Virus record (IMG/VR): IMGVR_UViG_3300050014_000668
Location: 1 to 33,448 of that record
Length of the DNA: 33,448 nucleotides
Source of the DNA: a virus
Reading direction: 5' to 3' (one strand)
The notes under the pieces were generated by a model, which was given only the letters and a program-made list of their open reading frames with translations, was not told where the DNA came from and searched no databases. The position numbers were made by a program, and so were the translations under genes. Each line of letters begins with the position of its first letter. Positions within the stretch are counted from its first letter, which is position 1. Positions 1 to 33,448 of this stretch are shown piece by piece.

Positions 1-1
1 G

Positions 2-508
2 CAAGAAGAAATCAGGATCGCCGCGGCCCATGACCTGAACGTGGCGCCGGCCCAGATCCGTCCCCCAGAGCATCGGACCGACGCACGCACCAAACCGGAG
101 ATCTCTTCCGGGCCTCAAATAGATGAGGCGGTTCAGGGACTCCTGGTGATGGCTGCGCGCGGGGGCGCATACCTCGAATGGGTCCTGGCTATCCCAAAGG
201 CGTGGTGGGAGAACCGGAGTGGGGCGGTGGTGTTGGAGAACATCCTAGACAGGGGAGGCTCCCGAGAAGGGCTCCCGGAGGACCAACAGGCTATCCTGCG
301 CGCCGCCGAAGCGAAGGACGCCACCCAAGCCCAGGCCGATCCCAAACGGATTCTTGCCAGGCTGGAACGGGAGTACCTGCAGCAGGAAGTCGCAGAATTG
401 ACACGCCAGATCAATCAGACAGAGGACGAACAAGCCGGGGAGCAGATGCAGCGCCGGCTCATGGAATTAAGGGCGCGCGCCGCCCGACTCACTAGGGGGG
501 GGAAATGA
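2..508 (+). CDS. DnaG-like primase, C-terminal part (5' truncated by window)
   Basis: The reading frame is open from the left edge of the window, so the gene starts upstream; GTG at 41 is only an internal codon. The visible 168 residues look like the C-terminal helicase-interaction region of bacterial and phage DnaG primases: a helical part (LLVMAARGGAYLEWVLAIP, with a later ILDRGG segment) followed by a charged helix ending in the LEREYLQQEVAELTRQI type seen in DnaG tails. The role would be priming of lagging-strand synthesis together with a DnaB-type helicase. The catalytic zinc and TOPRIM domains are outside the window, so the assignment rests on the tail alone. The stop overlaps the next start by 4 nt, which suggests translational coupling. 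Confidence 0.6.
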   Translation, partial: QEEIRIAAAHDLNVAPAQIRPPEHRTDARTKPEISSGPQIDEAVQGLLVMAARGGAYLEWVLAIPKAWWENRSGAVVLENILDRGGSREGLPEDQQAILRAAEAKDATQAQADPKRILARLEREYLQQEVAELTRQINQTEDEQAGEQMQRRLMELRARAARLTRGGK

Positions 509-852
509 CCCGATTCGTTGGGATCAGACAGAAGTTCGCGATCAGCGGGGCACAAGGGGAACTCAAGGGCTATTTACACATGGATGAGAACCCGGATGGG
601 ACCTTGGCCATGATCTCCATCGAGATCCACAAAGAGGGGACCATGGCGCGGGCCATGGCTCAATCCTTTGCATCCGCAGTGAACATGGGGCTAGAGGCCG
701 GCGTTCCGATCCGAGCGTTCGTTGAAGAATTCCGTGGAACCCGGTTTGAACCATCCGGGGAAGTCAAGGGCAGCCCTTCGATAACCACCTGCACCAGCCT
801 CCTGGATTATGTGGTCCAGGAACTTGAGGCCACCTATCTCGTCAAGGAGTGA
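505..852 (+). CDS. Stand-alone TSCPD domain protein (ribonucleotide reductase C-terminus-like)
   Basis: The 115-residue product resembles the TSCPD domain at the C-terminus of B12-dependent (class II, NrdJ) ribonucleotide reductases. Conserved features are IHKEGTMARAMAQSFASAV, the segment FRGTRFEPSGEVKG, and CTSLLDYVVQELEATYL near residues 93-111. In NrdJ this domain follows the catalytic barrel; here it is free-standing with its own start and SD-like G-run, overlapping the primase stop (ATGA). It has no catalytic barrel and cannot be a reductase alone. It may bind nucleotide or partner a host or phage reductase encoded elsewhere. Family resemblance is clear; the role is inferred. Confidence 0.75.
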   Translation: MTRFVGIRQKFAISGAQGELKGYLHMDENPDGTLAMISIEIHKEGTMARAMAQSFASAVNMGLEAGVPIRAFVEEFRGTRFEPSGEVKGSPSITTCTSLLDYVVQELEATYLVKE

Positions 853-853
853 C

Positions 854-1222
854 ATGAGCAACATCCAGACCGAAAACCAAAAACAAGTGCTTGGAGCCGT
901 CAGGCGCCTTCAAGCGGACCGTGGACGCAGCGTCCTTATCCGAGAGATCGCCGCAGCCCTTGCTCGGCCGATCGCGTCGGTCTATCCGTCCATCCAGACC
1001 CTTGTGGAAGAGGGCACCCTTGTCCGCGGGTTCGCCGGGAGGGGAAAGGGCGTCCGGATCGCCGACACGGACCGGAGATATCGGGAAGGGTGGCAGGATG
1101 CCTTGAACCACATCGAACCCATCATCAACGTCCACCTGCTCGAGCTACATGCCAGCGAGGCGCTCACCGACGTTATCCTTCACGCGATTCATGACGCGAA
1201 AGGTGCCGCAAATGCATCATAA
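854..1222 (+). CDS. Small winged-helix DNA-binding protein
   Basis: The start is ATG 854, preceded by AAGGAG at 844-849 and just after the previous stop. The 122-aa product begins with a helix-turn-helix of winged type: KQVLGAVRRLQADRG, then IREIAAALARPIASVYPSI and a wing TLVEEGTLVRGF. The rest is a helical tail. This resembles MarR- or Rep-type replication and regulatory domains, but no specific family is recognised. Its position between nucleotide and recombination genes and its 11-nt overlap with the following gene suggest one early operon. Confidence 0.65.
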   Translation: MSNIQTENQKQVLGAVRRLQADRGRSVLIREIAAALARPIASVYPSIQTLVEEGTLVRGFAGRGKGVRIADTDRRYREGWQDALNHIEPIINVHLLELHASEALTDVILHAIHDAKGAANAS

Positions 1223-1817
1223 AAAGCCACTCAAGCGCAACAAGGGCCTCTGCCAACATAACGAATGGGTCCCAAAGAAAGCGCGAAAAGCCGGATTGGT
1301 CCTCTTTAAGCCACCGAAAGCCAAGAGGCCTAAAAGGACTCTGTTCAATAAGACCAGGCGCAGGCCCAAGGCTACCCCCCAAGAGAGCGCCCACATGAGC
1401 CGCGTGGCAAGGATGGGATGCATTGCCTGCGCAATGGAGGGCCGACTTCGGAGAGCCCATCTCCACCATGTGAGAGAGGGATACGGGGCGTCCCAGCGCG
1501 CCAGCCATTGGGAAGTGCTCCCTTTGTGCGAGGCCCACCATGTAGGATTCCTCTACACCGATCCCAAAGAGCCCAGGGTCATCGCTTTCCATGGGGGCGA
1601 GCGGACATTCATCGCCAGATATGGGAACGAGATTGAGCTTCTCGAGGTGGTTTGGGAGCGCCTCGGCATGGACATCCAAACGCTCCCATCTCTATCCGGC
1701 AAGATTCCGCCCTGGTGGGTGCCATTCAAAGAGGGCCGGCTGGCAACGACATCGGATCTTAATGCCAGGATGATCTTAACTGGCCCCATCTACGAGTTTG
1801 AGGAGGAGGACATATGA
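1212..1817 (+). CDS. Ref-like HNH endonuclease (RecA-dependent nuclease family)
   Basis: ATG 1212 gives 201 residues. A very basic N-terminal tail of about 55 residues (KPLKRNKG, PKAKRPKRT, KTRRRPK) precedes an HNH core: C70xxC73, HLHH at 83-86, HWEVLPLCEAHH at 99-110. This order matches phage P1 Ref (recombination enhancement function), a RecA-dependent HNH nuclease whose unstructured basic tail binds DNA and RecA filaments. The role would be cutting DNA at RecA-loaded sites during recombination. The homology is recognised by motif order; dependence on host RecA is inferred. The upstream SD is weak (AAAGGTG). Confidence 0.75.
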   Translation: MHHKKPLKRNKGLCQHNEWVPKKARKAGLVLFKPPKAKRPKRTLFNKTRRRPKATPQESAHMSRVARMGCIACAMEGRLRRAHLHHVREGYGASQRASHWEVLPLCEAHHVGFLYTDPKEPRVIAFHGGERTFIARYGNEIELLEVVWERLGMDIQTLPSLSGKIPPWWVPFKEGRLATTSDLNARMILTGPIYEFEEEDI

Positions 1818-1951
1818 ACGCTATTCAGGGTTTTATTCTCGGCGTTTTCACAGTGGTGGTTGTTGAGGGCGTTTTCCTGGCAGGGGCCCTCTGGGCCAAG
1901 AAGGCGATGGCCGAGCGGCCAGCCAAAAAGGTTGACGCGCCCAGACTTTGA
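1814..1951 (+). CDS. Small single-span membrane protein
   Basis: A 45-residue ORF starts with ATG 1814 behind a strong GGAGGAGGA SD and overlaps the previous stop. Residues 4-28 form one hydrophobic segment (FILGVFTVVVVEGVFLAGALW) followed by a lysine-rich tail, so an inner-membrane protein with a basic cytoplasmic end is likely. Function is unknown. Its last 20 nt contain the -35 box of the next promoter, so transcription of this gene and the switch region behind it are physically linked. Confidence 0.6.
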   Translation: MNAIQGFILGVFTVVVVEGVFLAGALWAKKAMAERPAKKVDAPRL

Positions 1952-1964
1952 CCCATAATGGGAC
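1932..1964 (+). promoter_or_regulatory. Promoter P1 with operator GACCC-ATAAT-GGGAC
   Basis: The -35 box TTGACG (1932-1937) and -10 box CATAAT (1954-1959) are separated by 16 nt. The -10 lies inside the inverted repeat GACCCATAATGGGAC (1950-1964), so a protein bound there would block polymerase. The expected transcript starts about 15 nt before ATG 1981. Five other rightward sites and one leftward site in the window share the repeat. Confidence 0.7.
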
Positions 1965-1980
1965 TTAACCAGGAGCAACC

Positions 1981-2373
1981 ATGAGCCCCAAAATTCAGAA
2001 AAAACTTGGTCGCCCCATTTGCCTCGCAGAGCCGCTGGCCACCATCGCCGACCGGCTCGGAGGGATCCAAGCCCTACGCGAACGGCTTCACAACGTTTCA
2101 CGATCAACCATCCATCGGTGGTCCGACAAGCTGCATGCAGGAGAGAGTCTCCCGGCTCTCGTCCAGATAGCGATCCAGACCATCCAGGACAACATGCCAA
2201 AGGAGAGTCCATGCCCGAAAACACGAGAGCACAGGCCCAGGCGAGTGCCGGCAACCAAGGCGATTCCCGAGCCGACGGAGACCTTCACGACCACGATGGT
2301 CAGCAAGACGGTGAGGGAGAGGCCGGAATCCGTATCGCAGCGGCCATCGAAGCGATCTACAAAGAGGCCATGA
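1981..2373 (+). CDS. YdaS/Cro-like helix-turn-helix protein
   Basis: ATG 1981 follows AGGAG with 5-nt spacing and lies 22 nt behind promoter P1. Residues about 20-55 (LATIADRLGGIQALRERLHN, then VSRSTIHRWSDKLHAGESLP) have the pattern of YdaS- or Cro-type HTH proteins: an AL-x-ERL helix, a turn, and an S-x-STIHRW recognition helix. The tail is basic and rich in proline, serine and threonine. It overlaps the next gene by 163 nt, so the true end may be earlier or a frameshift may exist. Its place directly behind an operator makes it a candidate autoregulator of the operator family; this is inference. Confidence 0.6.
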   Translation: MSPKIQKKLGRPICLAEPLATIADRLGGIQALRERLHNVSRSTIHRWSDKLHAGESLPALVQIAIQTIQDNMPKESPCPKTREHRPRRVPATKAIPEPTETFTTTMVSKTVRERPESVSQRPSKRSTKRP

Positions 2374-2750
2374 AGGCTCCGGAGGCCAATCTTCCGCAAG
2401 AGGAGATCCTCCAGATCATCAATGGATTCAGCGTCCTCGACCGCTACAACATGCTGATCCTGATGAACCAGCAGATGCGCTTCCTATTCATGCAATACCA
2501 GGCCGAGACCATCAGCCTGAGCCCTAGCCCCCTGCATGTCGCAATGTATGGGGTTGCCGCAACAACCATCTCCAATGCCGCAGAGGCGGTCCAGTCCACC
2601 ATTCCCGGATGCACCGACGACCTCATGGAGGCCAGCATCAAGCAAGCCAAGGCCCTGACATTCCGGGTGAAGTCATTTCTCCTGGCGAGCACCCGCGGAC
2701 GACTCATCCTTCCTCCAGGGGTCGAGGGTGGTCCTGATAAGGGGAATTAG
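2211..2750 (+). CDS. Hypothetical protein, helical
   Basis: ATG 2211 has GGAG 7-8 nt upstream and gives 179 residues. The first 40 are acidic and low in complexity (QASAGNQGDSRADGDLHDHD). The rest is helical and moderately hydrophobic (ILQIINGFSVLDRYNMLILM, MRFLFMQYQAE). I do not recognise a family. Codon use and SD support it over the out-of-frame tail of the HTH gene with which it shares 163 nt. Confidence 0.65.
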   Translation: MPENTRAQAQASAGNQGDSRADGDLHDHDGQQDGEGEAGIRIAAAIEAIYKEAMKAPEANLPQEEILQIINGFSVLDRYNMLILMNQQMRFLFMQYQAETISLSPSPLHVAMYGVAATTISNAAEAVQSTIPGCTDDLMEASIKQAKALTFRVKSFLLASTRGRLILPPGVEGGPDKGN

Positions 2751-3001
2751 GTTCCTGCTTTTATCCGGTATCGCACCCACGGCCCCGCGCCGCCGCTGCG
2801 TCTCCCGGGAAACCGGGGCGCACCAACGATGATGAATTATTTCTAATCTGATCCTGTCCAGGATGCCCCCGAGGTAACAGAGGGGAACGGACGCCGAAAA
2901 TACTGCGAGGGAACGACGCTCCCAGAAGTCAAAGGCACGACTGGGAGAACGAACCGCCCCACCATCCTGATTTTTCAACGAATTGCTAGGAGGGCCAACC
3001 C
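2751..3001. other. Intergenic stretch with an orphan stop-associated motif
   Basis: No convincing gene is seen in these 251 nt. A frame open from 2741 to the TGA at 2849-2851 has no start codon, but that TGA is followed at once by the same CCTGTCCA motif (2853-2860) that follows every stop from 3.3 to 7.3 kb. ATCCTG-TC-CAGGAT at 2851-2864 is a perfect short inverted repeat. The stretch may be the 3' remnant of a deleted gene, or a long leader for the gene at 3002, which has a good SD (AGGAGGG). Confidence 0.4.
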
Positions 3002-3349
3002 ATGGAAATGATCCGATATTGCCCCGAGTGCGGGCACATCGGTCCCATCGACAACACCAGGCACATCGACTGCTGCCCGGACGGGAACCAGGCGGTGGAA
3101 GTGCCCAAGAAGGTCGCCCAGCAGGCAAGCCTCGCTTTCATTCCTGCGCAGCCCAAGCCCCTGCCGCCGTTCGACTACCCCGACTTCATCGAGGGGAAGG
3201 CGGTCCAGCTTGCCGCCTGCGCTCTCCTGGAGCCGGTCCTGCGCCTCTGGGAGTCCGACCCCCACCAATTCAGCAGCCGCCCCTGTGCGACCTGCAAATC
3301 CATCACGGCTATTGTCGGTCGCCCCTTTGGGTGCGAGTGCAAGCGGTAG
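3002..3349 (+). CDS. Small zinc-ribbon-like protein
   Basis: ATG 3002 follows CTAGGAGGG. The 115-aa product has cysteine pairs at both ends, CPECG (residues 7-11) plus CC at 24-25, and CATC plus CEC near the C-terminus, consistent with one or two zinc knuckles. The middle is helical (EGKAVQLAACALLEPVLRLW). No family is recognised. It is the first gene of the block whose junctions carry the CCTGTCCA motif. Confidence 0.65.
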   Translation: MEMIRYCPECGHIGPIDNTRHIDCCPDGNQAVEVPKKVAQQASLAFIPAQPKPLPPFDYPDFIEGKAVQLAACALLEPVLRLWESDPHQFSSRPCATCKSITAIVGRPFGCECKR

Positions 3350-3384
3350 CTGTCCAGGCGCATCCCGCCTGGGGAAAGGAAACC

Positions 3385-3750
3385 ATGAGCAAAGTGATCA
3401 CGATCTCCAAACCTGATGCCGTCACAGTGCTGGCGTCGGCACGGATCACTGGAAGGATGATGGTCCCCGGGGAGAGCCGCAATGAACTCGACGCGGCGAT
3501 GCGCCGCATTGAATCCGCTAGCTCTAGCCCTGAGCACGACAATTCCGATGAATCCGAACGTTGCCTGTTCTGTGGTGCTCCACCCCTGGATGACGAACCC
3601 CTGGCATGGCATGTGGAATGGAACCCGGAAGGCAAGGAATCCTGGGTCCAGGTCTACGCAAACGAAATGGATGCCATCGACCGCGCCAACAAAACAGGCG
3701 GCGTCATCACCCCCCTCTACCCCCGCAACCCCGTTCAGGCCGAAGCCTGA
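3385..3750 (+). CDS. Hypothetical protein with CxxC pair
   Basis: ATG 3385 follows GGAAAGGAAACC. The 121-aa product has an N-terminal beta/helix part (MSKVITISKPDAVTVLASAR), an acidic linker (SSSPEHDNSDESE), then CLFCGAPPLDDEPLAWHVEW and a short C-terminal domain. Only one CxxC is present, so zinc binding alone is uncertain. Function is not recognised. The stop is followed by CTTGTCCA and a GC hairpin. Confidence 0.6.
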   Translation: MSKVITISKPDAVTVLASARITGRMMVPGESRNELDAAMRRIESASSSPEHDNSDESERCLFCGAPPLDDEPLAWHVEWNPEGKESWVQVYANEMDAIDRANKTGGVITPLYPRNPVQAEA

Positions 3751-3794
3751 TCTTGTCCACTCGCCGGAACCCCGGCGCACCCATGGAGGCCATC

Positions 3795-4037
3795 ATGGCC
3801 AAGCAGAAATCCACCGAACCCGCCAAGCGCATCCCCGCCGGCACCCGCGTCCAGTGGCGGGCCCGCTACCCGACCGATCCCCTCAATGAGGGTATGGTCA
3901 AGAAATTCGATGCCAGGACGCTTTGCTACTACGTCGATGTGGACAAGACGCCGACAGGGAAGTCCCGGAAACGGGTGCTGCACATGCATCCCTTCGCCTC
4001 CCGCCTCGAAGCCCAGAACCCCGACGCGCTCAAGTAG
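3795..4037 (+). CDS. Small basic KOW/SH3-like protein
   Basis: ATG 3795 is preferred over ATG 3783 because GGAGG at 3785-3789 sits 5 nt before it. The 80-aa product starts with a lysine-rich tail, then PAGTRVQWRARYP, EGMVKKFDARTLCYYVDVD and RVLHMHPF, a strand pattern like a small SH3/KOW barrel. Nucleic-acid or protein binding is possible but not shown. Confidence 0.6.
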   Translation: MAKQKSTEPAKRIPAGTRVQWRARYPTDPLNEGMVKKFDARTLCYYVDVDKTPTGKSRKRVLHMHPFASRLEAQNPDALK

Positions 4038-4076
4038 CGCCACCTGTCCAAATTCAGCACCCTTCAGGAGTCCGTC

Positions 4077-5228
4077 TTGAAATCCCCTTTCCCATGGTTC
4101 GGAGGCAAGTCCACGGTGGCCCAGGAAGTCTGGGACGCCTTTGGGGACGTTCGGAACTACGTTGAGCCGTTCTTTGGATCCGGCGCGGTCCTGCTGCTCC
4201 GGCCCCAGCCCTTCACCGGTTCCGAGTCTGTCAACGACAAGGACGGTTTCCTGGCGAACTTCTGGAGGGCCATCCAGGCAGACCCGGAGGCGACCGCGAA
4301 CTTTGCCGACTGGCCGGTAAACGAGAACGACCTCCACGCCCGGCACATCTGGCTCGTCCAGCAGCGTGAAACTCTCACCGCAAGGCTTGAGGGCGACCCG
4401 GACTTCTTTGATCCCAAGATCGCCGGGTGGTGGGTTTGGGGAATCTGCTCATGGATCGGGTCCGGCTGGTGTTCAGGGAACGGACCCTGGTCCATCGAGG
4501 AGGGGCAGTTGACCGATGCCCGCAAGCGTCCCCACCTGGGTAACGCTGGGATGGGCGTGAACCGCAAGCGTCCCCACCTGGGTAACGCTGGGATGGGCGT
4601 GAACCGCCAGCTTCCCCACCTGGGTAACGCTGGGAGGGGCGTGAACCGCAAGCGTCCCCACCTGGGTAACGCTGGGATGGGCGTGAACCGCCAGCTTCCC
4701 CACCTGGGTAACGCTGGGAGGGGCGTGAACCGCCAGCTTCCCCACCTGGGGGACGCTGGGAGGGGCGATGTCATTCTCGCAACCTTCATGGAACTGGCGG
4801 AACGGCTCCGCAATGTTCGGGTGTGCTGCGGCGACTGGACGCGGGTCATGGGCGATTCAGTGACGATCAAACATGGCATCACGGGCGTTTTTCTCGACCC
4901 GCCCTATGCGGATACCGCTGACCGGCAGGAAGACCTCTACTCCGTCGATTCGTCCACTGTAGCCCATGACGTTCGGAAGTGGGCCATTGCCAACGGGGAC
5001 AACCCGTTGCTCCGCATCGCCCTCTGTGGCTACCAGGGGGAACACGAACTTCCCGAAGGCTGGACCTGCCTGGAATGGAAGGCACGGGGCGGTTACGGTT
5101 CCCAGGGCGATACCCGGGGTCGCGAGAACGCCAGCAAGGAACGGATCTGGTTTAGCCCCTACTGCCTCAAGCCATCCACCGAGGCATCCCATCAACTTCT
5201 ATTCGACCAAGACGACCTCGCCGGTTGA
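4077..5228 (+). CDS. D12-class N6-adenine DNA methyltransferase with internal tandem repeat
   Basis: The 383-aa product has the N-terminal PFPWFGGKS (4-12) and FFGSG (32-36) S-adenosylmethionine-binding motifs and DPPYAD at 274-279, the hallmarks of Dam/D12-family methylases. It would methylate adenine in phage DNA, for protection or regulation. The start is TTG 4077, 6 nt after CAGGAG. Between the two motif blocks, codons 149-232 hold six 14-residue repeats of the form RKRPHLGNAGMGVN or RQLPHLGNAGRGVN, encoded by 42-bp units; three copies of the first type are identical at DNA level. The insertion is in frame, so the enzyme is probably intact. Confidence 0.9.
   Translation: MKSPFPWFGGKSTVAQEVWDAFGDVRNYVEPFFGSGAVLLLRPQPFTGSESVNDKDGFLANFWRAIQADPEATANFADWPVNENDLHARHIWLVQQRETLTARLEGDPDFFDPKIAGWWVWGICSWIGSGWCSGNGPWSIEEGQLTDARKRPHLGNAGMGVNRKRPHLGNAGMGVNRQLPHLGNAGRGVNRKRPHLGNAGMGVNRQLPHLGNAGRGVNRQLPHLGDAGRGDVILATFMELAERLRNVRVCCGDWTRVMGDSVTIKHGITGVFLDPPYADTADRQEDLYSVDSSTVAHDVRKWAIANGDNPLLRIALCGYQGEHELPEGWTCLEWKARGGYGSQGDTRGRENASKERIWFSPYCLKPSTEASHQLLFDQDDLAG
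4521..4772 (+). repeat. Six 42-bp in-frame tandem repeats in the methylase gene
   Basis: Units start at 4521, 4563, 4605, 4647, 4689 and 4731. Types run A-A-B-A-B-B'. All A copies are identical, the two B copies are identical, and the last is diverged at GGGGAC and at its end. A and B differ at only a few positions (AAGCG versus CAGCT, GATGG versus GAGGG). Identity between copies points to recent unequal exchange or conversion. Confidence 0.95.
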
Positions 5229-5248
5229 TCTTGTCCAGGAGCATGACC

Positions 5249-5431
5249 GTGAAAACCACCGCCGAAAAGGAATGGCTCCATCAGTTCCGCCGCCGACTGC
5301 GCCGGGCCTGGGGATACAGCCGGAAACAGGCCCGCGCCATCCAGCCCATTGATGATCTGACCTACCCACCCCAGGGAGCAGCCGACGAATGCGCCAGCTA
5401 CATGGCTGACGATGCACGGCTCTGCCAGTAA
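5249..5431 (+). CDS. Small basic hypothetical protein
   Basis: GTG 5249 lies 7 nt after AGGAG (5237-5241); the nearby ATG 5243 is only 1 nt from that SD, so GTG is the better start. The product (60 aa from GTG, 62 from ATG) is arginine-rich at first (FRRRLRRAWGYSRKQARAI) and acidic at the end. No family is recognised. It lies between two copies of the stop-associated motif. Confidence 0.5.
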   Translation: MKTTAEKEWLHQFRRRLRRAWGYSRKQARAIQPIDDLTYPPQGAADECASYMADDARLCQ

Positions 5432-5469
5432 CCACCTGTCCATCTGCATCACCCCCTGAAAGGAGCGCC

Positions 5470-5898
5470 ATGCGCTTGTTTATCGACACCGAGTTCAATG
5501 ATTTCCAAGGACCGCTGATCTCCATGGCGCTGTTCCCGGAGGACCGGAACATCACCCCGTTCTATGAGTCGCTGGGTTGTGAGAATCCCGGCTCCTGGGT
5601 TGCTGAACACGTTATGCCGGTCATTGGCAAGGTATCCATCCCACTGGACGCCTTCCAGCGCAAGCTGGGCTACTTCCTGAACCAGTGGGGCGAGGTCACG
5701 ATCATCGCGGATTGGCATGAGGATATCGCCCACTTCTGCAATTCCCTCACTACCGGACCAGGGATGCGGCTTCAGACCCCCGACCTCCGCTTCGAGATCC
5801 AGCGCAACCTCGATACCGTGCCGCCTCTCATCCCCCACAACGCCTTGAGCGATGCCGAAGCCATGCTCCGCAGCGCCGAGGTCAACGTCAGCCGCTGA
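5470..5898 (+). CDS. Rv2179c-like 3'-5' exoribonuclease (DEDD fold)
   Basis: The 142-aa product starts with RLFIDTEFNDFQGPLISMAL, carrying the first DEDD motif (D6, E8). IIADWHEDIAHFC supplies the second acidic block, and HNALSDAEAML near residue 125 supplies the third (H and D). This spacing fits the Rv2179c-like exoribonuclease family common in phages. It would trim RNA or single-stranded DNA from 3' ends with two metal ions. The SD AAGGAG is 4 nt before ATG. Confidence 0.75.
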   Translation: MRLFIDTEFNDFQGPLISMALFPEDRNITPFYESLGCENPGSWVAEHVMPVIGKVSIPLDAFQRKLGYFLNQWGEVTIIADWHEDIAHFCNSLTTGPGMRLQTPDLRFEIQRNLDTVPPLIPHNALSDAEAMLRSAEVNVSR

Positions 5899-5937
5899 GG
5901 CTGTCCATCTGCCGGAACCCCCGGCGAAAGGAACGAA

Positions 5938-6174
5938 ATGCCGCTCATTGAATGTGAACGCCTGGTCAAGCGGAAAATCTTCGCCGCCGACAACGAGCCC
6001 ATGAAGGCCAAGGTGCCCAAGGGGTATCAGGTGACGGCCATCGACAAGCGGACGTTCCTGGGCTGGTGCGAAGCCTGCGCCAAACCCATCTGTGAAGGCG
6101 ACTCCTACGGCACGGACGAGGACCACAGCTGCATCGTGTGCCGCGCCTGCTACCCCGAAATCATCCAGGCGTGA
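5938..6174 (+). CDS. Small zinc-finger-like protein
   Basis: The 78-aa product has WCEACAKPICEGD and later CIVCRACYPE, giving two CxxC pairs (with an extra cysteine between) that can bind one zinc ion. The N-terminal half is basic and strand-rich. The SD is AAAGGAA. Function is unknown; the upstream junction has both the CTGTCCA motif and a GCCGG-CCGGC hairpin. Confidence 0.6.
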   Translation: MPLIECERLVKRKIFAADNEPMKAKVPKGYQVTAIDKRTFLGWCEACAKPICEGDSYGTDEDHSCIVCRACYPEIIQA

Positions 6175-6199
6175 GCCTGTCCATCCTCTGGAGCCTTCC

Positions 6200-6781
6200 A
6201 TGAACCTGGAAATGATCCAAGCGTTCTGCCACAACGAACCCGAGAAGAACATCGGCAAGCCATGGACCGTGGGTGAGTTCACCTATGCAACAGACGGCTT
6301 TCGCCTCCTCCGTGTGCCCGCCATCGCCGGGGTGGACCCGAACAACCGGGGCGTGGCGATCACCAACCTTTACCTGAAGGCCGGTCCTATGCCCGACACG
6401 GGTTGGGTGGACCTGCCGGCCCTGCCGCCGACTGCGCCGTGCCCGAAGTGCCAGGGCGGGAAGAAGCCGGTCTGCGAGGAGTGCGACGGCAACGGGACTG
6501 TTTCCCTCTCCAACTCCTACAGCACCTACGACGACATCGAGTGCGCGTCCTGCGGAGGGACGGGCGTGGGTGAGGAATGCCCCGAGTGCTGGGGATATGA
6601 AACCGTCGAAACTGAGCCGGAAATCCTCATCGGGGGTGTCACCTACAAGACCTACCAGATCCGGTCGTTCAAGGATCTCCCCGGCGTCCAGATCGCTCCC
6701 GCGAAGGGCGTCATCAACTGGATCCGCTTCGACGGTGGCGACGTTCTCATCATGCCGATCATCCATTGCGGCGGCTTCTAG
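6200..6781 (+). CDS. Protein with DnaJ-type cysteine repeats
   Basis: ATG 6200 follows GGAG by 6 nt and gives 193 aa. The centre has cysteine pairs of the DnaJ zinc-domain style: CPKCQGG, CEECDGNG, CASCGGTG and CPECWG. On both sides are strand-rich parts (EFTYATDGFRLLRVP; GVTYKTYQIRSF) that could together form a sliding-clamp-like or other beta domain. No J-domain is present, so it is not a DnaJ chaperone. The zinc module is clear, the role unknown. Confidence 0.65.
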   Translation: MNLEMIQAFCHNEPEKNIGKPWTVGEFTYATDGFRLLRVPAIAGVDPNNRGVAITNLYLKAGPMPDTGWVDLPALPPTAPCPKCQGGKKPVCEECDGNGTVSLSNSYSTYDDIECASCGGTGVGEECPECWGYETVETEPEILIGGVTYKTYQIRSFKDLPGVQIAPAKGVINWIRFDGGDVLIMPIIHCGGF

Positions 6782-6822
6782 CCGCACCTGTCCATTCCTT
6801 CACCCCTTCTAAGGAGATCGCC

Positions 6823-7038
6823 GTGAGCGACGCCACCCGCACGGACGGCTCCAGCGAACCCGGGGGGAAGCACGAGGACTGCCGCTATTTCGTCCTGGAC
6901 ATGAACCATGACCCCTACGCCACCCCGGCGCTGAAAGCCTACGCCGAAGCCTGCCGCTACTCCCATCCCCAGCTTTCCAAGGATCTGTTCGTGCAGCTCG
7001 GGTATGACCCCGAAGGGCACATCATCCTCAACCACTGA
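6823..7038 (+). CDS. Small hypothetical protein
   Basis: GTG 6823 follows AAGGAG with 7-nt spacing. The 71-aa product is polar with no clear motif (CRYFVLDMNHDPYATPALKA is the most structured part). It is supported by SD, packing, and the CCTGTCCA motif at both flanks. Confidence 0.55.
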   Translation: MSDATRTDGSSEPGGKHEDCRYFVLDMNHDPYATPALKAYAEACRYSHPQLSKDLFVQLGYDPEGHIILNH

Positions 7039-7060
7039 TCCTGTCCAAAAGGAGGAAACC

Positions 7061-7312
7061 TTGACCCGCTATGAGAACCGCGAACAGGAACGCCAGGAAT
7101 ACCGGGGCGATGTTTTCTATGAGGTGTGGCGCAGTGGGGGCGACCCTGACCGGGTTGACTACGACCGTGTGAGCGACCGTTTCTATGACGGCTACAGTGC
7201 CGAGGAAGCCGCCCATTCCGAACTCCGCAGCCAGCGCCCCACCGAGCCCGTTTCCGATGAACCCGAATATCCCATCCAGGACTATTCGGGCGAAATCCCC
7301 GACAACGAATAG
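7061..7312 (+). CDS. Small acidic hypothetical protein
   Basis: TTG 7061 follows AGGAGG with about 6-nt spacing. The 83-aa product is rich in tyrosine, arginine and acidic residues (YENREQERQEYRGDVFYEVW; VDYDRVSDRFYDGYSAEEAA) and probably helical. No family is recognised. Confidence 0.55.
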   Translation: MTRYENREQERQEYRGDVFYEVWRSGGDPDRVDYDRVSDRFYDGYSAEEAAHSELRSQRPTEPVSDEPEYPIQDYSGEIPDNE

Positions 7313-7321
7313 CACCTGTCC

Positions 7322-7453
7322 ATGATTAATCTTTCCGGATCGGCCGCACTCATAATCGCGTGCAACTGCGCCGTCTGGATTTGGCTTTCCTGTGCCAATC
7401 CGGCCAAGCACGATCCAGATGAGGATTGTGGGTGGGGCGGCATGTGGAATTGA
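7322..7453 (+). CDS. Possible small membrane peptide
   Basis: ATG 7322 overlaps the last base of the CCTGTCCA motif and has no SD. It opens a 43-residue ORF with a hydrophobic segment (LIIACNCAVWIWLSCA) and a polar end. It could be a small membrane protein or signal-bearing peptide, or noncoding sequence before promoter P2. Absence of an SD lowers confidence. Confidence 0.35.
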   Translation: MINLSGSAALIIACNCAVWIWLSCANPAKHDPDEDCGWGGMWN

Positions 7454-7455
7454 GG

Positions 7456-7488
7456 TTGACGGGCGCCTGGTTTGACCCACAATGGAAC
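7456..7488 (+). promoter_or_regulatory. Promoter P2 with operator GACCC-ACAAT-GGAAC
   Basis: TTGACG (7456-7461), a 16-nt spacer and CACAAT (7478-7483). The inverted repeat 7474-7488 covers the -10; its right arm is GGAAC instead of GGGAC. The start codon of the next gene is 18 nt behind the -10, so the leader is only about 11 nt and begins almost at the SD. Confidence 0.65.
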
Positions 7489-7500
7489 AAAGGAGCCACC

Positions 7501-7752
7501 ATGCCGAATACCCCTGACCCTGAAGGCCCATGCCAGAAAAAGACATGGCGCGGGTGCTGCTGCGATTGCCGCTTCCACATCCAAGACTTCCATCACTGCT
7601 GCCCGGTGCCTGATCGGGTGCCTGGGACGTGCGTTTGCAATGATCCCAAGGGCTGGATCTGCTGGCCGGCATTCGGGTCGCATGCCTATTCCGGGTGGAC
7701 CGAGCATGGATACTGCGAATGCCATACCCCCAAGAAAGGAGCAACGAGATGA
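7501..7752 (+). CDS. Cysteine-rich small protein
   Basis: ATG 7501 follows AAAGGAGCCACC. The 83-aa product has ten or more cysteines (GCCCDC, HHCCPVP, TCVCND, GYCECH) and several histidines, implying one or more metal sites. Function is unknown. It is the first gene behind promoter P2. Confidence 0.6.
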   Translation: MPNTPDPEGPCQKKTWRGCCCDCRFHIQDFHHCCPVPDRVPGTCVCNDPKGWICWPAFGSHAYSGWTEHGYCECHTPKKGATR

Positions 7753-7973
7753 GACTGAAGTGCCTCCTGCAGGGAGGGTGCCGGTTCGAGGAGACCAAGA
7801 TCGAGGTTCTCCCTCCCGACCAGGAACATCAGACCACCAGGATCCTGACCTTCTCGAAGTGCCCATGGTGCCTCGACACCCGGGCCACGATCACAAGCCC
7901 GGAGCCCTCCGAGACCCGCAACACCCTTCCCCGCAGGTGGAGAGACAACGGCGCGACAGGGAGCCAGGCATGA
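7749..7973 (+). CDS. Small hypothetical protein with CPWC motif
   Basis: ATG 7749 overlaps the previous stop (ATGA) and follows AAAGGAGC. The 74-aa product starts MRLKCLLQGGC and has KCPWCLD in the middle, a possible four-cysteine metal site, then a basic tail. No family is recognised. Confidence 0.55.
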   Translation: MRLKCLLQGGCRFEETKIEVLPPDQEHQTTRILTFSKCPWCLDTRATITSPEPSETRNTLPRRWRDNGATGSQA

Positions 7974-8245
7974 GCTACGAACCTGAGGTATTCCGGCCGG
8001 CGCGCCCAGTCCACGCCTCTCGCCGTGCGACCGCGGAGGACATCCAGGGATACGTGCTGGATGCCCTGCGGGGCATGCCGTGCGCGCTTAGCATCGAGCA
8101 GGTGGCCGACAAGGTTACCGAAGACTGGGTCAAGATCACGCCCAAGGATGCACAGAGGGCACTCCGCGCTCTCGTGGGACAGGGACAAGTCGAGGACAAG
8201 TCAAACGGCGCAGGCACCCTCTGGGCGCGCGCCAGGAGGGCATGA
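7970..8245 (+). CDS. Small winged-helix-like protein
   Basis: ATG 7970 overlaps the previous stop and follows GGGAG. The 91-aa product has ATAEDIQGYVLDALRGMP, then LSIEQVADKVTE and DAQRALRALVGQGQVEDKS, the order of a winged HTH with wing ending in LWARA. It may bind DNA. It pairs in style with the wHTH genes at 854 and 10960. Confidence 0.55.
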   Translation: MSYEPEVFRPARPVHASRRATAEDIQGYVLDALRGMPCALSIEQVADKVTEDWVKITPKDAQRALRALVGQGQVEDKSNGAGTLWARARRA

Positions 8246-8247
8246 CC

Positions 8248-8460
8248 ATGACTCTCGGACCCAACGAGCCAACTCACGACCCAATCACCCACCGGCCCAC
8301 CAGGGCATTCATCCAAGCCCAGGCCCAGGATCATGTTGCCTATGGATGGTCCGCTCGTCCCGGCACATGGGATCGCAACATCGAATGGACCGACGAGGAT
8401 ACTGCGATCTACGTGGTCGAATACCGCACCGCCGTCGCTAAAGCGAAAGGGAGATTGTGA
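8248..8460 (+). CDS. Small hypothetical protein
   Basis: ATG 8248 is about 7 nt after AGGAGGG; ATG 8242, which overlaps the previous stop, is only 1-2 nt from that SD and is less likely. The 70-aa product has a polar N-terminus and YVVEYRTAVAKAKG at the end. No family is recognised. Confidence 0.5.
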   Translation: MTLGPNEPTHDPITHRPTRAFIQAQAQDHVAYGWSARPGTWDRNIEWTDEDTAIYVVEYRTAVAKAKGRL

Positions 8461-9407
8461 TGGCCGAGAACACGAAGATCGAGTGGGCCCACCACACCGT
8501 GAATTTTTGGTGGGGCTGCACCAAGGTCAGCCCGGCATGCCAGAACTGCTATGCCGAGGCCCAGGACCGGCACTTCCACCCAGGCCCATATGAGAAAGCA
8601 GAGGCGTCCCATTGGGGCGACAGCGCCCCGCGGATGCTTCGGGTCGAGGCAGCGCGGAAGGAAGCCTTCAAATACCAGCGCCGGGCGGAGAAGGAAGGCG
8701 TCCGGTTTCGGGTCTTCACGAACAGCATGTCGGACTTTTTTGAGGATCGGCGCGACCTTGACCTCGCCCGCCTGGATGCGCTGGACATCATGGCGCAGAC
8801 CCCCAACCTGGACTGGCTGGTACTTACGAAAAGGCCGGAACGGATCATGGACCTGCTCAAGCGGGCCAGCGCCATGGCTGTCCGCACCAGCGGGCTCGCT
8901 GAATTCCTGCGCGCCTGGACGGGGGAGTGGAACTGCGACCCGCTGCCGCCGGCCAACGTCTGGCTGGGCACCACGGTCGAGAATCAGGAGTGGGCCGACA
9001 AGCGGATCCCGGAGATCCTGCGGGTCCCGGCCTCGGTCCGGTTCCTGTCCTGCGAGCCGATGCTGGGACCCATCAATATCAGCCGCTACCTTCCGCGCAC
9101 CCCCGAGAAGCAGAAGGGCACCGAGTGGGATGCATTTGGGATCGACTGGACCATCTGCGGTGGTGAGAGCGGCGCGCGCGCCCGCCCGATGGACGTCAGG
9201 TGGGCCCTGAGCCTGCGCGACCAGTGCGCCGCGGCCGGCGTCCCCTTCCTGTTCAAGCAGTGGGGGGAATGGCTTCCCGACAACCAGAATCCAAGGATCC
9301 CGGGGCCCAGCGGGGCATCCCAGGCGATTCGGGTCGGCAAGGCGCGCGCCGGCCGCCTCCTAGATGGCATGCTTCATGACGGATATCCAAAGGTGAACCA
9401 TGACTGA
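8460..9407 (+). CDS. DUF5131 (phage Gp37/Gp68) family protein
   Basis: ATG 8460 (with GTG 8457 just before) follows AAGGGAG. The 315-aa product opens with TKIEWAHHTVNFWWGCTKVS followed by PACQNCYAE, and later has DWLVLTKRPERI, WLGTTVENQEWADKRIP, RFLSCEPMLGPI, ICGGESGARARPM and FLFKQWGEW, all hallmarks of DUF5131. The C-x6-C-x2-C cluster near the start recalls radical SAM proteins, to which this family is thought to be related. The substrate is unknown. It is common in phages and mobile elements. Confidence 0.9.
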   Translation: MAENTKIEWAHHTVNFWWGCTKVSPACQNCYAEAQDRHFHPGPYEKAEASHWGDSAPRMLRVEAARKEAFKYQRRAEKEGVRFRVFTNSMSDFFEDRRDLDLARLDALDIMAQTPNLDWLVLTKRPERIMDLLKRASAMAVRTSGLAEFLRAWTGEWNCDPLPPANVWLGTTVENQEWADKRIPEILRVPASVRFLSCEPMLGPINISRYLPRTPEKQKGTEWDAFGIDWTICGGESGARARPMDVRWALSLRDQCAAAGVPFLFKQWGEWLPDNQNPRIPGPSGASQAIRVGKARAGRLLDGMLHDGYPKVNHD

Positions 9408-9675
9408 CGTGTTCTGCCATTTGAACGATCGCGTCGATTCCCCGGACGGCACCACCACCGTCGTCTGCCAGTGCAGGTGCGGCAGCGCGGAGGCGGTCAC
9501 CCTTCCCACCGCCGAACTAGAGGCATACATGGGTGGCACCATGATGTCTGAGCGTGCGATGCCGAGCCTGGATGAGGGGCAGCGCGAACGGATCATCACG
9601 GGCATCTGTGGACCATGCTGGGACGCGATGAGAGCCGAGGACGAAGAAGAGGAGGGCCCCTATGCCGAAGCTTGA
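9400..9675 (+). CDS. Small cysteine-containing protein
   Basis: ATG 9400 overlaps the previous gene by 8 nt and follows AAAGGTG. The 91-aa product has CQCRCG and later CGPCWDAM, a possible zinc site, and an acidic end (EDEEEEGP) whose codons also supply the SD for the next gene. Function is unknown. Confidence 0.55.
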   Translation: MTDVFCHLNDRVDSPDGTTTVVCQCRCGSAEAVTLPTAELEAYMGGTMMSERAMPSLDEGQRERIITGICGPCWDAMRAEDEEEEGPYAEA

Positions 9676-9982
9676 ACTGCAGACCACGCCCGAAATGTGT
9701 GTGGCATACCTCGATGCGCAGGCCAAGCATGGTCTGGCCAACAGCGCCGACGCATGGGTGGTGCAGGATGCCGCGAGCGCCCATGTGATCCTGGCCCTGC
9801 TCCGGAAGGCACACGAAGCCCTCTTGCGCTCAGGGATTCAGGAAGCCGAATGCGAGGATCCGGATGGGGCATGCTACGAGTGCGGGTGCTCTGTCATGGA
9901 TGGGGATGCGCATACCGCGGAGTGCAGCATCCACGCCCGCCAGGAGGCACTGGACGCCGCGAAACCATGGATGGAGGAGTGA
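9662..9982 (+). CDS. Small hypothetical protein with C-terminal Cys/His cluster
   Basis: ATG 9662 follows GAGGAGGG inside the end of the previous gene. The 106-aa product is helical at first (VQDAASAHVILALLRKAHEA), then has ACYECGCSVMDGDAHTAEC and H, a C-x2-C-x-C...H...C cluster that likely binds zinc. No function is recognised. Confidence 0.6.
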   Translation: MPKLELQTTPEMCVAYLDAQAKHGLANSADAWVVQDAASAHVILALLRKAHEALLRSGIQEAECEDPDGACYECGCSVMDGDAHTAECSIHARQEALDAAKPWMEE

Positions 9983-9983
9983 G

Positions 9984-10262
9984 ATGAGTCTTCTGTTTCA
10001 GCCTGACGACAGGGTGCGCCTGACGCGAGAGGCATCGGCATTCTATGGATTCGGGGCCAACCAGGGGGCAGGCGGGGTCGGGACAGTGCTCTTTGCTGGA
10101 CCGCGCCCATGTCCTGTCCCTGGCGGGGATCCACGTCCCTACCGTGTCGAATGGGACACCGGCAACACGAACACCTATCGTGAAGGAGACCTGGAAGCAG
10201 CCGAGGACGCCATGGATTCTGAGGATGCCCCGACCAACATCATCCCGTTTGGCCGCCGATGA
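9984..10262 (+). CDS. KOW/SH3-like small protein
   Basis: ATG 9984 lies right after the previous stop with GGAGTGAG upstream. The 92-aa product has FQPDDRVRLTREASAFYG, then GGVGTVLFAG and YRVEWDTGNTNTYREGDLE, the strand pattern of a KOW or SH3-like barrel of the type common in small phage proteins. The tail is acidic. Binding partner unknown. Confidence 0.6.
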   Translation: MSLLFQPDDRVRLTREASAFYGFGANQGAGGVGTVLFAGPRPCPVPGGDPRPYRVEWDTGNTNTYREGDLEAAEDAMDSEDAPTNIIPFGRR

Positions 10263-10603
10263 CCCTGCCGCCTCAGAATAGGCCCCACGCAAAGACACGC
10301 CCCATGCCGATACCTGGCCGGTGCTACCGCAATGGTGCCGGCCAGGTTCGTCGCTTTATCGGGGTTGATGAGGGCCACGCGGATTTCATCGTCGTGCTTC
10401 CCGGGCCCGGGGGCGCCTACACCAGCCAATACCCAGCCGGCCACCGCGGGCGCATGGCCATCAACAGCTTCCGGCAGTGGCTGGTGCAGGAGTGCGATGA
10501 GACCGGAGCCATCCTGTCCACCCCGGGGTTAAGGCCCCCCAAGCCGCGCACCGACGGATTATTCAAACGCCTGAAACTTTCACTTGCGGAAAGCGTAGTT
10601 TGA
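10259..10603 (+). CDS. Small basic hypothetical protein
   Basis: ATG 10259 overlaps the previous stop. The 114-aa product has RCYRNGAGQVRRFIGVDEGH and FIVVLPGPGG, suggesting a small beta domain, and a basic C-terminus. No family is recognised. Its last codons contain promoter P3. Confidence 0.55.
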   Translation: MTLPPQNRPHAKTRPMPIPGRCYRNGAGQVRRFIGVDEGHADFIVVLPGPGGAYTSQYPAGHRGRMAINSFRQWLVQECDETGAILSTPGLRPPKPRTDGLFKRLKLSLAESVV

Positions 10604-10616
10604 CCCACAATGGAAC
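10584..10616 (+). promoter_or_regulatory. Promoter P3 with operator GACCC-ACAAT-GGAAC
   Basis: TTGCGG (10584-10589), 16-nt spacer, CACAAT (10606-10611). The operator-like repeat at 10602-10616 is identical in its 15 nt to that of P2. The -35 is weaker than in the other sites. The promoter lies inside the 3' end of the previous gene. Confidence 0.6.
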
Positions 10617-10633
10617 AAACACAAGGAGCCAGC

Positions 10634-10936
10634 ATGAAGGCCAAACAGATCATCATCGCCGCTGCCGCCACTGCGGTCCTCGGCGCCGGAGCCATCTTCT
10701 ACTTCACCCGGCCGCCGATCGAGAAGACCCTGATCGAAGACCAGGTCCGCCTGATCAGCATGGATCCGATCCGTTGGACCGGCTTTCAGAAGGTCGGAGC
10801 CGAATTCCCCGGTCCGGACGGCGACGGGATGTGCCAGATCTGGGCCGCAGACTTCTGGATCGGGGCAGCCCCCATCTCCATCCGCTACATGGAATTCCGG
10901 AGCCACGGGAAGGTCCGGATGGTTCCGATCGGATAA
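10634..10936 (+). CDS. Membrane-anchored small protein
   Basis: ATG 10634 with AAGGAG just upstream is preferred to ATG 10610, which lies in the operator. The 100-aa product has KAKQ then a hydrophobic segment (IIIAAAATAVLGAGAIFYF) that anchors it or acts as a signal peptide, followed by a soluble domain of about 75 residues with WTGFQKVGAEFPGPDGDG and WAADFWIGA. Function is unknown. Confidence 0.6.
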   Translation: MKAKQIIIAAAATAVLGAGAIFYFTRPPIEKTLIEDQVRLISMDPIRWTGFQKVGAEFPGPDGDGMCQIWAADFWIGAAPISIRYMEFRSHGKVRMVPIG

Positions 10937-10959
10937 CTCCACCAGCACAGAGGCACACC

Positions 10960-11178
10960 ATGACTTCCACCCTGAAGAACATCGACATCGACATCCCCAT
11001 CCACGCGGCACTTCTCGCAGACCTCAAGCAAGGGGCGAGGATCAAGCCATCGGCCTGGGCCAAAGAGCGGGGGATTCCATGGCAGGGAGTTTCATCCTAT
11101 CTCACCAAGATGAACCACGAAGGGCTCTGCGAGTGCTACGCCGGAACCTACTTCATCCGCGCCCAGGAGAAAGCATGA
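10960..11178 (+). CDS. Small HTH-like protein
   Basis: ATG 10960 follows AGAGG by 6 nt. The 72-aa product has IHAALLADLKQGARI, KPSAWAKERGIPWQGVSSYL and TKMNHEGLCECYAGTYFIR: helix, recognition-like helix and wing. A DNA-binding role is plausible, similar in build to the gene at 7970. Confidence 0.5.
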   Translation: MTSTLKNIDIDIPIHAALLADLKQGARIKPSAWAKERGIPWQGVSSYLTKMNHEGLCECYAGTYFIRAQEKA

Positions 11179-11414
11179 TTAAAGTAGGCGACATCGTTCG
11201 GGTGAAAGAACCCGATAGGTTTAAGGTGGCGTTTTCCACCAGGATCAAAGACCGGGACGGCGTCGTGGAGTCTGTTTTCACCCCTCTCGGATGGGGAGCC
11301 CAGGTCCGCGCCAGAGTGCGGTTTTTGAAGCGCAACGGACGTGGGAAGGAATTCATCGAAACCATCAATATCAACGATCTTGTTCCTGTCATCCGCACCC
11401 AGGAGGGATCATGA
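11175..11414 (+). CDS. Small KOW-like protein
   Basis: ATG 11175 overlaps the previous stop. The 79-aa product begins IKVGDIVRVKEPDRFKVAF and continues KDRDGVVESVFTPLGWG, RVRFLKRNGRGKEFIETINI, NDLVPV. This is a small barrel of the kind that gives phage KOW-like proteins. Basic face suggests nucleic-acid binding, not proven. Confidence 0.55.
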   Translation: MIKVGDIVRVKEPDRFKVAFSTRIKDRDGVVESVFTPLGWGAQVRARVRFLKRNGRGKEFIETININDLVPVIRTQEGS

Positions 11415-11623
11415 GAGATTGCCCGAAGTGCGGGAAGCCGGTGCGCCTGGGAGCCTACCGTATCACCATCAACCGCAAGCACGGGGTCGGGCATTACGTG
11501 GCGCACATGGACGGATCCCCGATGTGCGAACCGGGGTGGGACTGCGCGACGATGAAGCCATACCCCAAGAACGAAGCCGACAAGCCCTGGCGGAAGCTGG
11601 TTGACCGCTGGGAAGCCCAATAG
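11411..11623 (+). CDS. Small zinc-knuckle protein
   Basis: ATG 11411 overlaps the previous stop; AGGAGGG is upstream. The 70-aa product starts MRDCPKCGKPVRLG and has HYVAHMDGSPMCEPGWDCA, giving CxxC plus two further cysteines and histidines. Likely one zinc site. Function unknown. Confidence 0.6.
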   Translation: MRDCPKCGKPVRLGAYRITINRKHGVGHYVAHMDGSPMCEPGWDCATMKPYPKNEADKPWRKLVDRWEAQ

Positions 11624-11636
11624 GAGGGGCCAAGAC

Positions 11637-12026
11637 ATGCAGAAGTCATTCACTTTCGAGAATGAAGCCAAGCCTATTTGGGCCACAAAGACCCAGGCGA
11701 CTTCTCTTGGGGTCTGGAAAGATGGGGTGAGCCTCATCACCGAAGAGAGCGAGACCGAGCGTAAGGCCGGCTTCATCCCTGCCTACCGGCTCCAGAAGGG
11801 CAAGCGCTACCGGATCACCATCGAGCCGATCGCTAAACAGGAGGATCCATTGAGCCGAGTATTTGATCACCCGAACATGACCAATTTCGAGTGCCCAGTC
11901 TGCCACACCAATAAGGATGCCCCCGTGGTCCTGGTTCCCATCCCCGGGACCGAGAATGACGGTATTTGGGAGGCGAAGCAGGTCCACAAGGAATGCTTTG
12001 ACCTTGTTCTCAAAATGCAGGCGTGA
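11637..12026 (+). CDS. Hypothetical protein with CPVC motif
   Basis: ATG 11637 follows AGGAGGGG. The 129-aa product is strand-rich (FTFENEAKPIWATKTQAT; YRLQKGKRYRITIEPI) and has FECPVCHTNKDAP, then HKECFD at the end, a possible C-x2-C...H-x2-C zinc site. No family is recognised. Confidence 0.55.
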   Translation: MQKSFTFENEAKPIWATKTQATSLGVWKDGVSLITEESETERKAGFIPAYRLQKGKRYRITIEPIAKQEDPLSRVFDHPNMTNFECPVCHTNKDAPVVLVPIPGTENDGIWEAKQVHKECFDLVLKMQA

Positions 12027-12043
12027 TTCAACAGGAGGAATCC

Positions 12044-12895
12044 ATGAATAAGCAGTTCAACCCAGGCGATCCGGTGTTCACCCTCGACGGGCAACTGGTC
12101 ACCTACATCGCCAAAGTGAGCGATGGTCACTGTGTCCGCCCTGTCTACGAGGGCGACGACGGAGAACTGTATGAGGACGGATCGCCCATGGTGGTGAACC
12201 AGGTCTTCGACACGCCGCCCACCGAACGCCTCGAGAAAGAGGTGGCGAAGCTGACGGAGAGGATCGAGGCCAAGCGCCAGGAACTTTCCGATCTCCAGAC
12301 AACCATCCGGGTTACGACGGAGACCACCAAGGACCGAATCGAGGCCATCAAACGCCACGAAGGACTGGCCCGGCTCGACGACTTCCTCGCCGGCCGAATC
12401 ACGCATTTCGTGGAAAAGAACTATGGCCCTCCCGTCATCAAGGAATTCAAGAAGGCCATGGAATCCGAGGAGGAGGGTCAATACAGCCGGGTGCGCCCCC
12501 TGCGCCTCCTCTCTCTCTTCGGCAAGACCGATGGTGATTTGACCTGGGGCATCAACAGGTATTCCGACGGGAGCGGCGACCACTCGGATGTCTATCCCTG
12601 CTGCTCCCTGGATGAAGCCAAGGCAAAAGCCAGGGAACTGATGGAGGTCGAGTTCAAGGAGGCGCGCGAGAAGAATCGGGATCTGAGTTACTGGGATAGA
12701 TGGGAGGCCGCCGCGGCTGCAGCCGACATGATGATTCCTGTCGACATCCAGGCCATGAACATCCAGGGGGTCATCCGGAACGCACAGACGAATTTGGGCA
12801 GGGCTGAATCCGAGGCCCAGACATGGAGAGTCCGCCTCACGACCGCTTCCTCCAACCTCGCCGCGCTCAACAACTCGAACCAGAAGGAGGGCTGA
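12044..12895 (+). CDS. Coiled-coil protein with KOW-like N-terminus
   Basis: ATG 12044 follows AGGAGGAA. The 283-aa product begins with a small barrel-like part (NPGDPVFTLDGQLVTYIAKV), then a coiled coil from about residue 60 (TERLEKEVAKLTERIEAKRQ), a mixed middle domain with YPCCSLDEAKAKARELMEVE, and a second helical stretch to the end. It may be a scaffold or regulator; no family is recognised. Confidence 0.6.
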   Translation: MNKQFNPGDPVFTLDGQLVTYIAKVSDGHCVRPVYEGDDGELYEDGSPMVVNQVFDTPPTERLEKEVAKLTERIEAKRQELSDLQTTIRVTTETTKDRIEAIKRHEGLARLDDFLAGRITHFVEKNYGPPVIKEFKKAMESEEEGQYSRVRPLRLLSLFGKTDGDLTWGINRYSDGSGDHSDVYPCCSLDEAKAKARELMEVEFKEAREKNRDLSYWDRWEAAAAAADMMIPVDIQAMNIQGVIRNAQTNLGRAESEAQTWRVRLTTASSNLAALNNSNQKEG

Positions 12896-12896
12896 A

Positions 12897-13094
12897 ATGC
12901 CTCGCAAAACTATCGCCCAGATCAAGGCCGAGATTAAATTCGGGGAATCTATCCCTTCCCCCTGCTGTGCGAACTGCAAGCATTGGCCCGGTGTATGGGT
13001 AGGGTGCAAGCATCCCCAGCACGAATTTGCGCTAAGGAAGGAGCCCCGGTCCACCGTCTGCGCTGATCACCATTTCGACCGCCACAAGCATTGA
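12897..13094 (+). CDS. Small zinc-binding-like protein
   Basis: ATG 12897 follows GGAGGG one base after the previous stop. The 65-aa product has CCANCKHWPGVWVGCKHPQH and CADHHFDRHKH, a C-x2-C...C...C pattern with many histidines, like small phage metal-binding proteins. Function is unknown. The junction behind it has CTTGTTCG, a near match to the stop-associated motif. Confidence 0.6.
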   Translation: MPRKTIAQIKAEIKFGESIPSPCCANCKHWPGVWVGCKHPQHEFALRKEPRSTVCADHHFDRHKH

Positions 13095-13119
13095 GGGGGC
13101 TTTCGCCTGATCTTGTTCG

Positions 13120-13152
13120 TTGACAGGCGCAGTATTTAGCCCACAATGGGAC
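13120..13152 (+). promoter_or_regulatory. Promoter P4 with operator AGCCC-ACAAT-GGGAC
   Basis: A consensus -35 TTGACA (13120-13125), 16-nt spacer and CACAAT (13142-13147). The inverted repeat is at 13138-13152. This has the best -35 of the set. ATG of the next gene lies 23 nt behind the -10. Confidence 0.75.
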
Positions 13153-13169
13153 AAAGGAAAGGACCCATT

Positions 13170-13526
13170 ATGAAGATCGAAGTCGCCGACGAGTTGACCC
13201 AGTTCGACGTGGCCTTCATCAAGGCCATGGCCAAGGGGATCGTGCTGGCGCGCATCAAGTATCCCGGGCCCCGCGGCCGGTTCATCGCTTTCGCTGCTGA
13301 ATTCGGCGAGGCGCTCCACGCCGTCCAGAAGATCGTCACCGGCCGGGGAACCGTCAAGGAACTGGGAGCCGAGCTGCGCCAAGCGGCCCAGATGGCCTGC
13401 CGATTCGCAGTCGAGGGCGACCCCATGGAATTCCCGCCTGAGTCCCAGGGCGAATTCCCTTGCATCGTCCAGCCCGACCCCACCATCAAACCTCATCACC
13501 CCGGATACCGCGGCACCACAACTTGA
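13170..13526 (+). CDS. Hypothetical protein
   Basis: ATG 13170 has AAAGGAAAGG upstream; ATG 13146 lies inside the promoter and is rejected. The 118-aa product is mostly helical (FDVAFIKAMAKGIVLARIKY; GEALHAVQKIVTGRGTVKEL) with a proline-rich end. No family is recognised. First gene behind promoter P4. Confidence 0.6.
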   Translation: MKIEVADELTQFDVAFIKAMAKGIVLARIKYPGPRGRFIAFAAEFGEALHAVQKIVTGRGTVKELGAELRQAAQMACRFAVEGDPMEFPPESQGEFPCIVQPDPTIKPHHPGYRGTTT

Positions 13527-13536
13527 GGAGGGAAAA

Positions 13537-13692
13537 ATGGCACGATGGATGATCACTGAAGACCGCCATAGCATCGTAGAGAAAGAGGTCGAAGCCGACA
13601 CCCAGCAAGAAGCCGAATCGAAAGCGGCTGAAATGGATGGCATCGAAACCGACAACTGGCTTTACGACTCGACGACCAAACGCCTCGATTAA
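13537..13692 (+). CDS. Small acidic hypothetical protein
   Basis: ATG 13537 follows GAGGAGGG. The 51-residue ORF (MARWMITEDRHSIVEKEVEA onward) is acidic, with a strand then a helix. It resembles the many small DUF-type phage proteins with an N-terminal beta strand, but no family can be named. A GGCCCG-CA-CGGGCC hairpin lies behind it at 13715-13728. Confidence 0.55.
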   Translation: MARWMITEDRHSIVEKEVEADTQQEAESKAAEMDGIETDNWLYDSTTKRLD

Positions 13693-13748
13693 AGCCAATA
13701 ACCTTTTTCACCCAGGCCCGCACGGGCCGCATACAAAGGAGCACCACA

Positions 13749-14561
13749 ATGCCGACTTTCAACTACTGGAGCGTTTCCCCCCGCGAGCTCGCCCTCATGA
13801 CCCGGGAGCGCGTTTCCATGTGCATCGACTACGAGCTGATGGAGAAGGGGGTCATCAAGGTCGAGCAGCCGGCCATGCGCCCCATCGTTCCGGTCACCAT
13901 CGAAACCAAGCCATACTACATGGTCAAGACCAATTCCTACAACGAGCTGTGCTGCTTCGAAACCATGCCCGAGGCCGAGGCGATGCTCGGGCTGCACCCG
14001 GTCAAGCGGAACTACAGCTACGACTGCGGCGCCAAGGTCTACTACGCCGACAATGAGGACCTGGCCCTCACCATCGAGATCGTCCAGTTGGCCAGCAAGG
14101 CCGACTACATGAACGCCGTCAAGACCATGAAGGAGAACAAGGCGGCCGAGGAGGCCAACGCCAAGGCCCAGGCCGAGTTCGCCACAGACGCCAAGTCCAT
14201 GGACGAGGTGACCAACGGCCTCTTCGATGACTGGATGCATCAGCAGGAAGTCGAGTCCAAGAACCAGCGGATCCTGGGGATCTGGAAGAGCTACCTGAAG
14301 ATGAGCGAGAACGATCGGCGCATCGCCACCAACTTCATCAACCGGGTCTTCCAGCCCGACGAGGTCAAGGGTGCCGTCGAATGGCTCGGCGAGGCCTGGG
14401 ATGCCCCCCTGCCGGAGGTCGAAGGACTGGACCTGACGAATACCCCGATGTGCGCAGACGATGTCAGGGAGATGATCGACACCGGGTGCCCGGTCATCCC
14501 CGACGACCAGCCGGCGGTCAGGCCCTGCACTGACCTGGACCCGATGGACATCGATTTCTGA
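13749..14561 (+). CDS. Hypothetical protein, 270 aa
   Basis: ATG 13749 follows AAAGGAGC. The product has two parts: residues 1-110, strand-rich (VTIETKPYYMVKTNSYNELC; GLHPVKRNYSYDCGAKVYYA), then a helical linker (NKAAEEANAKAQAEFATDAK) and an acidic C-terminus. I do not recognise it. It is followed by a strong terminator, so it ends a transcription unit. Confidence 0.65.
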   Translation: MPTFNYWSVSPRELALMTRERVSMCIDYELMEKGVIKVEQPAMRPIVPVTIETKPYYMVKTNSYNELCCFETMPEAEAMLGLHPVKRNYSYDCGAKVYYADNEDLALTIEIVQLASKADYMNAVKTMKENKAAEEANAKAQAEFATDAKSMDEVTNGLFDDWMHQQEVESKNQRILGIWKSYLKMSENDRRIATNFINRVFQPDEVKGAVEWLGEAWDAPLPEVEGLDLTNTPMCADDVREMIDTGCPVIPDDQPAVRPCTDLDPMDIDF

Positions 14562-14578
14562 TCCACTCAGCCCTGCTG

Positions 14579-14607
14579 GCCCCGGCCTAATCCGCCGGGG
14601 CTTTTTT
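14579..14607 (+). terminator. Rho-independent terminator
   Basis: Perfect 8-bp stem GCCCCGGC (14579-14586) and GCCGGGGC (14594-14601), 7-nt loop, followed by six T (14602-14607). It lies 18 nt after the 13749-14561 gene and just before operator P5, separating two transcription units. Confidence 0.9.
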
Positions 14608-14627
14608 ATGGCGCCGAGCGTTACTTT

Positions 14628-14642
14628 GGACCATAATGGGAC
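14628..14642 (+). promoter_or_regulatory. Operator P5 GGACC-ATAAT-GGGAC with CATAAT box
   Basis: The inverted repeat contains CATAAT at 14632-14637, but the position 16 nt upstream (14610-14615, GGCGCC) is not a -35. This site may be a weak promoter, need an activator, or act only as an operator. ATG 14664 is 27 nt behind the -10-like box. Confidence 0.55.
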
Positions 14643-14663
14643 ATAGCAAAGGAGAACAGCCAC

Positions 14664-15023
14664 ATGCCCATCATGAATGACGCCGATCTTGCCCGCTGGT
14701 ATCGCACCCCCGGAGATCCCGATGTGTTCGAGGACATCGCAGAATGGTTCCAACGCGAAACCGGGCATCTGCGCCCCGGCAAGGACCCTGCGCCGGGCAG
14801 CGGGCACACCTATGAGTGCTGCCATGATGCCTGGGCCGAATGGTCCGAGCAGAAGCACGGGGAGGCCGTGCGTGGCCTGCTGGCCCAGCGCAACCGATAC
14901 CTGGAAGCCCTGGTGCCTATCGCCGCCGAGGGTTGCCGGAACGAGGATGTGGGCGACGATGCCCCGCCTCCGGGTTGCGTTTGTCCTGCCTGCCGCGCCA
15001 GCCATGCTCTCAACCCCGAGTAA
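14664..15023 (+). CDS. Small hypothetical protein with C-terminal cysteines
   Basis: ATG 14664 follows AAAGGAGAACAGCCAC. The 119-aa product is helical and polar (DADLARWYRTPGDPDVFEDI; EQKHGEAVRGLLAQRNRYLE) and has CVCPAC near its end. The three C-terminal cysteines plus CC at 52-53 might bind metal. Function unknown. First gene after terminator and operator P5. Confidence 0.6.
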   Translation: MPIMNDADLARWYRTPGDPDVFEDIAEWFQRETGHLRPGKDPAPGSGHTYECCHDAWAEWSEQKHGEAVRGLLAQRNRYLEALVPIAAEGCRNEDVGDDAPPPGCVCPACRASHALNPE

Positions 15024-15049
15024 TGCCCGTCCTCGAAAGGAGGAACCCT

Positions 15050-15487
15050 TTGGTCGAAGACCTTGAATTTGAAGCAGTGGAGAGGGAGCGGGATGTTCTG
15101 CAATCCAAGATGGACGAGGTATATGCCGCCCTTCCTGCTTCGTCCGAATACATGGACCCTCCTGACGGGGGAAGCCCCAGCGCCGGGGTCATGGTTGGCA
15201 GGATGCGTGCAGACCGGGATTCCCTCCGCACCCGGGTCGCGGAACTGGAGACGAAGCTGGAAGAGTCCCAACTCAACGAGTGCGCAGTCCAGCGGGAACG
15301 CGATGCGTCTCAGGGGGAGCGTGATCGGCTCCTGGGAGAGGTGGAAAATATTCTGAGGTCAGCCAGCCCCCATCCCGAGCACCACCCATCCATGCATCAA
15401 GCCTGGAAGCAAGCGACCAAGACCATGGCCGAGCTTGGCTACCCTGTCCCCATCCATTACCTCAAGCGGGCCGGTGATACCGACTGA
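15050..15487 (+). CDS. Coiled-coil hypothetical protein
   Basis: TTG 15050 follows AAAGGAGG by 5-6 nt; ATG 15023, overlapping the previous stop, has no SD. The 145-aa product is a coiled coil over most of its length (VERERDVLQSKMDEVYAALP; RVAELETKLEESQL), with a small C-terminal part. It resembles in style the larger coiled-coil gene at 18316. Confidence 0.55.
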   Translation: MVEDLEFEAVERERDVLQSKMDEVYAALPASSEYMDPPDGGSPSAGVMVGRMRADRDSLRTRVAELETKLEESQLNECAVQRERDASQGERDRLLGEVENILRSASPHPEHHPSMHQAWKQATKTMAELGYPVPIHYLKRAGDTD

Positions 15488-15534
15488 CCCTCGCCTGCCC
15501 AGGGCCATCCCTGGACCACACCCAAAGGACTCCC

Positions 15535-15768
15535 ATGGACACCGTGAAGAGCAAAATCGCCCTTTCAAACCTCCAGCGCGAACTGGATGACCGCTACCGA
15601 GCCCTGCAGAATGCCATCGCCCCGCGCCCGCTCATGAACGGCCACGAAAGATGCCGCCGAGGAAGCTGGGCGCACCCCGAGAACCTGGTCGCCACCACCG
15701 GGACCGAAACTGAGATCAGGCTGGTGGTCGCGGACTTCCAGACCATCCTCAAGGAGATCATTCGATGA
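15535..15768 (+). CDS. Small hypothetical protein
   Basis: ATG 15535 follows AAAGGAC. The 77-aa product is helical at both ends (KIALSNLQRELDDRYRALQN; VVADFQTILKEIIR). It overlaps the exonuclease start by 4 nt, so the two are likely translated together. No family is recognised. Confidence 0.55.
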   Translation: MDTVKSKIALSNLQRELDDRYRALQNAIAPRPLMNGHERCRRGSWAHPENLVATTGTETEIRLVVADFQTILKEIIR

Positions 15769-16499
15769 ATATCCAAGAAGCCATCTTCGGCACGCTGGAC
15801 ACCGAAACCACCGGCCTGGACCCCACCGCGGGCCACCAGATCGTGGAGTTCGCGTTCGTGGCCACCAGCGCCACGGCGGAACTTGACCACGCCACCACTC
15901 TGGTGAACCCGGGCCGACCGATCCCCCCAGAAGCCAGCGCGATCCATCACCTCATCAATGAGGACGTCGCTGGAGCGCCAGACCTGCCCGGCGCCGTCGG
16001 TCCGATCATGATGGAATTCACCGGCCACTATGGGCCGTTCGGAGCCTACGTCGCGCACAACGCCCCGTTCGACAGCGCCTTCCTGCCGGCCTTCATCGAC
16101 GCGCCCTGGCTTGACACCCTGCGCCTTGCCAAGCGGCTGCACCCTGACTTCGACCAGCACGGCAACGAGTTTTTGCGCTACAAGCTAGGCATCACCTACC
16201 CCGGAATCCGCGACGAGGTGCCTCACCGGGCACTGCATGACGCCCGGGTGACGGCGGCGCTGCTGCGGTTTTTCATCCATGAGATCGTCACAGTCCGGGC
16301 CGACTTCCCCCAAAACATCGAGGACTTGATCGCCTTCATCGCCCGCCCGATGATCTTGGCGGCTCCGGTCCAGTTCGGGAAATGGCGCGGTACCCCATGG
16401 AACCAGGTAGACAAAGGTTATTTGAAGTGGATCACCATCCAGCCCGATTTCGACATCGACATCATGGCAACCGCCAGACACTTCCTAGGCTACAGATAG
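15765..16499 (+). CDS. ExoX-like DEDDh 3'-5' exonuclease
   Basis: ATG 15765 has AAGGAG upstream. The 244-aa product carries Exo I LDTETTGLD (D12, E14), Exo II AHNAPFDSAFL (D103) and Exo III HRALHDA (H154, D159), the DnaQ-type DEDDh set. The C-terminal FGKWRGTPWNQVDKGYLKWI motif is the DUF3820-like module also found at the end of exodeoxyribonuclease X. It should degrade DNA 3' to 5' in repair or replication. It ends the unit before the GGNNN array. Confidence 0.85.
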   Translation: MNIQEAIFGTLDTETTGLDPTAGHQIVEFAFVATSATAELDHATTLVNPGRPIPPEASAIHHLINEDVAGAPDLPGAVGPIMMEFTGHYGPFGAYVAHNAPFDSAFLPAFIDAPWLDTLRLAKRLHPDFDQHGNEFLRYKLGITYPGIRDEVPHRALHDARVTAALLRFFIHEIVTVRADFPQNIEDLIAFIARPMILAAPVQFGKWRGTPWNQVDKGYLKWITIQPDFDIDIMATARHFLGYR

Positions 16500-16510
16500 C
16501 TAACACGACG

Positions 16511-16837
16511 CGGCAGAGCAGGTTTGGTGGGGTAATGACAGGGAAGGTGGACCACGGTCCGTTTGGGCTTGGCAGGCTAGGGAAGACGCGGACTGGTCAT
16601 CTACGGCATGGCAGGCGAGGAATGGCGAAGCATGGTGAGGCACGGTCTAGATTGGTACGGCAGGCGTGGATAGGACGGGCAAAGCAAGACGGAGTGGGAC
16701 ACGGCATAGCAGGCAGGGCGAGGCGGGGTGAGGTGAGACAAGGCCGGATTAGGCATGGCAGGCAGGGATAGGTGGAGCAAAGAGGGCACGGGGGGCAGGC
16801 GAGGAAAGGCTCGGTAGGCGGGGAGCGGAACGGCCGG
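16511..16837 (+). repeat. GGNNN pentanucleotide array with 4-nt phase slips
   Basis: GG (sometimes AG, GA or a single G) recurs every 5 nt through this stretch. The phase slips by one base at GGCA, AGCA or GGTA at 16571, 16610, 16659, 16708, 16757, 16794 and 16813, each directly followed by GG. Slips at 16610, 16659, 16708 and 16757 are exactly 49 nt apart, so the central part consists of 49-nt units of one tetramer plus nine pentamers. No credible gene is present. G2N3 spacing fits two-tier G-quadruplexes. Confidence 0.85.
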
Positions 16838-16844
16838 TTTGGAG

Positions 16845-16877
16845 TTGACGAGTATATTATTTGTCCCATAATGGGAT
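16845..16877 (+). promoter_or_regulatory. Promoter P6 with operator GTCCC-ATAAT-GGGAT
   Basis: TTGACG (16845-16850), 16-nt spacer rich in A and T, CATAAT (16867-16872). The operator is at 16863-16877. It lies just after the GGNNN array and 47 nt before ATG 16919. Confidence 0.75.
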
Positions 16878-16918
16878 AAACAAGCCGGATACACCGGCAC
16901 GCAAAGGAGCAGCACGCC

Positions 16919-17548
16919 ATGGCAAAGAAATCGGCAATGACGCCCAACACCGCAGAAGTCGGCATCCGCAAGATCCAGATCATCCTGCGCGGAAGGCCCG
17001 GGGCGCCCCTGGTGATCCATGCCTTCGCCGACAAGGCCAAGGAGGAGATCCGCCAGAAGCAGGCCAAGAGCGCCAAACAGGCGAAGGAAGCCCGGCAACC
17101 GGAGGTCGAATTCCTGGCTGCGCGCTATCTGGATGGCCAGGGCCGAGAATGCGCGCCCGTCACGGCCATTAAGAAAAGCCTGATCACTGCGGCCACGGCC
17201 TTTGATGACATGACCAAGGTCGCGCTGCGCCAGGCGATCTTCGTGGCGCCCACGGCCGACCCGGCCAGCATGCTGGTGCCCATCGAGAAGCACGACGGAA
17301 CCCCGGCGATCGGGAGGATGCGCGAGGACGCAGTCACGATCGGGATCAACACCCGCGGGCTGACCTACCGGCCGGAATATCCAGAGTGGCAGCTTCGGGT
17401 CAACGTCGAATTCAACCCCCGGCTGGTGAGCGAGGAGCAACTTCTTGCCCTCATCGACCAGGCCGGATGGGGTGTCGGCATCTGCGAAGGGCGCCCAGAG
17501 CGATCGAGCGCGCTGGGGTGGGGGCGGTTTGAACGGGTCGAGGAATGA
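16919..17548 (+). CDS. Conserved phage protein of unknown function
   Basis: ATG 16919 follows AAAGGAGCAGCACGCC. The 209-aa product has a lysine-rich region about 40-60 and a C-terminal half with REDAVTIGINTRGLTYRPEY, VNVEFNPRLVSEEQLLALID and GWGVGICEGRPERSSALGWG. The last motif (GVG-x-C/G-E-x-RP, then G-x-FG-like) is familiar from a widespread phage protein family with no known role; this recollection is not verified. It is the first gene behind the array and P6. Confidence 0.65.
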   Translation: MAKKSAMTPNTAEVGIRKIQIILRGRPGAPLVIHAFADKAKEEIRQKQAKSAKQAKEARQPEVEFLAARYLDGQGRECAPVTAIKKSLITAATAFDDMTKVALRQAIFVAPTADPASMLVPIEKHDGTPAIGRMREDAVTIGINTRGLTYRPEYPEWQLRVNVEFNPRLVSEEQLLALIDQAGWGVGICEGRPERSSALGWGRFERVEE

Positions 17549-17949
17549 CCAAGCCGATCCCGGTCCCACGCGAAGGGATCGCATCCTGCTGCAATGCCCT
17601 GGTCCTGCCACGTCTTTGTGACATGGAAGAAATCAGGGCGTGGTTCCTCAGAGGCCTTCCTTATCACGGAGGCGTGGATGCTGAGTCCATGCGCTTCATT
17701 AAGGCATTGGATCCTCTTCCAGAGCGCTGGGAGGATTGGCCGGAAGCATCCAAACTGGCCTGCCCGATATCCGAACTTGGGACTGGCCAGAGATACCGGT
17801 GCAGGCTGCTTGGCGAGGATGGACTCTGCACCATCTACGACCGCAGAACCTACGTCTGCTCCCAATACAAGCCGGCGGCGACCGAATGCCGCACATGCAA
17901 ATGGTTCAAGGATGGAAAGTGCCAACCGGCACCATTGGAGGGAAGATGA
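17545..17949 (+). CDS. Cysteine-cluster protein (YkgJ-like)
   Basis: ATG 17545 overlaps the previous stop. The 134-aa product has CC at 15-16, CPIS, then CRLLGEDGLCTIYDRRTYVC and CRTCKW, CQP. The C...G-x-C-x-IY-x-R-x-C core is like the YkgJ-type cysteine cluster that binds zinc or an iron-sulphur centre. Function is unknown. Confidence 0.6.
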   Translation: MTKPIPVPREGIASCCNALVLPRLCDMEEIRAWFLRGLPYHGGVDAESMRFIKALDPLPERWEDWPEASKLACPISELGTGQRYRCRLLGEDGLCTIYDRRTYVCSQYKPAATECRTCKWFKDGKCQPAPLEGR

Positions 17950-18167
17950 ACATTCTGATTCCAGCCACGGTCGTCAAAGACATCGGCCGGCTCGACGCCA
18001 CCCTCCGTCTGCCGACCGCCCCGCGCACCGGCCACCACATGGCCACGATCTGCTGCATCTGCGGACAGCAGATCGAGGACGAGACATTCCTGGCCGGGTT
18101 CAAGCTGGGCTATCCCAACATGATCCTCCATGAAGCGTGCCTGCCCGAAGGAGAGCCGAAGCCATGA
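17946..18167 (+). CDS. Small protein with CxxC motif
   Basis: ATG 17946 overlaps the previous stop. The 73-aa product has CCICGQQIEDETF and HEACLP, a C-x2-C...H-x2-C zinc-finger pattern. No family is recognised. It sits in a tightly overlapping group from 16919 to 20232. Confidence 0.55.
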   Translation: MNILIPATVVKDIGRLDATLRLPTAPRTGHHMATICCICGQQIEDETFLAGFKLGYPNMILHEACLPEGEPKP

Positions 18168-18319
18168 GCACCCCACATCCAATTTCCGAAGATCACCCAT
18201 CGCCAGGCGAGCGCGCTGGCATGGGGGAATGCCAATGCATGTTCCATCTCGCAGAGCGTGCCAAACAGGCCCGCGCCGAGCGCCAGAGCGTCCCAGTGAC
18301 GCGGAAGGGAAAACCATGA
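18164..18319 (+). CDS. Small hypothetical protein
   Basis: ATG 18164 overlaps the previous stop and follows AAGGAG. The 51-aa product is polar, with HPSPGERAGMGECQCMFHLA and a basic end. It overlaps the coiled-coil gene by 4 nt. It may serve mainly for translational coupling. Confidence 0.45.
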   Translation: MSTPHPISEDHPSPGERAGMGECQCMFHLAERAKQARAERQSVPVTRKGKP

Positions 18320-20232
18320 CCAACCCACCCATTGATCAGCACCTCGTCGCTGCAGCGATCGCACACCGCGGGTGCTGCGGTAGTGAGCACGACCCCAAAC
18401 AGGGGAAGCTTCACGGCTTCTGCGTGGTCTGCGGGGTGCCCTGGCCCTGCGACACGGCGAAGGCCTTCATGGTGCCGGCGCTGGCCGAGAGCATCATGGG
18501 GCACGATGCGCCTGACTTGAGCACAGAGGAACGCGCGCGGGCGGAGACGGCCGAGACCTTGCTCGAGGTCCACCGGGCGATCAACAGAGAGGTCCGCGGC
18601 ATGCTGGGCATCGAGGAGGGGCAGAGCATCCCGTCTGCCATCATCCTCCTCCAGACCAACATGAAGACAGCCAGGGCGGAGCTGACCTACATGATGACCC
18701 AGAAGGGAAACTCCGAGCGGGGCGCCGAGGCTTGGAGCAGGATTGCCCGGGCGGCGGAGAAGCGCACCGAGGAGGCTGAAGAGGCCGCCAGCACCTTGCA
18801 GGACGAACTGGAGTCCGCCAATGATCGGGCTTCGGAATTCATCGCGCAGTTCCACACCGAGCAGGACAGCAAGATGCAGCAGCTTGAGAGGGCAGAGAGG
18901 GCAGAGAAGTTGGCCGGCACTCTGCAGACCGAGTTGACCGCTTTAAGGGTGGCCCACGAAGAAGCCGTCAAGGCCGTATCTTTCATGCAGGAAAAGGTGG
19001 AGCGGCTGAACCTCGAATGCACCACCGTCGCCAACCTCGCCGAGAAGCGCAAGGGGACACTCCTTGAGGTGCAGCAGCACCTATCCGATATGACCTATCG
19101 CAACGAGGCCAACCGGAAGTACATGGAGACGTGGCGGGATCAGGCCAACGTCACCAATGCCGAGATCAGCCAGGCCAAGGACCGGATCAAGCGGTATTTC
19201 GTCGCCGCCAAGTTCAACGACATCGAGAACCTGATGACCGCCTTCTGGAACGACGATAACGCGCCGGAGGAACTCGGAACGGTGATCGAGTCCGCGGTCG
19301 CAGAGATCAAAAAGGATCGGGACGGCATGGCGGATGACGTGGCCGCAATGAAGGGGGAATTGGCCGGCGCGCGCGCCGAGGTGGAGCGCCTGACCACCAA
19401 GCTCGCTGACCAGTTCGAGGAGTGGCGCCGGGACCAGAACGGGCTCGCGGAGGCCATGATCAGGCTGGGAGCCATCGACGCGGCCATGGATGGGAATCCA
19501 CCCATGCCTGAGATCCTGGCCATGGAACATTCTTTCGACTACATCACCAGGCTAAAAGAGTGGGGGACCCAGAACCGTGATGCCGCCGCCGCGCTCCGAG
19601 TGGAAGCCAAGGAACGGGCCAATGCCTACTCCCGGCAGATCAACGAACTGAAGACCGCGCATGCTTCCACCACGGACAACCTTTGGGCGGCCCTGAATGA
19701 GGCCCGAGAGCGCGCGGACCAATATAGTGCCGAGGTCAAGCGCCTGAACGGGGATCTCGCAGCGGCAACCGCCCGTCTCGCAGCTATCGAGGCTGCCAAA
19801 AAAGAGGCCATCAAGGTCCCTGACCCGTGGCCTTCCGAGAACTCCATTTCGATCAGTAAGGTGGAGGAAATACATTCTTACGCTTGCTGGATGAGGGACG
19901 CTGCCTGCGCCCTCAGCACGGAGAAGGACCGTCTGATCGAACGCATCAAGACGCTGGAGTCCACCAACCGGGACCTACGGGACGACCTGAACAACAGCAA
20001 GGTGGCGCCCTGGACCTTGATGCCCGGAGAGCCCATGCGCCCAGGCGTCATCACTGAATGGATCAAATACTCGCAGAGGATTCGTGCCATGTTGATAGCG
20101 GAGCGGGTGGCACATTCCAACTACCAGCAGACCGTCACTGGCGTGGTTAAGGAGATCGCGGATTGGTGGGCCGGGGAAGACGGCGAGCCGTTCACGGTTG
20201 AAATGCTCGGGCGCCTTAACGCCCTGCGATAG
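18316..20232 (+). CDS. Large coiled-coil protein with N-terminal cysteine cluster
   Basis: ATG 18316 gives 638 aa. Residues 15-46 hold HRGCCGSEHDP and GFCVVCGVPWPC, a likely zinc site. The remainder to about residue 580 is almost entirely coiled coil (EKRTEEAEEAASTLQDELES; RAERAEKLAGTLQTEL; EVKRLNGDLAAATARLAAIE). The C-terminus has a helical domain with WWAGEDGEPFTVEMLGRLNA. It looks like a filamentous or SMC-like structural protein without an ATPase head; no Walker motif is seen. Role is unknown. Confidence 0.7.
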   Translation: MTNPPIDQHLVAAAIAHRGCCGSEHDPKQGKLHGFCVVCGVPWPCDTAKAFMVPALAESIMGHDAPDLSTEERARAETAETLLEVHRAINREVRGMLGIEEGQSIPSAIILLQTNMKTARAELTYMMTQKGNSERGAEAWSRIARAAEKRTEEAEEAASTLQDELESANDRASEFIAQFHTEQDSKMQQLERAERAEKLAGTLQTELTALRVAHEEAVKAVSFMQEKVERLNLECTTVANLAEKRKGTLLEVQQHLSDMTYRNEANRKYMETWRDQANVTNAEISQAKDRIKRYFVAAKFNDIENLMTAFWNDDNAPEELGTVIESAVAEIKKDRDGMADDVAAMKGELAGARAEVERLTTKLADQFEEWRRDQNGLAEAMIRLGAIDAAMDGNPPMPEILAMEHSFDYITRLKEWGTQNRDAAAALRVEAKERANAYSRQINELKTAHASTTDNLWAALNEARERADQYSAEVKRLNGDLAAATARLAAIEAAKKEAIKVPDPWPSENSISISKVEEIHSYACWMRDAACALSTEKDRLIERIKTLESTNRDLRDDLNNSKVAPWTLMPGEPMRPGVITEWIKYSQRIRAMLIAERVAHSNYQQTVTGVVKEIADWWAGEDGEPFTVEMLGRLNALR

Positions 20233-20273
20233 AAGGCACCACAACGGCGCTCCGTGGCTGTCACAATTGAGGC

Positions 20274-20591
20274 ATGGACCTCCTGCCCCACTTGACCAGC
20301 CACGAGAGCGCCGAGATGTATGCGCTCACCCAGGCGCTTGCGTTGGAGCATCTCGGGAACCTTCTGGCGGGGTTGGAGCGACACCTGGGCGAGTCTGTGA
20401 TCTTCGACCCAGCAGCGCGCATCCAGGAGCAGACCATCCGCGATGGGGTAAAGATCGGCCGAGCGCTCTGCGAATACATGGTGGCGGAAGCGAAGCGCGC
20501 CGGCCTGGGGCCAGAGCCAATGGAGGACAGATGGCGGGACCTGCTCGGGGGAGCCTTGGCATTCATTGCCCAGCAGCACGACCAGGCATGA
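20274..20591 (+). CDS. Small helical hypothetical protein
   Basis: ATG 20274 gives 105 aa, helical throughout (MYALTQALALEHLGNLLAGL; GVKIGRALCEYMVAEAKRAG). The SD is weak (TTGAGG). It is the last rightward gene, ending 4 nt before the convergent hairpins. Confidence 0.5.
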   Translation: MDLLPHLTSHESAEMYALTQALALEHLGNLLAGLERHLGESVIFDPAARIQEQTIRDGVKIGRALCEYMVAEAKRAGLGPEPMEDRWRDLLGGALAFIAQQHDQA

Positions 20592-20594
20592 GAA

Positions 20595-20628
20595 GGGCCC
20601 CGCTTGGGGCCCTGATCACCATTGGTGA
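20595..20628. terminator. Convergent hairpin pair (possible bidirectional terminator)
   Basis: A perfect stem GGGCCCC (20595-20601) and GGGGCCC (20606-20612) with loop GCTT, followed after one base by ATCACC-ATT-GGTGAT (20614-20628). They lie between the last rightward gene and the last leftward gene. No T-tract follows on either strand, so if they terminate they may do so by another mechanism, such as Rho. Confidence 0.55.
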
Positions 20629-20689
20629 TTGTCCTGGAAATACTGGCGCCAGAATCCGCCCGCTTTCGCGCTAACGCTGCTGTGGGGTG

Positions 20690-21100
20690 TCAGGAAGTAA
20701 GGACGCCGCCGGCCGACGCGGAGGTATCCGTGGTGGTGGTGGATGCAGCCGCAGGGGTGGATGCAGCCGCAAGGGCATCGGTGGTGGCGGGAACCGTCGC
20801 GGTGGGTGCCGTGGTCGAGGAGGTGGTAGCCACAGATGCCGCCTCGATGTCCGCCTTCATCTGGGCCCATAGGGTGCCGGCTTCTTTCACGGCCGTCTTG
20901 ACCGCGGTCTCGATGATGGCCAAGTCGCGCTTGGCGGTGGCCTCGTCCTTGGCGACGGTAGCCTCGGCCGCAGCCAGCTTCTCCTTCTCCCAGTCCTTCA
21001 CCTTGGCGATGAAGCCGATGGCCCAATGGCATGCAGCGCCGAGGAAGAAGCCGACGATCAGGACGATCAGGCACAGGAAGATGACATTGACGGTGCTCAT
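20690..21100 (-). CDS. Membrane-anchored protein with Ala/Thr-rich tail
   Basis: ATG at 21100 follows GGAGGTTCT and overlaps the glycosyltransferase stop. The 136-aa product has one N-terminal transmembrane helix (VIFLCLIVLIVGFFLGAACHW), a basic helical stalk (AKVKDWEKEKLAAAEATVAK) and a C-terminal tail rich in S, T, A and P. The layout (one span, stalk) recalls i-spanins or other lysis or periplasm-facing proteins, but no specific family can be named. Confidence 0.55.
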   Translation of the reverse strand: MSTVNVIFLCLIVLIVGFFLGAACHWAIGFIAKVKDWEKEKLAAAEATVAKDEATAKRDLAIIETAVKTAVKEAGTLWAQMKADIEAASVATTSSTTAPTATVPATTDALAAASTPAAASTTTTDTSASAGGVLTS

Positions 21101-22083
21101 AGAACCTCCAGAATGGCTCGGGCGACCCGGGCGGTGGTGATTTCGTGCGTCAAACAATGGTAGCGCGATGAGCCGGGAATGGGGGGATGGGCAGGACACC
21201 AATTGCGCAGCAGATCGTTCAGCTCGGTGATGCCGGAACCCTCAAGCGCGGAGCACTCGCCAGCCCAAGTCGCAGGATCCCTGGCCTCCCGGTAGCACGG
21301 GAAATGGCTGCAAGTGGGCAGCACGCCCCGGACCATGGCCTTGCGCGGGTCCCGGTAGGGGAAGCGATTGAATCCCGACACCACCGAGTAGAGTCCGACG
21401 ATCGAACAATTCGAGGCACCAGCGAGCTGGATCGGGCCTCCGTCGGTTGACACCAGCACGTTCACGTGGCGGAGCAGCTCCACTGTTTCCATGATGGACA
21501 ACTCGCCGCGCAGGTCCATGAACCCGCAGCCCATGGGCGCAGCCACCAGATCACCAGCGATGTCGAACGACTCCTCCTTGCTCCCGATGAGGATGACCGA
21601 CAGCCCGAACGCGAACATGTCCTCCGCCAAGTGGACCCAGTTGTCCCGCGGCCAAGTCCGGTTGGGGTCCTTGGATGCCGGGTGGAGGACCACCCATCGA
21701 GTGCTTTCGTCGGTGTAATAGAGAAGCTGGTCCACGCGCTGGACATCCGCATTGCTGGTCTTCAGGTCCAACGTCTTGAAGAACGGGTCCACACCGACCA
21801 GGCCCATCTCAGCGCAGAACGAGTCCACCTCATGGATGTTGGCCAGGCCATGGCAGGAGTCATGGAGAGGCACCTCGAGGACAAACGGACGGTCCTCGCC
21901 GTCCTCCACCGTGGTTACGTGCCGGCAGGCCCGGGAGAGGGGACGGAAGGAGGGCGCCGTGTAGAAGTAGACCTTGCCGCCGGTCATCGCCTTGTAGGCC
22001 TGGGCAGCGCAGAGGGCCATGCAGACATCGCCCATGCCGGACCAGCGGCTGATCATGATGGGCTGGCCATCGCGGGGCATCAT
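21097..22083 (-). CDS. GT9-family glycosyltransferase (heptosyltransferase-like)
   Basis: Double ATG at 22083 and 22080 follows a G-run. The 328-aa product has two Rossmann-like halves. The C-terminal half has VVLHPASKDPNRTWPRDNWV, GLSVILIGSKEE, DLRGELSIMETVELLRHVNV and STDGGPIQLAGASN, the pattern of GT9 ADP-heptose transferases, although a catalytic-type aspartate in the N-terminal half is not clear by eye. It may add a sugar to host LPS or a virion protein. It is flanked by small membrane genes and is unusual in a head-packaging operon. Confidence 0.75.
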   Translation of the reverse strand: MMPRDGQPIMISRWSGMGDVCMALCAAQAYKAMTGGKVYFYTAPSFRPLSRACRHVTTVEDGEDRPFVLEVPLHDSCHGLANIHEVDSFCAEMGLVGVDPFFKTLDLKTSNADVQRVDQLLYYTDESTRWVVLHPASKDPNRTWPRDNWVHLAEDMFAFGLSVILIGSKEESFDIAGDLVAAPMGCGFMDLRGELSIMETVELLRHVNVLVSTDGGPIQLAGASNCSIVGLYSVVSGFNRFPYRDPRKAMVRGVLPTCSHFPCYREARDPATWAGECSALEGSGITELNDLLRNWCPAHPPIPGSSRYHCLTHEITTARVARAILEVL

Positions 22084-22256
22084 TTATCACCCCCGCCAAA
22101 GATCCCGACATGCGTGAGAGCTTTTCTCAAGATGATGACGTGTCGTTCGAATTGATCGGCCTTCTTGTTGGCGTATTTCGCCTCTTTCGCGTAGAGCCAG
22201 CACAGACAGCCGGTCCAGAGGTTTGTGCCGATGAGGAGACAGATGGCGAGTCGCAT
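22080..22256 (-). CDS. Small membrane protein
   Basis: ATG at 22256 follows AAAGGAA. The 58-aa product has a transmembrane segment (LAICLLIGTNLWTGCLCWLY) then a basic helical part and GGGDK. TGC is not a clear lipobox. The stop overlaps the start of the glycosyltransferase by 4 nt. A longer start at GTG 22343 is possible but has no SD. Confidence 0.5.
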   Translation of the reverse strand: MRLAICLLIGTNLWTGCLCWLYAKEAKYANKKADQFERHVIILRKALTHVGIFGGGDK

Positions 22257-22339
22257 GGCGGGTTCCTTTGCAGTGCCTTTGGTGATGACGGGGCCGGGAT
22301 GCCTGCCGACGTGGGCTGTTCTGGCTGCCGGCCCCAGCG

Positions 22340-22543
22340 TCACAAGAGGGACGCTTCTTTGTTCGGAGAGGTGAATGGTAGATGTTCGGCCCAGGGCGGG
22401 TGCGGTGGATCGCCACCGCGTGACAGGGGTTCGACTATGACCGGAGCCCGGGTGCCGGAGGTCAGGACGGTGCCTTCACGATCGCGTATCGATAGCCTTC
22501 GGAAAGTCCCGCAGATCAGGGATCCATCCTGTCGCGGGTTCAC
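22340..22543 (-). CDS. Doubtful small ORF
   Basis: GTG at 22543 opens 67 codons that run to just upstream of the next gene. The product is proline-rich and without motifs. It overlaps the better ORF at 22476-22619 by 68 nt. It is listed because the stretch 22257-22475 otherwise holds no gene. Confidence 0.2.
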   Translation of the reverse strand: MNPRQDGSLICGTFRRLSIRDREGTVLTSGTRAPVIVEPLSRGGDPPHPPWAEHLPFTSPNKEASLL

Positions 22544-22619
22544 GAATGGCGCCGAGGTTGGCCGGGCCTGTCAGACCGACCAGCACGAGAGGCGCAAGGA
22601 AGAGGTGGATGGGGGGCAT
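22476..22619 (-). CDS. Small signal- or membrane-peptide ORF
   Basis: ATG at 22619 with AGGA 8 nt upstream gives 47 aa: MPPIHLFLAPLVLVGLTGPA is a hydrophobic, signal-like start, followed by a soluble tail. It could be exported or membrane-bound. A second ORF (22571-22696) in another frame overlaps it; this one has the more protein-like sequence. Confidence 0.4.
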   Translation of the reverse strand: MPPIHLFLAPLVLVGLTGPANLGAIREPATGWIPDLRDFPKAIDTRS

Positions 22620-22695
22620 GCAGGGATCCTAGAGAGAGAAGAGGTGGTGTTCATGGGACGGCCCAGTGCAGGTGCGCGTGGCCGTCCGGTCAGCA

Positions 22696-22842
22696 TCAGT
22701 TCCAGCCGGTTGAATTGATGTCCTGGTCGTGTCCGCGCGCCGGCTCCGTGACGGCCATGAGCCAGAGGGCTACGGCCGCATCGCAGAGCAGGACCAGCGC
22801 TGCCGGGGTTGAGAGGATGAGACGGGCGGTGGAGTCGAGCAT
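22696..22842 (-). CDS. Small membrane protein
   Basis: ATG at 22842 lies 5 nt after the stop of the 22848 gene. The 48-aa product has a membrane segment (LVLLCDAAVALWLMAV) and a polar C-terminus. Function unknown; part of a run of four small membrane or signal-bearing ORFs. Confidence 0.45.
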   Translation of the reverse strand: MLDSTARLILSTPAALVLLCDAAVALWLMAVTEPARGHDQDINSTGWN

Positions 22843-22847
22843 GAAGG

Positions 22848-23135
22848 TCAAAAGACCCTGAATGCGTGGCGGGCGCGATAAGTGGACCCGTCAGGCATGA
22901 TTTCGGTGTCGGTTTCCCCGGCGAAGGTTTGACCGGTGGTGGGGAGGCGGGGGAGGATCGGGGCTGGACCAGCCCAGTGCCATTCCGCCCCATGGCGCGG
23001 GTCGCGAATGGCTATCTTGAGGTCGCCGTCTCGGTTCCACACCTCGACAGCGTAGACACCTCTGGAGTGCTGGAACCCCAGGTTGTCGCTGACCAAGTAG
23101 CGGTCGCCGTCGATGTAGACGCACTTTGGTTTCAC
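22848..23135 (-). CDS. Small beta-rich hypothetical protein
   Basis: GTG at 23135 follows AGGAG with 7-nt spacing. The 95-aa product (MKPKCVYIDGDRYLVSDNLG start; VYAVEVWNRDGDLKIAIRDP) is strand-rich. No family is recognised. Confidence 0.6.
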   Translation of the reverse strand: MKPKCVYIDGDRYLVSDNLGFQHSRGVYAVEVWNRDGDLKIAIRDPRHGAEWHWAGPAPILPRLPTTGQTFAGETDTEIMPDGSTYRARHAFRVF

Positions 23136-23372
23136 AGACGTTCTCCTGGGTAGGCCTCAGATGGGCCCGCCGTGGAGCTGCACGGCGGTTGCGGCGACAT
23201 GCCGCGCAGGCGTCGGGCTCTACCACCTCGCCTGATTTCAGATGGGGAACGTGGTCAATGGCGCAGGCATTTTGCGACCACGTTGTTTCCCTGCGCCGGA
23301 TCACGCGGCAGGTCGGGGTGAGCCCGGTGGTCTGCGGTCCGGATTTGTCCCGGGCGCGTGACGGGCTGCCGG
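23136..23372. other. Gap with an uncertain leftward frame
   Basis: No gene with a normal start and stop is seen. On the minus strand one frame reads ACAIDHVPHLKSGEVVEPDA then CAACRRNRR, which looks protein-like and has a cysteine pair, but it has no stop before running through the next gene in another frame. It may be a decayed or frameshifted gene. Confidence 0.3.
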
Positions 23373-23588
23373 CTACTTGGCGGCCGGCGCCTTGCGGTTG
23401 AACTTGGAGCAGGTGGCCGTCTTCTTGACGACGAATCCGCCGAGGGAGCAGTGCATGTTCTTTTCCTGTGTGTAGCCGTAGGAGTTCACGACCATCTCGG
23501 ACCGATATCCCCGGCAGTTCATGCAGACGGCCGGGGCCGGCTTGGGCTCGTAGCCCTGGTTTTCCTTGGCGATGCTCTGCTTGCTCAC
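23373..23588 (-). CDS. Small zinc-binding-like protein
   Basis: GTG at 23588 follows GAGG by 8 nt. The 71-aa product has VCMNCRGYRSEM, HCSLGGFVVKKTATCSKF: a C-x2-C...C...C pattern typical of small phage cysteine-knuckle proteins, ending in a basic tail. Function unknown. Confidence 0.6.
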   Translation of the reverse strand: MSKQSIAKENQGYEPKPAPAVCMNCRGYRSEMVVNSYGYTQEKNMHCSLGGFVVKKTATCSKFNRKAPAAK

Positions 23589-23968
23589 GGTTGGACCTCA
23601 CTGAAGGGGGGAGGGTTGGGGGGAGGAATGGTGGGAAGGGGGACGGCTAGCAGCGCGCGGCGCTTCCAGAACTGGAAATCGGTGATCTCGATGCCGATGC
23701 CGCAGAAGTCTTCCACGATCATCGGATAGGTCTCCCGGATCAAGGATTCCAGCGTGGCCACGCGAGCTTCCGCGTTAGCGAGCCGATCGGCGAGGGTGAG
23801 GGGCTTGGCTACGGAGGGGTCTGTCTGCGAGAGGATCCGCCGGCACAGGCTGCAGGTCACCAGGGATGCATCGGTCGTGGTCTGCGAGGACTTCTGGAGC
23901 GAGTGCCCACACAGGCTTTCCTTGTATGCGCTGTTCGCGTAGTCGTGGCCTTCGGCATGGATCTTCAT
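23585..23968 (-). CDS. Hypothetical protein with cysteine pair and proline-rich tail
   Basis: ATG at 23968 follows GGAGCAACGCCA and lies 27 nt behind the leftward promoter P7. The 127-aa product has CGHS, TCSLCRRIL, a helical part (RLANAEARVATLESLIRETY) and ends in PLPTIPPPNPPPF. Function unknown. It is the first gene of the last leftward unit. Confidence 0.6.
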   Translation of the reverse strand: MKIHAEGHDYANSAYKESLCGHSLQKSSQTTTDASLVTCSLCRRILSQTDPSVAKPLTLADRLANAEARVATLESLIRETYPMIVEDFCGIGIEITDFQFWKRRALLAVPLPTIPPPNPPPFSEVQP

Positions 23969-23994
23969 TGGCGTTGCTCCTTCGCTATTCCACA

Positions 23995-24022
23995 AGTATG
24001 TCCCGCGACGGGACAAATGCAA
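23995..24022 (-). promoter_or_regulatory. Leftward promoter P7 with perfect operator GTCCC-GTCGC-GGGAC
   Basis: On the minus strand TTGCAT (24022-24017), 16-nt spacer, CATACT (24000-23995). The inverted repeat 24000-24014 has perfect GTCCC/GGGAC arms but a different centre and lies between the two boxes rather than on the -10. It has the same arms and 5-nt centre as P1-P6. Confidence 0.65.
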
Positions 24023-24030
24023 GAGAATTT

Positions 24031-25068
24031 TTAGGCCTTCGCGTAGCGGTCGAAGCGCTCTTTGTGGAGGGCAGCCAAAACCTTCTCGGCGTTTTTGGCG
24101 GCGGTGCTGGTGAGCACCCGGCGCAGAGACCAGAGACACATGCAGTTTGGGTGGGCCGGGATACAGGGGATCCACAGTTCCTCGGGCCCGCGCTTCGTTC
24201 CGTCGCGCCGGTAGAGGTGAGCGGAGCGGCCGACGTTGTGCTTGCCTGGCCAAATGAACTTATCTGGATCCATGCCGGGAAGAGGCTTGGCCACCACCCG
24301 GAAGGCGCGGCCGAACATCTTGCGGCAGAAGGGGCAGGCCCGCGGCCCAGCGATCCAGACGGCCTCCCATTCGCCGGAATCGGCCACGGAGGCGAGCTGG
24401 CCGTTGGAGATCGACATGGCAGTCTCGGTGATGGCGATGCGGCGCCAATCCCGGTTGAGCCGGCCCAGCTCCTCTCGCAGGTGGGTTTCGATATAGCGTG
24501 GGCCGGCGTTCGCCAGATTGGCCTCGAGGAGGACATCAAGGGTCTTTTGGCGCGCGGCCGCGGTCATCTTCGTCACGAACTGGGCACCCCGCAGAGACGT
24601 CCATTCGGTGATCTGCTGCTGGGCCGGAGGCATGACGTGGAAATACTGATCCCAGGCGGAGGGCGAACTGATCGCCTTCACCCGGGCTTCGATAGTGGAG
24701 AGCAGGGAGGACTGGAGCGCCCATACCTTGGCGGCATCCTCGGCGGTCTTGGTGGGAAGCAGGGCATTCACGAATCCGTCAACCAGGGATGACCAGGTGG
24801 CCATCTTCTGTTCAGGCGGGGCCGGCGTGTTGAACATCCGCATGATCTCGCCCCAGCCCGGAGGCTTGGGAGGGCCACCCTCGGCCTTGGTAATCTGGAG
24901 ATGCTTCCCCATCACCGCAGACCCGTAAGCTGACAGGAAGCCGGTGCCGAGCCACCAGAAGCGGTCTTCAACCCATCCGCGCAGTGGTTCGGGGTTCGGG
25001 CCCCACATGGGCCGCTCCACCTCGTGGGCGGCTGCATGATCCATGGATGGCCGGCGGGTTGCCTTCAT
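24031..25068 (-). CDS. MuF-like phage head morphogenesis protein
   Basis: ATG at 25068 overlaps the previous stop. The 345-aa product carries the MuF signature: RRIAITETAMSISNGQLASV (about 209-228), then CPFC (245-248), and HPNCMC at 306-311 near the end. MuF-like proteins sit at the portal vertex inside the head and help assembly or DNA ejection. It follows the portal with two small genes between, the usual terminase-portal-MuF order. Confidence 0.85.
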   Translation of the reverse strand: MKATRRPSMDHAAAHEVERPMWGPNPEPLRGWVEDRFWWLGTGFLSAYGSAVMGKHLQITKAEGGPPKPPGWGEIMRMFNTPAPPEQKMATWSSLVDGFVNALLPTKTAEDAAKVWALQSSLLSTIEARVKAISSPSAWDQYFHVMPPAQQQITEWTSLRGAQFVTKMTAAARQKTLDVLLEANLANAGPRYIETHLREELGRLNRDWRRIAITETAMSISNGQLASVADSGEWEAVWIAGPRACPFCRKMFGRAFRVVAKPLPGMDPDKFIWPGKHNVGRSAHLYRRDGTKRGPEELWIPCIPAHPNCMCLWSLRRVLTSTAAKNAEKVLAALHKERFDRYAKA

Positions 25069-25241
25069 TTGGCGGCCTCGTATGCGACGTCACGGTGGCA
25101 GCCATCACACCAGCGGCGAGGGAACGGGGCCAGCAATTTCCATTTGATGACCTCACGCTCCAATATCCGATTACAGGTCGGGCAATGCTGCACCGGAGAA
25201 TTGAGCCGTTCCGAGCATATGTCGCGCAGTGGCAGGATCAT
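25065..25241 (-). CDS. Small zinc-finger protein
   Basis: ATG at 25241 follows GAGGAG by 6 nt. The 58-aa product has HCPTCNRILEREVI and WCDGCHRDVA, two CxxC pairs 23 residues apart, a treble-clef or ribbon-like zinc site. It lies between the DUF6527-like gene and MuF with overlaps on both sides. Confidence 0.6.
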   Translation of the reverse strand: MILPLRDICSERLNSPVQHCPTCNRILEREVIKWKLLAPFPRRWCDGCHRDVAYEAAK

Positions 25242-25244
25242 TTG

Positions 25245-25568
25245 TCACTCCTCGATGGGCTCGTAGCAGGGGATCCGATCTGGGAGGAGGGGAAGGAAGA
25301 GGGTGGAGCCAGCCGCTCGATGTGAAGAGTCCTTGAGGAATCGGATCATGCCGGATTCCACGAAGGAATGGCAGCGCGCGTTCGGGTCGCCATTGGCGCA
25401 TGTCACCAGGATGGAAGGGCGCAGGGTGGGCTCGATGGCGTCCTGGTTCCAGTCCCATGCGTTGGGGCCTTCGACGGGCACGGAGTGGACAGCGTGACAG
25501 CCAGGGCACCAGAAAGCCAGGTGCCCCGATTCGGTTCGGAAGAGGATGGGGGAAAGCCGGGTGATCAT
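25245..25568 (-). CDS. DUF6527-like protein
   Basis: ATG at 25568 lies 5 nt after GAGTGA within AGGAGTGACC; GTG 25574 overlaps the SD. The 107-aa product has GHLAFWCPGCHAVHSV, WDWNQDAIEPTLRPSILVTC, RCHSFVESGMIRFLKDSSH, the order recalled for DUF6527 phage proteins: cysteine pair, then a small beta domain with a C-H pair. Zinc binding is likely; role unknown. Confidence 0.6.
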   Translation of the reverse strand: MITRLSPILFRTESGHLAFWCPGCHAVHSVPVEGPNAWDWNQDAIEPTLRPSILVTCANGDPNARCHSFVESGMIRFLKDSSHRAAGSTLFLPLLPDRIPCYEPIEE

Positions 25569-25570
25569 GG

Positions 25571-27499
25571 TCACTCCTGCGTGGACTGGGCTGATTCAGG
25601 TTCCGGCATAGGCTCGTAGGCGGTCCGGCCTTCGCCGAGGCGTTGCAGGCGCTGGGCCAACTCGGAGGGTTGCCCATCGGCGCCTTCCGGCTGGCCGCTG
25701 TCGTTGGAGGCGCCACCGTCCTCCCCTTCGCCGTCCGCGTCCGGATCCTCCGCACCGTCCGGCGGGACCATGAGGGCCTGCTGGTAAATGGTGCCCAGCG
25801 AGGGGTTCATCGGCGAGGCGTTGACCATGGGGCTGGGGTAGTCGGGCAGGTTCATGGACATCCGGAACTCCCCGACCGTCAAGCCGGCCTGGACGCGCTG
25901 GAAGTGGGAGTCCATCTCGCCCTTGTCGGCCGGCATATTGCCGAACCAGTCGAGCGGGTGGGGCGGCAGGTCGAACTGGGCGCGCGCCTCGTTGATGGTC
26001 ATGTGCTTCATCTTTTCGGCCCAGCGTTCCTTGGTCTGCTCGATGTCGAGACCGCAGAACTCCAGGTGCAGGCGGTTGGAGCAACGAGAGACGATCTCGT
26101 CGTTGTCGAAGGCCGCCAAGTCTTTTAGGAGGGGATTCAACCCCTTGTCCTTCGCCGCGGCCAGCTTCTGCCCGGTGTCGTCGCCGGACAGGCTGGACTT
26201 GTCGCTCACGAAGGATTCGAATCCAACCTCCTCGGCAGCCACCCCGAAGATGGCACCCATGATGGTCATGTTCAGGGTGATCCACTTACTGAAGGCCATT
26301 TCATCGAACGGCTGGGCCGTCTGCAGGTATTGGACGTTCCCCTGCTGACCGCGAGAGAAGAGGATCGGGAGGTTGTGGGAATTCTGGATGCCGCGCACCT
26401 TCTGCTGCCATGCGGCCTGGAAAGCGTTCTGCGTGCGGACGTCGTAATTCCCATAGGCCATGAGGATGCCCTTGGGGATGGCGCCGTCGGAGAGGCCCTG
26501 CTTGGTGTAGGTCAGGGCCTGGAGAACGTTGTTCAGGGTTTCCAGGGACTGCTCGAATTCGGAATAACCATAGCCGTTCTCCTCGGCCCACGTGGAGGCG
26601 TTCCTGGTCCAGAGGGCCAGTTCGTCATACCCGAAGGCGATTTCAGCCTTCCCGTTGAGCACCTGGTAGGCGTAGATGGGGCGTCCATCATCCAGCGTGG
26701 CCTTGTAGGCGGGGGAAGCCAGGGCGAAGGTGTCACTGGGGCGGACGAACCAGGAATCCAGCCCCTCGGCCCCGTTTAGCCCGATCAACTCCACCGCAGC
26801 CTGGTCGAGGGTGAGGCCATCCCCGACCATGAACCGGTGGAACTGCACGAGACCCTGCCGGCGAAGTTCCCGGCGCTTCACCGCGTTGAACTCGCGGCCG
26901 CCGCACTCGAGCATCTTCGACAGCCACCGGATCTCCTGTTCCAGATCTTCCCCGGCCGTGGCGTTTTCCTCGTTCATGACCAGGCGCCACCCGATATCGT
27001 CAACCGTCTGGGCCCGGCGGGAGTAGCGGTCCACCTGGCGGATCCGGGTGCGGATGATGGCCTGGGCCACCTCGAGCCGGCGCGCGAAGGCCCGGAGGAT
27101 CGGAAGCTGAACACCCTTCTTGGGAAGCCACTTGAAGTAGCCGCGGCCGAAGTCGGAGCCCCAGGAGGTGGTCTGGGCCTTCCCTTCGGGAGAGACCTGG
27201 TCGCCGGTGCGCCACCCTTCCGGATCGTCCCGGAAGCGCATGGCCTTGGCGACAACATCCTCCGCCTTGCGTTCCACACGCTGCAGGTCGGCGAACTGGC
27301 CCATCATTTCGTAAAGGCCCGGGTCGACGGCACCCATGGCCGGCGCGTAGAGCTGAGAGAGCTTGGTGGTGGCGTCCACCGCCTCATTTTCGGGAGCGCT
27401 GGGGTTGTAGGCGACGGCGGCCTCGTGGCTGCCCAGGTCTTGCGTTGGCGTCCAGATGGGGCGGAATTCAGCGGACCCACCATTCATCGTGTCGTTCAT
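25571..27499 (-). CDS. Phage portal protein
   Basis: ATG at 27499 follows GGGAG and overlaps the terminase stop. The 642-aa product has the helical stem-like middle, with QSLETLNNVLQALTYTKQGL, GILMAYGNYDVRTQNAFQAA, GNVQYLQTAQPFDEMAFSKW and IFGVAAEEVGFESF, typical of large portal proteins. The C-terminus is acidic and low in complexity (EDPDADGEGEDGGASNDSGQ). It would form the dodecameric DNA gate. Position next to terminase supports the call. Confidence 0.85.
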   Translation of the reverse strand: MNDTMNGGSAEFRPIWTPTQDLGSHEAAVAYNPSAPENEAVDATTKLSQLYAPAMGAVDPGLYEMMGQFADLQRVERKAEDVVAKAMRFRDDPEGWRTGDQVSPEGKAQTTSWGSDFGRGYFKWLPKKGVQLPILRAFARRLEVAQAIIRTRIRQVDRYSRRAQTVDDIGWRLVMNEENATAGEDLEQEIRWLSKMLECGGREFNAVKRRELRRQGLVQFHRFMVGDGLTLDQAAVELIGLNGAEGLDSWFVRPSDTFALASPAYKATLDDGRPIYAYQVLNGKAEIAFGYDELALWTRNASTWAEENGYGYSEFEQSLETLNNVLQALTYTKQGLSDGAIPKGILMAYGNYDVRTQNAFQAAWQQKVRGIQNSHNLPILFSRGQQGNVQYLQTAQPFDEMAFSKWITLNMTIMGAIFGVAAEEVGFESFVSDKSSLSGDDTGQKLAAAKDKGLNPLLKDLAAFDNDEIVSRCSNRLHLEFCGLDIEQTKERWAEKMKHMTINEARAQFDLPPHPLDWFGNMPADKGEMDSHFQRVQAGLTVGEFRMSMNLPDYPSPMVNASPMNPSLGTIYQQALMVPPDGAEDPDADGEGEDGGASNDSGQPEGADGQPSELAQRLQRLGEGRTAYEPMPEPESAQSTQE

Positions 27500-29553
27500 G
27501 ACCGGCTCCCCCAGATATCCACCCGAACTGGCTGCACGTCCAGTATATCGGATTCCCGGGGGGTCCAGGCTTCGCAGCCAGGCATGGATGTCTCAATCCG
27601 GAAGCCGGCCGCAGCGCAGATGGCTGGGCCGTCGGCGCCGGCCGGGCAGTGCTGACAGTTCCCGCACTTGGGAGACTCGTCACTGCGGACCTGCTGCCGG
27701 AGCACCTGGAGGTTCTGGAACACCGGATGAGCGAACTCGGGTGCCACATTCTCGGGCGAGCTGGCGCGCTGCAGGGGGGCCGGAGGTGGGGGCGGCACGA
27801 CCTTGACGTAGGCGGCAGCCGCCAGGGTGGAGGGAAGGGGCAGGCCGGCAGAATCGACGTTCTGAAGGAGGCCCTGCCCGCCCCAGGCAGCGGCGCCGAG
27901 GGTGCAGGTGTAGACCCCAATCGCACGCTCCATGACCCGGTCATCGTGCCGGCCGGACTGCGCCTCGAAGCGGCCCAACGGGTTGGACACAAAGAACGAG
28001 CACTCCTTCCAGAAGTTGGGGTCAGGGTCCGGCATGGCCTCGCGCTTGACCACCTCACGGAGGCAATCCACCACGAGGGGGCGCGTCTGGACGTTGGTAG
28101 GGAAGCCGAGCTTGTGGAAGACGGCGCCGGACGCATCGTATTCCTGGTGGCGATAGAGGTTGGGATACTGGGCCTGCTCTAGGCAGTAGAGGACGGTTCC
28201 CCCGTGATTATTGCGCTCCACCACAATCAGGGCCTCGTTGTAGTCGCTGCCCAGGTGAGCGATGCGGCCGGCGAACTCAGCTTCCCCCATGCGCCCGTGC
28301 AAGACGGCCATGCAGCGGAGGGTGGCGGCGTCCCGAACGGAGGCGGAGGAATAGTCCAGGCCTCCGACCTCATTCCGGCTGTCGCCTTCGCCGCGGTCAA
28401 TACCTTCTGCCGGGTCGGCGCTCAGCACATAGACGGCACCCTGTTCGGGCGGGAAGAAGATGGTGGTGAATTCGTCAGGGTGGTCCCAGCGGTCTGCGGA
28501 CTTGCGGGCTTTCTCCCAGTTGGAAACGACGATCTCCATGTTGAAGGCGGGACGGCCGGTGCTGATGAATGCCTCGAGGACAGAAGAGGGGAACTCCTGG
28601 TGGAAGTCCACCAGATCCATGCCGCTCAGTTTCCAGCGGCGCCAAGCAAGCTGGGGAAGCGTCACCCCCCGTTCGATCAGGACACGCTCCTCCTTGTCGA
28701 GGGTCCGGGTCATGGCTTCGGCTTGGCCGGCGTCGATCTCCTGCCGGTATTCAGGGAAAGCGAACCAGGGGTAGAATACAAGCCGATACATCGACTTGCC
28801 TTCCAGAGCCGCGTCCACCAAGTCCTTGTAGTGGTTGAAGCCGCGGGCGGTCGATTCCAGGAACACATTGCCGGCATCACCGACGGCTTGGACCACAGAC
28901 CGGTTAACCATAGCCCACTGTTCATAAAAGGCTGCTTCCGAAAGATGCAGGTTGTGGGGCGTAACCCCGCGTTTGTCCTTACCTCCGGCTGTTCCGACAT
29001 TAAAGGCTGATGGCGGACGGGCCACCAAGTCCAAGGACCCGTTGTCGTCGTAGAAATTGATCTCCATTTCCGAGGAGGACATGCGCCTGGTGGGGCAGCG
29101 CTGCCGGACATCGTCAGGAAGCGTCTCATAAAAGATGCGGTAGATGTCAAACAGTTCAGAGACCACATCTTCGGTGTGAGCCATGACCACAGTGTTGGTT
29201 CCGGGGTTCAGGAGCCCGTCCAGGAAATAGAGCGATCCAATGTATGTGGAGAACCCCAAGCGCCGGGGCTTAAGGATCAGATCACGGATGCCTCGGAAAA
29301 GGTCAATCTCGGGCCTGCGCCGGTAGAGCTTGCGAAGGCTGGCCAAGTGGTCCATCTGGATTGGGTTGTAGACGAATGGGGCCAAGCCGCCACCCGCCTC
29401 CTTGAGCCCGATCTTGAGCCAGGCCGCAGCGAAATAGTCAGCCAGGGATGCGATGGCGCGCTGGGCGGCCGCAGGGTCGGCCGGGAGCCTGGCCAGCTTC
29501 CGGCGTTGGGCGTCCTCGAGCGTCAGGAGGATAGGGGACTTATCTGTTGCCAT
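27496..29553 (-). CDS. Terminase large subunit with C-terminal cysteine cluster
   Basis: ATG at 29553 gives 685 aa. Residues 93-103 ILKPRRLGFST fit a Walker A of terminase type. Residues 201-210 NLHLSEAAFY fit Walker B with E206. Acidic nuclease residues are D380 (LSADPAEGID), E446 (VVERNNHGG) and D537 (GRHDDRVMER). It cuts and pumps DNA into the head. Past about residue 600 there is an extra tail: cysteines 630, 633, 636, 646 and 660, like a small metal cluster not usual in terminases. Confidence 0.9.
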   Translation of the reverse strand: MATDKSPILLTLEDAQRRKLARLPADPAAAQRAIASLADYFAAAWLKIGLKEAGGGLAPFVYNPIQMDHLASLRKLYRRRPEIDLFRGIRDLILKPRRLGFSTYIGSLYFLDGLLNPGTNTVVMAHTEDVVSELFDIYRIFYETLPDDVRQRCPTRRMSSSEMEINFYDDNGSLDLVARPPSAFNVGTAGGKDKRGVTPHNLHLSEAAFYEQWAMVNRSVVQAVGDAGNVFLESTARGFNHYKDLVDAALEGKSMYRLVFYPWFAFPEYRQEIDAGQAEAMTRTLDKEERVLIERGVTLPQLAWRRWKLSGMDLVDFHQEFPSSVLEAFISTGRPAFNMEIVVSNWEKARKSADRWDHPDEFTTIFFPPEQGAVYVLSADPAEGIDRGEGDSRNEVGGLDYSSASVRDAATLRCMAVLHGRMGEAEFAGRIAHLGSDYNEALIVVERNNHGGTVLYCLEQAQYPNLYRHQEYDASGAVFHKLGFPTNVQTRPLVVDCLREVVKREAMPDPDPNFWKECSFFVSNPLGRFEAQSGRHDDRVMERAIGVYTCTLGAAAWGGQGLLQNVDSAGLPLPSTLAAAAYVKVVPPPPPAPLQRASSPENVAPEFAHPVFQNLQVLRQQVRSDESPKCGNCQHCPAGADGPAICAAAGFRIETSMPGCEAWTPRESDILDVQPVRVDIWGSRS

Positions 29554-30313
29554 GGGGCACCGCTGAGAGGTGTGCAGGGAGAGGGCTTTCTTCCTCGAGC
29601 GAGGCGATCAGCCCGTCCGACACCGCGGCGATGGATTCCCGAGCCGCCAGGATCTGCCCGAAGATCGATCCGGAGAGGTTGGCACCGATGAAGGGTTGGG
29701 CGTGCTCGGGTGGAGGTGCTTCGGCACCGGCCTGGGTCGGCTGCACGAAGGCGGTGTTCAACTGGATGGCAATGGCCGGTGCTTCCTTGATGCCCATCGC
29801 CGTGTTGAGGTTCTGCAGCCCTTTCCCAACCATCTCCATCACATTGGCGCCGGCCTGGGCCTTCTTGGAGTCGCCGCTCTTGAGGGCTGATGGGGCCTCA
29901 GTGAAGGCCTGGCCGATCAGCTCGACTGCCGCGGCACGCAGAGGGATGTATCGGGAGGCCGCCTGCCGAAGCATGGCTTGGTGGACCATGCCTTCGATCT
30001 GGATCCTGGCCTCGGCCTTCTTGCGGGTCCATTCGTGCTCGAGTGCCCACGAGCCAAGGGAGCCCAGGGGGACATTGAAACGGGTGGCGAGGGTGGCGAG
30101 GGTGGGATATACCGGCATACTGGTTTCTGGTGAATCCGGTTCCTTCTCACCGTATATATAAGCCTGTTCAATCGGTTCCCAGTTATATTTCGCCGCGCGT
30201 GGATGTTTTTGACGTTTCCGAATGGGCTTTATAGTGGGCTTGGATTTGGCAGGACCCCGGCGTGGTTTCAGAGAGGGGTTGGAAGGGTCAGAGGGGGCAG
30301 CGGACTTTCCCAT
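29540..30313 (-). CDS. Probable terminase small subunit
   Basis: ATG at 30313 follows AGGAGG. The 257-aa product has a basic N-terminus (PRRGPAKSKPTIKPIRKRQK), then YPTLATLATRFNVPLGSLGS and WALEHEWTRKKAEARIQIEG, an HTH-like part of small-terminase type, and a helical C-terminal region. It overlaps the large subunit by 14 nt. It would bind packaging sites. Assignment rests on HTH plus position. Confidence 0.65.
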   Translation of the reverse strand: MGKSAAPSDPSNPSLKPRRGPAKSKPTIKPIRKRQKHPRAAKYNWEPIEQAYIYGEKEPDSPETSMPVYPTLATLATRFNVPLGSLGSWALEHEWTRKKAEARIQIEGMVHQAMLRQAASRYIPLRAAAVELIGQAFTEAPSALKSGDSKKAQAGANVMEMVGKGLQNLNTAMGIKEAPAIAIQLNTAFVQPTQAGAEAPPPEHAQPFIGANLSGSIFGQILAARESIAAVSDGLIASLEEESPLPAHLSAVPHGNR

Positions 30314-31687
30314 TTATGCCTCCTGTGGGGGACGAGCCAGAATGGCCTCGCGGCCGGTAGCATCTGTCCAGCGCTTGACGATCACATCCACGAAGCGAGG
30401 ATCCAGCTCAATGGTGTAGCAGGAGCGGCCCAGAACCTCGCAAGCCATGAGGGTTGAACCACTTCCGGCGAAAAGGTCCAAGACTGTGCCGCGCGGCTTG
30501 GTGGAATTGCGGATGGCACGTCCGAGAAGCTCTACCGGCTTCTGGGTGGGATGGACGTATCCAGTCTCGCGGGAGCAGGTCCAGAGGGTGGTCTGGGAGC
30601 GGTCGCCGTCCCATTCGACTGTCGAGCCAGACTTGAAGGCATAGAAGGCAGCCTCATGGGCAGGGACAAAGACCAAAGGGATGGCATCAGGCGTGTCGTG
30701 GGCGGCAAAAAGGATGGGCTCGTGCTTCCAGTGATATTGGGACCAGCCGAAAGAGGCCTGGGTCTTCGCCCAGATAATCTGGGAACGGACTTCGAGGTGG
30801 GCCTCGTTGAGGGCGTTCTCGAACTCCCTGTGGTAGCGGGAGGGGTAGAACACGTAGCACCCAGCGGATTTCGCTGTGGCGTCGGCGCAGCGGAATGCTT
30901 TGGCAAGGAAGGCCTGGAGGGCGACAGGGTCCAGGGTGTCGTTCTTGATCGAGCCCTTGCCCTGGTCGTTGAGCCCACCCTTGGCTGTGGAGGTGGACTT
31001 GTAGGCCACGCCATAGGGGGGATCGGTGAGCAGCATGTCGGCCCGAGTGCCATCCATAAGCCGGGCAACGTCGGCCGGCGAAGTGGAGTCCCCACAAAGG
31101 AGGCGGTGGTGGCCGAGGATGTAGAGATCCCCCAGCCGGGAGGTGGGCATGGGTGGAAGAGGAGGGGCGTCATCCGGGTCCTTCCCTGGCAAGAGGCCTG
31201 AGCCCGGCTCCTCCGGCTTGAACAGGTCGGCGAGAGCGTCGGGGGAGAAGCCAATGCAGCCGAAGTCGAAATCGTCGGCGTTCAGGAAGGTGAGGCTCGA
31301 GCGCAGCAGCTCGGTGTTCCAGACGGACAGATCGCTCAACCGGTTGTCGGCGATGGCATAGGACCGGGCCTGGGCGTCGGTGAGTCGGCAGAACACGACG
31401 GGCACATTGGGGTCGGCGCCCGCGGCGATCTCAAGGAGGGCCAGGCGCGTGCCATGGCCGGCGACGATTCGGTTGCTCCCGTCCTGCACCATGATGGGGC
31501 GGATCAGGCCGTGGGCCCGGATGGACTTGACCAGCATCGCAATCTGGGCCGGGTCATGGTCCCGGGGATTCTCGTCCCAGGGGACCAGATCTGACAGGCG
31601 TAGGGTGCCGGGGTGGCCGGCGGACATGAGCGCCTCAAGATCCTGGGAAGTGGCAGGGGCTGGATTCAACTTCTTTGTGCGAGCCAT
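30314..31687 (-). CDS. ParB-domain and DNA methyltransferase fusion
   Basis: ATG at 31687 (MARTKKLNP) gives 457 aa; an earlier ATG 31744 overlaps the NinB-like gene more. Residues about 31-115 are a ParB/Srx-like domain (LSDLVPWDENPRDHD, HGLIRPIMVQDG, RIVAGHGTRLALLE). Residues 195-457 are a beta-class amino-methyltransferase: TDPPYGVAY at 221-229 precedes FAGSGSTLMA at 406-415. Adenine N6 or cytosine N4 is the expected target. This fusion is common in phages next to terminase. Confidence 0.85.
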   Translation of the reverse strand: MARTKKLNPAPATSQDLEALMSAGHPGTLRLSDLVPWDENPRDHDPAQIAMLVKSIRAHGLIRPIMVQDGSNRIVAGHGTRLALLEIAAGADPNVPVVFCRLTDAQARSYAIADNRLSDLSVWNTELLRSSLTFLNADDFDFGCIGFSPDALADLFKPEEPGSGLLPGKDPDDAPPLPPMPTSRLGDLYILGHHRLLCGDSTSPADVARLMDGTRADMLLTDPPYGVAYKSTSTAKGGLNDQGKGSIKNDTLDPVALQAFLAKAFRCADATAKSAGCYVFYPSRYHREFENALNEAHLEVRSQIIWAKTQASFGWSQYHWKHEPILFAAHDTPDAIPLVFVPAHEAAFYAFKSGSTVEWDGDRSQTTLWTCSRETGYVHPTQKPVELLGRAIRNSTKPRGTVLDLFAGSGSTLMACEVLGRSCYTIELDPRFVDVIVKRWTDATGREAILARPPQEA

Positions 31688-32133
31688 GCGGGCGGTTCCG
31701 ATCTGTCCGGGAACTGGACGAAATAGGGGGCGTGAGAAAAGCATACCTCTATATCTTGCACGAACTTAGTGAATTCTTTCCGTTTCATGTCGTTCGTCCT
31801 TTTGGGAACCGAACCGAAGACTCGATCGACCCTGGGAGCAAACATTTCGAGCAGCTCTTCATGCCAGACCTTGGCGGCGAACTGGCGGGGCGGAAGTGGC
31901 GCCTCGTCGCTGTCGGGCGTGATCCAGACCTGCTCAGCGATCGGCCGGAGGATGTATCCGCGGTAGTAGCGGATGTGCTCCTCGGATGGGCTGGAATCCT
32001 CAATGGAGATTTCCACCCGGAGGGGATCGTCCTTGTCAGCGAAGCCCTGCCAGAAGTGATCCAGCAGGGCCTTGGCTTGATCGACATCCTGCTGGCGGCG
32101 CAGGACCAGGGCGCGGAAGAAGTGCTCAGACAT
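31666..32133 (-). CDS. NinB-like protein
   Basis: ATG at 32133 (MSEHFFRAL) gives 155 aa; MPM-start at 32139 is possible. The pattern QDVDQAKALLDHFWQGFADK, then YILRPIAEQVW, FAAKVWHEELLEMFAPR and KRKEFTKFVQDIEV resembles NinB/Orf-type recombination proteins, where a W-H-E/D helix precedes an EF-x-x-F/Y helix. It could bind single-stranded DNA. The match is by eye and moderate. Confidence 0.45.
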   Translation of the reverse strand: MSEHFFRALVLRRQQDVDQAKALLDHFWQGFADKDDPLRVEISIEDSSPSEEHIRYYRGYILRPIAEQVWITPDSDEAPLPPRQFAAKVWHEELLEMFAPRVDRVFGSVPKRTNDMKRKEFTKFVQDIEVCFSHAPYFVQFPDRSEPPAWLAQRS

Positions 32134-32311
32134 GGGCATGGGGATCGTCAGTATCGGAGGGGCCCGTCGGTTGGTGAAACCGTTCACCACCTAGCTGATC
32201 CAGGATGTGCGGGGGCGCCTCTTGCACCACCCGCGCCGGCGCGCACCAGGGGCACTGATCGATGGGGAGCTTGTGGGGGCAGAGGGGATCCTGGGGGACC
32301 GGACGTCTCAT
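32126..32311 (-). CDS. Small protein with cysteine pair
   Basis: ATG at 32311 gives 61 aa with CPHKLPIDQCPWCAPARVV and a polar C-terminus. The C...C-x2-C group with histidines could bind metal. The SD is weak. It overlaps its neighbours by a few nt. Confidence 0.5.
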   Translation of the reverse strand: MRRPVPQDPLCPHKLPIDQCPWCAPARVVQEAPPHILDQLGGERFHQPTGPSDTDDPHAHV

Positions 32312-32616
32312 GGGATGCTCACCAATTCGACAGGCCCGGAAACAAGGAAGGACCCGAGATTGAAGAGGACGATACGCTCGGCGACACCGTCATGTTCTTT
32401 GGTGACGATGCCATCCTTTACCTTGATGCTGAAAGGTTTCCCGGAAGCCATGAAGTTGTCCAGGCCATCCTGATCAACCTTCTCGCCGTCGATCAGAAGG
32501 TCGAAATAAGGGTTTTCCTTTAAAATCCCAAGGGCGATCAGGGAGTCGAAAGCCTCACGCTCAAGAGGATCCAGGGAGGCCGGATCGATGGGGGAAGGAA
32601 GGACCAGGCGGGTCAT
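32308..32616 (-). CDS. Small hypothetical protein
   Basis: ATG at 32616 follows AAAGG with 7-nt spacing. The 102-aa product has LDPLEREAFDSLIALGILKE, a helix, then a beta part (KPFSIKVKDGIVTKEHD; ERIVLFNLGSFLVSGPVE). No family is recognised. Confidence 0.55.
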   Translation of the reverse strand: MTRLVLPSPIDPASLDPLEREAFDSLIALGILKENPYFDLLIDGEKVDQDGLDNFMASGKPFSIKVKDGIVTKEHDGVAERIVLFNLGSFLVSGPVELVSIP

Positions 32617-32627
32617 AATGGAGCCTT

Positions 32628-32981
32628 TCAAATTTCCAGGCGGTTGATGGCGTTCAGGAGGGTTTCCGCAATGCCTTCGACGCGCTGAGTGAGGGAGCGG
32701 ATCTCACCAGCAAGGGGGACAAGATCGTCAGAGGTGCCCTTGACTAGGCCGGGGATGAGTTCATTTCGACTGACGGGGTCCAACCGGTTCAGCATGTGGT
32801 CGCGGGTCCCCTCAAGAGAGGTGATAGCGTGCTCGAGCTGTTTCAAGCAGGTGGGCACCTGCATCTCAGGGGCAGCAGCAGCCAAAGCAGAGGTAGGGAA
32901 TTGGTTCATGACTTTCTCCTTTTGGGGAAGTGAAACATTGAATTGACGTAAGGCTCGATAAACAGCATCGGCTTCGATCAT
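32628..32981 (-). CDS. Small helical protein
   Basis: ATG at 32981 follows AAGGAAGG and overlaps the previous stop; ATG 32909 also has a strong SD (AGGAGAAAG) and gives 93 aa. The 117-aa product is helical (CLKQLEHAITSLEGTRDHML; EIRSLTQRVEGIAETLLNAI). Two good starts could give two products. Function unknown. Confidence 0.55.
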   Translation of the reverse strand: MIEADAVYRALRQFNVSLPQKEKVMNQFPTSALAAAAPEMQVPTCLKQLEHAITSLEGTRDHMLNRLDPVSRNELIPGLVKGTSDDLVPLAGEIRSLTQRVEGIAETLLNAINRLEI

Positions 32982-33190
32982 TGGACCTTCCTTTGGACAA
33001 GGCGCACGTCTGCGCCATCAATGCAGGGGACTCCTGCACCATCGTGAGCAACCAGGAACCCCGCCAATGCGCCGGGATACGGGGTGACTTCCATCACATG
33101 GACCGGGACCTTCGGGTTGTGCCTCGTCACGATCAGCGTCCCGATCGGCAGATTGGTCATCGGGGGGAAGGGGTTGGGCGGGGTGGCCAT
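32978..33190 (-). CDS. Small KOW-like protein
   Basis: ATG at 33190 follows AAGGAA. The 70-aa product has LPIGTLIVTRHNPKVPVHVM and ALAGFLVAHDGAGVPCIDGA, DVRLVQRKVQ: a short beta barrel type. No family is recognised. Confidence 0.5.
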   Translation of the reverse strand: MATPPNPFPPMTNLPIGTLIVTRHNPKVPVHVMEVTPYPGALAGFLVAHDGAGVPCIDGADVRLVQRKVQ

Positions 33191-33448
33191 GATCTGGTTC
33201 CTTGTTCATTGGGTACACCTGGGAGGTTGGAGATGAAGTTGAGATTCCGGCGGGGGACGGGAATCTGGTAGGCGCGCATGCGGAATGCGCTGTAGCCAAG
33301 GGGCACCAGACCGTCCTCCAGAGCCTTCGCCTTGTAGAGCAGATAGATCTCCTGGATGTCCGCGGCCGTCGCGCGCCGGTCCTTCCTGATGGCGTGGAAG
33401 CGGTTGATGACGATCTGATCAGCCACCCGCCAGGTGCGGAGCCGGCCG
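33157..33448 (-). CDS. Hypothetical protein, 5' end may lie outside the window
   Basis: The frame is open to the right edge of the window; GTG at 33426 is the only start inside. The visible part has NRFHAIRKDRRATAADIQEI, YLLYKAKALEDGLVPLGYSA and a proline-rich end. An HTH-like helical protein is possible. It overlaps the next gene by 34 nt. Confidence 0.45.
   Translation of the reverse strand, partial: GRLRTWRVADQIVINRFHAIRKDRRATAADIQEIYLLYKAKALEDGLVPLGYSAFRMRAYQIPVPRRNLNFISNLPGVPNEQGTRSWPPRPTPSPR

Follow-up and report, generated by a model that had tools for sequence, protein, structure and literature searches.

What can the C-terminal part of a ribonucleotide reductase (RNR) do in a virus when the rest of the enzyme is missing? 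The question is raised by a short gene preceded by 504 bases in a viral sequence of 33,448 bases, hereafter the window, which comprises a whole IMG/VR record classed as linear and is probably a fragment.

A detached TSCPD domain

The gene product had initially been annotated as a TSCPD domain of class II RNR. The Pfam model TSCPD (PF12637) matched residues 21–109 at 31.7 bits (E 2e-7), above the curated cut-off of 22.8, and NCBIfam NrdJ models matched the protein by their C-terminal part: PRK07562 by positions 976–1081 (E 5.6e-25), PRK06556 (E 2.8e-20) and, as a third model, PRK08665 (E 0.046). These matches uphold the assignment. When three NrdJ/NrdJa proteins were compared with the whole window by tblastn, only the segment 505–852 rose above noise (at best 50.9% identity, E 2e-24; next match in the window, E 0.42), and the catalytic barrel PF02867, sought across the whole window, was absent, as had been claimed. 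The frame runs intact from ATG to TGA, in line with a separate gene of 115 aa. Alphaproteobacterial NrdJ was closest to the window protein (51% identity); i.e., the parent type of the domain is an alphaproteobacterial-type class II RNR.

The description of TSCPD as the C-terminus of NrdJ held in part: the domain does belong to the C-terminal part of the enzyme, but it is not the last element. A long class II C-terminus consists of an IscU-like domain followed by a zinc finger with a cysteine pair, and NrdJb consists of an IscU-like domain and a zinc finger (PMC9669993); the IscU-like domain of that report probably corresponds to Pfam TSCPD. The window protein stops 3 residues past its last NrdJ-matched residue, has no zinc-finger/redox tail and contains one cysteine, C96. 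We thus confirmed that the window gene encodes a complete detached TSCPD domain, cut from both the barrel and the zinc-finger/redox tail.

Genes around the TSCPD gene

The gene lies in a tight arrangement (Table 1), and the downstream frame begins 1 base past its stop. The ATGA overlap suggests translational coupling with the upstream frame, and the G run is a possible ribosome-binding site, judged from position and composition. The upstream 168-aa piece matched no primase in NCBIfam, Pfam or PHROGs (E ≤ 1) and gave no tblastn match in 50,697 phage records (E ≤ 0.01); the placement of the TSCPD gene behind a primase is therefore unsupported. A frameshifted NrdJ frame next to the gene, the case that had been weighed against a free-standing domain, was not found inside the window, since the upstream frame has no RNR similarity.

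Table 1. Features at the beginning of the window
Feature	Position	Strand	Basis
Upstream frame, 168 aa, open at the window edge, no family match	2–508	+	
G run just before the TSCPD start codon	495–502	+	Sequence
Free-standing TSCPD (IscU-like) domain gene	505–852	+	Pfam, NCBIfam, AlphaFold, Cys count
ATGA overlap of upstream stop (506–508) and TSCPD start (505–507)	505–508	+	Sequence
PF12637 model match, six-frame search	565–831	+	
Downstream gene, 122 aa, weak winged-helix match	854–1222	+	Pfam

Several other genes of the window stood out. Two genes past the TSCPD gene, a Ref-like RecA-dependent nuclease is encoded (1212–1817, +; PF16786, 55.9 bits). A DNA methyltransferase frame of 383 aa (4077–5228, +) has a D12-type match at residues 7–72, near-identical repeats (PHLGNAGMGVNR...) in the middle of the protein and then more methyltransferase-like sequence. 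A 316-aa phrog_2045 protein of unknown function (8457–9407, +) has relatives in 143 phage records from very different hosts. A 476-aa protein (30314–31744, −) joins an N-terminal part that matches ParB-like partition proteins to a C-terminal part that matches DNA methyltransferases. A late-gene stretch showed DNA similarity to two phage records, over 3% of the query, and the terminase had remote matches, at best 28% among the matches listed; no close relative of this phage was found. No tRNA gene was found in the window.

Free-standing copies in other viruses

Viral loci were gathered from IMG/VR with the peptide pattern S[VMT][AG]LQ[HY]G[VA]P; the census therefore misses divergent, window-like copies. 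The widest scan yielded 41 viral loci with the domain, whose reading frames comprised 15 free-standing copies, 23 intact NrdJ (859–1703 aa) and 3 cut by contig ends. The 15 free-standing loci represent 14 distinct proteins, as L048 and L049 encode the same one. A CxxC motif after the domain was present in none of the 15 free-standing copies, compared with all 23 intact fused proteins (one or two each). A sixteenth free-standing copy, of 156 aa, was found in MW202622, whose annotation describes a complete circular phage genome. PF02867 was absent from all 17 whole records with a free-standing copy (the window, the 15 loci and MW202622), most of which may be fragments and some of which are large, up to 279 kb. 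When viral contigs were scanned with the window protein as a single query sequence, 13 pattern matches were obtained, none of which was confirmed. Two free-standing copies have peculiar frames: L070 (7515–8315) carries an extra N-terminal stretch in frame, its true start being unsure, and L069 (6990–8378) has a CPKC motif inserted near the domain start that is absent from the other free-standing copies.

The trees, built on 120–122 columns, were weakly resolved; starred branches force at least five or at least four changes between the free-standing and fused states among phages, and parsimony counted eight such changes in both trees. The window protein forms a long branch (1.55 and 1.76 in the two trees). 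It falls close to NrdJ of alphaproteobacterial type and to other free-standing copies, in a position that is not precisely fixed, and groups with the NrdJd type apart from NrdJb (support 100/100). The window gene is one of a recurring class of detached TSCPD proteins that lack the tail.

All-against-all blastp of the neighbours revealed no gene common to all free-standing phage copies, and little sharing apart from a few replication and structural genes. PHROG scans covered 30 neighbouring frames at 14 loci, many frames being without a match and no control set being included. Helicase and HNH genes neighbour L048; an exonuclease and a thymidylate kinase flank L057, one on each side; DNA polymerase and clamp loader genes neighbour L071. 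An Erf annealing protein is encoded near L077, a DprA-like protein near L069, a transposase near L083 and a terminase near L072. Methyltransferases adjoin the L053 and L084 copies, a transcriptional regulator also adjoins L053, and dUTPase and DNA polymerase genes lie near the MW202622 copy. These neighbours hint at an early replication setting for the free-standing phage copies.

Bacterial copies beside class II and class I enzymes

Nearly all cellular copies outside the detached cases were either joined to a class II enzyme or had its gene next to them. When genomes were scanned with alignment A3, the best 80 of 595 loci were all in frames of at least 500 aa, i.e., fused, and plasmid tblastn gave 16 records, mostly full NrdJ by annotation and position. 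G322:C12 (E 6e-8) was tried as a TSCPD locus and rejected, as no convincing TSCPD frame was seen on inspection. The HMM of A3 did not match NrdJb-type proteins; therefore, copies of the NrdJd and NrdJb types were handled apart.

PF12637 was detected in 112 of 150 genomes of one phylum, in many cases as frames of about 200–300 aa. We read 20 chosen places from 14 of these genomes. An nrdJa-like frame was found in the same stretch at 13 places, and all 13 encode NrdJb ending in a CxxC tail. Five places (L175, L177, L179, L185 and L188) have neither a tail nor an adjoining nrdJa; the four genomes that hold them each contain a single PF02867 protein, which is an NrdJa, and lack PF00268. The remaining two, L187 and L191, have the tail, and L191 is at a contig end. 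At L175, L179 and L185, the tail-less NrdJb-like gene heads a cassette with DUF2924, a serine recombinase, a ParB-HTH protein and a 67–79-aa protein; a LexA gene on the opposite strand adjoins this cassette at L179 and L185. L188 follows a Toprim-AAA_25 protein, with a GTA-type holin nearby.

In one class (190 genomes), A3 matched 118 genomes, in nearly every case through a fused NrdJ. G173 and G254 contain TSCPD frames of 282 and 278 aa, respectively, together with a class-I-sized large subunit only and PF00268. G055, G311 and G256 contain TSCPD frames of 530–667 aa, and elsewhere in the genome a class-I-sized large subunit and PF00268; the G256 frame keeps a weak barrel match (8.5e-10) and looks like an NrdJ in mid-loss.

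Retention of the domain in a streamlined bacterial order

G254 belongs to an order with small genomes (58 genomes, 1.0–1.5 Mb; about 28–33% GC at the fetched loci), which is perhaps SAR11-like. Fused NrdJ was found in 29 of these genomes and a detached TSCPD gene only, with frames of 273–294 aa, in 27; two had neither, and of these G360 holds a PF02867 protein of class-I-like length, whereas PF02867 was absent from G373. All 27 genomes with a detached copy hold a single PF02867 protein, which is of class I size (645–669 aa). PF02867 proteins were tested in 4 of the 29 fused-NrdJ genomes and occurred only as NrdJ of 1203–1213 aa; PF00268 was tested in one genome of the order, G254. Small-genome bacteria that swapped a class II for a class I reductase thus kept the TSCPD domain. 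As 27 of 58 genomes keep it with a class-I-sized reductase, the domain is useful without a class II barrel, and because every one of them has only a class-I-sized PF02867 protein, that barrel cannot be its sole partner.

Homologues of the L199 neighbours (448, 127, 119 and 595 aa) were present at 19–21 of 22 detached loci, and the same neighbours flank nrdJ in the same order at all four fused loci fetched. That is, the detached gene sits at the former nrdJ locus where this was read. The 22 detached proteins read were 21 of the 27 copies of the order and L198 from G173; 21 of them lack the tail, and L198, a separate event on the tree from the copies of this order, keeps a degenerate one. The median Nei–Gojobori dN/dS was 0.042 in the domain versus 0.397 in the rest of the protein, as calculated from the 64 of 231 pairs with 0.05 < dS < 1.5, which share branches and are not independent. 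The detached domain in this order is under strong purifying selection.

Predicted structure and departures from the family

The AlphaFold model of the window protein was confident (pLDDT 93.1, pTM 0.86); the predicted structure of the L007 NrdJ had a pLDDT of 86. At E ≤ 0.001, BFVD returned three phage proteins, all named reductases, and the top two structural matches, of 184 and 136 aa, are named ribonucleoside-diphosphate reductase. PDB sequence searches with the window protein and with A3 found no relative (best 3lcr, E 2). The best IscU match to the model in Foldseek had E 0.48. In VIA, the match to IscU (1q48) had Z 5.7 and an rmsd of 3.9 over 95 residues, level with unrelated folds, and that to SufU (Z 4.9) was no better than unrelated folds. 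The weak predicted likeness to IscU/SufU agrees with PMC9669993, although unrelated folds reach the same scores.

The window copy departs from the family at position 36, which is Glu in all 37 other aligned rows, and at G35 and F38; it also departs at S60 and Q64, both fixed by the search pattern. It keeps L63, G66, P68, F81, P83, G85, S98 and D101, the first three of which are part of the viral search pattern. The constancy of S60, L63, Q64, G66 and P68 in alignment A4 is therefore partly built in; E36, G35 and F38 lie outside the pattern. Position 64 of the window protein is Glu, and it is conceivable, as speculation, that Glu64 compensates for the lost Glu36. Given the departures at E36, G35 and F38, the window copy may no longer do the job of the parent domain; it is a derived copy whose function may have shifted, e.g., to that of a decoy.

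Possible roles of the window protein

We tentatively propose, with slightly less than even confidence, that the window protein is a non-redox binding partner that acts on host dNTP synthesis by docking on the host reductase. The domain identity, the predicted fold, the missing barrel and tail, the recurrence, and the barrel-independent retention under selection in bacteria are established above; we infer that the partner is a reductase, as well as the direction of the effect. The protein would work in trans as a non-catalytic, protein-binding subunit on deoxynucleotide synthesis during phage replication. Its docking site would be the large subunit of the host reductase, much as the related NrdJb of Pseudomonas attaches to the barrel subunit close to the rim of the active-site cleft (PMC4520616), and docking would alter the assembly or activity of the reductase without passing electrons. 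The predicted fold, the reductase matches in BFVD, the loss of the tail, the absence of a barrel from all 17 records and the replication neighbours support this proposal, as does the binding of NrdJb to NrdJa in a split class II enzyme, where the apparent Kd is 54–690 nM and NrdJb is needed in vivo (PMC4520616). We also counted in its favor the five tail-less copies in genomes with NrdJa and no PF00268. Counted against it were the class-I-sized PF02867 proteins in 27 of 27 genomes, the departures at E36, G35 and F38, and an observation on the S. nassauensis enzyme: when its Cys-rich domain was missing, the separately expressed domain, not necessarily including TSCPD, restored no activity (PMC5704485).

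Ranked next is an RNR-independent role, which we consider possible but unlikely on balance: TSCPD would have its own job apart from reductase catalysis, such as nucleotide sensing or a link between dNTP supply and replication, and NrdJ would merely carry it. The retention of the domain alone at the old nrdJ locus with a class-I-sized subunit, its low dN/dS, the second, separate chromosomal case (L198) and the replication and recombination genes adjoining several phage copies favor such a role. However, the domain may instead have switched to the class I enzyme, and the association of nearly all other cellular copies with a class II enzyme points away from an independent job. We know of no nucleotide-sensing or replication-adaptor activity of TSCPD. 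A broader view, to which we give a similarly limited probability, is that TSCPD serves dNTP supply as a detachable module tied to no one reductase class, either as a regulator or as a replication adaptor. Class II reductases would merely happen to carry it; bacteria would keep it on swapping class II for class I, and phages would have excised it repeatedly for use on the host.

It is improbable that the window protein is a decoy inhibitor, i.e., that it replaces the native C-terminal part on a host class II enzyme, blocks turnover and thereby hinders the host or a competing phage. A barrel subunit without its tail-bearing partner is only slightly active with DTT and does not sustain growth (PMC4520616), and a decoy would fit this, as it would the missing redox tail of the window copy and of all 15 free-standing viral copies and the loss of the otherwise constant Glu36. 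However, the tail-less form is also kept by bacteria that have no class II enzyme to block. In addition, phages usually gain from more dNTPs, not fewer. Still less probable is that the gene is what remains of a phage nrdJ, decaying and without present function. Its long branch and lost family-constant residues would be expected of such a fragment; however, the frame is intact with tight neighbours on both sides, the fold is confidently predicted, the eight family residues listed above are kept (three of them in the search pattern), and many separate phages keep such genes. Finally, that the gene is the second half of a split NrdJ with its barrel gene upstream of the window, as the initial annotation had allowed, is very improbable: split nrdJ is known in Pseudomonas (PMC4520616) and a few phages (PMC3653736) and the record is a fragment, but the gene lacks the redox tail in which all 13 NrdJb fetched beside an nrdJa-like frame end, and no barrel occurs in the 17 virus records, including the circular MW202622, although most may be fragments.

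If TSCPD is indeed a class-independent module, the function of the long C-terminus of NrdJ would be separable from catalysis and tail reduction. The phages and the one bacterial order are natural separation experiments, in which the domain stands by itself and is conserved although both the barrel and the redox tail are gone, and the detached copies are small proteins for testing the role of the IscU-like domain. Short proteins (about 110–300 aa) annotated as "vitamin B12-dependent ribonucleotide reductase" are not necessarily a sign that DNA synthesis depends on B12.

Comparison with known systems

The TSCPD domain, the split NrdJb, the IscU-like prediction and deposited short phage proteins called reductase were already known. 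In the literature searched, which took in few subscription papers, we found no description of a tail-less detached class in phages or of retention at the nrdJ locus after a switch to class I. IscU has three conserved cysteine ligands; the window protein has one cysteine and so cannot have this ligand set, in contrast to the IscU/SufU scaffold. The C-termini of class II enzymes have been reported as IscU-like, and the same report states that no role of this domain is described in the RNR literature (PMC9669993).

Compared with NrdJ (dimeric class II with a long C-terminus, NrdJd), the window protein shares a homologous TSCPD/IscU-like domain at up to 51% identity; however, it is encoded by a separate gene without the barrel, and without the zinc finger or redox cysteine pair that the majority of dimeric NrdJ carry at the C-terminus. 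NrdJb of Pseudomonas aeruginosa and other Proteobacteria (PMC4520616) likewise has TSCPD apart from the barrel, whereas it carries the zinc-finger/redox tail and its gene adjoins nrdJa, neither of which applies to the window gene within the window. PHROG 23565, "ribonucleotide reductase" (199 positions), is also a free-standing phage TSCPD without a barrel, but it gave no match to the window protein at E ≤ 1. The MW202622 gene, annotated as "vitamin B12-dependent ribonucleotide reductase", is free-standing too, at about 30% identity. Free-standing TSCPD copies are thus not rare and include NrdJb as well as tail-less phage and bacterial copies.

Follow-up and report, generated by a model that had tools for sequence, protein, structure and literature searches.

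What is served by a stretch of viral DNA in which GG recurs every five nucleotides over more than 300 nucleotides and the rhythm slips at intervals by a single base? The stretch lies on the + strand at 16521-16845 of the window, that is, of the entire 33,448-bp viral contig that was analysed (IMG/VR record IMGVR_UViG_3300050014_000668), between an exonuclease gene and an ORF at 16919-17548. With a probability of roughly 0.93, it is a guide-RNA (vrRNA) array of a VIPR system, with the product of this ORF as its Vipr protein.

VIPR was first described in April 2026 (bioRxiv 2026.04.26.720920, 27 April 2026; v2, 25 June 2026; PMC13142463). In this preprint, a phage RAMP protein (Vipr) acts together with vrRNAs, the NN dinucleotides of which recognise DNA with 1 nt skipped each time. 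Such RNA-guided recognition of DNA is proposed to predate CRISPR; phages use it to silence genes, the published targets being mainly genes of rival phages. The described Vipr has about 20 kDa and an RRM/RAMP fold with a glycine-rich loop, and each vrRNA consists of 9-16 tandem GGY/NN (YNNGG) pentamers, followed in type II VIPR by a conserved structured 3' tail. The preprint also reports small-RNA expression, co-purification with Vipr, target repression, an accessory gene (vap) and reprogramming experiments. It names ribozyme-interspersed arrays and also staggered ones, in which vrRNAs overlap (supplementary figure). If the locus in the window operates like the published systems, the array would be transcribed as the + strand, and Vipr subunits would line the RNA so that every GGYNN unit has its own; GGY would be gripped by the protein, NN would pair with double-stranded DNA with one base skipped per unit (xNN), and bound targets would be repressed. 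To this scheme we would add, from comparative data, the tetramer GGCA as a boundary, each block between two boundaries being one guide.

Over 16521-16845, the autocorrelation of G reaches 0.31 at each of the lags 5 and 49 and 0.25 at lag 98 (z 5.4-5.9), values matched by none of 1000 first-order Markov shuffles, and it drops to 0 at lag 50. Both the 5-nt clock and the 49-nt super-period, which an earlier note on this DNA had claimed, are thus borne out. A dynamic-programming parse resolves the stretch into 67 units of the GGYNN type in about seven blocks, with a score of 35.2 compared with shuffle maxima of 8.0 (whole-window Markov) and 15.8 (300 shuffles with the array composition). The slips were found exactly at the positions given at the time (16571, 16610, 16659, 16708 with AGCA, 16757, 16794 and 16813 with GGTA), the spacings between successive main slips being 39, 49, 49 and 49 nt; additional weak slips occur at 16781, 16790 and 16832. 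The array that had been placed at 16511-16837 is real, but it begins at 16521, or at 16517 if a leading AGCA (16517-16520, + strand) is included; this tetramer is a probable array-initial boundary marker, and many GGCA-type arrays in relatives also open with GGCA.

On the + strand, block 0 (16521-16574) comprises 10 units and the GGCA at 16571, and block 1 (16575-16613) 7 units and the GGCA at 16610. Blocks 2 (16614-16662), 3 (16663-16711) and 4 (16712-16760) hold 9 units and 49 nt each and end with GGCA (16659), AGCA (16708) and GGCA (16757), respectively; their NN dinucleotides read GA AT GA AT GA AC CT TT AC in block 2, GT TA CG AA AA GG GG AC AT in block 3 and AG GA GG GA GA AA CG TA AT in block 4. 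Four blocks thus have 9-10 units and one has 7, and the last two are irregular: block 5 (16761-16797) with its terminal GGCA at 16794, and the final block 6 (16798-16845) with GGTA at 16813 and GGCC at 16832. The array is looser than most (86% G at each of the two GG positions, i.e., 14% non-G), and given this looseness and the irregular blocks 5 and 6, it may be partly decayed. A tandem-repeat search gave no array-wide unit, and a simple tandem repeat was therefore discarded as a description.

Similar stretches recur in other phages, as the earlier note had stated: in IMG/VR, at least 120 stretches contain thirteen GGs spaced 5 nt apart. Among the matches listed, most are not simple repeats, the trimers between the GGs differ, and the G+C content of the loci ranges from 0.29 to 0.76. 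The unit in 152 arrays at 113 listed loci, the window included, is GGYNN, with C at.66 and T at.26 in position 3, and GGCA is by far the commonest tetramer in these arrays. Position 3 is also mostly a pyrimidine in the window (C.47, T.30; Y 77%) and in its close relatives (C.66, T.23). The non-G positions had been regarded as unconserved, which applies to the variable bases, since they differ between relatives, but not to position 3, so the unit is GGYNN rather than GGNNN. Some arrays (L281, L282, L293 and L301) contain many GTYNN in place of GGYNN, apparently at recurring sites within blocks.

The array is tied to one gene family. Among the listed loci selected by the GG pattern, the gene upstream of the array runs on the G-strand in 94 of 110 cases, and in many loci no more than 20 nt separate its stop codon from the start of the array. 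Of 83 such upstream genes, 39 match phrog_4652 and 14 match phrog_15946, two families annotated as of unknown function, with no recurrent Pfam family among the genes. According to an iterated profile, 89 of the 120 loci listed for the GG pattern encode a relative of ORF 16919-17548. The converse search, with two sub-alignments of a 72-row Vipr alignment, found a 5-nt array in 147 of 160 protein-selected viral loci, near-duplicates included, and arrays of period 4, 6 or 7 in 0, 3 and 0 of them. In GTDB genomes, an array is present at 30 of 35 Vipr loci, which include loci of Rhizobium, Sphingomonas, Ancylobacter, Lachnospiraceae and Faecalibacterium. The 15 closest relatives (66-78% identity) all carry an array adjoining vipr, with different variable bases; the same-locus conservation that had been expected is thus found, and the proposal that selection acts on GG spacing and not on a protein is supported.

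The gene in question, vipr (16919-17548, + strand), encodes 209 amino acids without a Pfam family match and is assigned to phrog_4652 (E 1e-20); the PHROG numbers gave no match in a literature search. An AlphaFold model based on 72 sequences (pLDDT 91, pTM 0.84) was compared with the PDB by VIA-align over the candidates proposed by Foldseek, and the leading matches in this list are all Cas7-type RAMPs (Cas7/Csm3/Cmr6-type). The best one is Csm3 of E. italicus, with Z 11.9, a Foldseek probability of 1.00 and an rmsd of 3.4 over 154 residues, and W157, G183, G187 and G202 are invariant in the 72 relatives. Judged by this model, the protein has the RRM/RAMP fold described for Vipr. The Vipr of Escherichia phage phiSUSP1, the lead example of the preprint, is reached only weakly by tblastn with the single window protein (E 0.1), and the family profile matches it with E 6e-47 (hhalign probability 98). 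Moreover, our parser, which had been built before the preprint was known, finds three phiSUSP1 vrRNAs at the intergenic places described in PMC13142463. On the strength of the profile match and of the recovered phiSUSP1 vrRNAs, the window is taken to be a member of VIPR.

If the NN dinucleotides read genes with a 1-nt skip over the wobble base, their composition should resemble that of codon positions 1-2. For 13,111 units, this phase gave the best fit, although not an exact one, with weights of.78 for the sense and.19 for the antisense orientation and 0 for other phases. Target evidence for GGCA-type arrays consists of two blocks of one relative, Rhizobium leucaenae L284. Its 11-unit block, read with the 1-nt skip against 148 genomes of the genus, gave two matches with at most 2 mismatches, where by our estimate about 0.25 are expected and a reversed-pattern control gave 0. 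The two sites belong to phage portal genes that are homologous to each other (phrog_12, E 1e-83); they are in frame, the skipped bases are wobble bases, and a single dinucleotide holds both mismatches. Between the sites, only skipped bases vary. The second block, of 9 units, has one perfect match (0.03 expected by our estimate) and two matches with one mismatch, in homologues of one small gene and again in frame; a further match, the fourth, has no relation to these, and one match came from the control.

Other searches gave no targets beyond chance. A block of Sphingomonas L288 matched none of 295 genomes, and a single match for a block of Lachnospiraceae L301, with 3 mismatches and an in-frame stop, was treated as chance. 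An exact gapped scan of viral contigs gave two matches for block 2 of the window, compared with about 2.6 expected by chance on our estimate; one of them, in L316, falls within a phage ORF and keeps its frame, yet is no more than chance predicts, and it was not retained as a target. Blocks 3 and 4 had no exact gapped match in the viral contigs. Self-targeting was likewise rejected, block matches within the window being at the level of shuffled blocks. Across 2.3 Mb flanking VIPR loci, there was no excess of 1-nt-skip matches; 3-nt-skip matches were in excess there (31 vs 5-12), which probably reflects unmasked array remnants.

The 49-nt super-period is the recurrence of a GGCA tetramer every 8-14 units, and it is specific to one Vipr lineage. 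GGCA accounts for 396 of 557 tetramers in the protein-selected loci. The 325 uninterrupted GGCA-to-GGCA intervals have a median of 54 nt, and 90% of them are 8-14 units long; their coefficient of variation is 0.30 vs 0.95 for random placement. On a tree of 260 Vipr proteins, GGCA punctuation requires 9 changes, where shuffled labels require 74 (minimum 61); the Vipr of the window sits within a GGCA clade. Two very long arrays of 169 and 229 units (L164:4619-5462 and L229:5245-6370) contain at most one GGCA. From the sequence comparisons, GGCA would probably be a guide boundary, each block corresponding to one guide; with GGCA taken as the boundary and blocks of 7-10 units, the window would encode about seven guides.

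An unlikely alternative accepts the VIPR array but not the boundary: vrRNAs would overlap GGCA in a staggered manner, or GGCA would only reset the register. Staggering of this kind is indeed mentioned in PMC13142463, and read-through of GGCA, with its single variable base, is conceivable. The matches of both L284 blocks to their two target genes, however, start and stop at GGCAs, none running past, and the arrays of the Gordonia phages ODay and Ecliptus match at their ends and differ by one whole GGCA-bounded block. The spacing of 8-14 units is also in keeping with the 9-16 units published for a vrRNA, a comparison which assumes that a block equals a vrRNA. With GGCA as the boundary, one can go further, tentatively and with rather less than even confidence: one Vipr lineage, to which this phage belongs, may pack a series of interrupted guides into a compact polycistronic array with GGCA as the sole separator, a four-base counterpart of the CRISPR repeat. 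Gain and loss would then affect whole guides between GGCAs, and cutting or stopping there would be due to Vipr or a host enzyme.

It is very improbable that the array, instead of guiding, is an RNA to which the RAMP binds for autoregulation or as a scaffold. The array nearly always adjoins the RAMP gene, in the direction of its transcript, as such a role would have it; hypervariable NN with a codon-position composition, in-frame matches in a phage gene and the published reprogramming (PMC13142463) would nevertheless be left unexplained. The roles suggested in the earlier note, those of a G-quadruplex in replication, recombination or the structure of the transcript, are still harder to sustain. 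GG every 5 nt formally permits two-tier quadruplexes and some arrays lie near recombination genes, but a quadruplex needs no pyrimidine in position 3, no GGCA every 8-14 units and no adjoining RAMP gene, features which, together with the codon-like NN, fit a guide-RNA array. That G-rich DNA produced the pattern by chance or by slippage of a simple repeat, for which a G content of 46% might speak, can practically be dismissed, given that same-composition shuffles fall far short, that the trimers between GGs vary and that periods 4, 6 and 7 are all but absent from the 160 loci.

With the stretch read as a vrRNA array, its neighbours can be considered. The DnaQ/RNase_T-type exonuclease upstream (15765-16499, + strand; PF00929, E 3e-20; phrog_192) was rejected as an accessory gene, only isolated exonuclease matches being found among the upstream genes of the listed pattern-selected loci, and is probably not part of the VIPR system. 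A Cys-rich ORF of 134 amino acids with CxxC motifs (17545-17949, + strand) overlaps the stop of vipr and is a possible accessory (vap) candidate; it has no significant PHROG or Pfam match and is unrelated to the phrog_15946 family. Its CxxC pattern is reminiscent of YkgJ-type proteins. In many loci, a phrog_15946 protein (L230:4630-5136 and relatives; motif SPLHxxFEWDDxxAAxxYRLxQAR) is encoded between vipr and the array and is likely a VIPR accessory protein; the family is absent from the window, where no accessory gene was recognised.

Between the array and vipr lies a putative sigma-70-like promoter (TTGACG-16-CATAAT, 16845-16872, + strand), a consensus match that overlaps the palindrome TCCCATAATGGGA (16864-16876). 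Because promoter and palindrome are situated there, the array itself would probably be transcribed from further upstream. Six palindromes resembling CCCAYAATGGRA occur on the + strand (1951-1963, 7475-7487, 10603-10615, 13139-13151, 14629-14641 and 16864-16876); they look alike and in part overlap a -10-like CATAAT, such matches, counted with up to 3 mismatches, are no more numerous than by chance, and the six perhaps form a shared promoter/operator series. Elsewhere in the window, a 42-bp repeat in six copies, 94% alike (4520-4767), encodes a 14-residue repeat (RKRPHLGNAGMGVN-like) inside the ORF of a D12-class DNA methyltransferase (4077-5228).

The window thus adds a previously unannotated example of VIPR, and GGCA provides a simple rule for dividing long arrays into single guides, which would make sequence-based target prediction possible across a large lineage spanning Alphaproteobacteria, Actinobacteria and Clostridia. 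The boundary rule is our own inference; the main text of PMC13142463 neither mentions GGCA nor explains the 49-nt super-period, and its supplement may or may not already contain the rule. If GGCA is indeed a processing signal and turnover proceeds block by block, a minimal guide array could grow and change without CRISPR repeats.

Among known systems, the RAMP fold relates Vipr to the class 1 CRISPR effector subunit Csm3/Cas7, from which it differs by a sequence identity of about 11% and by a unit of 5 nt with fixed GGY. A tandem-repeat search of the window found no CRISPR direct repeats (20-50 nt) with spacers, and PHROG and Pfam scans of the neighbouring ORFs found no cas families. The type II VIPR of Escherichia phage phiSUSP1 shares with the window a homologous Vipr RAMP, a GGY/NN pentamer RNA on the gene strand, and a short, phage-encoded locus. 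Unlike phiSUSP1, with separate vrRNAs of 12-16 units, each with its tail, the window would have its guides head to tail with GGCA in between; only 4 nt separate the blocks, an Rfam scan of 15700-17700 gave no match to a hammerhead or other known RNA, and phiSUSP1 has a different accessory gene. The Gordonia phages UmaThurman, Pipp, ODay and Ecliptus, whose vipr genes are annotated as 'hypothetical protein', encode Viprs 34-36% identical to that of the window and carry GGCA-punctuated arrays as it does, located downstream of vipr in these phages and upstream in the window.
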